Source of the DNA: Flavobacteriales bacterium
Lineage (GTDB): Bacteria; Bacteroidota; Bacteroidia; NS11-12g; UBA955
Reading direction: 5' to 3'
Assembly: GCA_947463095.1 (NCBI GenBank)
Contig: CANHRE010000017.1
Coordinates: 1-39,365, forward strand
DNA length: 39,365 nucleotides
The number at the start of each line of letters is the position of its first letter. Position 1 is the first letter of the stretch. The notes beneath the pieces were generated by a model. That model was not told where the DNA came from. It worked only from the letters and a program-made list of their open reading frames with translations, and searched no databases. Below, piece by piece: positions 1 to 39,365 of this stretch. A program made the position numbers and the translations under genes.

Positions 1-6
1 AAGCTC

Positions 7-915
7 ATGACTAAAAAAATACTCATCACCGGAGCCTCGGGGCTTGTAGGTAGAAAATTAATTTCTCACTTGACAAGTCAAGGCGCTGTATGTAAGGTGC
101 TTACTGCAAATAAAAAGCAAAAATATCAGGAACATCAATACTATTGGAATCCTGAACAGGGGATGATAGATGAGCATTGCCTGGATGACGTGGATGTGGT
201 GATACATCTGGCAGGCGCTGGCATTGCAGGCAAACGCTGGACAGAATCTTACAAAAAGAAGATTATGGATTCCAGGGTAAAAGGTGCGGAATTATTGCTG
301 AATCTGGCCATGAAAAAAAACAAAGTAGTGGAGCATTTCATCAGTGCTTCCGGTATTGGTATTTATGCCTCGGGAACAGATGCCGTGCTTGACGAACAGG
401 CAGCATTGGGGAATGGATTTCTGGCGGATGTATGCAGGCGCTGGGAAGAGGCGGCATTTAATTTTGAACGCATTGGCGCGCAGGTTTCTGTTGTGCGCAC
501 TGCTGTGGTGCTGGCCCCCGATGGGGGCTTTCTGGAGCCGTTTAACCTTGCCATGAGGTTCAGGATATTGCCGGTATTCGGCAGTAAAAAGCAGCATTTA
601 AGCTGGATACATCTGGATGACCTGGTTGCCATCTATGCACGTTTGGCATTGGAATCCGGTTTCAGCGGGGTGTATAATGCTTCAGCGCCTGAAGCAACAG
701 AACAGAAGGCGTTTCTTCAAACACTGGCGCTCAGCTGTCATCGTCATTGCCTCTATCCTGTGATGCCCGCCTGGGTTGTGCGCCTGCTTTTTGGCGAACA
801 GGCTGCCTTGTTGCTAAGTGATCAAAAGGTGCGCCCTGCGAAACTATTGTCGCAGGGTTTTGTTTTCACATATCCCAAACTTAGGGAAGCACTTTACAAC
901 ATCTATGAAAAGTAA
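7..915 (+). CDS. TIGR01777 family NAD(P)-dependent epimerase (SDR39U1/YfcH-like)
   Basis: This 302-residue protein is an atypical short-chain dehydrogenase of the TIGR01777/YfcH group. The N-terminus carries the dinucleotide-binding motif GASGLVG (residues 9-15). The C-terminal 50 or so residues (YPVMPAWVVRLLFGE onward) match the DUF1731 domain that marks this group. Length is normal for the family (about 300), so the ATG at position 7 is probably the true start although it sits at the window edge. The substrate of these enzymes is generally unknown and I assign none. The gene overlaps the photolyase start by 11 bp, so the two are probably cotranscribed. In bacteria this family is often found near photolyase genes, which makes a link to light or DNA-damage responses possible but unproven. 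Confidence 0.9.
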   Translation: MTKKILITGASGLVGRKLISHLTSQGAVCKVLTANKKQKYQEHQYYWNPEQGMIDEHCLDDVDVVIHLAGAGIAGKRWTESYKKKIMDSRVKGAELLLNLAMKKNKVVEHFISASGIGIYASGTDAVLDEQAALGNGFLADVCRRWEEAAFNFERIGAQVSVVRTAVVLAPDGGFLEPFNLAMRFRILPVFGSKKQHLSWIHLDDLVAIYARLALESGFSGVYNASAPEATEQKAFLQTLALSCHRHCLYPVMPAWVVRLLFGEQAALLLSDQKVRPAKLLSQGFVFTYPKLREALYNIYEK

Positions 916-2209
916 TGAGCTGGCGGTATTCTGGTTCCGTCGCGATTTAAGAATTCACGATAATGCAGGCCTATTTGCTGCCCTGAACAGTGGATTTCCG
1001 GTATTGCCCGTTTTTATCTTCGACCGCAACATTCTGGACGCCCTGCAGGATAAAAAAGATGCACGTGTTATGTTCATCCATCAACAGCTTGCCGCCATCG
1101 ATGCCATGCTGCGCAGCAGGGGAAGTAGTTTGCTGGTACTGCACGATGAACCGCTGAAGGCATGGGATTCACTGCTAAGCGAATTCAACGTAAAAGCGGT
1201 GTTTACCAACCGCGACTACGAGCCCTATGCCCGCAGCCGGGACCAAGCCCTTACTGAAAAACTCGGGCAACATGGTGTGGTATTTCATCAGTACAAAGAT
1301 CAGGTGTTGTTTGAGCAGGATGAAGTGGTTAAAGATAATGGAACGCCTTATGCCGTCTTCACCCCCTACAGCAAGAAATGGAAATTGCGTTTGCAGGAAA
1401 GCGGAATCCCCGAATTTCCGTCGGAATTGCACTTATCAGCACTGATGTTGTGGCAGGCGCCACCTATACCCGAATTGCAGGAACTGGGTTTTGAAGCCTC
1501 GGAGGTCGAATTTCCACAACCCACAACCAGCGATGACATCATCGGCCAATATGCCCAGAAACGCGATTTCCCCTCGCTAAGGGGCACCAGCAGGCTCAGC
1601 GTGCATTTACGCTTTGGTACCATCAGCGTACGGCAGTTGGCCAAACGCGCCCTGGTGCTAAGTGAAACTTACCTGAATGAACTGATATGGCGTGAGTTCT
1701 ATATGCAGATTTTATGGCACTATCCACAAGTGGTCAACCATGCGTTTAAACCTGCCTACGACCGCATTTCCTGGCTACGCGATGAAGCATTGTTTAAGTG
1801 CTGGTGTGAAGGTAAAACGGGTTACCCCATTGTGGATGCCGGTATGCGGGAACTCAATGCTACGGGCTTCATGCACAACAGAGTGCGCATGATTGTGGCC
1901 AGTTTCCTGTGTAAAAACCTGCTCATCGACTGGCGTTGGGGGGAACACTATTTCGCTGCCAAACTGCTGGATTATGAACTGGCATCCAACAACGGTGGCT
2001 GGCAATGGGCCGCCGGCAGTGGTGTTGATGCCGCCCCTTACTTCAGGGTTTTTAATCCTGCGCTGCAAACAGAACGATTCGACCCACATGGTGTTTACAT
2101 CCGAAAATGGGTTCCGGAATATGGCACACCATTATATCCTCACCCTGTGGTAAATTTTCCTGAGTCAAGAAAACGATGCCTGGAGGTTTATAAGGCAGCG
2201 CTGGGATAA
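905..2209 (+). CDS. phr: Class I deoxyribodipyrimidine photolyase
   Basis: The product is predicted to repair UV-induced cyclobutane pyrimidine dimers using FADH- and blue light. The N-terminal photolyase/antenna domain begins FWFRRDLRIHDN. The C-terminal FAD-binding domain contains WREFYMQILWHYP, the segment GYPIVDAGMRELNATGFMHN, and NNGGWQWAAGSG followed by DAAPYFRVFNP, which are hallmarks of class I CPD photolyases and hold most of the FAD and electron-transfer tryptophan positions. The reading frame stays open upstream to 818, but the ATG at 905 gives the expected N-terminus and 434 residues, a usual photolyase length. It overlaps the preceding epimerase gene by 11 bp. A related cryptochrome cannot be fully excluded, but the motif set favours a repair enzyme. 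Confidence 0.93.
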   Translation: MKSNELAVFWFRRDLRIHDNAGLFAALNSGFPVLPVFIFDRNILDALQDKKDARVMFIHQQLAAIDAMLRSRGSSLLVLHDEPLKAWDSLLSEFNVKAVFTNRDYEPYARSRDQALTEKLGQHGVVFHQYKDQVLFEQDEVVKDNGTPYAVFTPYSKKWKLRLQESGIPEFPSELHLSALMLWQAPPIPELQELGFEASEVEFPQPTTSDDIIGQYAQKRDFPSLRGTSRLSVHLRFGTISVRQLAKRALVLSETYLNELIWREFYMQILWHYPQVVNHAFKPAYDRISWLRDEALFKCWCEGKTGYPIVDAGMRELNATGFMHNRVRMIVASFLCKNLLIDWRWGEHYFAAKLLDYELASNNGGWQWAAGSGVDAAPYFRVFNPALQTERFDPHGVYIRKWVPEYGTPLYPHPVVNFPESRKRCLEVYKAALG

Positions 2210-2282
2210 ATAGCTTTCGGAAACAACTTCATTGCCAACATGAGCCAATAAGGTATTCATTCAGGCTAAATGGCATTTTTCG

Positions 2283-3986
2283 ATGTTATTTGCGTACATG
2301 TGTAAATCCTTCATCAGTTTCTTCATAGGTATTTGCCAAATATTTCTGCTTCAGGGACAAGGTGCCCTGTATGTACCCAATGGCTTCGCAGACCGTTACA
2401 TACAGTCTCTGGACATATGGAACATGCCCGGAAGGGATGTAGCCCTGCCCAATCATGCCAATACAGGTAACCGCTTTTACCCCAGAACCGATGTGTTGCG
2501 ACGATACGCTTCCCGGGCCGGAAGGACTGACTATGAAGGCTATATGCAGCGTTATCTGAGCGTGGATAATCCGGAATTATCTGAAAAACCGATTCCAGTA
2601 AAAAGGAAATCGGCAGGACCTTTTTACCGCACACCTTCGCAGCTACTTTACTGGAGTGATTCTACAGATGCCATGCTGGTAAGTCCAGTGTTGAACCTTC
2701 AATTTCAAACCGGAGTGCCCATTGTGATGCAGCAAAATACCCGCGGTGCAGAATTCAGGGGGAATATCACTTCGAAACTGTATTTCTATTCGCTGGTAAC
2801 AGAAAACCAGGTGTTTTTACCTGAATTTATTGATACCATCCGTCGCCGTTATGGTGTGGTACCCGGTGAGGGCTTCATAACGAATATTGAAAAAAATGGT
2901 TCTGATTTCCTTCAGGCAAGGGGGTACTTGTCTCTGAGTACCTTGAAAGACCGTGTTCGTATGCTTGCCGGACATGATAAATTGTTCATCGGAAACGGTA
3001 TACGCAGCCTAATCCTATCCGATTATGCCAAAGAGTTCCTGCATGTCAGGATGCACACCAGTCTGGGTCCTTTCAGATACCAGAACATTTATGCCCGATT
3101 GAACGGATTTTTACCTAATACCGGTAATCGTTTGCAGCCGTTGAAATATTTGGCGCTGCATAGAGCATCTGTTCAGGTGACACCCAAGATTGAACTGGCT
3201 TTGAGCGAAATGGTGCTGTTTGACCGTAGCGACAGTTTAAGATCCGGTAGCTTTGATGCTGATTATTTGAATCCCGTAATCCTTTATCGGGCATTAGAAA
3301 GAAACAATGGCAGCCGCGATAATGCATTTCTTGCTTTCGACTGGAAGTGGAATTTCATTAACAGGTTTCAATGGTACGGACAATTCATGCTTGATGAATT
3401 CCGGCTTCAGTATATGCGCACACGCAGTGGCTGGTGGGCCAATAAATACGGTATTCAGACCGGATTGAAATACACCGTTTCCAGGCCTGCTTTTGGTTGG
3501 TTGTTTGTTCAGGCTGAAATGAACAGGGTGAGGCCGTATACCTATGGTCACTACCTTCCGCTGCAATCCTACACAAACTATAACCAACCGCTCGCTCATC
3601 CCCTTGGCAGTAATTTCCGTGAATACCTGATTTCAGTTCAATACAGGCCGGAAATGCTACAGAACTTATTCGTAAATCTGGATATTATGCTGGCCAAGCG
3701 CGGCCTCGACAGCATAAACGGACGGAATTTTGGCAACGATATCCGCGTGAATACCAATACGCGGGCGGCCGAATTCAATCAAAGTATGTTTCAAGGGTAC
3801 ACTATTCAGCGTATAAGCAATGTTCAGTTATTGATTAGTTATATGCTGCGGCATAACCTGTTTCTGGATGCACGATTGCTGTTGCGCAGCTCGGTACATA
3901 CCAATTTATTGGTGGCGAACGTTAAAGAACATTTTTTTACGCTCGGAGTACGCATGAACATCCAACCAAGGAATTACCTTGAATAA
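2283..3986 (+). CDS. Wzi/RemB-like outer-membrane beta-barrel protein
   Basis: The 567-residue product has a hydrophobic signal peptide (up to about residue 25, ending LLQGQG). The mature part is rich in alternating aromatic and polar strands, as in an outer-membrane barrel. Segments such as LFIGNGIRSLILSDYA, the EFLHVRMHTSLGPFRYQN region, and FNRFQWYGQF-like stretches resemble the Caps_assemb_Wzi family (PF14052), whose Bacteroidota members include the gliding-associated RemB protein. Known Wzi anchors capsule at the cell surface; here the role could be exopolysaccharide attachment or motility, and I infer only the location. An in-frame ATG at 2298 would give a shorter signal peptide (MCKSFISFF) and is an equally plausible start. 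The gene stands alone: 73 bp follow the photolyase, and about 470 bp of non-coding DNA follow it. Confidence 0.7.
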   Translation: MLFAYMCKSFISFFIGICQIFLLQGQGALYVPNGFADRYIQSLDIWNMPGRDVALPNHANTGNRFYPRTDVLRRYASRAGRTDYEGYMQRYLSVDNPELSEKPIPVKRKSAGPFYRTPSQLLYWSDSTDAMLVSPVLNLQFQTGVPIVMQQNTRGAEFRGNITSKLYFYSLVTENQVFLPEFIDTIRRRYGVVPGEGFITNIEKNGSDFLQARGYLSLSTLKDRVRMLAGHDKLFIGNGIRSLILSDYAKEFLHVRMHTSLGPFRYQNIYARLNGFLPNTGNRLQPLKYLALHRASVQVTPKIELALSEMVLFDRSDSLRSGSFDADYLNPVILYRALERNNGSRDNAFLAFDWKWNFINRFQWYGQFMLDEFRLQYMRTRSGWWANKYGIQTGLKYTVSRPAFGWLFVQAEMNRVRPYTYGHYLPLQSYTNYNQPLAHPLGSNFREYLISVQYRPEMLQNLFVNLDIMLAKRGLDSINGRNFGNDIRVNTNTRAAEFNQSMFQGYTIQRISNVQLLISYMLRHNLFLDARLLLRSSVHTNLLVANVKEHFFTLGVRMNIQPRNYLE

Positions 3987-4069
3987 GCAGCAGTTTCAAA
4001 AGGTTCATTTACTGTTTTAATGGTCACTCCTGCGAACGAAGCGGGATTGCCTTTTTTAACAATTTACTG

Positions 4070-4270
4070 TTAGGTTCTTCCTTCAGTTTTTTTCAAGGCG
4101 AGCTTGGCAATGGTCTTTTTAACTACAGGCTTGGCAGCAGGTTTTATGACAGCTTTTTTGTTGAAGCATGGGTAGTGGGCTTCGCAGCGGCATTTTTATG
4201 ATAGGGTTTGCTGGCGTTCTAGAAGCGGGGGAAGTCTTGTGGGGGATAAACTGTTGTTCTGATGATGCAA
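4070..4270 (-). pseudogene. Decayed lysine/alanine/proline-rich (histone H1-like) gene remnant
   Basis: On the minus strand, the last 24 codons before a TAA at 4070-4072 read KPAAKPVVKKTIAKLALKK plus TEGRT. Just upstream, in a neighbouring frame, the sequence reads KNAAAKPTTHASTKK and then meets a stop. A single missing base in the A6 run joins the two parts. Further upstream, another frame reads HKTSPASRTPA. The composition is that of histone H1/Hc1-like or AlgP-like basic tails. At least two frameshifts and no start codon make this a relic, unless the A-run shift is a sequencing error. It occupies the left half of the 470-bp gap between the Wzi-like gene and mnmD. Confidence 0.45.
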
Positions 4271-4294
4271 GTCAAATTAGATTACGTACCCTGT

Positions 4295-4381
4295 TGTGTA
4301 TAAAACACGTCCACATGTGTGGATAACGACCTGGTTGTGTGGTAATCACTGATTATTTACATCCACAATCGTTGTGGATAT
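4295..4381. other. Cluster of DnaA-box-like 9-mers (candidate replication-initiation or DnaA-titration site)
   Basis: TGTGGATAA at 4318-4326 is a perfect DnaA box (the complement of TTATCCACA). TGTGTATAA at 4295-4303 and TGTGGATAT at 4373-4381 each differ by one base. ATCCACA at 4361-4367 faces TGTGGAT at 4373-4379 as a 7-bp inverted pair. CCACA-TG-TGTGG at 4311-4322 forms a second head-to-head pair. All lie within 87 bp of a non-coding gap. DnaA-box clustering is the established mark of bacterial origins. Against an origin, flanking genes converge on the site instead of diverging from it. A DnaA-titration or regulatory cluster is an alternative. Confidence 0.45.
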
Positions 4382-4457
4382 TGAACAATTGATGGGTTTG
4401 CTGTCCGATGCTATCCAGCATATGTAGCGGTTTTGGTGGCATGTTCAAGCCAGAAAC

Positions 4458-5126
4458 TCAGGGCCGAAATGCCCGAATCATCTCTAATTTATGTCCCTTT
4501 GGGCCGGGCAAACGCTGCACCATCCAGCCGTTCTGCACCAACATTCTGCGGAACGCACCCTGGGCGCAATAGGTAACCATAACAGCCTTTGGTTTCATGA
4601 GGGTATGCAGGTGGTTCCAGGTTTGTGCCGACCATAATTCAGGTTGATATTTAGGAGCGAAGGCGTCAAAATACACCAGGTCGGCCAATGGTTCTGCGCA
4701 GAAATCCATCAATGCGCAAGGCTGCTTTTTCAGGTGAAAGTGTTCGTGGATCTGGTGAAAACGGGGAGGTATTTCCCAGGGTGTCGTGGCGATTTGACGC
4801 TGCTGCGAATGCCACTTCGGATCATACAGTTCTTCACTGGTGATGTATTCTTCTTTAGGGATAGGAACAGGCTCTATTCCGGTATAGAAAATTGGTTGGC
4901 GGGCATGGATCAGGGTGAGCTGCGCATTCATTCCGGTACCATAACCAATTTCCAGGATGTGCAGGGTTCGATTTGGATTTTGTTCGTGCATGAATTCCAG
5001 ACCGGTTTTGATGTACACGTGCAAGGATTCAGAACGTGCTCCCTTGGTGGAATGGTATGTTTCACCAAGTTGAGCATGCCGAAGCGTGCTGCTGCCATCG
5101 GCGGTTTCGATACGCTGTAGGTTCAT
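4458..5126 (-). CDS. mnmD: tRNA 5-methylaminomethyl-2-thiouridine methyltransferase (stand-alone MnmD)
   Basis: The 222-residue protein matches the MnmD/DUF752 SAM-dependent methyltransferase that makes the final methyl transfer of mnm5s2U at the wobble position of certain tRNAs. Visible motifs are the SAM-binding loop EIGYGTGMNA (residues 59-68) and DAFAPKYQPELWS (154-166), the characteristic active-site strand of the family. The C-terminus reads LPGPKGHKLEMIRA. In enterobacteria MnmD is fused to an FAD oxidase domain (MnmC). Here only the methyltransferase part is present, as is usual in Bacteroidota. The start codon overlaps the rodA stop as ATGA, so it is translated at the end of the cell-shape operon. 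No functional reason for that coupling is evident from the sequence. Confidence 0.88.
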   Translation of the reverse strand: MNLQRIETADGSSTLRHAQLGETYHSTKGARSESLHVYIKTGLEFMHEQNPNRTLHILEIGYGTGMNAQLTLIHARQPIFYTGIEPVPIPKEEYITSEELYDPKWHSQQRQIATTPWEIPPRFHQIHEHFHLKKQPCALMDFCAEPLADLVYFDAFAPKYQPELWSAQTWNHLHTLMKPKAVMVTYCAQGAFRRMLVQNGWMVQRLPGPKGHKLEMIRAFRP

Positions 5127-6409
5127 GCGTAACTGAGCCGACGTTCATCAACCTTCAGAAAGGTGAATAACAACAGCGTAAAGGCCCATAGGCTTGAGCC
5201 ACCGAAGCTCACAAACGGCAGAGGGATGCCAATGATGGGAACCAGTCCGATGGTCATCCCGATGTTGATGCAGAGGTGAAAAAACAAAATACTCGTAACA
5301 CTGTATCCCAGCACCCGACCGAAATTAGTTGTTTGTCGTTCGGCCAGCATGACCAGGCGAAACAGCAGCCCTAGGTAAACAGCCAGGAACAGCAATACCC
5401 CGGCAAAGCCCCATTCCTCGCCGATGGTGCAGAATATGAAATCGGTATGCTGTTCAGGAACGAAACCCATTTTTGTTTGGGTGCCTTCCAGGAAACCGCG
5501 CCCTGTCCAACGTCCTGCCCCGATGGCAATTTTGCTTTGTATGAGGTTGAACCCTACTCCTTTATCGTCTTTCTTCAGGCCAAGGATGATTTCGATGCGG
5601 TCGCGCTGATAATCGTATAAAACGGTTTTATAGGTAAAGGAAACCAGCCGGGTGAAAACCCAGGAGAACAGCACAAACCCAACAATGATGCCCATCCAGA
5701 ACCTTGATTTTCTGAACAGGTAAAGCAATAAGAGGGCTATTCCGGTAAGGGGAATAACAATCCACGTAATCAAACTCAGTTTATAAGCCAGCAACACGAT
5801 GGTTAAAACGGCAAGGATACCTAACCATACAGCGCCCAATAGGAAATACCCAGGCAATCCTTCACGGTACAAAACCAGGAAAAAGCTTAGGAACACAAGG
5901 GCAGAACCTGTATCGTTCTGCTTCAATACAATGGCCATGGGGATCAGGAAAATAGCCAAACTGATGCCTATGTTTTTCCACCCTTTGAAGCGCACGCCGT
6001 AGGTGCCCAGGAATTTTGCCAGCGCCAGCGCCGTACCAAATTTAGCAAACTCACTGGGCTGTATTCCTATGCCTCCAAAGCCAAACCACGACTGTGCTCC
6101 GGAAACTTTCCGCCCTACGAACAACACCGCCAGACACAACACTACCGTGATGCCATAAAATATGTATCCTGTAAACTCGAAAAAATTGGGGTTTGAGAAG
6201 GCAACCAACACGATCAGCAAGAAGGCACCAGCCATCCAGATAAGCTGTTTGGTGTACACTTGTTTCATGCTGAGCTGAAACACGGGTTGGGTTCCGGAAG
6301 AGGCTGAATATATGTTCAGAAAGCCGAACAAAACCAGCACCGAAAACAGCATCACGGCAATGAAATCCAGTTTAGGATTAAGGTTTTTTCTGTTGCGTGC
6401 TGTCGGCAT
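5123..6409 (-). CDS. rodA: Peptidoglycan glycosyltransferase RodA
   Basis: A 428-residue polytopic membrane protein of the SEDS (FtsW/RodA/SpoVE) family, which polymerises glycan strands from lipid II during lateral wall growth together with PBP2. About ten hydrophobic segments are visible. The family signature is clear: FGGIGIQPSEFAKFG near residue 120, FVPEQHTDFIFCTIGEEWGF near residue 320, and the C-terminal IIGIPLPFVSFGGSS. It directly follows the PBP2 gene, with a 32-bp overlap that suggests translational coupling, and is itself coupled to mnmD by an ATGA overlap. Its position in an mreBCD-mrdA cluster supports RodA over FtsW. Confidence 0.96.
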   Translation of the reverse strand: MPTARNRKNLNPKLDFIAVMLFSVLVLFGFLNIYSASSGTQPVFQLSMKQVYTKQLIWMAGAFLLIVLVAFSNPNFFEFTGYIFYGITVVLCLAVLFVGRKVSGAQSWFGFGGIGIQPSEFAKFGTALALAKFLGTYGVRFKGWKNIGISLAIFLIPMAIVLKQNDTGSALVFLSFFLVLYREGLPGYFLLGAVWLGILAVLTIVLLAYKLSLITWIVIPLTGIALLLLYLFRKSRFWMGIIVGFVLFSWVFTRLVSFTYKTVLYDYQRDRIEIILGLKKDDKGVGFNLIQSKIAIGAGRWTGRGFLEGTQTKMGFVPEQHTDFIFCTIGEEWGFAGVLLFLAVYLGLLFRLVMLAERQTTNFGRVLGYSVTSILFFHLCINIGMTIGLVPIIGIPLPFVSFGGSSLWAFTLLLFTFLKVDERRLSYA

Positions 6410-8249
6410 GGGTTTCCGGAACTACGTTTAACTTCTTTAACAAGTGGGGTGCTTCCGTTGCAGCCTGTGATCCCTTTAGGTAATGTTCCATCATCAGGGT
6501 GGCGATGGGCGCTGCCCATGTTGCTCCATATCCGGCATTTTCCACCACAACAGCAATGGCTATTTTAGGGTTAATCCTGGGAGCAAAACCAATAAAAAGT
6601 GAATGGTCTTCGCCATGTGGATTTTGGGAAGTACCGGTTTTTCCGCACATGGGAATGCTGCTTATGGCTGAAGCCCAGGCTGTTCCACCGGGTTGCATCA
6701 CATCTGCCATTCCTTCAATGATACTCTCAAAGTAAACGGTGTCCACCATGGTGCGGTGCAAGGTCCGCAGCGATTCAGGCTTGAACATCTGCGTGCCGAT
6801 ACCGTGGATGGCGTGCGGGGTATAATAAAAGCCGCGGTTGGCGATGATGGTCGCCACATTGGCCATTTGCAGCGGGGTGAGCAGTATTTCCCCCTGACCA
6901 ATAGCCAGTGAAATAATGGTACTGCTCCTCCATTTGTTTCCGTGTCTTTTATCCAGATATGATAAGGTGGGGATGTTGCCTGAAACTTCTCCGGGTATAT
7001 CCATGCCGAGCCTGGAACCCAGGCCGAAACTGCGCAAATAGGTTTCCAGACGGCTCCAGCCGTTGCGCACATTGCCGTAGTTCGGATTGTCTATGATGTC
7101 GCGAAAAACCTGACAGTAATAGGCATTGCAGCTGATGGCCAGGCTTTGTGCCAGGTTGGTGGGTGAAAAGTGTGGGTGACAACCAACGGTCAGGCTGCCC
7201 ATATGGTAGCCGCCGGCACAGCCATGGGTTGTGGCGGGTGAGAGAACTTCTTCTTGTCTTGCAATGAGCGCAATGACGGGTTTAAAGGTCGACCCCGGAG
7301 GGTAAACACCTCGAATGGCCCGGTTATACAGGGGTTTTCCAGGGTTGGTAATCAGTTCCTGAAAGTGACGGTTCCTGTTGGGACCTATCAGCAGGTCGGG
7401 GCGATAATCGGGTTTGTTTATCAGGGCCAGAATTTCCCCTGTGGATGGCTCAATGGCTACTATGCTTCCAATTCGGCCTTGCAGCAATTGCTCACCGAAC
7501 TGCTGTAAGCTAAGGTCGATGCTGCAATAAATATCGGGGCCAGCCAAGGCGCTGCTGTCAAACCTGCCGCCTTCCGCACTGCCTTTTTCGGTATAAAAAC
7601 GATCCTGCAATACCGTACGTACACCCTTTTTCCCGCGGAGGTATTTTTCATAACCCCGTTCAATTCCTGTAATTCCTGCCAAGTCGCCATTTTTATAATA
7701 TGCGTCCTGAGCCAGCATTTTTTCTGTTACCTCCCCGATATATCCTACCAAATGCGCTGCAGCTTCATTCCCATACAGCCGGTCGGTTTTTTGTTCCAGG
7801 TAAAATCCTTTGTAGCGGTAAAGGTTCTCTTGTATGCGCGTATAATCTGCTAGAGGTAAGTTGGGTAAAAATGTAGCTGATTTGTTGAATGAGTTGTCGC
7901 GACGCCTTTGGGTACGTGCCTTAATACGCGCCTGTTCCAGTTTTTTGTCAAACTCCCTGCGATCCATGTGCAGCAGGGTACACAAACCGCCGGTATCAAT
8001 CCCTTTCAGTTCACCTGGAAAGACAATCAGGTCATAAACAGGACCATTATACACCAGCAATTTTCCATGTCTGTCGTAAATAATTCCCCGGGAAGGATAA
8101 ATGGTGATTTTCTTGAGCGCGTTATTCACGGCCCTTTTATAGTTTCCTTCATCGAGCACCTGCAGGGAGAAAATCCTTACAACGAAGATGACGCCGATGA
8201 AGGCAAACATGAAAAAAAAGGCATAGCGCCTGTTGCTCAGCGGGTTCAT
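6378..8249 (-). CDS. mrdA: Penicillin-binding protein 2 (elongation-specific transpeptidase)
   Basis: The 623-residue class B PBP cross-links peptidoglycan during cell elongation as the partner of RodA. It has one N-terminal membrane anchor (residues 10-30), a pedestal/dimerisation domain beginning ITIYPSRGIIYDRHG (residues 48-62), and a C-terminal transpeptidase domain. All three catalytic motifs are present: STFK (Ser320 to Lys323), SCN (373-375) and KTGT (537-540). Length is normal for PBP2. The start ATG at 8249 overlaps the mreD stop as ATGA, and the 3' end overlaps rodA by 32 bp, so the elongasome genes form one tightly packed transcription unit. Confidence 0.97.
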   Translation of the reverse strand: MNPLSNRRYAFFFMFAFIGVIFVVRIFSLQVLDEGNYKRAVNNALKKITIYPSRGIIYDRHGKLLVYNGPVYDLIVFPGELKGIDTGGLCTLLHMDRREFDKKLEQARIKARTQRRRDNSFNKSATFLPNLPLADYTRIQENLYRYKGFYLEQKTDRLYGNEAAAHLVGYIGEVTEKMLAQDAYYKNGDLAGITGIERGYEKYLRGKKGVRTVLQDRFYTEKGSAEGGRFDSSALAGPDIYCSIDLSLQQFGEQLLQGRIGSIVAIEPSTGEILALINKPDYRPDLLIGPNRNRHFQELITNPGKPLYNRAIRGVYPPGSTFKPVIALIARQEEVLSPATTHGCAGGYHMGSLTVGCHPHFSPTNLAQSLAISCNAYYCQVFRDIIDNPNYGNVRNGWSRLETYLRSFGLGSRLGMDIPGEVSGNIPTLSYLDKRHGNKWRSSTIISLAIGQGEILLTPLQMANVATIIANRGFYYTPHAIHGIGTQMFKPESLRTLHRTMVDTVYFESIIEGMADVMQPGGTAWASAISSIPMCGKTGTSQNPHGEDHSLFIGFAPRINPKIAIAVVVENAGYGATWAAPIATLMMEHYLKGSQAATEAPHLLKKLNVVPETHADSTQQKKP

Positions 8250-8764
8250 CGGATACTGCGCTTGACAAATATAGCTTCCAGCAGCAACACGGATGCCACC
8301 GTTCCAGTGGTGCTCAATAATGCAGTAAGCAATACCTGTGGCAGCAGTGAAAAGCGAAATGCTTCATAGTAAAACAGGATGGTATGGTGCACAAAACACA
8401 TTCCTGTTAAATAAAGCAGGTATGAACCCAAGCCCAACATTCCCCGGCCCGGCCGCTCATATCCTTCTCGCTGTGCCGTTTCAATATTCAAACGGCGGTC
8501 AACTATTACCCTTCCAAACGCAAGCAGGGTAGTGGCTGCAGCGTGCAACCCATAGGTGTTTGAAAAGAAGTCAAGCGCAAAGCCGGTTAGGAAACCCAGA
8601 ACCAGCATGGTATAGCGGTTGGTACTAAACGGAAGTAAAAAGATGAACCATATATAGGGAAAAGGCTTAAACATATAGCCCAGATTGAGTTTGGAAAATA
8701 CCAGCAACTGAAGCATGAGCAACAGAATGACTGTAAAGCTGTATTTGGCCAGTTCTCTAATCAA
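8246..8764 (-). CDS. mreD: Rod-shape-determining membrane protein MreD
   Basis: A 172-residue, very hydrophobic protein with about five membrane segments, matching MreD in size, hydropathy and position between mreC and mrdA. MreD proteins diverge strongly, so synteny is the main evidence. The start codon is TTG at 8762-8764, because an in-frame TAG lies two codons upstream and no ATG or GTG is available nearby. The gene overlaps the mreC end by 8 bp, so initiation presumably depends on termination of mreC translation. MreD links the MreC scaffold and the MreB filament to the RodA-PBP2 synthase in the inner membrane. Confidence 0.85.
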   Translation of the reverse strand: MIRELAKYSFTVILLLMLQLLVFSKLNLGYMFKPFPYIWFIFLLPFSTNRYTMLVLGFLTGFALDFFSNTYGLHAAATTLLAFGRVIVDRRLNIETAQREGYERPGRGMLGLGSYLLYLTGMCFVHHTILFYYEAFRFSLLPQVLLTALLSTTGTVASVLLLEAIFVKRSIR

Positions 8765-9596
8765 GGTTTTCTATGCGCTTGTTTAATGAATCAATCTGCG
8801 GACGGTAAATGTCCTTCACCACATAAACACCCCCTAAGCGTGTGAAAGGCGTGCTCAAGCGCACGTTAATCTCGTAGAAGCTGCTGTTGCCTGGTACGCT
8901 GAAGGATGCAATTTCACCAATTTCCACTCCGTCCGGAAAATTAGGGGAGTACTGACTGGTGTAAACCTTGAGTCCCTTGCGCAATTTTTCAAATTTGTTG
9001 ACACCGTTGAGTTGCACATAGGCGGGGTCTTTGCCATCCCAGGATATGAAGCCTTCCCTGAAGCCAATATCAGGGATCATGGGCGACACCCTGAATTTGG
9101 AATTTAACACGCTTAATACCAGGCTGAATCCGGGTGAAACATCAAATACTACGCCCACAATACCACCGGGAGAAAGTACCGCCATACCCGGTTTCACTCC
9201 TGCATCTGAACCTGCATTCAGGGTAAGAAAGTTGTTGATGCGGTTGGTGCTGCTCTGAATAACGTGCGCCTTGATATAGGTATAACGAGTTGCAGAAATG
9301 CTGTCGCGATGATTCCTGAAGTGGGTGGTGTCGCGAAACATGAAATTCTCGTTGAGCTTTTTACGCAGTTGCAGATTTTCCTGCATCAGTTGCGCGTTCA
9401 TTGATTTAAGGCTGAAATAATCCAGCACCTGTTGCCTGGAAGCAATGATTTTACCGGCGAAACTTCTGGATGTGTTGAAATAGAATGATTGCTGATAGGA
9501 GTTGAAGCGCACTACCTGAATCAGGCAGATTAATTGAAGCAGCCCGAAAAAGAAATAAAAAGCATTGGCCTGGATGAAACGAATGATGACATTCAT
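8757..9596 (-). CDS. mreC: Rod-shape-determining protein MreC
   Basis: The 279-residue product has a short cytoplasmic tail, one membrane helix (about residues 10-30), a coiled-coil segment (about 65-85, including LMQENLQLRKKL) and a periplasmic beta-barrel domain. That domain contains NFLTLNAGSDAGVKPGMAV and GIVGVVFDVSPGFS, which are conserved in MreC. MreC is the periplasmic scaffold that activates PBP2-RodA. It follows mreB by 16 bp and overlaps mreD. Length and domain order are normal for Bacteroidota MreC. Confidence 0.94.
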   Translation of the reverse strand: MNVIIRFIQANAFYFFFGLLQLICLIQVVRFNSYQQSFYFNTSRSFAGKIIASRQQVLDYFSLKSMNAQLMQENLQLRKKLNENFMFRDTTHFRNHRDSISATRYTYIKAHVIQSSTNRINNFLTLNAGSDAGVKPGMAVLSPGGIVGVVFDVSPGFSLVLSVLNSKFRVSPMIPDIGFREGFISWDGKDPAYVQLNGVNKFEKLRKGLKVYTSQYSPNFPDGVEIGEIASFSVPGNSSFYEINVRLSTPFTRLGGVYVVKDIYRPQIDSLNKRIENLD

Positions 9597-9612
9597 GGTC
9601 AGGCCTCAGCCG

Positions 9613-10638
9613 TTAAGCGGTCATGAGGAATTTGAATTTGCCGATATTTTTCAAAGCGATTCCGGTTCCCCGAACTACCGCGCGGAGCGGATCTTCTGCT
9701 ACCCTTACCGATAGTTTGGTTTTTTGAGAAAGTCTTTTGTCCAGTCCGCGAAGCAAAGCACCACCACCGGTAAGCCATAAGCCGCTTTGCAGGATGTCTG
9801 CCGATAATTCCGGAGGCGTATTTTCAAGAGCCCTCAAAATAGCATCTTCAATTTTAGTAATGGATTTGTCCAGCGAACGGGCAATTTCTCCGTATGAAAC
9901 GTTGATCTGCTTGGGAATGCCCGTCATCAGGTCGCGACCGAATACCGGATATTCTTCCATAGGAATGTCAAGCTCCTGTAGGGCTGAGCCAACATTGATT
10001 TTAATCTTTTCAGCGGTACGCTCACCAATCAGCAGGTTGTGTTCGCGGCGCATATATTCCACAATGTCGAGGTTGAATTCATCACCGGCCACGCGAATGC
10101 TCTCATCGCAAACAATACCACCCAGCGCGATAACTGCAATCTCGGTGGTACCGCCGCCGATGTCAATAATCATGTTGCCCATTGGCTCGGTAACATCAAT
10201 GCCAATACCCACAGCTGCAGCCATAGGTTCATGTATCAGATACACTTCCTTGGCACCGGAGCGCTCCGCGCTGTCTTTTACCGCACGCTTTTCTACTTCA
10301 GTGATACCGGAAGGAATGCAAATAACCATCCGCAGCTGAGGGGAAAAGGTGGTCTTGTTATTGTTCATCATCCGAATCATGCCGCGAATCATGTGTTCCG
10401 CAGCCTGGAAATCGGCAATTACTCCATCTTTCAACGGACGTATAGTTCGGATCCCTTCGTTTTCCTTGCCGAACATCTGCATGGCCTCTTTGCCTACGGC
10501 AATAACATTTCCGGTTGCTTTTTCCAGAGCAATGATGGACGGCTCGTCAACCACAACCCGATCCTTGTGAATAATCAGCGTATTGGCCGTGCCTAAATCT
10601 ATGGCTAGTTCCTGTGTCAGGAATTTGAAAATACTCAT
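9613..10638 (-). CDS. mreB: Cell-shape actin homologue MreB
   Basis: The 341-residue protein has the full actin-fold nucleotide-binding set of MreB: phosphate 1 ELAIDLGTANTLI near the N-terminus, phosphate 2 IIDIGGGTTEIAVIALG around residues 157-173, and the adenosine motif LTGGGALLRGLDK near residue 288. It polymerises on the inner face of the membrane and organises lateral wall synthesis. It is the first gene of the mreBCD-mrdA-rodA-mnmD run. The 120 bp upstream to purH contain TAACTTCG (10685-10692, minus strand), one base off the Bacteroidota -7 consensus TAnnTTTG, so the operon may have its own promoter here. Confidence 0.97.
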   Translation of the reverse strand: MSIFKFLTQELAIDLGTANTLIIHKDRVVVDEPSIIALEKATGNVIAVGKEAMQMFGKENEGIRTIRPLKDGVIADFQAAEHMIRGMIRMMNNNKTTFSPQLRMVICIPSGITEVEKRAVKDSAERSGAKEVYLIHEPMAAAVGIGIDVTEPMGNMIIDIGGGTTEIAVIALGGIVCDESIRVAGDEFNLDIVEYMRREHNLLIGERTAEKIKINVGSALQELDIPMEEYPVFGRDLMTGIPKQINVSYGEIARSLDKSITKIEDAILRALENTPPELSADILQSGLWLTGGGALLRGLDKRLSQKTKLSVRVAEDPLRAVVRGTGIALKNIGKFKFLMTA

Positions 10639-10758
10639 TCGTGTTCCCCTATTTGCCTGAAATGTGAATCATTTGAACAACTTGCGAAGTTATGGGAATA
10701 GGAGGGAATCTATGTGCGCTTTTTATGATTATTGCAGCTTTTTTTTTGGGCCTTAACT

Positions 10759-12258
10759 TCAATGTTTGAAGTGTCTGATTCCTGTTATCACCATAGCTAT
10801 TCCAGCTTGGTTTGCTGCCTGAATGCTTTCTTCATCTTTGATTGATCCGCCGGGTTGGGCAATAGCTGCCAGTTTCGATGCTGCGCTTATTTCCACACAA
10901 TCGGGGAAGGGGAAAAACGCATCGCTGGCCATCACGGCCCCGTTGAGGTCGAAGCCGAATTTCTTCGCCTTGGCAATGGCCTGTTCCAGTGCATCTACCC
11001 TGCTGGTCTGACCGGTGCCGCTGGCCAACAGTTGTTGGTTCTTCACCAGCACAATGGCATTGCTCTTGGTATGTTTTACCAGCCTGATGGCAAACTCTAA
11101 GTCGGCAGATTGGGACGCTGTAGGGTGTTTTTCGGTCACCATCCTGAAGTCAGCATGCCGTTCCGCATTTTGGTCTCGCTCTTGAACCAAGGTGCCATTC
11201 AACACGCTGCGCACCATGCGATTGGGCAGCGTGCATTCTTTTTGGCGCAGCAGGATGCGGTTCTTCTTGCTGCTCAGCAACTTTATCGCCTCCGGTTCAA
11301 AATCGGGGGCTATGAGTACCTCGAAGAACAGCTCGTGTATGGCCTCGGCTGCGTGAAGGTCAATGCTGCTGTTGCTGATTAAAATGCCGCCAAAGGCGGA
11401 AACAGGGTCAGCTTCAAAAGCGGCACGGTAGGCTTCGGAAACGGTCTTTCTTGTGGCCATTCCGCAAGCATTGTTGTGCTTTAAGATGGCAAAACTTACC
11501 CCTGCTTCTAAGTTGAAATCACCCATTAATTGCACGGCCGCATCAATGTCCAGTAAGTTGTTATACGAAAGTTCTTTCCCCTGGATCTTGTCGAATATGG
11601 CGTTTAAATCGCCTTCAAACCATGCCTTCTGGTGCGGATTCTCACCGTAGCGCAATGGCGTATTCCGGTTTGTGCCAAGCATCCAGGATGCTATCATGGC
11701 ATCATAACTGCTGCTGACGGAGAAGGCTTTGCCCGCCAGCTCTCGCCGATAGGCTTCGGTGGTGCCTCCATGTTGCAGGTAATGCTCCACAAAGCTGGTT
11801 ATGTCTTCTTTGGAAGCCAGAATGGAGGTATGCTTGTGGTTCTTTGCTGCTGCGCGGATTAACGAAATGCCGCCAATGTCAATCTTTTCGATGATGGCAG
11901 ACGCATCTTCTGTCTGCGCCAGGGTTTCCTCGAAAGGGTAGAGGTCTACCACCACCAAATCTATGTACGGAAGCTGGTGCTGTTCCATCTCTCGACGGTC
12001 GCTGTCCAGCTCACGCCTTGCCAGAATGCCGCCAAACACCGCAGGATGCAGGGTTTTTACCCTTCCACCCAAAATAGATGGATATCCGGTAACCTGTTCA
12101 ACCGGGATCACCGGAATACCCAGTTTTTCGATGTAATCCTGGGTTCCTCCTGTACTGTAAATCTGCACACCGGCTTCATGCAATGCCTTGCATAAGGGGT
12201 CAATACCGTCTTTGTAAAAAACGGATATCAGGGCACTGCGAATGGGTAACACGCTCAT
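10759..12258 (-). CDS. purH: Bifunctional AICAR transformylase/IMP cyclohydrolase PurH
   Basis: The 499-residue enzyme catalyses the last two steps of IMP synthesis: formylation of AICAR with 10-formyl-THF, and cyclisation. The N-terminal MGS-like cyclohydrolase domain contains IYSTGGTQDYIEK and GGRVKTLHPAVFGGIL. The C-terminal transformylase domain contains LRYGENPHQKAW and KHNNACG, the latter providing the catalytic Lys-His pair. Length is slightly under the usual 505-530 residues. The gene lies between the glycosyltransferase and mreB on the same strand. A perfect TAnnTTTG element ends 7 nt before the ATG, so it probably has its own promoter with a very short leader. Confidence 0.97.
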   Translation of the reverse strand: MSVLPIRSALISVFYKDGIDPLCKALHEAGVQIYSTGGTQDYIEKLGIPVIPVEQVTGYPSILGGRVKTLHPAVFGGILARRELDSDRREMEQHQLPYIDLVVVDLYPFEETLAQTEDASAIIEKIDIGGISLIRAAAKNHKHTSILASKEDITSFVEHYLQHGGTTEAYRRELAGKAFSVSSSYDAMIASWMLGTNRNTPLRYGENPHQKAWFEGDLNAIFDKIQGKELSYNNLLDIDAAVQLMGDFNLEAGVSFAILKHNNACGMATRKTVSEAYRAAFEADPVSAFGGILISNSSIDLHAAEAIHELFFEVLIAPDFEPEAIKLLSSKKNRILLRQKECTLPNRMVRSVLNGTLVQERDQNAERHADFRMVTEKHPTASQSADLEFAIRLVKHTKSNAIVLVKNQQLLASGTGQTSRVDALEQAIAKAKKFGFDLNGAVMASDAFFPFPDCVEISAASKLAAIAQPGGSIKDEESIQAANQAGIAMVITGIRHFKH

Positions 12259-12265
12259 GGTGCCG

Positions 12266-12273
12266 CAAAATTA
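12266..12273 (-). promoter_or_regulatory. Candidate -7 promoter element of purH
   Basis: The minus strand reads TAATTTTG, a perfect match to the Bacteroidota -7 consensus TAnnTTTG, separated from the purH ATG by only seven bases. No convincing -33 TTG is visible at the expected spacing. If it is used, the transcript would be nearly leaderless. Confidence 0.4.
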
Positions 12274-12334
12274 CCGCAGGCAGTGGCCTTTAGGGATTTT
12301 AAACGCGGTGTTTTTGGACATGTTGTACACAACC

Positions 12335-13417
12335 TCAGCAAAGGCCGTATACCTCTTTTATGTTGCGCCACAGGGCATCGGCGCTGAACAGCCTTGCGCG
12401 TTCCCGCATTAGGGGAATTAACTGCGCGCGTTGCTCCGGCATCAACAGCCGCAACATGGCCTCGGCAACAGAGTCGCGCTCGCCGGGCTGGAAATACAGG
12501 CAGGTATCGCGTCCCAGCTCCCTGAAAACAGATATATCACTGGCTGCACTGGGTATTTGTGCCGCCATGGCCTCGGCCAGTGGAATACCAAATCCTTCAA
12601 AGCCGGAGGGAAGTAAGAATCCATCGGCATTCCGGTACAGTTGCAGCAGTGCTTCCTGGCTGATGTTGGGGTAGAAATGCACGCGTTCCCCAATACCCAG
12701 CGATTGTGCAAGCCGCCTGCAGGTTTCAAGGGTGGGCCCTCCGGCGCCGGCAAGCACCAAATGATGATCTATCTGCTTGTGTATGCGCTCCAGCGCCTCT
12801 ATCAGCACTGCGTGGTTCTTCCTTCCGGTGAAGCTGGAAACGAATAGGAAGTACGGCGCGTTAAGCATGGACGGCAAGAACTTTTCCGGTAAGCTGAAAA
12901 AGTCGGGCGCCACATCCTGATAAACCACACGGATGCGCGCAGCCGGTATCCGGTAATAAGTTTGAATGTCTGCAGCCGTTGTTTCACTGGTGGCAATAAT
13001 TAGGTCGGCATGTTTGCATGCATAACGGCTTTTCAGGTCGTAGATGGTTCGGTCGGCCAGTGGGTAAAAGTTTGGATAGCGCTTGAAAATCAGGTCGTGT
13101 ATGCTGACCAGTTTCCTGCAGTGCATCTGTCTAGAGGAAAAGGGCAGTTCGTTGCTCAGTCCGTGGTACAAATCCACGGCTTGGCGATTCAGTTGGTGCG
13201 TGATGAACCATTCGCGGTATAAGAATTTACGGATTCCCGCACTAAACAGCCGGCAGTGTTGAGGCAGCTCGGGGGCTGGTTTGGGTACACTGGGGGTGCA
13301 CAGTAAAATTTCTGTATCGGTGCTTCTCGACGCCAGGATATGCACCCAACGCCGGGCGTAGTTACCTAAACCGGTGCGGTTAAACAGATAGCGTTTGGCA
13401 TCAACAGCAATCAGCAC
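12335..13417 (-). CDS. GT4-family glycosyltransferase
   Basis: The 360-residue protein has the two-Rossmann (GT-B) plan of family 1/4 glycosyltransferases. The N-terminal half contains TGLGNYARRW (residues 15-24), an acceptor-side glycine loop, and KLVSIHDLI. The C-terminal nucleotide-sugar domain contains FVSSFTGRKNH and the EX7E motif GFEGFGIPLAEAM (Glu274 and Glu282). It probably transfers a sugar from an NDP-sugar in cell-surface glycan synthesis; donor and acceptor cannot be told from sequence. The start is GTG at 13415-13417, four bases after the dapD stop, with no in-frame ATG upstream that avoids dapD. The spacing implies cotranscription with dapD. Confidence 0.88.
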   Translation of the reverse strand: MLIAVDAKRYLFNRTGLGNYARRWVHILASRSTDTEILLCTPSVPKPAPELPQHCRLFSAGIRKFLYREWFITHQLNRQAVDLYHGLSNELPFSSRQMHCRKLVSIHDLIFKRYPNFYPLADRTIYDLKSRYACKHADLIIATSETTAADIQTYYRIPAARIRVVYQDVAPDFFSLPEKFLPSMLNAPYFLFVSSFTGRKNHAVLIEALERIHKQIDHHLVLAGAGGPTLETCRRLAQSLGIGERVHFYPNISQEALLQLYRNADGFLLPSGFEGFGIPLAEAMAAQIPSAASDISVFRELGRDTCLYFQPGERDSVAEAMLRLLMPEQRAQLIPLMRERARLFSADALWRNIKEVYGLC

Positions 13418-13421
13418 GTTC

Positions 13422-14237
13422 TCAGGCAGATATACCGTAGTCCCTCAATGCGTCATTGAGGCTGGTTTTCAAGTCGGTGGATGCTTTGCGCTGGCCGATA
13501 ATCAGGGCGCAGGGCACATAAAAGCTTCCCCCGGGAAATTCCTTTTTGTAGTTACCGGGAACAACCACGCTGCGGGGCGGGATAAAACCTCTGGGTAGCT
13601 CGGTACCGCTGTTGGCATCAATGATGTGTGTGCTCATGGTCAGGGTAAGGCCTGCGCCCAGAACAGCCTCGCTCCCTACGCGTACACCCTCCACCACAAT
13701 GCAGCGCGAGCCGATGAAACAGCCGTCCTCCACAATAACCGGAGCGGCCTGCACCGGTTCCAATACGCCGCCAATACCCACGCCGCCGCTCAGATGTACG
13801 TTCTTTCCTATTTGCGCGCAGCTTCCCACGGTAGCCCAGGTGTCCACCATGGTGCCTGAGTCAACCCAGGCGCCAATGTTTACATAAGATGGCATCATGA
13901 TTACCCCTGGCGCAAGGTAGGCGCCGTGTCTTGCCACCGCATGCGGAACAACACGAACACCCAGGGCTTCATAACCGGATTTAAGCGGCAACTTGTCGTA
14001 GAATTCCATAGGCCCGGCGTGCATGGTGTGCATTCCACTGATGGGGAAGTATAGAATCACGGCCTTTTTCACCCATTCATGAACCTTCCACTGCCCATCA
14101 CCCATGGGTTCGGCCACCCTGAGGGTGCCTGCGTCCAGCAGCGATACCGTTTCGCGGATGGCCTGGCGCACTTCTTCCTGCTCCAGTAAACCGCGGTCAT
14201 TCCACGCACGGGTAATCAATTCTTCAAGGTTTTGCAT
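13422..14237 (-). CDS. dapD: 2,3,4,5-tetrahydropyridine-2,6-dicarboxylate N-succinyltransferase
   Basis: DapD succinylates tetrahydrodipicolinate in the lysine/diaminopimelate pathway, supplying meso-DAP for peptidoglycan. The first 100 residues form the helical N-terminal domain (LEELITRAWNDR, then WVKKAVILYFPI). The rest is a left-handed beta-helix of hexapeptide repeats, visible as GAWVDSGTMVDTWATVGSCAQIG and GCFIGSRCIVVEGVRVG. The frame is open for 25 more codons upstream, but the ATG at 14237 gives MQNLEELI and 271 residues, the standard length and start of this family. It diverges from the S9 peptidase gene across 46 bp. Confidence 0.96.
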   Translation of the reverse strand: MQNLEELITRAWNDRGLLEQEEVRQAIRETVSLLDAGTLRVAEPMGDGQWKVHEWVKKAVILYFPISGMHTMHAGPMEFYDKLPLKSGYEALGVRVVPHAVARHGAYLAPGVIMMPSYVNIGAWVDSGTMVDTWATVGSCAQIGKNVHLSGGVGIGGVLEPVQAAPVIVEDGCFIGSRCIVVEGVRVGSEAVLGAGLTLTMSTHIIDANSGTELPRGFIPPRSVVVPGNYKKEFPGGSFYVPCALIIGQRKASTDLKTSLNDALRDYGISA

Positions 14238-14283
14238 TGGCTCTTTATTTGTGGCAAATTTGCGAACGCTTTTACAAATTACA

Positions 14284-16431
14284 ATGTTCAGAGCTCTGTC
14301 CTTTTGTTGCATGTTGATGGCTGTTTCAGCTTCATCTTTTGGTCAAACCAGAAACTTCAATATTGAAGATGCCTTCAATCCGGTTTATGCGCCTAAGGGT
14401 TTACCGCAACTGCGCTGGATTCCGGGTACCACCAAATTATCCTACGTGGTGAACAACAGCAGCCAGCCCAAACTGGTTGTGTTTGACGCCTATAACCGGG
14501 TTAGCGACACCGTGTTGCAACTGGCGCAACTAAAGCAGGCAATTGGCGAAACCGGTCTGGAAAATAAAAAACTGGTTTCATTTCCTGAATTAAACTGGAA
14601 AGACGAGCAAAGCCTGTGGTTTGTTTATGACAACAAGCTGCTTCAGTATAACCTTGCCAGCCGTGTAGTTGAAATACGACGTGTGCTGCCTGAAGGTGCC
14701 GAAACGCGTGAAATCGCCCCCAAAACATTGAACACAGCTGCAGTGGCCAAGAACAACCTGTATGTGGTAACGGGCTATTCCGACCGCCGAATCACCAACG
14801 ATGGGGGCAACGGTATTGTTTATGGAGAAGCAGCCCACAGAAATGAATTTGGAATTGATAAAGGATTGTTCTGGAGCCCTTCGGGCACGCGCCTGGCCTT
14901 CTATCGTCAAGACGAACGCAGGGTAACCTCATATCCGATTTACGATTTGTCAAAACGCCCCGCAGGCCATACCGATATCCGCTATCCCTGCGCTGGCGAC
15001 AGCAGCCATACCGTGAGCATCGGTGTTTACGATACCGAAACCGGTCAGTTGAATTACCTGCAAACCGAAGGTTCTTACGACCAATACCTGACCAATGTTA
15101 CCTGGTCGCCCGACGATGCCTTCATCTATGTGGCCTTGTTAAATCGCGAGCAGAACCACATGCGCCTGTTGCGCTTCGATGCCTTTACCGGAAAACAAGA
15201 TTTGGTGCTGTTTGAAGAACATGCAGAGAAATGGGTAGAACCGGAACATGGCCCCATCTTTCTTCCAAACAACAAAGACCGCTTTATCTGGCAAAGTGAG
15301 CGCGATGGCTGGAACCACATGTACCTGTACCAAACCGATGGTAAATTGCTCGGACAGCTTACCTCAGGGCCCTGGATGGTAAACGAGTTCATCGGTTTTA
15401 GCAAAAGTACCGATGTGATTTATTTCACCTCCACCAAAGATTCACCGCTGGAAAAACACCTGTATTCGGTGAAGATTAATGGTGGTAATTTTCAACGACT
15501 TTCCGCCGTACAGGGCATGCACCAAATTCTGCCTTCATCGGACAATACCCTGTTTATTGATGTATACAGCAACCGCAAGACCCCCAGGGTGGTGCAGGTA
15601 ATCAAGACCGATGGGGATGTCAGTGCCACCCTGTTCACCTCACCCAACCCGGTGGCCGACTTTCGCATGGGTCGCACGGAAATTTTTCCCATCCTGAATC
15701 AGGGGGTATTGCTGCACAGCAGGATGATTTATCCGCCCGATTTCAACCCCAAACAGAAGTATCCGGTGGTGGTGTATTTGTACGGAGGCCCACATGCCCA
15801 GATGGTTACAGAATCCTGGCTGGGCGGCGCCAACCTGTGGATGCACTATATGGCTCAGCAAGGCTATATTGTGTTTACGCTGGATAATCGGGGCTCCTCC
15901 AACAGAGGGTACGAATTTGAAAGTGCCATATTCCGCAACCTGGGAACCCTTGAAATGCAGGATCAACTGGCCGGGGTACGCTACCTCCGCCAGTTCCCCT
16001 TCGTTGATACCGCCCGAATTGGCGTGCATGGCTGGAGCTTCGGCGGGTTCATGACCACCAGCCTGATGACCCGTTTTCCAGGGGTATATAAAGTAGGTGT
16101 TGCCGGTGGACCGGTGATAGACTGGAACTACTACGAAATCATGTACACCGAGCGCTACATGGACAAGCCTCAGGAAAACAAGGAAGGCTATGAAAATGCC
16201 AACCTGCTGCGCTATGCCGACAAGTTGAACGGAAGATTGCTGATGATTCATGGTACCGATGACGACGTGGTGCTCTGGCAACACAGCATGCTGTTTGTGG
16301 AGCAGGCGGTGAAGGCCAGGAATGCCGCGCTGGATTATTTCATTTATCCCGGCCATAAACACAATGTGGTTGGCCCTGACCGGGTTCATTTATACAAGAA
16401 GATTTCCCAATATTTTTTCGATTTCCTTTGA
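14284..16431 (+). CDS. S9B dipeptidyl-peptidase IV-like serine peptidase (secreted)
   Basis: The 715-residue product begins with a signal peptide (MFRALSFCCMLMAVSASSFGQ). It continues as a DPPIV N-terminal beta-propeller and ends in a prolyl-oligopeptidase-type alpha/beta-hydrolase domain. The catalytic triad is Ser585 in GWSFGG, Asp660 in HGTDDDVV and His691 in YPGHKHN. DNRGSSNRGYEFESA precedes the catalytic domain as usual. In the propeller, the region that carries the double-Glu substrate anchor in classical DPPIV (EE) reads VYGEAAHRNEFGI, so exact specificity (dipeptidyl versus tripeptidyl) is uncertain. The ATG at 14284 was chosen for the signal peptide; the frame extends upstream inside dapD. 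The stop overlaps the HMG-CoA lyase ATG, suggesting an operon for peptide and amino-acid use. Confidence 0.92.
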   Translation: MFRALSFCCMLMAVSASSFGQTRNFNIEDAFNPVYAPKGLPQLRWIPGTTKLSYVVNNSSQPKLVVFDAYNRVSDTVLQLAQLKQAIGETGLENKKLVSFPELNWKDEQSLWFVYDNKLLQYNLASRVVEIRRVLPEGAETREIAPKTLNTAAVAKNNLYVVTGYSDRRITNDGGNGIVYGEAAHRNEFGIDKGLFWSPSGTRLAFYRQDERRVTSYPIYDLSKRPAGHTDIRYPCAGDSSHTVSIGVYDTETGQLNYLQTEGSYDQYLTNVTWSPDDAFIYVALLNREQNHMRLLRFDAFTGKQDLVLFEEHAEKWVEPEHGPIFLPNNKDRFIWQSERDGWNHMYLYQTDGKLLGQLTSGPWMVNEFIGFSKSTDVIYFTSTKDSPLEKHLYSVKINGGNFQRLSAVQGMHQILPSSDNTLFIDVYSNRKTPRVVQVIKTDGDVSATLFTSPNPVADFRMGRTEIFPILNQGVLLHSRMIYPPDFNPKQKYPVVVYLYGGPHAQMVTESWLGGANLWMHYMAQQGYIVFTLDNRGSSNRGYEFESAIFRNLGTLEMQDQLAGVRYLRQFPFVDTARIGVHGWSFGGFMTTSLMTRFPGVYKVGVAGGPVIDWNYYEIMYTERYMDKPQENKEGYENANLLRYADKLNGRLLMIHGTDDDVVLWQHSMLFVEQAVKARNAALDYFIYPGHKHNVVGPDRVHLYKKISQYFFDFL

Positions 16432-17300
16432 TGCATCAGGCGGATAAACGGGTGCATCTGGTGGAATGTCCGCGGGATGCCATGCAGGGACTGAAGCAGA
16501 TGGTGCCCACGGAACAGAAAATCCGCTACCTGAACCTGCTGCTCGATTGCGGATTTCATACCCTTGACTGCGGAAGTTTTGTTTCTGCAACGGCGGTTCC
16601 CCAGCTGGCCGATACCGGCGAAGTACTACAGGGGATAAATCAACATGGAACATTGGATGCCAACCTGTTGGTCATTGTGGGTAATGTCCGCGGTGCCATG
16701 GAAGCGGCCCGATTTCCCGGAGTGAAATACCTGGGTTTCCCGCTTTCTGTATCGGAACAATTTCAGCAGCGCAATACCAATGCCACCAGAAGAGAAGCCT
16801 TTGAACGCCTGAAGGAAATTCACGGCATTGCTCAGGAGTCCGGAAGGGAATGTGTGGTGTACCTCAGCATGGGATTTGGGAACCCCTTCGGCGATCCTTA
16901 TTCTGTGCAAGAGGTGATGGATTGGGCTGCCAATCTGGTGCATGCCGGCTTCAGAATCATCTCGCTCAGCGACACCATCGGCAGCGCAAAAGAAGAAGAT
17001 ATTGATACCCTGTTCAGCGCGCTCATTCCCGCCTTTCCGGGAGTGGAATTCGGAGCGCACCTGCACAGTGTGCCCGGCACCTGGCACGGCAAAGTGCAAA
17101 TCGCGCTGGATGCAGGATGCCGCCGGTTTGACGGCGCACTCCGCGGCTTCGGCGGCTGCCCCTTTGCCATGGATCAACTTACAGGCAACCTGCCCACAGA
17201 AACCCTGATTGAATTTCTGGATCAGAACGGTTGGGAAACCGGTATTGACCGCACAGCCCTAAGCCAGGCATTAGCCTTCGCACCGGAGATTTTTAAATGA
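16431..17300 (+). CDS. Hydroxymethylglutaryl-CoA lyase
   Basis: The 289-residue TIM-barrel enzyme cleaves HMG-CoA to acetoacetate and acetyl-CoA in leucine breakdown. Evidence includes the metal-binding N-terminal strand VECPRDAMQG (Arg and Asp conserved), GAHLHSVPG with the HxH metal ligands, and the family signature GFGGCPFAMDQLTGN, with the active-site Cys at residue 243. Length is as expected. The ATG overlaps the peptidase stop by one base (TGATG); a TTG one codon earlier is an unlikely alternative. The coupling to a secreted peptidase fits growth on proteins, which is an inference from context. Confidence 0.9.
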   Translation: MHQADKRVHLVECPRDAMQGLKQMVPTEQKIRYLNLLLDCGFHTLDCGSFVSATAVPQLADTGEVLQGINQHGTLDANLLVIVGNVRGAMEAARFPGVKYLGFPLSVSEQFQQRNTNATRREAFERLKEIHGIAQESGRECVVYLSMGFGNPFGDPYSVQEVMDWAANLVHAGFRIISLSDTIGSAKEEDIDTLFSALIPAFPGVEFGAHLHSVPGTWHGKVQIALDAGCRRFDGALRGFGGCPFAMDQLTGNLPTETLIEFLDQNGWETGIDRTALSQALAFAPEIFK

Positions 17301-17330
17301 GGATTAAGTAAGCATGGACTGTGTCTTGCT

Positions 17331-17369
17331 ACTTACCACTTATCACTTACCACTTATCACTTACCACTT
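17331..17369. repeat. 14-bp tandem repeat in an intergenic spacer
   Basis: The unit ACTTACCACTTATC occurs twice in full (17331-17344 and 17345-17358) and once partly (to 17369). It lies between HMG-CoA lyase and the exonuclease/GIY-YIG gene. The two halves of the unit (ACTTACC, ACTTATC) are themselves near-copies, which suggests slippage growth from a 7-mer. No function can be read from it. Confidence 0.85.
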
Positions 17370-17445
17370 TACATTTACTTCCTTTTTGCATTTTCAGATT
17401 ATGTAGTTAAATTACACGGCAGGAGTATGTCAAGAAATTAATCAA

Positions 17446-18801
17446 TTGACCTTTGCCGTTGTAGATATCGAAACCAATGGAGGCCGACCCGGTCCCGGTG
17501 CCATCACGGAAATTGCCGTGCGCATTTCCGACGGAATTAAGCTGATTGCCGCGAAGGAATGGCTGATCAGGCCTGAAATACCGGTGCCTGTTCACATTAT
17601 GGCCTTAACGGGCATTGATAATAACATGCTCCGCGATGCGCCATCCTTTTCCCAGATTGCCTTGGAAGTGCTGAATATGCTCGACGGACATGTATTTACT
17701 GCACACAATGCTGCTTTTGATCTTTCCCACCTGAAAGCAGCGTTTGAAGCCTGCGGCTATGTGTTTAAGCCCCGTTCAATTTGTACCGTGCGCTCGGCAC
17801 GCAGGTGCTGGCCGGGGTTGAAATCGTATTCCTTGGGCAACCTTTGCGCAGCCTTGGAGATTCCCATCCAAAACAGACATAGGGCAGGAGGGGATGCCGA
17901 TGCCACAGTGCTGCTCCTCCACAAGATGGCCGCCGGCCTGGGCTTGGATACGCTGCTTTCCGGCACCGCCAGGCGCAATAAAGTCAACCTGCCCGCCGGA
18001 CTGGACATCAGCGATATTCCTGAAACAACAGGCGTGTACCTGTTTCTGAATGCCGCCGGTAAGGTTCAGTATGTAGGTAAGGCACTAAATCTGCGTAAAA
18101 GGGTGTTGCAGCATTTTTATAAAAGTGGCGACGGACAGGCTATGTTGCAGGAAGTAACGGAAATACGCACCGTGCCTTGCGGCAACGAGCTCATGGCGCT
18201 TATCACCGAATCAACTTACATCAGAAACCATTGGCCGCCAAACAACAAAGCGTCCAAGTTTAAATCCAGCCCATGTTATATTTCCTGTTTCCACAACCAG
18301 GAGGGAGTACCCGTGCTGGCACTTACAGGACAACAAGGCAGCGCTCAGGCCCTGGCCAGGTTCTCCGGCACGGTTGCGGCCCGGAATGCTTTGTCACTAC
18401 TGCTGAAAGAATACAGCATCTGCAAGGCCTTGAACCACAACAGCCGCGCATCATGCATGCTGGATGACTGCTATTGTAAAGCCCCTTCAGAGCTTAAAAT
18501 GAAAGAACACCAACATCGGGTAGGTCAACTGCTTCTTCACCTGAAAATGCCGCCTTCTTCCTATGTGCTGAAAGGCCCCGGACGTACTCCCGAAGAATTT
18601 GCATGTGTTTGGGTGGAACAAAGCCGCATCATGGCTTATGGTTACCTGAAGCTGGATGAAACCCTTTCACGCGCCAACATGGAAGAGCACCTAACCCCGC
18701 TGGAAGACCATCCTTCCCTGCGCGCCATAGCCGCAGGCTATACCGGATGGGCACAGACCCATGCCGAACCCTATCAATTCATGGAATACCCCGTAAACTA
18801 A
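17446..18801 (+). CDS. DnaQ-type 3'-5' exonuclease fused to GIY-YIG (UvrC-like) nuclease
   Basis: The 451-residue protein joins two nucleases. Residues 1-165 are a DEDDh exonuclease like DNA polymerase III epsilon: DIE (Asp7, Glu9), HNAAFD (Asp92) and HRAGGD (His145, Asp150). Residues 194-275 are a GIY-YIG domain: TGVYLF, VQYVGK and ALNLRKR, with Glu255 in ITESTYI as the likely metal ligand, as in the UvrC N-terminus. The remainder includes a cysteine-bearing segment (SCMLDDCYCKAP). Such fusions are known (Cho-like) and are thought to act in repair. The start is TTG at 17446, aligned with the family start; the nearest ATG (17427) is out of frame. The HTH-S24 gene follows after 3 bp, so a repair-linked pair is likely. 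Confidence 0.87.
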   Translation: MTFAVVDIETNGGRPGPGAITEIAVRISDGIKLIAAKEWLIRPEIPVPVHIMALTGIDNNMLRDAPSFSQIALEVLNMLDGHVFTAHNAAFDLSHLKAAFEACGYVFKPRSICTVRSARRCWPGLKSYSLGNLCAALEIPIQNRHRAGGDADATVLLLHKMAAGLGLDTLLSGTARRNKVNLPAGLDISDIPETTGVYLFLNAAGKVQYVGKALNLRKRVLQHFYKSGDGQAMLQEVTEIRTVPCGNELMALITESTYIRNHWPPNNKASKFKSSPCYISCFHNQEGVPVLALTGQQGSAQALARFSGTVAARNALSLLLKEYSICKALNHNSRASCMLDDCYCKAPSELKMKEHQHRVGQLLLHLKMPPSSYVLKGPGRTPEEFACVWVEQSRIMAYGYLKLDETLSRANMEEHLTPLEDHPSLRAIAAGYTGWAQTHAEPYQFMEYPVN

Positions 18802-18804
18802 ATT

Positions 18805-19623
18805 ATGGAAAAGAATCATAAACTGCCTGCAAACCTGAAACTGCTGCGCAAACGGTCGAAGCGCTCTCAGGAGGAAGTAGCGCGCGCGCTGAACATTACC
18901 CGCAGTGCCTACAACAGCTATGAAAATGGAATTGCCGAGCCGGGCATAGACCTCCTGGTCCGGCTGGGAGGCTTCTTTTCCGTATCCATCGACAAGCTGC
19001 TGAAGGTAGACCTGTCCACCCTTCCAGAAGGCATTCTGTCGCAAATTGAACGCGGCTACGACATGGACATCACGGGCACAAGGTTGCGTGTGCTTACTAC
19101 CACTGTGAGCCCTTCCAATGAAGACCAGGTGGAACTTGTTCCGGTGAAGGCCAAGGCCGGCTACGTGAACGGCTTTGCCGACCCCGAGTTCATCAAAGTG
19201 CTGCCCGCCTTCAACCTGCCATTCCTCACAGCCGGACGCAAATACCGCTCGTTTCCTATCTCCGGCGACAGCATGCCCCCGGTATGCGATGGCGCATATG
19301 TTACCGGCGAGTACCTGCAAAACTGGAACCTCATACGCAATGGACATCCCTACATTGTGGTTACCCAGGATGATGGCATCGTGTTCAAGGTGGTGTACAA
19401 CCAAATTGAAGACCAGGGAACACTGCTGCTCTGCTCCACTAATCCGCAGTATCAGCCCTATGAAGTAAAAGTTGCCGACGTGCTTGAAATCTGGAAGTTT
19501 GTGCACTACATCAACCCGCGCTTTGAAGAACCCAACCCCAACCGCGACCAGCTTACCAATACCGTGCTCGACCTGCAAAAGGAAATGATACGCATCAAGA
19601 GCACCTTGAAAAAACTGGATTGA
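18805..19623 (+). CDS. HTH (XRE) transcription regulator with LexA-like S24 peptidase domain
   Basis: The 272-residue protein has an N-terminal Cro/CI-type HTH (residues 9-62, including RSQEEVARALNITRSAYNSYE). Its C-terminal S24 domain keeps the catalytic dyad: Ser156 in SGDSMPP and Lys195 in IVFKVV. An Ala118-Gly119 bond (KAKAGYV) upstream is a likely self-cleavage site. The last 35 residues are predicted coiled coil. This layout is that of LexA/CI-like repressors inactivated by autocleavage during DNA damage; the trigger here is inferred. It starts 3 bp after the exonuclease/GIY-YIG gene, so regulator and nuclease are probably cotranscribed. Confidence 0.88.
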   Translation: MEKNHKLPANLKLLRKRSKRSQEEVARALNITRSAYNSYENGIAEPGIDLLVRLGGFFSVSIDKLLKVDLSTLPEGILSQIERGYDMDITGTRLRVLTTTVSPSNEDQVELVPVKAKAGYVNGFADPEFIKVLPAFNLPFLTAGRKYRSFPISGDSMPPVCDGAYVTGEYLQNWNLIRNGHPYIVVTQDDGIVFKVVYNQIEDQGTLLLCSTNPQYQPYEVKVADVLEIWKFVHYINPRFEEPNPNRDQLTNTVLDLQKEMIRIKSTLKKLD

Positions 19624-19669
19624 GCCGGGTTGCTTCAGCGGATGATGATTCCGGGTGTTTATTTGCCTT

Positions 19670-20911
19670 ATGGAACAAGCTGATGTGATGATTGTAGGTG
19701 CAGGTGTATCGGGTCTGAATGCGGCCTGGTATCTGCAACAGGCAGGGAAGAAGGTGCTGGTGCTCGAGGCGGCAGACCATGTGGGTGGACGCGTGTACAG
19801 CGATGTAGATTCAGGGTTCACGTTTGACCGCGGTTTTCAAGTGCTGCAAACGGCCTATCCGGAACTGAACCGCAAGGAAGCTGCTATCGCCATCAATACG
19901 CTGCAGCTGCAGCGCTTCTTCCCCGGTGCATTGGTATTCCGTAAGGGCCAAAGGTACCTGTTTGCCGACCCGCTGCGACAGCCTGCGGCGCTGGGATTCA
20001 CCCTGCTCAATCCCCTGGCTAATCTGCGCGACAAATGGAATACCCTGAAACTGCGCAATAAGATGCTGCGCGGAACAGCGGAAAACTGCTTTACAGGGGA
20101 TGAAGAACATACGTTGGAATACCTTCAGCGCCTGGGTTTCAGCGAAGGGTACATAAAAAGTTTTTTCCGGCCTTTCCTGCAAGGTATCTTTCTGGATGAA
20201 CCGGAGCATGTGAGTGCCTCCATGTTTCGATTTGTTTTTCGCGCCTTCTCCGCCGGCGATGCTGCCATTCCCTCCGAAGGTATGGGGGCGCTTCCCAGGG
20301 CCATGCGCCAGGCGCTGAGACCTGGAACGGTCATTACGGGGGTGCAGGCGCTGCGCGCGGAACGTCATGAGGTACACAGCGCCGACGGGCAGGTTTGGAA
20401 TGCCCATCAGGTTCTGGTTACTGCTGCCCATGAAAACCTCACCAAACAAGCTATTCCCGAACTGAACAGCGCATGGAGGCCTGTGCTGAACTTCTATTTC
20501 GAAGTAACAAAAAATACCATCAGGCGCCCCAGCCTCTGCCTGAATGCCAACCCGGAGGCTATTATTGGTAACTTCTGCTTCCTGTCGGATGTGGCACCTT
20601 CATATGCGCCAAAGGGCAGACACCTGCTCAGTTGTTCCCACACGGGGGGAAGGGAATGGTCGGAAACACTTCAGGAACAGGTTCAAGTTGAAATGGCCGA
20701 TTTGCTGGGACTGCAATCGGATGAACTGATTCCAATAAGGCACTACGCCATTGCTCATGCGCTTCCCGCGCAACAAAGAGTGAGCGATGCCCCCAGGCTG
20801 CTCAAAACCGAAAGTGGTGTATGGCTCGCCGGGGATGCCCTGGCCAATAGCTCGCTGAATGCAGCCCTGCGCTCCGGAAGGCTTGCCGCAGATGCCATGT
20901 TACGTGCTTGA
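19670..20911 (+). CDS. FAD-dependent amine oxidase/phytoene desaturase-like oxidoreductase
   Basis: A 413-residue flavoprotein with the Rossmann FAD motif VMIVGAGVSGLNAAWYLQ followed by VLEAADHVGGRVYS (the GG doublet), typical of the NAD(P)-binding/amino-oxidase superfamily (protoporphyrinogen oxidase, phytoene desaturase, amine oxidases). The C-terminal FAD-contact segment GVWLAGDALANSSLNAALRSGRLAA is also present. The substrate is not determinable; no carotenoid or haem genes lie nearby. The ATG at 19670 gives a good N-terminus; a GTG five codons upstream also keeps the frame open. It lies 46 bp after the S24 regulator. Confidence 0.85.
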   Translation: MEQADVMIVGAGVSGLNAAWYLQQAGKKVLVLEAADHVGGRVYSDVDSGFTFDRGFQVLQTAYPELNRKEAAIAINTLQLQRFFPGALVFRKGQRYLFADPLRQPAALGFTLLNPLANLRDKWNTLKLRNKMLRGTAENCFTGDEEHTLEYLQRLGFSEGYIKSFFRPFLQGIFLDEPEHVSASMFRFVFRAFSAGDAAIPSEGMGALPRAMRQALRPGTVITGVQALRAERHEVHSADGQVWNAHQVLVTAAHENLTKQAIPELNSAWRPVLNFYFEVTKNTIRRPSLCLNANPEAIIGNFCFLSDVAPSYAPKGRHLLSCSHTGGREWSETLQEQVQVEMADLLGLQSDELIPIRHYAIAHALPAQQRVSDAPRLLKTESGVWLAGDALANSSLNAALRSGRLAADAMLRA

Positions 20912-20995
20912 GCAACTGCAAAAAATCAGCATTCCACGAATCTGAATCATATTGCCACACACGCTGCTTCTGCGGAATTTCGTGTCATTGTTGTT

Positions 20996-21487
20996 ATGTC
21001 TTCAGAACAAAAGGAAAAAGAAGAAGTATGTTGTCCTCCGTTTAAGTCTGAACCCTGGCAGGATAAACTACATCATTGGGTTAAAAAGCCTTTCATCAAA
21101 ACCACCTTGCGCAGTTTTTGGTACATGCCGCTGGGTTTTGGAAAGGCTATGCGCAGACTTGATTCCATAAGACGCAGTAAAAAAGCTGAAAACCCTGATC
21201 ACCTCACGCTGTCGGAACATCCTTCCAAATGGAGCATAAACCTGCTTCAGGCCGTGGATAAACCTATTCCTGATGTGCAGAGCGAATCCCTTGACGGGAC
21301 TTTCTACAGCCGTGTTTACGAAGGTGATTACCGCAATATGAGCCAATGGATGAACGATTTTGAGCAGGCGATGAAGAAGAAGAAACTCAAAGCGAAAAGA
21401 ATGTTTATGTGGTATACAACCTGCCCGGGGTGCGCGAAGAAGTACGGAAAGAATCCTACGGTGATTGTGGCTGAGGTGGGGGAGTAG
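20996..21487 (+). CDS. Conserved protein with CCPPF and CPGCAKKYG motifs, function unknown
   Basis: The 163-residue product belongs to a conserved bacterial family I recognise by its two cysteine signatures: CCPPFKSEPW near the N-terminus (residues 11-20) and TTCPGCAKKYGKNP near the C-terminus. Members are often labelled 'hydrolase' without experimental support. The four cysteines could bind a metal or form disulfides; no catalytic motif of a known hydrolase is visible. The central part contains PFIKTTLRSFWYMPLGFGKAM. There is no signal peptide. It is followed 45 bp later by an SDR gene on the same strand. Confidence 0.7.
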   Translation: MSSEQKEKEEVCCPPFKSEPWQDKLHHWVKKPFIKTTLRSFWYMPLGFGKAMRRLDSIRRSKKAENPDHLTLSEHPSKWSINLLQAVDKPIPDVQSESLDGTFYSRVYEGDYRNMSQWMNDFEQAMKKKKLKAKRMFMWYTTCPGCAKKYGKNPTVIVAEVGE

Positions 21488-21532
21488 TTTGAGTTTGGCA
21501 TTGGGGGGCAATGATAATTGAACAATGAAACG

Positions 21533-22303
21533 ATGGGTAACATATTAGATAAACAAGTAGCGATTATTACCGGTGCGGGTTCTGGGATGGGTCGTGCCAT
21601 GGCTTTACTTTTTGCCCGTGAGGGCGCGCGGGTCATGGTTTCCGACTTGCGTGAAGATCGTCTGAATGACTTAATGGAACTTGCGAAAAAAGAAGGGTTA
21701 CACCTAATTACTTGTAAGGCCGATATGAGCATTCAGGAGGATGTGGAGCGCGTGATTCAGGCAACATTGGTTCAATGGCAGACCCTGGACATTCTGGTGA
21801 ACAACGCAGGCATCATGGATCATTTTGCTCCGGTAGGTGAACTTGATGATGCTACCTGGAACCAAGTGATGAAGGTGAATGCCGAAGCGCCTTTTCGCAC
21901 CATGCGCAGTGCTGTTAAGATTTTTCTGGCTAAAGGGAAGGGGGTTATTATCAACGTGGCCTCTGTGGGTGGTTTGCAGGCCGGCAGGGCAGGGGCCGCC
22001 TATACCGCCAGTAAGCATGCCCTGATTGGCTTATCGCGAAATACCGGATATATGTATGCCAAATCAGGCATTCGCTGCAACGTGATTGCACCCGGCGCGG
22101 TGAATACCAATATTTCAGAAACCATAAATTTTGCTGCCATCACGCCGTTAATCAATGAGCGCATCATGACCGGGCTTGCCCTGAATCCCCGTATCGCAGA
22201 ACCTGAGGAAATTGCCCGTGTGGCGCTGTTCCTCGCTTCCGATGCTGCCAGCTTTGTTAATGCGGCTGTGCTTACCGCCGATGGCGGCTGGAGCGCCTAT
22301 TGA
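21533..22303 (+). CDS. Short-chain dehydrogenase/reductase (FabG-like SDR)
   Basis: The 256-residue classical SDR has the cofactor motif TGAGSGMG, the structural NNAG motif, the catalytic Ser in VASVGG and the YxxxK pair in YTASK. The C-terminus ends LTADGGWSAY, as in many FabG-like enzymes. SDLRED after the second strand (an acidic residue at the ribose position) hints at NAD preference. The substrate is unknown. The ATG at 21533 gives MGNILDKQVAIITGAG; a TTG five codons earlier is less likely. Confidence 0.9.
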   Translation: MGNILDKQVAIITGAGSGMGRAMALLFAREGARVMVSDLREDRLNDLMELAKKEGLHLITCKADMSIQEDVERVIQATLVQWQTLDILVNNAGIMDHFAPVGELDDATWNQVMKVNAEAPFRTMRSAVKIFLAKGKGVIINVASVGGLQAGRAGAAYTASKHALIGLSRNTGYMYAKSGIRCNVIAPGAVNTNISETINFAAITPLINERIMTGLALNPRIAEPEEIARVALFLASDAASFVNAAVLTADGGWSAY

Positions 22304-22331
22304 TTGTTTGCAGCCTTTCGTTATCCGTTTG

Positions 22332-22358
22332 AAAACGTTTGTGGGAGGTAAACGTTTT
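22332..22358. promoter_or_regulatory. Perfect inverted repeat upstream of the M36 peptidase gene
   Basis: AAAACGTTT at 22332-22340 and AAACGTTTT at 22350-22358 are exact reverse complements separated by nine bases (GTGGGAGGT). Each arm also holds the palindrome AACGTT. The site is 29 bp after the SDR stop and 27 bp before the peptidase ATG. It could be an operator, an mRNA hairpin, or the terminator of the SDR gene; the AT-rich stem makes a strong terminator unlikely. Confidence 0.5.
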
Positions 22359-22385
22359 GTTATGTATCCTTGAAGGATTTTTAAC

Positions 22386-24896
22386 ATGAAACGTTTCCTC
22401 TTTTCCTCTATAGCCCTGTTTGGAACGGTTGCCTGCTCGTTTGCTCAGGAAGCCTCCATATCGAAAACAGCCGTGCTGCGAAGTGTCCGGGAAAATCCCG
22501 CTGCCATGGGCGTTCAGGCGAATGACCTGAAGGAACTCGCCGTCCAGGATGTGTATGTCAGCAGGCATAATGGCATCACCCATGCCTATGTTCAACAGGG
22601 ACTGAATGGCAGGAAGATTTATAAAGCTGTAAGCAGCATCCATTTTAATAAGCAAGGTATACCGGTGCACCGTTCCCCCGGCTTTATTCATGATTTATCA
22701 ACGGTTCAGGATTTGGGCATCATGCCGGTAAGTGCGCTGTTGCAGAAGGCCGGAGCCTTGCATGAAACAGATTTATCCGGTCGTGTGGCTGTGGACATCA
22801 CAGGCTTGGAACCCTTCCGCAAGGAATATGAACCCTCTAAAGTATATACCGAGCAGGTTTATGCATTGGTCAACGCACAACTCCGCAATGCCCTATTGGT
22901 GATCTTCCAGTCTTCAGATGGAAACGACTGGTGGAATATGCTGCTTGACGCTGCCAACGGAAATCTTCTTGAAGAACACAACTGGACCCTTCATTGCGCT
23001 CCCGCTGCCGCCGCCGCCAGTGGCAGCTATAATTACCGCGTGTTTAATCTTCCTTCCGAAAGTCCGAACCATGGAAACAGGGTTACCCTCATCAACAGCC
23101 CCGACGATCAGGCCTCGCCTTTCGGATGGCATGATACCGATGGAATAGCAGGATCAGAATACAGCGTCACCCGCGGTAATAATGCCTATGCCAGCGAGGA
23201 TGCCGATGCCAACAACAGGCCGGGATACTCGCCCGATGGTGGTGCCAGCCTGCTGTTCGATTATCCCTGGGATTCGCTGAACAGCAACCCGGTTGCGTTC
23301 CGCGACTTCGCCATCACCAACCTGTTCGTGGCCAACAATACCGTGCACGATGTGATGTGGCGCTATGGCTTTGATGAGCCCGCCGGCAACTTCCAGGTGA
23401 ATAATTACGGACGTGGTGGTCTGGGTGGCGACGAGGTGTTTGCCGATGCTCAGGATGGCAGCGGTACCAACAATGCCAACTTTGCCACACCTCCCGATGG
23501 AACCAATCCCCGCATGCAGATGTATATCTGGAAAAGCGGCGGCAGCTCAAACGTATTTGAAGTTTTAAGCCCATCTTCAGTGAAGGGCCGCTATACCATT
23601 TCGATGGCCGGCTTCGGACCGCGCCTCACGGCTACACCCATCACCGGGAAACTGGTTTGGGTGAACGATGGCTCAGCCAACCCGAGCAGAGGCTGCTCTG
23701 CCATCCAGAACACCGCAGACCTGCAGGGCAACATTGCCGTGATTGATCGCGGTGACTGCATCTTCCCAACCAAAGTACTCAATGCCCAAAATGCGGGTGC
23801 CAAGGCAGTTATTGTGGTGAACAACCAGGCAGGAAATCCTTTTTCCATGAGCGGGAGCGGTGCTGGCATTAACATTCCGGCCATGATGATCAGCCAGGCT
23901 AATGGCACTACGCTTTCCGCCTCCATCACTGCGGGAACAGCCACTGCTACCCTTTACGACAGCAGCGCAGCAGGTAAAACCTTCGATTCAGATCTGGATC
24001 ATGGAGTCATTGCGCATGAATACGGCCACGGTGTATCTACCCGCCTTACCTGCGGACCGGCCAACTCCAGCGGACTTACCAACGATGAACAGATGGGTGA
24101 AGGCTGGAGCGACTTTTTCTCACTGTCGTTTACTGTCCGCAAAAGCGATATCGGTTCTTCACCACGCGGTATTGGTACCTACCTGCTAGGTCAGCCTGTA
24201 ACCGGCGCCGGCATTCGCACCTATCCATACAGTACCAATATGACGGTGAACCCCCATACCTATAACAATATTTCTAAAGCCCTCAGTGGTACCAGGGTTT
24301 CCCCGCACTATGTGGGCGAAATATGGTGCAGCATGCTGTGGGACTTGTATTGGAACATGGTTGCGCGCGATGGATTTGATGAAAACCTGACCACCGGCAA
24401 AGGCGGCAACAACACCTGCATCCAATTGGTGGTGGACGGAATGAAGCTGCAAAAATGTAACCCCGGCTTTATTGATGCCCGCAATGCCATCCTCAAGGCT
24501 GATTCCATCAACAACAAAGGCGCCAACAGCGGCCTCATCTGGGAAACCTTCGCCCGTCGCGGACTTGGATTTAAAGCAGATCAGGGCAATGAAGATGACG
24601 TTACCGACGGCACCCAGGACTTCAGCATACCCGGTACCACCGGCCTGCAGCAGGTTCAGGCGGCAAGCTGGCGTATCTTCCCCAACCCTGCAAACGATGT
24701 GTTGTATCTGGAACCGCTGAACAGCCGCGGCGCCGTGAACGTCCGCATCAGCGACCTCAGCGGTCGTGTGGTTTTGGAACGTACCTTCTCCAAGTCGAAT
24801 GAACCCATCATGCTCGACATCAATTCCCTGAGCAACGGAATGTACCTGCTTCAAACCGGACAAGGTACAACGTTGAAGTTTCAGGTGATGAAATAA
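22386..24896 (+). CDS. Secreted M36 (fungalysin-type) metallopeptidase with PA domain and T9SS sorting domain
   Basis: An 836-residue extracellular zinc peptidase. It has a signal peptide (MKRFLFSSIALFGTVACSFAQ), an FTP-like propeptide region to about residue 200, the M36 fold, and an inserted protease-associated domain (about 420-515, including GNIAVIDRGDCIF and INIPAMMIS). The catalytic centre is HEYGH (His544, Glu545, His548), with GEGWSDFF supplying the third ligand, Glu572. The last 75 residues (WRIFPNPANDVLYLE, VRISDLSGRVV, LSNGMYLLQ) form a type A type IX secretion sorting domain. The product is therefore predicted to cross the outer membrane by T9SS and degrade proteins outside the cell. 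No T9SS machinery gene is in this window. Confidence 0.95.
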   Translation: MKRFLFSSIALFGTVACSFAQEASISKTAVLRSVRENPAAMGVQANDLKELAVQDVYVSRHNGITHAYVQQGLNGRKIYKAVSSIHFNKQGIPVHRSPGFIHDLSTVQDLGIMPVSALLQKAGALHETDLSGRVAVDITGLEPFRKEYEPSKVYTEQVYALVNAQLRNALLVIFQSSDGNDWWNMLLDAANGNLLEEHNWTLHCAPAAAAASGSYNYRVFNLPSESPNHGNRVTLINSPDDQASPFGWHDTDGIAGSEYSVTRGNNAYASEDADANNRPGYSPDGGASLLFDYPWDSLNSNPVAFRDFAITNLFVANNTVHDVMWRYGFDEPAGNFQVNNYGRGGLGGDEVFADAQDGSGTNNANFATPPDGTNPRMQMYIWKSGGSSNVFEVLSPSSVKGRYTISMAGFGPRLTATPITGKLVWVNDGSANPSRGCSAIQNTADLQGNIAVIDRGDCIFPTKVLNAQNAGAKAVIVVNNQAGNPFSMSGSGAGINIPAMMISQANGTTLSASITAGTATATLYDSSAAGKTFDSDLDHGVIAHEYGHGVSTRLTCGPANSSGLTNDEQMGEGWSDFFSLSFTVRKSDIGSSPRGIGTYLLGQPVTGAGIRTYPYSTNMTVNPHTYNNISKALSGTRVSPHYVGEIWCSMLWDLYWNMVARDGFDENLTTGKGGNNTCIQLVVDGMKLQKCNPGFIDARNAILKADSINNKGANSGLIWETFARRGLGFKADQGNEDDVTDGTQDFSIPGTTGLQQVQAASWRIFPNPANDVLYLEPLNSRGAVNVRISDLSGRVVLERTFSKSNEPIMLDINSLSNGMYLLQTGQGTTLKFQVMK

Positions 24897-24935
24897 AAAG
24901 GGATAAGTGACCTTGCTGTCATCCTGGGCTGCTTG

Positions 24936-24968
24936 CCCCTACCGGGCTGCGTAGCAGATTGGTAGGGG
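24936..24968. terminator. Hairpin between convergent genes (bidirectional terminator or REP-like repeat)
   Basis: CCCCTACC at 24936-24943 pairs with GGTAGGGG at 24961-24968, and an inner CTGC-GTA-GCAG stem continues the fold. It sits between the convergent M36 and TerC genes. There is no clear T-run on either side. The surrounding wording (TGTCATCCTGGG before, CTTGTCGAAGGG after) resembles dispersed intergenic palindromes, so it may be a repeat copy. Confidence 0.6.
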
Positions 24969-24991
24969 AGCTTGTCGAAGGGCGCTGCTCA

Positions 24992-25696
24992 TTACTTAGC
25001 TCTTGTTGTCCTCAGATTCACCATCTCAACAGTGAAGGCGAAGGCCATTGAACTATAAATGTATCCCTTGTCGAAATGAGCATGGAAGCCTTCAGCCACC
25101 AGTGAAACGCCAATTAGAATCAGGAAGCTGAGCGCCAGAATTTTAATGGATGGATGTTTGTTCACGAAGCTGGAAATCGGGCCTGCTGCCAGCAGCATCA
25201 CCACCATGCTGAGCACTACTGCGGTAATCATCACCCACAGGTGTTTCACCATGCCGACAGCGGTAATCACCGAATCAATAGAGAATACCACATTGAGCAG
25301 TAACAGCTGCAGCAACACATTGCGCACGTCTTTTGACTTTTTACCCAGTTCCTCGTCGCGGTTGGTTTCCAGCTTCTCGTGGATTTCGCGTACACTCTGA
25401 TAAATCAAGAAGATGCCGCCCAGCAGCAACACCAGGTCTTTTCCTGTGAAGGAATAATCGCGCACCTTCAATAAAGGCTCTTGCAACGCCAGAATCACTG
25501 AAATGCCCATCAGCATAATGATGCGCACCACCATGCCTATGATCAGGCCATTGCGGCGCGTAGCAGCCTGCTTATCCTGAGGTAGCTTGCCGGCCAGAAT
25601 AGAAATGAAGATTACATTGTCAATGCCCAGAATCACTTCCAGGATGGTTAGTGTGAGCAATCCGAGCAGGATCTGGGTGCTTATTTCAAATTCCAT
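24992..25696 (-). CDS. TerC-family integral membrane protein
   Basis: The 234-residue protein has about seven membrane helices and the two conserved acidic membrane motifs of TerC: ILGIDNVIFISILAGKLP near residue 22 and VVFSIDSVITAVGM near residue 135. TerC proteins are linked to tellurite resistance, and more recently to metal (manganese) efflux during exoprotein metalation; which applies here is not known. The start overlaps the miaA 3' end by 11 bp, placing it last in a three-gene minus-strand run. Confidence 0.88.
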   Translation of the reverse strand: MEFEISTQILLGLLTLTILEVILGIDNVIFISILAGKLPQDKQAATRRNGLIIGMVVRIIMLMGISVILALQEPLLKVRDYSFTGKDLVLLLGGIFLIYQSVREIHEKLETNRDEELGKKSKDVRNVLLQLLLLNVVFSIDSVITAVGMVKHLWVMITAVVLSMVVMLLAAGPISSFVNKHPSIKILALSFLILIGVSLVAEGFHAHFDKGYIYSSMAFAFTVEMVNLRTTRAK

Positions 25697-26600
25697 GATG
25701 TTCTTGTATGCGCTTCAAAATTACGTCAGTTGTGGCATTTAAATCGCCCGGGTCGAGCCATGCTGCTTCCAGCTGATTTCTGAACCAGGTATATTGCCTT
25801 TTAGCATAGCGCCGGGTGTTCATGGCAATCCGGGTCTGTGTTTCTTTTAAATCCAGAGTTCCGTCCAAATGGGCAAACATTTCTGTGTAGCCCACAGTTT
25901 GCAGGGCCGGCAAATGCGACAAATGCTTCAAAGCTGCTGCTTCTTCTTTTAAGCCCATTTGTATCATGGCAGCGGTGCGCTTTTCGATCTGTTGGTACAG
26001 CCGCTCCCTTCCCGGGTCGATGGCAAAACTGAGTATGTCGAAGGAGCGCTCCTGTTTATGACCTTTGCGCAGTGCTGAAAGTGTACTACCCGAGGCCAGC
26101 ACCAGTTCCAGAGCCCTTTGTACCCTGCGCGGATTATTGGTATTCAGCAGGGCGGATGCTTCTGGATCGCGGCGCAGTAAAAGTTCCAGCTGGTCTTGAG
26201 GCTCCATGTGACGGATGGTTTCCTGCAGTGCTTCAGGTACTTCTGGAAAGCGATCAAATCCTTCCAGTAAAGCCTTGATATACAGTCCGCTTCCGCCCGC
26301 AGCGATGATCAGGGGATGTTGTTTAAATAATGTTTCAAGAACAGTTCCCGCTTCTGCTCCGTAACTGCCTGCGGTGAGTGGCTGCTCTACCGGGCGGTCG
26401 GCAATAAAATAGTGTTCAGCACGCGAAAGCTCTTCTTTCGAAGGACGGGCCACACCAATGTTTAACTCACGGTAACATTGTCTGGAATCGGTAGAAATGA
26501 TGGGAACCCTGCCAAGTTGTTCAGCCAATGCTACTGCCAGGGCGGTTTTGCCTCCGGCCGTCGGACCGGCGATGAGCAACAGCAAAGGGCGGGATGTCAT
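25686..26600 (-). CDS. miaA: tRNA dimethylallyltransferase MiaA
   Basis: The 304-residue enzyme adds an isopentenyl group to A37 of tRNAs reading UNN codons. It has the P-loop GPTAGGKT (residues 12-19), the substrate strand IISTDSRQCYRELNIGVARP, and the C-terminal segment RRYAKRQYTWFRNQ that contacts the anticodon loop. Length is normal. It starts 5 bp after the PRiA4b ORF-3-like gene and overlaps terC by 11 bp, so all three are probably cotranscribed. Confidence 0.96.
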   Translation of the reverse strand: MTSRPLLLLIAGPTAGGKTALAVALAEQLGRVPIISTDSRQCYRELNIGVARPSKEELSRAEHYFIADRPVEQPLTAGSYGAEAGTVLETLFKQHPLIIAAGGSGLYIKALLEGFDRFPEVPEALQETIRHMEPQDQLELLLRRDPEASALLNTNNPRRVQRALELVLASGSTLSALRKGHKQERSFDILSFAIDPGRERLYQQIEKRTAAMIQMGLKEEAAALKHLSHLPALQTVGYTEMFAHLDGTLDLKETQTRIAMNTRRYAKRQYTWFRNQLEAAWLDPGDLNATTDVILKRIQEHHGI

Positions 26601-26605
26601 ACTGG

Positions 26606-27238
26606 TCAGCGCTCTTCTTCCTCGTGGAAGCCGCCGCCCAGTTCACCCTCGTCGAAGTTATCGCTGTCACCGAAGCCCAGGTCATCTTCTTCGTCCTCGT
26701 CCTCATCATCAACCAGCAATTCCTCTTCACCGGCAGGGCCATCGCCTTTGCGGCCTGCAATCATGCGGGCAGCAAGTTCTTCAAACTCGGCATCATCCAC
26801 AATCTTAAAGCGGCTGGCACCCTCGTGTTGCCTGGGTGCTTTGCCCAATGAGCGGAATACACTGGGATACGATTTCCCTTTTTCATCTTCCAGAATTTGG
26901 GTGAGTTCACAGAACAGCGTCCACATCTGGATGAAATCATACACATAAACGAAACGCTGGTGCGGGTCGTTTACATAATCGCGCATGCGGGCATCCTTCA
27001 TCAGGGGTTTTGGTTCAGCCTGGTCGCTTTCCTCCAGCCCCATATCCACCAGAGTAACCTCCAGGCGTTTTTTCCAATGATCGTCGCTCATGTAGAAAGA
27101 GGCGGGCTCTTTTTTGTCGAAGCCGATGGAATCCAGGATGCAGTTGTGGAAATCCAGGAAGGTATTGGAAGCCTGCACATCTATCCAGCGGACGATGTCT
27201 TCATCTTCTTCAAACCAAACTTTAAAGCGGTAAATCAT
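26606..27238 (-). CDS. PRiA4b ORF-3-like domain protein with acidic C-terminal tail
   Basis: The 210-residue product begins MIYRFKVWFEEDEDIVRWIDVQ and contains FLDFHNCILDSIGFD and FVYVYDFIQMWTLFCE, matching the plasmid pRiA4b ORF-3-like family (PF07929), whose function is unknown. The last 45 residues are almost all acidic (DDEDEDEEDDLGFGD), a low-complexity tail. Its antisense strand reads as a long serine-rich open frame that is not a gene. It is the first gene of the miaA-terC run and diverges from the GroES-like gene across 83 bp. A perfect TAnnTTTG box lies 13 nt before its ATG. Confidence 0.8.
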   Translation of the reverse strand: MIYRFKVWFEEDEDIVRWIDVQASNTFLDFHNCILDSIGFDKKEPASFYMSDDHWKKRLEVTLVDMGLEESDQAEPKPLMKDARMRDYVNDPHQRFVYVYDFIQMWTLFCELTQILEDEKGKSYPSVFRSLGKAPRQHEGASRFKIVDDAEFEELAARMIAGRKGDGPAGEEELLVDDEDEDEEDDLGFGDSDNFDEGELGGGFHEEEER

Positions 27239-27251
27239 GCGGTTAGAACTA

Positions 27252-27259
27252 CAAAATTA
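27252..27259 (-). promoter_or_regulatory. Candidate -7 element for the PRiA4b ORF-3-like/miaA/terC unit
   Basis: The minus strand reads TAATTTTG, an exact match to TAnnTTTG, ending 13 nt before the ATG at 27238. No clear -33 TTG precedes it. It lies in the divergent 83-bp spacer, where a promoter is expected. Confidence 0.45.
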
Positions 27260-27321
27260 AGTTCTTTCCGCAGCATATTCCACCGTTGGCCTCATGGTCT
27301 GCAACCCTTTATTTTGCAATA

Positions 27322-27705
27322 ATGTCTTTGGAACTCGATGCCGATGCGCTCAGGAAGGTGATTCTGGTGGGCGACCGTATCCTCATCAAGCCACTTGCGC
27401 CTGCAGAAAAAACGGGCAGCGGACTGTTTCTTCCTCCCGGTGTGGTAGAGCAGGAGCCCATGAATTCAGGCTATGTAGTGAAGGTGGGGCCGGGCTATCC
27501 GATTCCCGCGCTGATGGATCCGGAAGAGAGCTGGAAACCCCGCCATCAGGAAGTTCAATATCTGCCCCTGCAACCTCGCGAAGGTGATTTGGCGGTGTAC
27601 CTGCATAAGAGTGGCTGGGAGGTGGAATTTAATAAAGAAAAATACGCCATTGTTCCCCAGAATGCCATCCTGATGCTGGTGCGCGATGATGAACTGCTGG
27701 ACTAA
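27322..27705 (+). CDS. GroES-like (chaperonin 10 fold) paralogue
   Basis: The 127-residue protein aligns with the Cpn10 fold: VGDRILIKPLAPAEKTGSGLFLPPGV near the N-terminus, SGYVVKVGPGYPIP in the middle, and EKYAIVPQNAILMLVRDD at the end. It is longer than GroES (about 92-97), carrying an extra stretch around residues 60-95 (MDPEESWKPRHQEVQYLPLQ). No groEL gene is adjacent. It is best called a GroES-related protein of unknown partner, a type common in Bacteroidota beside the true groES. The ATG at 27322 was chosen over an upstream frame start at 27286 because the family N-terminus begins near there. Confidence 0.8.
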   Translation: MSLELDADALRKVILVGDRILIKPLAPAEKTGSGLFLPPGVVEQEPMNSGYVVKVGPGYPIPALMDPEESWKPRHQEVQYLPLQPREGDLAVYLHKSGWEVEFNKEKYAIVPQNAILMLVRDDELLD

Positions 27706-27741
27706 ACCATCTGAAAAGCCGCTTATGCTGTTTATTTTTGA

Positions 27742-28911
27742 ATGATGCAATTTCAGGGAAACCTACCTACCAAGCTGCCCCTGGCGGGAACCACCATCTT
27801 CACGGTAATGTCGGCCCTGGCCAGAGAACATCAGGCCCTGAATATGGCTCAGGGATTCCCTGATTTCGCCTGTTCGCCAAAGCTCATCGAACTGGTGAGC
27901 CACTATATGAAACAGGGTTTTAATCAGTATGCGCCTATGCCCGGGGTGCCTGCCCTGCGACATAAATTGTCGGAGAAGGTTGCGCGCATGTATTCGGCGT
28001 CCTACGACCCTGAATCGGAAATCACCATCGTGCCCGGCGGTACCATCGGCCTGTATGCCGCCATCAGCGCCGTGGTGCGCGAAAACGACGAGGTCATCAT
28101 CATCGAACCCGCCTACGATTCTTACGCCCCGGCAGTAGAAATGAACGGCGGCAAGCCTGTTTTTGTAAAACTTAAGCCTCAGGATTTCTCCGTTGACTGG
28201 AACGAGGTGAAAAACCGCATCAACTTCCGCACACGCCTCATCATCATCAACAGCCCGCATAATCCTACGGGTGCAGTGCTGAGTGCCGCCGATATGCTGA
28301 AGCTGGAAAAGCTGGTGGAGAATACCGATATCGTCATTCTGAGCGATGAAGTATATGAACACATCATCTTCGACGGAGTGGAACACCAAAGTGTGGCCCG
28401 GTTTCCCAAGCTTGCTGCCCGCAGCTTTATTGTTGGCTCCTTCGGAAAAACCTACCACAACACCGGCTGGAAGATGGGCTTTGTGCTGGCTCCGGAAAAC
28501 CTGACCCTGGAGTTTCGCAAGATCTATCAGTACATGGCCTTCGCAGCCAATACGCCGATACAGTATGCCCTGGCCGATTACCTCGACGATCAGCAGGCAT
28601 ATTTGGGGCTTCCTGCCTTTTACCAGCATAAGCGCGACTATTTCCGCAGCCTGCTGAAGGGAACACGCTTCAAATTATATCCCTGCCAGGGTACCTATTT
28701 CCAGTTGCTGGGCTATGAAAAAATCAGTACAGAACTCGATACCGACCTCGCACGCACCTGGATCCGTGATCACAAAATAGCGTCCATTCCTGTATCCGTT
28801 TTTTACCGAGATAAGTCAGACCATCACCTGCTGCGTTTCTGTTTTGCCAAAGAAGACGCTACACTGGAACAGGCAGCGAAGTTGTTGAGGGCTATTTCAG
28901 AAAAGGCATGA
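27742..28911 (+). CDS. PLP-dependent methionine/glutamine-type aminotransferase (YbdL-like)
   Basis: The 389-residue class I/II aminotransferase carries the PLP lysine Lys236 in SFGKTYHNTGWKMG, with LNMAQGFPDF, NSPHNPTGAVL and ILSDEVYEHIIFDG as flanking family motifs. The closest pattern I recognise is YbdL, which transaminates methionine and its keto acid. The next gene, coupled by an ATGA overlap, is an omega-amidase-type nitrilase. This pair is known from glutamine transaminase K systems, in which glutamine donates the amino group and the product alpha-ketoglutaramate is cleaved. A role in methionine salvage is therefore likely. ATGs occur at 27742 and 27745. TATTTTTG ends one base before the first ATG. 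Confidence 0.9.
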   Translation: MMQFQGNLPTKLPLAGTTIFTVMSALAREHQALNMAQGFPDFACSPKLIELVSHYMKQGFNQYAPMPGVPALRHKLSEKVARMYSASYDPESEITIVPGGTIGLYAAISAVVRENDEVIIIEPAYDSYAPAVEMNGGKPVFVKLKPQDFSVDWNEVKNRINFRTRLIIINSPHNPTGAVLSAADMLKLEKLVENTDIVILSDEVYEHIIFDGVEHQSVARFPKLAARSFIVGSFGKTYHNTGWKMGFVLAPENLTLEFRKIYQYMAFAANTPIQYALADYLDDQQAYLGLPAFYQHKRDYFRSLLKGTRFKLYPCQGTYFQLLGYEKISTELDTDLARTWIRDHKIASIPVSVFYRDKSDHHLLRFCFAKEDATLEQAAKLLRAISEKA

Positions 28912-29735
28912 ACCCATTGAAGCTGGCTCTGGTTCAGATGGAGTTGTTCTGGGAACAGCCGGAACGGAATCTGGATCACGTACAGGCCTTGTTGATGGCG
29001 CATCCCGGCGCAGATGTATATGTGCTGCCCGAAATGTTCAGCACGGGCTTCTCCATGAACCCCGAACAATTTGCTGCGCGCATGGACGGAACAGAAGTGC
29101 AGCGCATGCAAGCGTGGGCCGCACAATTGAATGCCGCCGTAGCGGGTTCTCTGATGATGCAGCATGAGGATGGCTATGTGAACCGTTTCCTCTTCGTGCT
29201 GCCGGATGGTACGGTGCATTATTACGACAAGAAACACCTGTTCAGCCTGGGCAGCGAGCATCGGCACTACCGGCCTGGAAACAATCAATGTACGGTGGAA
29301 TGGCGGGGCTGGCGCATCGCCCTGTATGTTTGCTACGACCTGCGCTTTCCGGCCTGGTGCCGTAACATCAGCGACGCGCACCTGACCTTGTTTACCGCCA
29401 ACTGGCCCGATACCCGCATTGCCCACTGGGATATCCTCTTGCCGGCCCGGGCCGTGGAGAACCAGTATTACGTAGCCGGCGTGAACAGGGTAGGAGCCGA
29501 CGGTAACGGCATCGCCCACAGCGGACATACCGCCTTGTACGACTTCGCCGGAAAAACCCTGCTCCGCGCTCCGGACGGGGAAGAAGCGGTGATGATGACC
29601 GAACTGGACCCCGACGCGCTGAAGCTCTATCGCAGGCAATTGCCCTTTTTGAAGGATAGGGATGGGTTTGCGATAAACGGCTTGAATTTCAATACAACCC
29701 CATCAGGAATGAATAACAAGGAAGTTGATTTTTGA
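28908..29735 (+). CDS. Omega-amidase-type nitrilase-family amidohydrolase (YafV-like)
   Basis: The 275-residue C-N hydrolase has the Glu-Lys-Cys triad: Glu42 in LPEMFS, Lys108 in YYDKKHLF and Cys142 in VCYDLRFPAW. The FSTGFSMNP segment and overall length match YafV/Nit2-type omega-amidases, which hydrolyse alpha-ketoglutaramate to 2-oxoglutarate and ammonia. It overlaps the aminotransferase stop as ATGA. The pairing suggests that it removes the by-product of glutamine-driven transamination and so makes that step irreversible. The C-terminus runs to 22 bp before the left dispersed element. Confidence 0.9.
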   Translation: MNPLKLALVQMELFWEQPERNLDHVQALLMAHPGADVYVLPEMFSTGFSMNPEQFAARMDGTEVQRMQAWAAQLNAAVAGSLMMQHEDGYVNRFLFVLPDGTVHYYDKKHLFSLGSEHRHYRPGNNQCTVEWRGWRIALYVCYDLRFPAWCRNISDAHLTLFTANWPDTRIAHWDILLPARAVENQYYVAGVNRVGADGNGIAHSGHTALYDFAGKTLLRAPDGEEAVMMTELDPDALKLYRRQLPFLKDRDGFAINGLNFNTTPSGMNNKEVDF

Positions 29736-29748
29736 AAAGGCTTATCCT

Positions 29749-29757
29749 GTTTCGATT
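29749..29757. repeat. Left target-site duplication (9 bp)
   Basis: GTTTCGATT here is repeated exactly at 30421-30429, directly abutting both ends of the 663-bp element between them. A 9-bp direct repeat next to inverted termini is the signature of transposition. Confidence 0.75.
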
Positions 29758-30420
29758 CACTGCTGTCCAAAACTTTTTTTATTGAACAGGTAGTGCGCAT
29801 ATTATCAAGGGGTTAGCAGTCTATTTTTAACTATTTTTATTTTCACCTCCCCCCCACACCTAATCAAACATATTCTATTTTCTTACTTTTTCCTTGATGA
29901 AAAAGTAAGCAAAAAATCAAGGCTGCAAATGATGAAAGGCGCACACTTGCAATCAGCCGAATGCCTGCCCCCACGGCTCGTTGCTAACGCAACTCGGTGG
30001 GGGCAAGCGGATAAAGGAAATTTCTGGTAACACGTCATTTGAGGCCGATCCTTTTGCGGCTTAGCTGGGTTGTGGTTGGTGGAATGGGTAATGAACGGTT
30101 ACGGAAGACCTCCACTTGTTGTGAGACAGCTTGCCAAATTTGGCTACAAGCAATGTATATTAGCCCCGGAAGGGCAGCTTGCCCCCCTGTCGCTCATTAC
30201 ATTCGCTTACGGGGCAGGCGTAAGCGGAGTGATGCGGGGATATATTCATAGCAATAACAGGAAACAAACATTCAAAGCCCCCCCTGTCGCTTCGCTCAGG
30301 GGGCAAGCAGGGGCTTAATATTAAGTTGTTTAAGAGTTTCTACCATTTTGTAATTGTTCTGCAATTCAAAGGCAGGTCTATATACCCAACATTAGCTAAA
30401 AATTGTTTTGGACAGATGTG
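29758..30420. mobile_element. MITE-like non-autonomous element, left copy
   Basis: The segment starts CACTGCTGTCCAAAAC and ends with the reverse complement of CACATCTGTCCAAAAC, giving 16-bp terminal inverted repeats with two mismatches, flanked by a perfect 9-bp target duplication (GTTTCGATT). It contains no transposase. Open frames inside, such as 30070-30318, have no family resemblance and overlap palindromes. Inside are a conserved structured core (29882-30057) and G/C palindromes such as CCCCCTG/CAGGGGG near 30287-30303. A second, inverted, diverged copy starts at 33291. Together with TSD flanks this accounts for the gene-free stretch from 29736 to 30471; nothing else was seen there. Confidence 0.7.
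29882..30057 (+). repeat. Conserved, potentially structured core of the dispersed element (left copy)
   Basis: Successive pairings are visible: CTTACTTTTTC (29882-29892) with GAAAAAGTAAG (29899-29909); its loop with flanking base, CCTTGAT (29892-29898), with ATCAAGG (29916-29922), which would make a pseudoknot; GGCTG (29921-29925) with CAGCC (29954-29958); GCCCCCAC (29967-29974) with GTGGGGGC (29997-30004); and AAAGGA (30013-30018) with TCCTTT (30049-30054). The last 69 bases (29989-30057) are identical to the inverted copy at 33572-33640. Some alternative pairings exclude one another. Transcription is not shown. Confidence 0.6.
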
Positions 30421-30429
30421 GTTTCGATT
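30421..30429. repeat. Right target-site duplication (9 bp)
   Basis: GTTTCGATT, identical to 29749-29757, immediately follows the right terminus of the MITE-like element and marks its insertion point. The duplication limits this insertion to 29758-30420. Confidence 0.75.
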
Positions 30430-30471
30430 AAATTTTATATTGATTGACAGCCTCGGCAACTGGTCATAGGA

Positions 30472-30810
30472 TTAAAAGTCGTTAATTAAAATAAAATTCA
30501 TCAGGTTTTCCAGTTCATCAAGATCTAAAGACGCATTATAAATTCTCTCTAATTTAATTCTGTGATAGTCATGAATAATGAAATTACGGAATGTTCGAGG
30601 AATATGCCATGGGTATTCGTATTTTTCTAAAATGTCCATGTCAATATGTCTGATGGCTTCACCGATAATAAGGAACTGAAACTTCACAGCGCTTTGGGTC
30701 TGCACGTCTTGATAAAACGCTTCTTCGCTAATCCCGGAAGTGAATGCTTTAATGAAACGAATGGCCTCTAGGATATGGCCTACTCTCTCCTTTGGTGTTG
30801 GTTTAACCAT
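30472..30810 (-). CDS. hepT: HEPN-domain toxin HepT (DUF86)
   Basis: The 112-residue all-alpha HEPN protein carries the RX4HXY motif RNFIIHDY (Arg75, His80, Tyr82), the RNase active site of HepT toxins. In characterised type VII systems the Tyr is AMPylated by the partner MntA to silence the toxin. It overlaps the HTH-nucleotidyltransferase gene by 8 bp, antitoxin first, as expected for mntA-hepT operons. The region is visibly more AT-rich than the housekeeping genes, which suggests horizontal acquisition. HepT would act in the cytoplasm on RNA (tRNA in studied cases). Confidence 0.9.
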   Translation of the reverse strand: MVKPTPKERVGHILEAIRFIKAFTSGISEEAFYQDVQTQSAVKFQFLIIGEAIRHIDMDILEKYEYPWHIPRTFRNFIIHDYHRIKLERIYNASLDLDELENLMNFILINDF

Positions 30811-31405
30811 AAATTCTAATCAAATCGTTTTGTGCAGTTTTCCAGGCGAAATCATGGAGATTGCCTTTTTCTACAAGATCTACTTTCCTATTTATTTCTT
30901 TTTCTATCAGATAGGTGATGTCTGCCAAATCAAATATTGAATATTTCTTCTTGTTATTGAATGATATCATGATGTCAACATCGCTATCAGATGTTGGTTC
31001 ACCTCGTGCAAAGGAGCCAAAAATCCAAGCATCGGAGACGCGCCCATCTATTGTTAAGATAGTTTGAATACGGTTGACTATGTCTGAAACCAGAAGTTTC
31101 CCACCCACATTGTAAGTGACAGATTCCTCCGCCACCTGCAAGGCCTTTAAAGCCAGGGCTTCGTGGCCGATTTCGTAAAGCACTTTATCACTGAGGAACA
31201 ATACCAGCAATTCTTCGGGTTCCTGTTGATATAATCCAGCCAGTTTCTTTACAATTTCCCGGGTTAATCGCCGCTCACCCCGTTCCATCTTGCTCAGGAT
31301 GGCTACGTCAACATCCAACAGGGCGGCCACTTTCCGCAAAGGCAGCTTGCGCTCTTGCCTTAAGCGGCGAAGCCTTGCTCCAAGACCTTCTGTTGACAGC
31401 ATCAT
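30803..31405 (-). CDS. mntA: HTH-fused MntA-type nucleotidyltransferase antitoxin
   Basis: The 200-residue protein joins an XRE-type HTH (about residues 9-60, LRRLRQERKLPLRKVAALLD) to a minimal nucleotidyltransferase domain with the canonical GSX10DXD motif (GSFARGEPTSDSDVD; Gly130-Ser131, Asp142, Asp144). MntA proteins AMPylate the HepT Tyr. The fused HTH would let the antitoxin repress its own promoter, and a 19-bp palindrome sits one base upstream of the ATG. Two starts are possible (ATG at 31405 or 31402); the TTG at 31414 falls inside the palindrome and is unlikely. It overlaps hepT by 8 bp. Confidence 0.9.
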   Translation of the reverse strand: MMLSTEGLGARLRRLRQERKLPLRKVAALLDVDVAILSKMERGERRLTREIVKKLAGLYQQEPEELLVLFLSDKVLYEIGHEALALKALQVAEESVTYNVGGKLLVSDIVNRIQTILTIDGRVSDAWIFGSFARGEPTSDSDVDIMISFNNKKKYSIFDLADITYLIEKEINRKVDLVEKGNLHDFAWKTAQNDLIRIYG

Positions 31406-31406
31406 A

Positions 31407-31425
31407 TTTGACAAATAATGTCAAA
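31407..31425. promoter_or_regulatory. Candidate operator of the mntA-hepT operon
   Basis: TTTGACA (31407-31413), five bases AATAA, then TGTCAAA (31419-31425) form a perfect palindrome with 7-bp arms. It begins one base upstream of the mntA ATG and overlaps the -7 box. A dimeric HTH antitoxin is the natural ligand; this is inference. A further TTGACA half-site lies inside the gene at 31393-31398. Confidence 0.65.
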
Positions 31426-31452
31426 AATAATTTTATTCGAGGAGCATTGCAA
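31422..31452 (-). promoter_or_regulatory. Candidate promoter of mntA-hepT
   Basis: The minus strand has TATTTTTG at 31422-31429, a perfect TAnnTTTG, preceded by TTG at 31450-31452 with a 20-nt spacer, matching the Bacteroidota -33/-7 layout. The -33 box lies in the IS3 orfB remnant. The last four bases of the -7 box are the edge of the palindromic operator. Confidence 0.55.
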
Positions 31453-31540
31453 GTGTCAAGGCTCTGCTGACACTTACCTGATGGGATACTTGCAGGTAAG
31501 CTACTATTTCTCTGCGGGCAGCAGGCCTTACCACTTTTTT
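31433..31540 (-). pseudogene. Truncated IS3 orfB (transposase) N-terminus
   Basis: In the -1 frame relative to orfA the sequence reads VVRPAARREIVAYLQVSH and then QVSVSRALTLAMLLE before a TAA. This resembles the start of IS3 orfB proteins (ARRE..AYL, then a SxxRA segment). The link is the slippery heptamer A-AAA-AAG at 31534-31540 (minus), the classical IS3 programmed -1 frameshift site. The DDE catalytic domain is absent, so the IS cannot transpose on its own. Confidence 0.75.
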
Positions 31541-31794
31541 GACAGCACGTCCTTGAGCATCTTGTTGTCAAGGGCCAGTTCGGCATACATGTGTTTCAGC
31601 TTACGATTCTCCTCTTCCAGTTCCTTAAGTCGCCGCAGGTGTTCACCGTCCATACCGGAGTACTTCTTTTTCCAATTGTACAAAGTCTGCGGGTTGATGC
31701 CCAGTTCCCGGCTGATGTCCGACACTGAACGCCCGTTTTCCGCTTCCTTAATGGCCTTGAAAATCTGGCTTTCTGTGAATTTGGTCTTCTTCAT
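31528..31794 (-). CDS. IS3-family transposase OrfA
   Basis: The 88-residue protein is a typical OrfA: an HTH beginning MKKTKFTESQIFKAIKEAENG with DISRELGINPQTLYNWKKKY, followed by a leucine-zipper coiled coil (LKELEEENRKLKHMYAELAL). It binds IS ends and normally forms the fused transposase with OrfB by frameshifting at AAAAAAG, present just before its stop. Here OrfB is truncated, so OrfA is orphaned. It might still bind IS ends, but that is speculative. Confidence 0.92.
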   Translation of the reverse strand: MKKTKFTESQIFKAIKEAENGRSVSDISRELGINPQTLYNWKKKYSGMDGEHLRRLKELEEENRKLKHMYAELALDNKMLKDVLSKKW

Positions 31795-31891
31795 GTTCGT
31801 GATTATGAGTCAGCTGTTTTGCCAACTTATGACCACTCCGATTTTCGGGGGGGGGGCTTACACTACCATACCCCCTGAAATTCCCCAATTT

Positions 31892-33154
31892 TTACAATGG
31901 CCGCACATCCATGGCCGGACCAGACATTCCCGGCTGACCATCGCGACCCGAAGGACCGCGCGAACCCCTGCGACCCGTAACCAACAAATCTATCAGGCGT
32001 TTTGAGTTTGGGTCGCTGCCACCCGGGCCGCCGCCACCACCGTCACCACCCCGTCCACCTGCCCCTCCTGCATTGTTAAGCTTAATGAGGTGCAGGTGTG
32101 GCATGGCCGCGCTATCTGCGTAAACAGTTAATCTACCTCCGTTTCCACCAAAACCGCCATCACCGCCCCGCCCGCCATCACCGCCCAATCCCGGATCTCT
32201 GCCGCTGCAGTAGTTTGTGGCCGCTGTGCCGTCGCCGCCGCCCCCGCCTTTTCCGCCTTTGCCACCGGCACCACCGGTACCTCCCTGAAGGTTTACAACA
32301 ATACCGGCCCCTATAGAAAAATCAATAATATGGGTTTGGGTTGGTCCGGCGCCATTTACAATAACATGAAAGAGGTTTCCCTGTTCCTGCCTTATTTCCA
32401 ACTGCACATCGCCTCCGCGACCGCCGTTTTTGCCCGGTGAGCCCTGACTGCCCGATGTGCCGTCTGTTCCATCTTGGCCCCAATTGCCTGAATTCCCCAG
32501 ATAACCATCTGCGCCTTCGCCGCCCGGCGCATTCACCACCACTGTTTGGTTAAAAACTACGGGCAGGTTAAAAATGTACCTTTCTCCGTTGCAGCGGTTT
32601 GCAAGCATCACAGGATAGGTGGGTGCTTTGTAATCTGAGGGTATGCACATGGTGGATTTGGACAACCCCACATGCTCTGTTGACATGGAAAAATATTCTC
32701 TTAGCAGCGATCCGGCCTGGGCGTAGCGAGTTTCACCATTTATATCCACCGATGGGTAAGTGTTTAAACGCTGTCCCGGAGTAACCGCATTCGGGTAGGG
32801 CAGTGCCTCTATGCTTAGCTTGGTCGGTGAAAGCAGTAATGAAACCTTTTCTCCGGTTTTTAGCAGTTCCACTGTTAGTTTTAAAGGTTTACACATGGGT
32901 ATTTCGGGCTTCAACAGCCCAATTTCCATGGTTTTGGCATTGTCGCACTGAATATTGAATTTCCGATTCGGAAAAACGATGGCCTCACCCAGCACACGGG
33001 TTTTTCTGCCATGTTCAGGTTCATACACAATACTGTATTTCAACAGCCCATCGTCCCAGGGAATGCTGTCGGTCCACCTCAGTGTAAAACCCTGTGCCCT
33101 CAACCCGCCATATAAATCACCCAAAAACAAAAGCACCGCAAGGTGTTTTCTCAT
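31892..33154 (-). CDS. Secreted glycine-rich, collagen-like repeat protein
   Basis: I do not recognise a named family. The 420-residue product starts with a signal peptide (MRKHLAVLLFLGDLYGGLRAQ). About 190 residues of ordinary beta-rich sequence with a few cysteines follow. The glycine-rich C-terminal half has 12 collagen-type triplets (GAD GYL GNS GNW GQD and so on), a beta spacer, then three blocks of GG-X repeats (GGTGGAGGKGGKGGGGGDG, GGDGGRGGDGGFGGNGG, GGAGGRGGDGGGGGPGG). A final collagen-like stretch reads GRRGSRGPSGRDGQPGMSG. GG-X blocks can form polyglycine-II helix bundles. The ATG at 33154 was preferred over 33196 because it starts the signal peptide. The gene lies within the inverted-repeat-bounded accessory island. 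Confidence 0.75.
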   Translation of the reverse strand: MRKHLAVLLFLGDLYGGLRAQGFTLRWTDSIPWDDGLLKYSIVYEPEHGRKTRVLGEAIVFPNRKFNIQCDNAKTMEIGLLKPEIPMCKPLKLTVELLKTGEKVSLLLSPTKLSIEALPYPNAVTPGQRLNTYPSVDINGETRYAQAGSLLREYFSMSTEHVGLSKSTMCIPSDYKAPTYPVMLANRCNGERYIFNLPVVFNQTVVVNAPGGEGADGYLGNSGNWGQDGTDGTSGSQGSPGKNGGRGGDVQLEIRQEQGNLFHVIVNGAGPTQTHIIDFSIGAGIVVNLQGGTGGAGGKGGKGGGGGDGTAATNYCSGRDPGLGGDGGRGGDGGFGGNGGRLTVYADSAAMPHLHLIKLNNAGGAGGRGGDGGGGGPGGSDPNSKRLIDLLVTGRRGSRGPSGRDGQPGMSGPAMDVRPL

Positions 33155-33424
33155 ACGGTTTATTACAGAAAAGGGATGGTATGCCCCCAAATGCATCGAC
33201 CACCGATAAGAAAAATAGCCGCAATGCCAATCAACGTTCTCAATAAATTATCGCGACACTTTTCTATGAAATTCATTTAAAATCGCATACCACATCTGTC
33301 CAAAATAAATTTTTGCCAATATTGGTAAAGATTCCTGCCTTTAAATCGTGGAACCATTCCAAAATAGTGGCAACTCTTCAAGAACTTAATATGCCCCCGC
33401 CGCTCGCTGCACGTTATAGTGAGA

Positions 33425-33553
33425 CTGTCATGGTGAGCGTCCCTGCCCATACTTGTAGGGGTCGAACTACGAACTACGGGCGGGGCAAGTTGTGGTTCCC
33501 CGCCGCTCGCTTTGCTCGGGCGGGGTGACAGGCTTTTTGGCTCACCATGACAG
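33425..33553. repeat. 129-bp segment bounded by 14-bp perfect inverted repeats
   Basis: CTGTCATGGTGAGC (33425-33438) and GCTCACCATGACAG (33540-33553) are exact reverse complements. The interior holds further G/C palindromes (CCCCGCC with GGCGGGG near 33499-33534). The segment has no counterpart at the aligned position of the left copy, so it may be a smaller repeat inserted into the larger one, or one arm of a cruciform. Confidence 0.7.
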
Positions 33554-33571
33554 ATTTAATTACCCATTCCA

Positions 33572-33801
33572 GCAAAAGGATCGGCCTCAAATGACGTGTT
33601 ACCAGAAATTTCCTTTATCCGCTTGCCCCCACCGAGTTGCAAAGTAACTGCTTGCCCCCACTGGATTGCGCAGCAAGACACCGTGGGGGTGGGGGAGCAC
33701 GCGAGGAGATCGCGGCAGGCATTCGGCCGATTGCAAGTGTGCGCCTTTCATCATTTGCAGCCTTGATTTTTTGCATCCTTTTTCATCAAGGAAAAAGTAA
33801 G
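33572..33801 (-). repeat. Conserved structured core of the dispersed element (right copy)
   Basis: Positions 33572-33640 are identical over 69 bases to the inverted left core. A block of about 61 bases around 33712-33772 differs by one base. That change turns CAGCC into CGGCC, which still pairs with GGCTG through a G-U wobble. CCTTGAT and ATCAAGG are both kept, while the outer stem (CTTACTTTTTC with GAAAAAGGATG) is partly broken. The middle has an extra CCCCCAC/GTGGGGG-type hairpin not in the left copy. Confidence 0.6.
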
Positions 33802-33843
33802 AGAAAAGAATAGAATATGATTGATTCGGTGTGGGGGTAAAAA

Positions 33844-33987
33844 TCAAACATACGGTTTCCGGCAGCCTATGCGTTGGACATCCGAAGGATTTTTATTGCT
33901 GAGCCATTCAGAAACCAATTCATGGACCTTCACCAAAATTGCTTCAGTGGGTTTTAAATCCAGGAAAAACAAGGAATGAGGATGGGG
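33844..33987 (-). pseudogene. Possible C-terminal remnant of an unrecognised gene
   Basis: Between a TAG (33988-33990) and a TGA (33844-33846) the minus strand reads protein-like sequence, including LDLKPTEAILVKVHELVSEW and then LSNKNPSDVQRIGCRKPYV. There is no in-frame ATG and nothing upstream continues it. It ends where the right repeat copy begins. I do not recognise the family; it could be chance. Confidence 0.25.
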
Positions 33988-34073
33988 CTAAGTCCACCTG
34001 ACACGACACACGCCTGTATTCCCCCCACAAAATCTCCGCCTCCTACTTCATCCATTCCGTCTATTTTGCAAGC

Positions 34074-35354
34074 ATGAAACCGGAATATCTTTCAGCGGAA
34101 GAAGCCTTATCTGTTGTGCAAAGCGGCCACAGGGTCTTTATCCAGGGCAGCGCCGCCACGCCGCTGACCTTAACCCGTGCCCTGGCGGCCCGGGCTCCGG
34201 AATTGAAACAGGTGGAACTGGTGGCCCTGAGCACCTTCGGCAACATGGGTCTGCCGGTGGCTGCGCATCCCGACAGCTTTTACATCAATTCCCTGTTTGT
34301 GTCGGCCAATGTGCGCGAAGCCGTGAACGGCGAACAGGGTGATTATATCCCCGTATTCCTTTCAGAAATCAGCCGCCTGTTCGACCGGGGAATTCTGCCC
34401 CTGGATGTGGCTTTGGTGCATGTTTCACCGCCCGATAAACACGGATACTGTTCCCTGGGCGTATCGGTGGATGTGGCGCGCAGCGCGGTCAAAAATGCGA
34501 AACATGTCATTGCCCAGGTGAACCCCAAGATGCCGCGTACCCTCGGCGACGGTCTGGTGCACATGAGGGAACTGCATACCCTGGTAACCTGCAATGATCC
34601 GCTGCCTGAATGTTCCTATGCCGGAGAAAGCAGCGAAGTGGAACGGCAAATCGGGAAGCATGTGGCATCGCTCATCGAAGACGGAGCCACCCTTCAAATG
34701 GGCATCGGCACCGTTCCGGATGCCGTGTTACACGAACTGAAGGGCCACCGCGATCTGGGCGTTCATACCGAAATGTTCTCCGATGGGGTGGTGGAACTCC
34801 TGCAAAGAGGCGTGATTACCAACCGCTTCAAACGCAAGCACCGCCGCAAAGTGGTGGCATCCTTCGCCTTCGGCAGCCAATGGCTGTATGACTTTATCGA
34901 TGACAACCCCGGCTTTGCCTTTCTGGAAGCCGATTACGTGAACGATCCGGATGTCATCCGCAAGAACCCCAAGGTGGCCGCCATCAACAGCGCCATCGAA
35001 ATTGACATCACCGGACAGGTATGTGCCGATTCTATTGGAACCATGCAATATTCCGGCGTGGGTGGGCAGATGGATTTCATGCGCGGCGCGGCATTGTCGG
35101 AAGGAGGGAAGCCCATCATTGCCATGCCTTCCACTACGCATCGCGGCGATTCGCGCATTGTGCCCTTTTTGAAACAAGGCGCCGGCGTGGTAACAACCCG
35201 AGCTCATGTGCATTACGTGGTTACGGAATTCGGTGTGGCGTACTTGTTTGGAAAGAACCTGAAACAGCGTGCTTATGCGTTGCTGAACATTGCCCATCCC
35301 AACCACAGGAATGCGCTGGAGGAAGAAATATTCCATCGCTTCGGCAAGCCATGA
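34074..35354 (+). CDS. Acetyl-CoA hydrolase/transferase (4-hydroxybutyrate CoA-transferase-like)
   Basis: The 426-residue protein belongs to the class I-type CoA-transferase family that includes acetyl-CoA hydrolase and 4-hydroxybutyrate CoA-transferase. The probable catalytic Glu233 lies in HTEMFSDGVVEL. Other family motifs are QMGIGTVPDAVL, SGVGGQMDFMRGA, GGKPIIAMPSTT and YVVTEFGVAYLFGK. It moves CoA between acetyl-CoA and a carboxylate; the natural acid is unknown. The neighbouring asparaginase-type gene gives no pathway link. TATTTTG ends five bases before the ATG and may be part of a promoter. The gene begins the normal core sequence after the accessory island. Confidence 0.9.
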   Translation: MKPEYLSAEEALSVVQSGHRVFIQGSAATPLTLTRALAARAPELKQVELVALSTFGNMGLPVAAHPDSFYINSLFVSANVREAVNGEQGDYIPVFLSEISRLFDRGILPLDVALVHVSPPDKHGYCSLGVSVDVARSAVKNAKHVIAQVNPKMPRTLGDGLVHMRELHTLVTCNDPLPECSYAGESSEVERQIGKHVASLIEDGATLQMGIGTVPDAVLHELKGHRDLGVHTEMFSDGVVELLQRGVITNRFKRKHRRKVVASFAFGSQWLYDFIDDNPGFAFLEADYVNDPDVIRKNPKVAAINSAIEIDITGQVCADSIGTMQYSGVGGQMDFMRGAALSEGGKPIIAMPSTTHRGDSRIVPFLKQGAGVVTTRAHVHYVVTEFGVAYLFGKNLKQRAYALLNIAHPNHRNALEEEIFHRFGKP

Positions 35355-35387
35355 GTTCTATTTCTTTAACTTGCTATTTCGGCTTTT

Positions 35388-36344
35388 ATGAAAAGAAGGA
35401 AATTCATCGCGACCGGCACTGCGGGTCTTCTGGCCACGGCGCTGAAAGCGGAGCGTTTCCCGGAGGCCAGGCCTGAATCACTGATCCTATCTACCTGGAG
35501 GTTTGGAGTGCCGGCCAACGAGGCGGCCATGGCTGCGCTGCGCGAGGGTAAATCCGTGCTCGATGCCGTGGAGGCCGGCGTGCGTGTGCCTGAAGCCGAT
35601 CCCTCGGTAAGCAGCGTAGGCTATGGCGGCTACCCGGACCGCGATGGCCGTGTTACGCTGGATGCCTGCATCATGGATGGCGACGGGCGCTGCGGCAGCG
35701 TGACCTTCCTGCAACACATCATGCACCCGGTTTCTGTAGCGCGCAAGGTGATGGAGCAAACGCCCCATGTGATGCTGAGTGGGGAAGGTGCCTACCGTTT
35801 TGCCATAGAGCAGGGCTTTGAACCGGTGAACCTGCTAACGGCTGAAGCCGAAGTCGCCTGGAAGAAATGGGTACAGGACAACCACTACCAACCACTTCCA
35901 CCTGAAGACATCCACGATACCATCGGCATGATCGCCATGGACAGGAATGGGAAGATTGCCGGCGCCTGCACCACCAGCGGCATCGCCTTCAAAATGCACG
36001 GCAGGGTGGGCGATTCCCCGATTATTGGGGCGGGCCTGTTCGCAACAAACGGCGTGGGCGCAGCAACGGCCACCGGTGTGGGAGAAGAAGTAATCCGCAT
36101 TGCGGGTTCTGCCATTGTGGTGGAATTGATGCGCCATGGGAAAAGTCCGCAATATGCCGTGGAGGAAGCTATACGCAGAATTGCCGGACATGTGGGCGAT
36201 AAAGGCAAAACCATGCAACTGGGCATGCTGGCTCTGGATGCGAAAGGCCGCTACGGTGCTTTCTCGCTCGCGCCCGGATTTCAATATGCCTGCACCCTGA
36301 ACGGCATAACCACCCTGTTCAACAGCAAATCATTATATCCCTGA
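35388..36344 (+). CDS. N4-(beta-N-acetylglucosaminyl)-L-asparaginase (Ntn hydrolase)
   Basis: The 318-residue product resembles glycosylasparaginase, which self-cleaves to expose a catalytic Thr and then hydrolyses GlcNAc-Asn. The autocleavage site is HDTIGMIAMD, with Thr178 as the new N-terminus. Supporting segments are WRFGVPANEAAM, SVGYGGYPDRDG, GACTTSGIAFKMHGRVGDSPIIGAGLF and ATATGVGEEVIR. The N-terminus MKRRKFIATGTAGLLATAL looks like a Tat-type or Sec signal peptide, so the enzyme is probably periplasmic and degrades glycopeptides. It starts 33 bp after the CoA-transferase. Confidence 0.9.
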   Translation: MKRRKFIATGTAGLLATALKAERFPEARPESLILSTWRFGVPANEAAMAALREGKSVLDAVEAGVRVPEADPSVSSVGYGGYPDRDGRVTLDACIMDGDGRCGSVTFLQHIMHPVSVARKVMEQTPHVMLSGEGAYRFAIEQGFEPVNLLTAEAEVAWKKWVQDNHYQPLPPEDIHDTIGMIAMDRNGKIAGACTTSGIAFKMHGRVGDSPIIGAGLFATNGVGAATATGVGEEVIRIAGSAIVVELMRHGKSPQYAVEEAIRRIAGHVGDKGKTMQLGMLALDAKGRYGAFSLAPGFQYACTLNGITTLFNSKSLYP

Positions 36345-36491
36345 TTAGGTTCAGGCCACTTTATTCCCGACCTTTGCACCAGGAAGTTTAACAACTCATG
36401 CTTCCTGTACTCCGCAAAATGTTGTGATACCATTCCCCCTCAAGGGTGTTCGGGTGTTCAACTTACTGCAGAATACCTGAATACCAAACCT

Positions 36492-36692
36492 ATGGCTAAA
36501 TCGAAAAGCACCTTCAACAAAAAACAGATTGCCGACAAAAAGCGCAAAAAACAAAAAGAGAAATTGGAAAAACGGCTGGATAAGAAAAATTTGCCCACAG
36601 CCAGCTGGGAAAGTATGATTATGTATGTGGACGCGGACGGGAATTTTTCTACCACCCCGCCGGTTAAGCCTGAAGAGCCCGAAAATGAATGA
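36492..36692 (+). CDS. Small basic protein resembling the N-terminal extension of Bacteroidota cold-shock proteins
   Basis: The 66-residue protein starts MAKSKSTFNKKQIADKKRKK and continues with a charged helix and SWESMIMYVDADGNFSTTPP. I recall this pattern as the N-terminal extension of longer Bacteroidota cold-shock-domain proteins, where it precedes a CSD. Here the frame stops after PENE and no CSD follows, so it is a free-standing form. A weak -7-like GACCTTTG lies at 36369-36376, which would give a 5' leader of over 100 nt, as is common for cold-shock genes. The function is unknown; RNA binding is a guess from charge. Confidence 0.7.
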   Translation: MAKSKSTFNKKQIADKKRKKQKEKLEKRLDKKNLPTASWESMIMYVDADGNFSTTPPVKPEEPENE

Positions 36693-36695
36693 GTG

Positions 36696-36728
36696 AAGCA
36701 GGCCGGGATGAGTTCCCGGGTTCTGCTT
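36696..36728. terminator. Bidirectional terminator hairpin between convergent genes
   Basis: AAGCAG (36696-36701) pairs with CTGCTT (36723-36728), and CCGGGA (36703-36708) pairs with TCCCGG (36714-36719), around a five-base loop with small internal bulges. It lies four bases after the small basic protein stop and overlaps the last bases of valS. A short ATTT follows on the plus strand. Confidence 0.7.
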
Positions 36729-39360
36729 ATTTACCTTCTAACTGACTGAGGTTTGATTGCAGGTTGCGGATTTTTTCTTCCGCATCCGCCTTCTTCTGAC
36801 GTTCTTTATCTACCACATCGCCTTTGGCATTCGCCACAAAGCGTTCGTTGCTCAGTTTGGCATCAACACTTTTTAGAAAACCGTGGAGGTAGTCCAGTTC
36901 CTTACGGATGGATGCCTTTTCCTCTTCCAGATTAAGTCCTGCTGGTAAACCCACATGAAGTTCATCGGTTTCTACCAATAAAACAGCGGCTGATTCAGGC
37001 TTCGCTCCGTTGATGCTCAATTTGCAGTTGGCCAACTTGCTGATGATGCCTGAAAATTCCCTGTAACATTGTTCCTGTGCTGTGAGAATGGTTACGTCTA
37101 ATGCTTCCTTTGGTGAAATGCCCTTGCTGTTGCGCACCTGACGTACTTCACTGATCAGCTTCAGCGGACGTTCATTCATCAAAGCCGCGGCTTCCGGCTT
37201 CGGATAACTGCTCAGGATGCAAGGCTGTTCAGGGTTGCCGTTGTGTACCGCGTGGTAAAGTTCTTCTGTGATGAATGGCATGAAGGGATGCAGCACACGC
37301 ATCAGCGATTCAAAGAACTGCCTGGTATTTTCAAGGCTGCTGCGGTGAATGGGAGCACCAAAGGCAGGCTTCACCATTTCCAGATACCAGGAGCAGAAAT
37401 CGTCCCAAACCAGTTTGTAAGCGCTCATCAGGGCATCGCTCAGCCTATAGGCAGCGAAATGTTCATGGATTTCTGACAGTGCACTTTGATATCGTCCTTC
37501 AAACCAGGCCGCAGCAACCCGGGAATCTTCGGTGAGTTCCTGTGCAACAGCATCGTCTTCTACCACCTGCCATCCACTAATCAGGCGCCAGGCATTCCAC
37601 AACTTATTGCAGAAATTCCGTCCCTGGGCCACCTGCGATTCATCGAACAGGATATCGTTGCCTGCAGGAGCGCTCAGCAGCATACCCATGCGCACCCCGT
37701 CGGCGCCGAACTGCGCAATCAGGTCGAGCGGGTCGGGGCTGTTGCCCAGGCTCTTGCTCATCTTGCGCCGCAGCTTGTCGCGCACAATGCCGGTATAATA
37801 CACGTTGCGGAAAGGAAGCTCGCGCTTGTATTCGTAGCCGGCCATAATCATGCGGGCTACCCAGAAGAACATAATCTCCGGAGCCGTTACCAGATCATTG
37901 GTAGGATAGTAGTAATCCAGGTCTTTCTGTCCTTCTTCAGTAAAACCGTCAAAAACCGATATAGGCCATAACCAGCTGCTGAACCAGGTGTCCAGCACAT
38001 CTTCGTCCTGCTTCAGTTCGGAAGGGTGAACCATGATATTCCGCTCCTTGAAGCGCGCAGCGGCTTCGTCCGCGTTCACGGCCACTTCAAAATCTCCTTC
38101 AGGCGTGTACCAGGCCGGTATGCGGTGGCCCCACCACAACTGTCGGCTGATGTTCCAGTCTTTAATATTTTCTATCCAGTGTCGGTAGGTGTTTTTAAAT
38201 TTAGCAGGGAAGAAGTGGATGGTATCGTTCATCACATGCTCCAGCACTTCAGGATTGCGCTTCATGAAGGACTTCATATCCATAAACCATTGGGTGGATA
38301 TGCGCGGCTCGATGACGGCGTCGGTGCGCTCGCTGTGTCCTACGTTATTTTGCACCTGTTCTGATTTCAGCAGGTGCCCCTTGGCTTCCAGTTCTTTGGC
38401 AATTTTCTTGCGCACCACAAAGCGGTCTTCGCCAACATAAAGGCCAGCAGCTTCCGAAAGCGTGCCATCGGCATTCAAGGCATCTATCAGGGGCAGCTGA
38501 TGCCGCTGTCCGATTCGGTAATCTACCAGGTCGTGGCAGGGGGTTACTTTGAGACAGCCTGTGCCGAAGGAGGCATCCACTTCTTCATCGGCAATGATGG
38601 GGATTTCCCTACCAATCAAAGGAACCAGCACCGTTTTACCCAGCCAGTCGGCATAGCGGGGGTCGCCGGGGCTGGTGGCTATGGCCACATCGCCCATGAT
38701 GGTTTCCGGACGGGTGGTGGCAATGGTTACAAAATCGCTGCCGTCGGGGGTGAAATATTTGAGGTAGTAGAGCGTACTCTGCTCCTGCTTATAGATGACC
38801 TCTTCATCACTTAGGGTGGTGTTTCCCAGCGGATCCCAGTTTACCATACGGGTGCCGCGGTAAATCAGTCCTTTGCGGTACAGGTCGATGAATACTTCGA
38901 TCACCGCATCATACAGCGAAGGCTCCATGGTGAAGCGTGTGCGTTCCCAGTCGCAACTGGCACCCAGCTTCTTCAACTGTTCCAGGATGATGCCACCGTA
39001 TTTATGCGTCCATTCCCAGGCATGGTTCAAAAATGCATCGCGGGTAAGGTCTGACTTGCGGATGCCCTGGTCGGCGAGCATACGCACCACTTTGGCCTCC
39101 GTGGCAATGCTGGCATGGTCGGTTCCCGGTACCCAGCAGGCATTTTTGCCTTCCATACGCGCTTTGCGAATGAGGATGTCCTGGATGGTGTTGTTCAGCA
39201 TGTGGCCCATGTGCAGCACCCCGGTTACATTCGGTGGCGGAATCAGGATGGTATATGGCTCACGTTCATCGGGAACAGAACGGAAATAGCCTTGTTGCAT
39301 CCAATAGGCATACCATTTGTCTTCAACGGCTGAGGGATGATAATTCTTTTCAGGCTCCAT
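36727..39360 (-). CDS. valS: Valyl-tRNA synthetase
   Basis: The 877-residue class Ia synthetase charges tRNA-Val. It has the HIGH motif as HMGH in NVTGVLHMGHMLNNT, the KMSKS motif in RRKMSKSLGNSPDPL, the editing (CP1) domain with TTRPETIMGDVAIA and GTGCLKVTPCHD, an anticodon-binding domain, and a C-terminal coiled coil (last 65 residues, RKELDYLHGFLKSVDAKLSN onward). MEPEKNYHPSAVEDKWYAYW is a family-typical N-terminus, so the gene is complete although it starts five bases from the window end. It converges with the small basic protein gene. Confidence 0.97.
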   Translation of the reverse strand: MEPEKNYHPSAVEDKWYAYWMQQGYFRSVPDEREPYTILIPPPNVTGVLHMGHMLNNTIQDILIRKARMEGKNACWVPGTDHASIATEAKVVRMLADQGIRKSDLTRDAFLNHAWEWTHKYGGIILEQLKKLGASCDWERTRFTMEPSLYDAVIEVFIDLYRKGLIYRGTRMVNWDPLGNTTLSDEEVIYKQEQSTLYYLKYFTPDGSDFVTIATTRPETIMGDVAIATSPGDPRYADWLGKTVLVPLIGREIPIIADEEVDASFGTGCLKVTPCHDLVDYRIGQRHQLPLIDALNADGTLSEAAGLYVGEDRFVVRKKIAKELEAKGHLLKSEQVQNNVGHSERTDAVIEPRISTQWFMDMKSFMKRNPEVLEHVMNDTIHFFPAKFKNTYRHWIENIKDWNISRQLWWGHRIPAWYTPEGDFEVAVNADEAAARFKERNIMVHPSELKQDEDVLDTWFSSWLWPISVFDGFTEEGQKDLDYYYPTNDLVTAPEIMFFWVARMIMAGYEYKRELPFRNVYYTGIVRDKLRRKMSKSLGNSPDPLDLIAQFGADGVRMGMLLSAPAGNDILFDESQVAQGRNFCNKLWNAWRLISGWQVVEDDAVAQELTEDSRVAAAWFEGRYQSALSEIHEHFAAYRLSDALMSAYKLVWDDFCSWYLEMVKPAFGAPIHRSSLENTRQFFESLMRVLHPFMPFITEELYHAVHNGNPEQPCILSSYPKPEAAALMNERPLKLISEVRQVRNSKGISPKEALDVTILTAQEQCYREFSGIISKLANCKLSINGAKPESAAVLLVETDELHVGLPAGLNLEEEKASIRKELDYLHGFLKSVDAKLSNERFVANAKGDVVDKERQKKADAEEKIRNLQSNLSQLEGK

Positions 39361-39365
39361 GCGGC

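Follow-up and report, generated by a model that had tools for sequence, protein, structure and literature searches.

MITEs, which are non-autonomous DNA transposons, are usually thought to require their ends alone. HEARO/omega RNAs are mobile, dispersed and structured, with a length near 200 nt, and H-type pseudoknots with triple-helix contacts are present in telomerase RNA and in viral frameshift pseudoknots. The BrickBuilt MITE of Porphyromonas gingivalis is present in multiple copies, contains a minisatellite and is predicted to form long stem-loops (PMC4596501). REPs measure 20-65 nt, possess a GTAG-type foot and are accompanied by a linked Y1 gene (PMC3733652, PMC6006769), and atypical secondary structures have been reported on the flanks of the Bacteroidetes RAYT genes of subclass 2.6 (PMC6006769). 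The element described here, found in a window of 39,365 nt (the whole stretch of DNA that was analysed) from a Flavobacteriales genome, is a non-autonomous transposon carrying a new, phylum-wide structured core. A previous sequence-only reading of the window had recognized a dispersed, gene-less element with a structured core, which is borne out, but had missed its MITE nature, manifest in terminal inverted repeats (TIRs) and target-site duplications (TSDs).

The transposon, its ends and its surroundings

The complete MITE at copy 1 occupies positions 29,758-30,420 (+ strand, 663 bp, delimited by TIRs and TSDs) and contains no gene, its longest ORF being 82 aa with a TTG start; the core located earlier is real, but the element that holds it is larger than had been stated. 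The left TIR CACTGCTGTCCAAAA (29,758-29,772, +) agrees at 13/15 positions with the reverse complement of the 15-bp right TIR TTTTGGACAGATGTG (30,406-30,420, +), which reads CACATCTGTCCAAAA when inverted. The same 9-mer, GTTTCGATT, abuts both terminal repeats, and the left (29,749-29,757) and right (30,421-30,429) TSDs are a perfect 9-bp match. The TIRs of copy 1 recur in other copies in the source genome (G000), of which a second one (L023) has a 9/9 target duplication of CTTTGAAAT, and three further copies have flanks that match at 7-8 of 9 target-duplication positions. Copy 2 is inverted and has lost its 5' end (33,291 to ~33,840, - strand, with an approximate outer limit); its right TIR (33,291-33,305, -) reads as an exact CACATCTGTCCAAAA on the + strand, and no left TIR was found in its vicinity. 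Alignment verified the inverted repeats reported previously, a 69-base identical block (29,989-30,057 versus 33,572-33,640, 69/69) and a block of ~61 bases with one change, the latter forming part of a longer match (29,871-29,969 versus 33,714-33,812, 94/99). The single change is correct within 29,909-29,969 (A to G at 29,955), but further changes at 29,906 and 29,908 had been overlooked. In total, G000 contains 44 cores (E <= 1e-3), and the element interiors are a mosaic of modules that varies from copy to copy, with AAATGATG... in some, a GTAAGTG minisatellite in others, and GCCCCCAC hairpins present or absent. At L019, L023 and L030 in this genome, a GTAAGTG-type minisatellite inside the element replaces the AAATGATG module.

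It is nearly certain that the whole repeat is a MITE, since it displays TIRs, TSDs of fixed length, many copies devoid of a transposase gene, and empty sites. Two further genomes document its mobility. In G017, the core is found inside elements of ~480 bp with ends ACTGASTATCC, the young copies of which have 8-bp target duplications, and two sites occupied by the element in G017 are clean, uninterrupted targets in the congener G432 (~95% identity over the query region). In G423, which belongs to the same order as G000, the element is ~357 bp long with ends AATGCTTCTCCG, and 8-bp duplications at 7/8 or better accompany 12/22 copies. Both G423 and G017 have experienced recent bursts of the element. 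The TIRs, the 8-9-bp target duplications and the empty sites argue that a DDE-type transposase inserted the MITE in trans, and because the TIRs of G000, G017 and G423 differ, a core of this kind is associated with three or more sets of ends. Among the TIR matches in G423 and G017, no transposase was found within elements bearing the ends of either genome, and the candidates for an autonomous parent retrieved by this search were deletion derivatives or unrelated insertions; nor was a recurrent transposase ORF found adjoining the core. G017 also holds core-less derivatives with both ends, from which the core may be dispensable for movement, or may have been deleted after insertion. These derivatives seem to fuse the core hairpin with a second hairpin present near the right end of the G017 MITE (L360, L371-L374), GTCCTTTTGT-TGCCGG-ACAAAAGGAC, whose stem differs between copies. 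In a G423 MITE region (L299, 530-1213, -), a 227-aa ORF without a Pfam family is situated between the core and a right-end-like repeat.

These signs of a DDE enzyme, TIRs and 8-9-bp TSDs, bear directly on the alternative that a RAYT (TnpA-REP, an HUH Y1 transposase) moves a REP-like element by acting on the core as substrate hairpin. Such an assignment would suit the DNA-like character of the hairpin, and recalls the atypical secondary structures reported to flank subclass 2.6 (PMC6006769), but of 30 Y1 transposase genes located in genomes rich in the element none has a core within 1.5 kb, the sole Y1 gene of G000 carries the motifs DHVH and YIEHQ of subclass 1.2 and is not accompanied by a core, and G368 and G238 possess cores without a Y1 gene, making this origin most improbable. 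The only Y1 transposase gene in G000 is adjoined by a ~50 bp tandem repeat (L031 1-270, G000:C54). The loop CTTGAT, described below, recalls CTTG^A sites; a rolling-circle nick site in the loop was considered and rejected, as the literature search gave no specific support and the TSDs speak against it.

The elements are intergenic and have no preference for the strand of the neighbouring gene, and this lack of orientation bias rules against a cis-regulatory leader or terminator. Across 202 loci, no linked gene or effector was recurrent, save for common families and phage genes, and no linked nuclease gene was seen. The element is carried by 24 viral contigs, in two of which, upon inspection, it sits between phage genes, and a search of plasmid and phage records gave short partial matches only. 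Clusters of elements in the same orientation, some of them repeating in tandem every 330-385 bp, are present at L062, L063, L065 and L067, of which L065 and L067 resemble surface-polysaccharide loci. Facing core pairs a few hundred bases apart form large inverted repeats at L334 (G430) and at L036 and L070 (G347). Within the window, the interval between the two MITE copies contains a HepT-like ribonuclease gene adjoining an HTH and nucleotidyltransferase gene (30,472-31,411, -), a HEPN/MNT-type toxin-antitoxin pair, followed by an IS3-type OrfA (HTH_Tnp_1) without OrfB, a transposon remnant (31,528-31,791, -), and a 433-aa ORF that lacks a Pfam match and looks rich in glycine and proline on inspection (31,892-33,193, -).

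The folded core and its conservation

The core of copy 1 includes the hairpin P1 (29,882-29,909, +), in which the stem CTTACTTTTTC/GAAAAAGTAAG encloses the 6-nt loop CTTGAT; the first hairpin of the sequence-only reading is located here, as CTTACTTTTTC-CTTGAT-GAAAAAGTAAG. P1 is followed by the A-rich linker CAAAAA (29,910-29,915, +), a candidate third strand, and by ATCAAG (29,916-29,921, +), which pairs with the P1 loop to give a pseudoknot (the ATCAAGG downstream of P1 corresponds to 29,916-29,922). In its general form, a P1 loop CTTGAN pairs with a downstream NTCAAG. The corresponding parts of copy 2 are P1 at 33,774-33,801 (-) and the linker, ATCAAG and 5' strand of the closing stem P2 at approximately 33,754-33,774 (-). 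Copy 1 folds better than its dinucleotide shuffles do (z -4.2), and copy 2 does so only weakly (z -1.6). Within G000 alone, P1 shows no covariation and is broken in copy 2, where the changes at 29,906 and 29,908 (copy 1 numbering) leave two uncompensated mismatches.

Across genomes, support for the pseudoknot is far above what chance would give. In 60 diverse sequences the P1 stem covaries; for the fold in these sequences, 99.1% of 960 cells are paired and the covariation score is 0.360, where shuffles give 0.071 +/- 0.009 and slid partners 0.026-0.070. In a pattern set thinned to 128 distinct sequences, which is unbiased for the columns counted, the two loop-adjacent P1 pairs are paired in 128/128 and 127/128 sequences, with up to four pair types, and the last loop base and first NTCAAG base form T-A in 79, A-T in 24 and C-G in 22, with 3 mismatches. 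The pseudoknot between the first hairpin loop and ATCAAG, proposed from the window, is supported by the covariation of this pair (T-A/A-T/C-G) across the phylum; it is the one testable pair, the remaining five being fixed by the pattern or invariant and therefore uninformative. The linker is coupled to the stem as well: its sequence CAAAAR mirrors the stem strand RAAAAG, with stem A accompanied by linker A in 49 sequences and stem G by linker G in 10 (59/59, Fisher 1.6e-11, kinship ignored). This identity coupling has one exception in 67 in a larger, less strictly thinned set, and linker length tracks P1 stem length in 136/137. Two kinds of triplet would fit the coupling, purine-motif triplets if the + strand folds and pyrimidine-purine-pyrimidine triplets if the complementary strand does. 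A reverse-strand H-type geometry was considered, which accounts for the pyrimidine-purine-pyrimidine coupling but leaves zero nucleotides for one connecting loop.

Selection has very likely maintained the folding of the core, including the pseudoknot and the contact made by a third strand. Copies lacking compensatory change had been named beforehand as the observation that would count against a structured element; compensatory changes are present across the phylum, in the stem, in the linker and in the only pseudoknot pair open to testing, so that recent duplication alone is insufficient to explain the core. The same data weigh on the possibility of an ordinary, functionless MITE whose internal palindromes persist through replication slippage or gene conversion. 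Template switching can perfect palindromes in repeats without selection, which would fit the scarcity of G-U pairs described below, as well as the recent bursts in G423 and G017. However, template switching can account neither for a linker that mirrors the stem nor for CTTGA and TCAAG staying the same through the phylum, and the core persists while the TIRs vary, so that this account appears very improbable.

The long closing stem, P2, has the final G of NTCAAG as its first base and finishes in (A)GGCC. In copy 1 its 5' strand GGCTGCAAATGA (29,921-29,932, +) pairs with the 3' strand TCATTTGAGGCC (30,035-30,046, +), enclosing a variable mosaic cargo (29,933-30,034, +) that differs among the G000 copies and here includes a GCCCCCAC/GTGGGGGC hairpin; both window copies possess the GGCTGCAAATGA/TCATTTGAGGCC stem, the 3' strand TCATTTGAGGCC of copy 2 lying at approximately 33,582-33,593 (-). 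P2 covaries in other genomes, with four pair types at most positions, and at a strict score is detected in 48% of 121 distinct elements, compared to 0.6% of shuffles, while in G000 it is missing in about half of the copies. The local hairpins proposed earlier for this region give way to P2: GGCTG, which had been paired with CAGCC, pairs instead with AGGCC ~110 nt downstream, the GCCCCCAC/GTGGGGGC hairpin is variable cargo absent from many copies, and AAAGGA/TCCTTT is unsupported, such that the extra hairpins are either variable cargo or competitors of P2. The A-U to G-U change noted previously belongs to these unsupported local hairpins and is irrelevant to the conserved fold, because P2 or cargo takes their place.

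The earlier suggestion of some similarity to intergenic repeats common in Bacteroidota proved sound. A covariance model of the 53-nt core has matches in 83/395 Bacteroidota species genomes, and one built from the 60 diverse cores in 105/395 species genomes and 50/171 genera. Among the matches listed from a degenerate DNA scan of genome contigs, Bacteroidota predominate, and a small number come from elsewhere, among them Fusobacteriota (Propionigenium maris), Ignavibacteriales and Balneolaceae; some of these non-Bacteroidota records are MAGs that could be mis-binned, while P. maris is an isolate. The cores in this Fusobacteriota isolate (L184, L191) suggest transfer between phyla. Across the Bacteroidota the folding of the core is conserved, and the surrounding transposon ends vary between genomes.

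DNA fold or RNA fold

Structured RNAs normally tolerate G-U pairs far more than A-C mismatches. In P2, G-U combinations number 83 versus 108 for A-C, and among isolated mismatches the counts are 8 for G-U, 13 for A-C and 28 for others. In P1, one-sided changes occupy 0/600 cells in the 60 sequences, despite many two-sided changes, and G-U pairs are nearly absent. Of the features expected of an RNA family, the compensatory helix changes are thus present, and the tolerance of G-U above A-C is not. With G-U no more frequent than A-C, use of the fold as DNA is favoured, and with moderate confidence we infer that it acts as DNA in the propagation of the element.

The main rival is a transcript-based role, in which the MITEs carry a structured ncRNA, transcribed from the + strand and forming an H-type pseudoknot between P1 and NTCAAG with an A-rich third loop, which would act in trans, or guide or protect something. 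The loop-strand pairing comprises six bp with zero nucleotides in the first connecting loop, and together with the A-rich third segment would also suit an H-type RNA pseudoknot of A-form. The canonical H-type order, with the A-rich linker on the + strand, speaks for an RNA, as do the fold z-score of -4.2 and the conserved, RNA-motif-like U.G and G.A pairs at P2 positions 4-5. Against it are set the P2 and P1 pair statistics given above, the unbiased orientation relative to genes, the lack of an Rfam match, and the absence, in the sequences inspected, of a consistent terminator-like T run 3' of P2. On balance, an RNA role is considered unlikely, though less so than the RAYT and functionless alternatives.

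The reading we favour, which seems somewhat more probable than all others together, is of a MITE whose phylum-wide selected core fold serves as a DNA signal in cis. A non-autonomous element would be inserted by a DDE-type transposase supplied in trans, and would carry a central module of ~160-220 nt, consisting of P1, the CTTGAN loop with its NTCAAG partner, the A-rich linker, and P2 around a variable rod, with the linker predicted to serve as a third strand, aligned in register with the P1 stem. Stem, pseudoknot, linker and P2 all show compensatory change, which indicates that the fold of this module is under selection across the Bacteroidota, in the midst of transposon ends that differ between genomes. 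The module most likely adopts its fold when the DNA of the element is single-stranded or extruded and, as a best guess, the folded form would be a cis recognition site for a protein aiding propagation; neither this protein nor the mobilising transposase was found. Several observations run against this explanation, including the ability of TIRs and target duplications to explain mobility without internal structure, the core-less G017 derivatives, the RNA-like H-type geometry, the U.G and G.A pairs in P2, and the losses of P1 and P2 in G000. More tentatively, the core is a candidate independent, phylum-wide functional unit, a pseudoknot with an in-register third strand, which unrelated MITEs may have picked up and which a conserved protein would recognise in its folded form, as DNA (or RNA); if so, mobile signals made of folded nucleic acid would form a class of their own, and a new one.

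Relation to described elements and structures

The conserved fold points to an undescribed folded nucleic-acid device. The window and 17 other loci gave no Rfam match at gathering thresholds, and the core strings had no match in the literature, in a search mostly without subscription papers, for which an earlier description is possible. The element is carried by more than a quarter of the sampled Bacteroidota species, in some of them in dozens of copies, and no paper describing it was found.

Several known systems resemble it in part. BrickBuilt is likewise a multi-copy Bacteroidota MITE with stem-loops, but its ends are of the CCGAAAGGTCTC type, its host range is reported as limited, and the pseudoknot core is absent from the parts of its description consulted (PMC4596501). 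The IS982-derived MITE of Cardinium cOegib is another Bacteroidota MITE, moved by its parental IS, but is strain-specific, has a known parent IS, and in the portion of the account consulted is described without a conserved folded core (PMC9769881); another Cardinium genome (L163) carries a core. REP/BIME elements with their RAYTs are also intergenic, dispersed, hairpin-forming repeats (PMC3733652, PMC6006769), whereas the present element is 357-663 bp long, has TIRs and TSDs, and is without a linked Y1 gene. HEARO/omega RNA differs in that the core here lacks an Rfam match and is without a linked nuclease gene in the loci seen. The telomerase and frameshift pseudoknots provide the closest structural likeness, with a loop that pairs downstream and a connecting strand that touches the stem in register, but the present core has no sequence relation to them, resides in a transposon, couples its linker by base identity, and has DNA-like pair statistics. 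Relative to other MITEs, the ends here change between genomes while the internal fold is kept, down to base-triple coupling, and the element makes possible a direct test of whether bacterial transposons use internal folded DNA or RNA.
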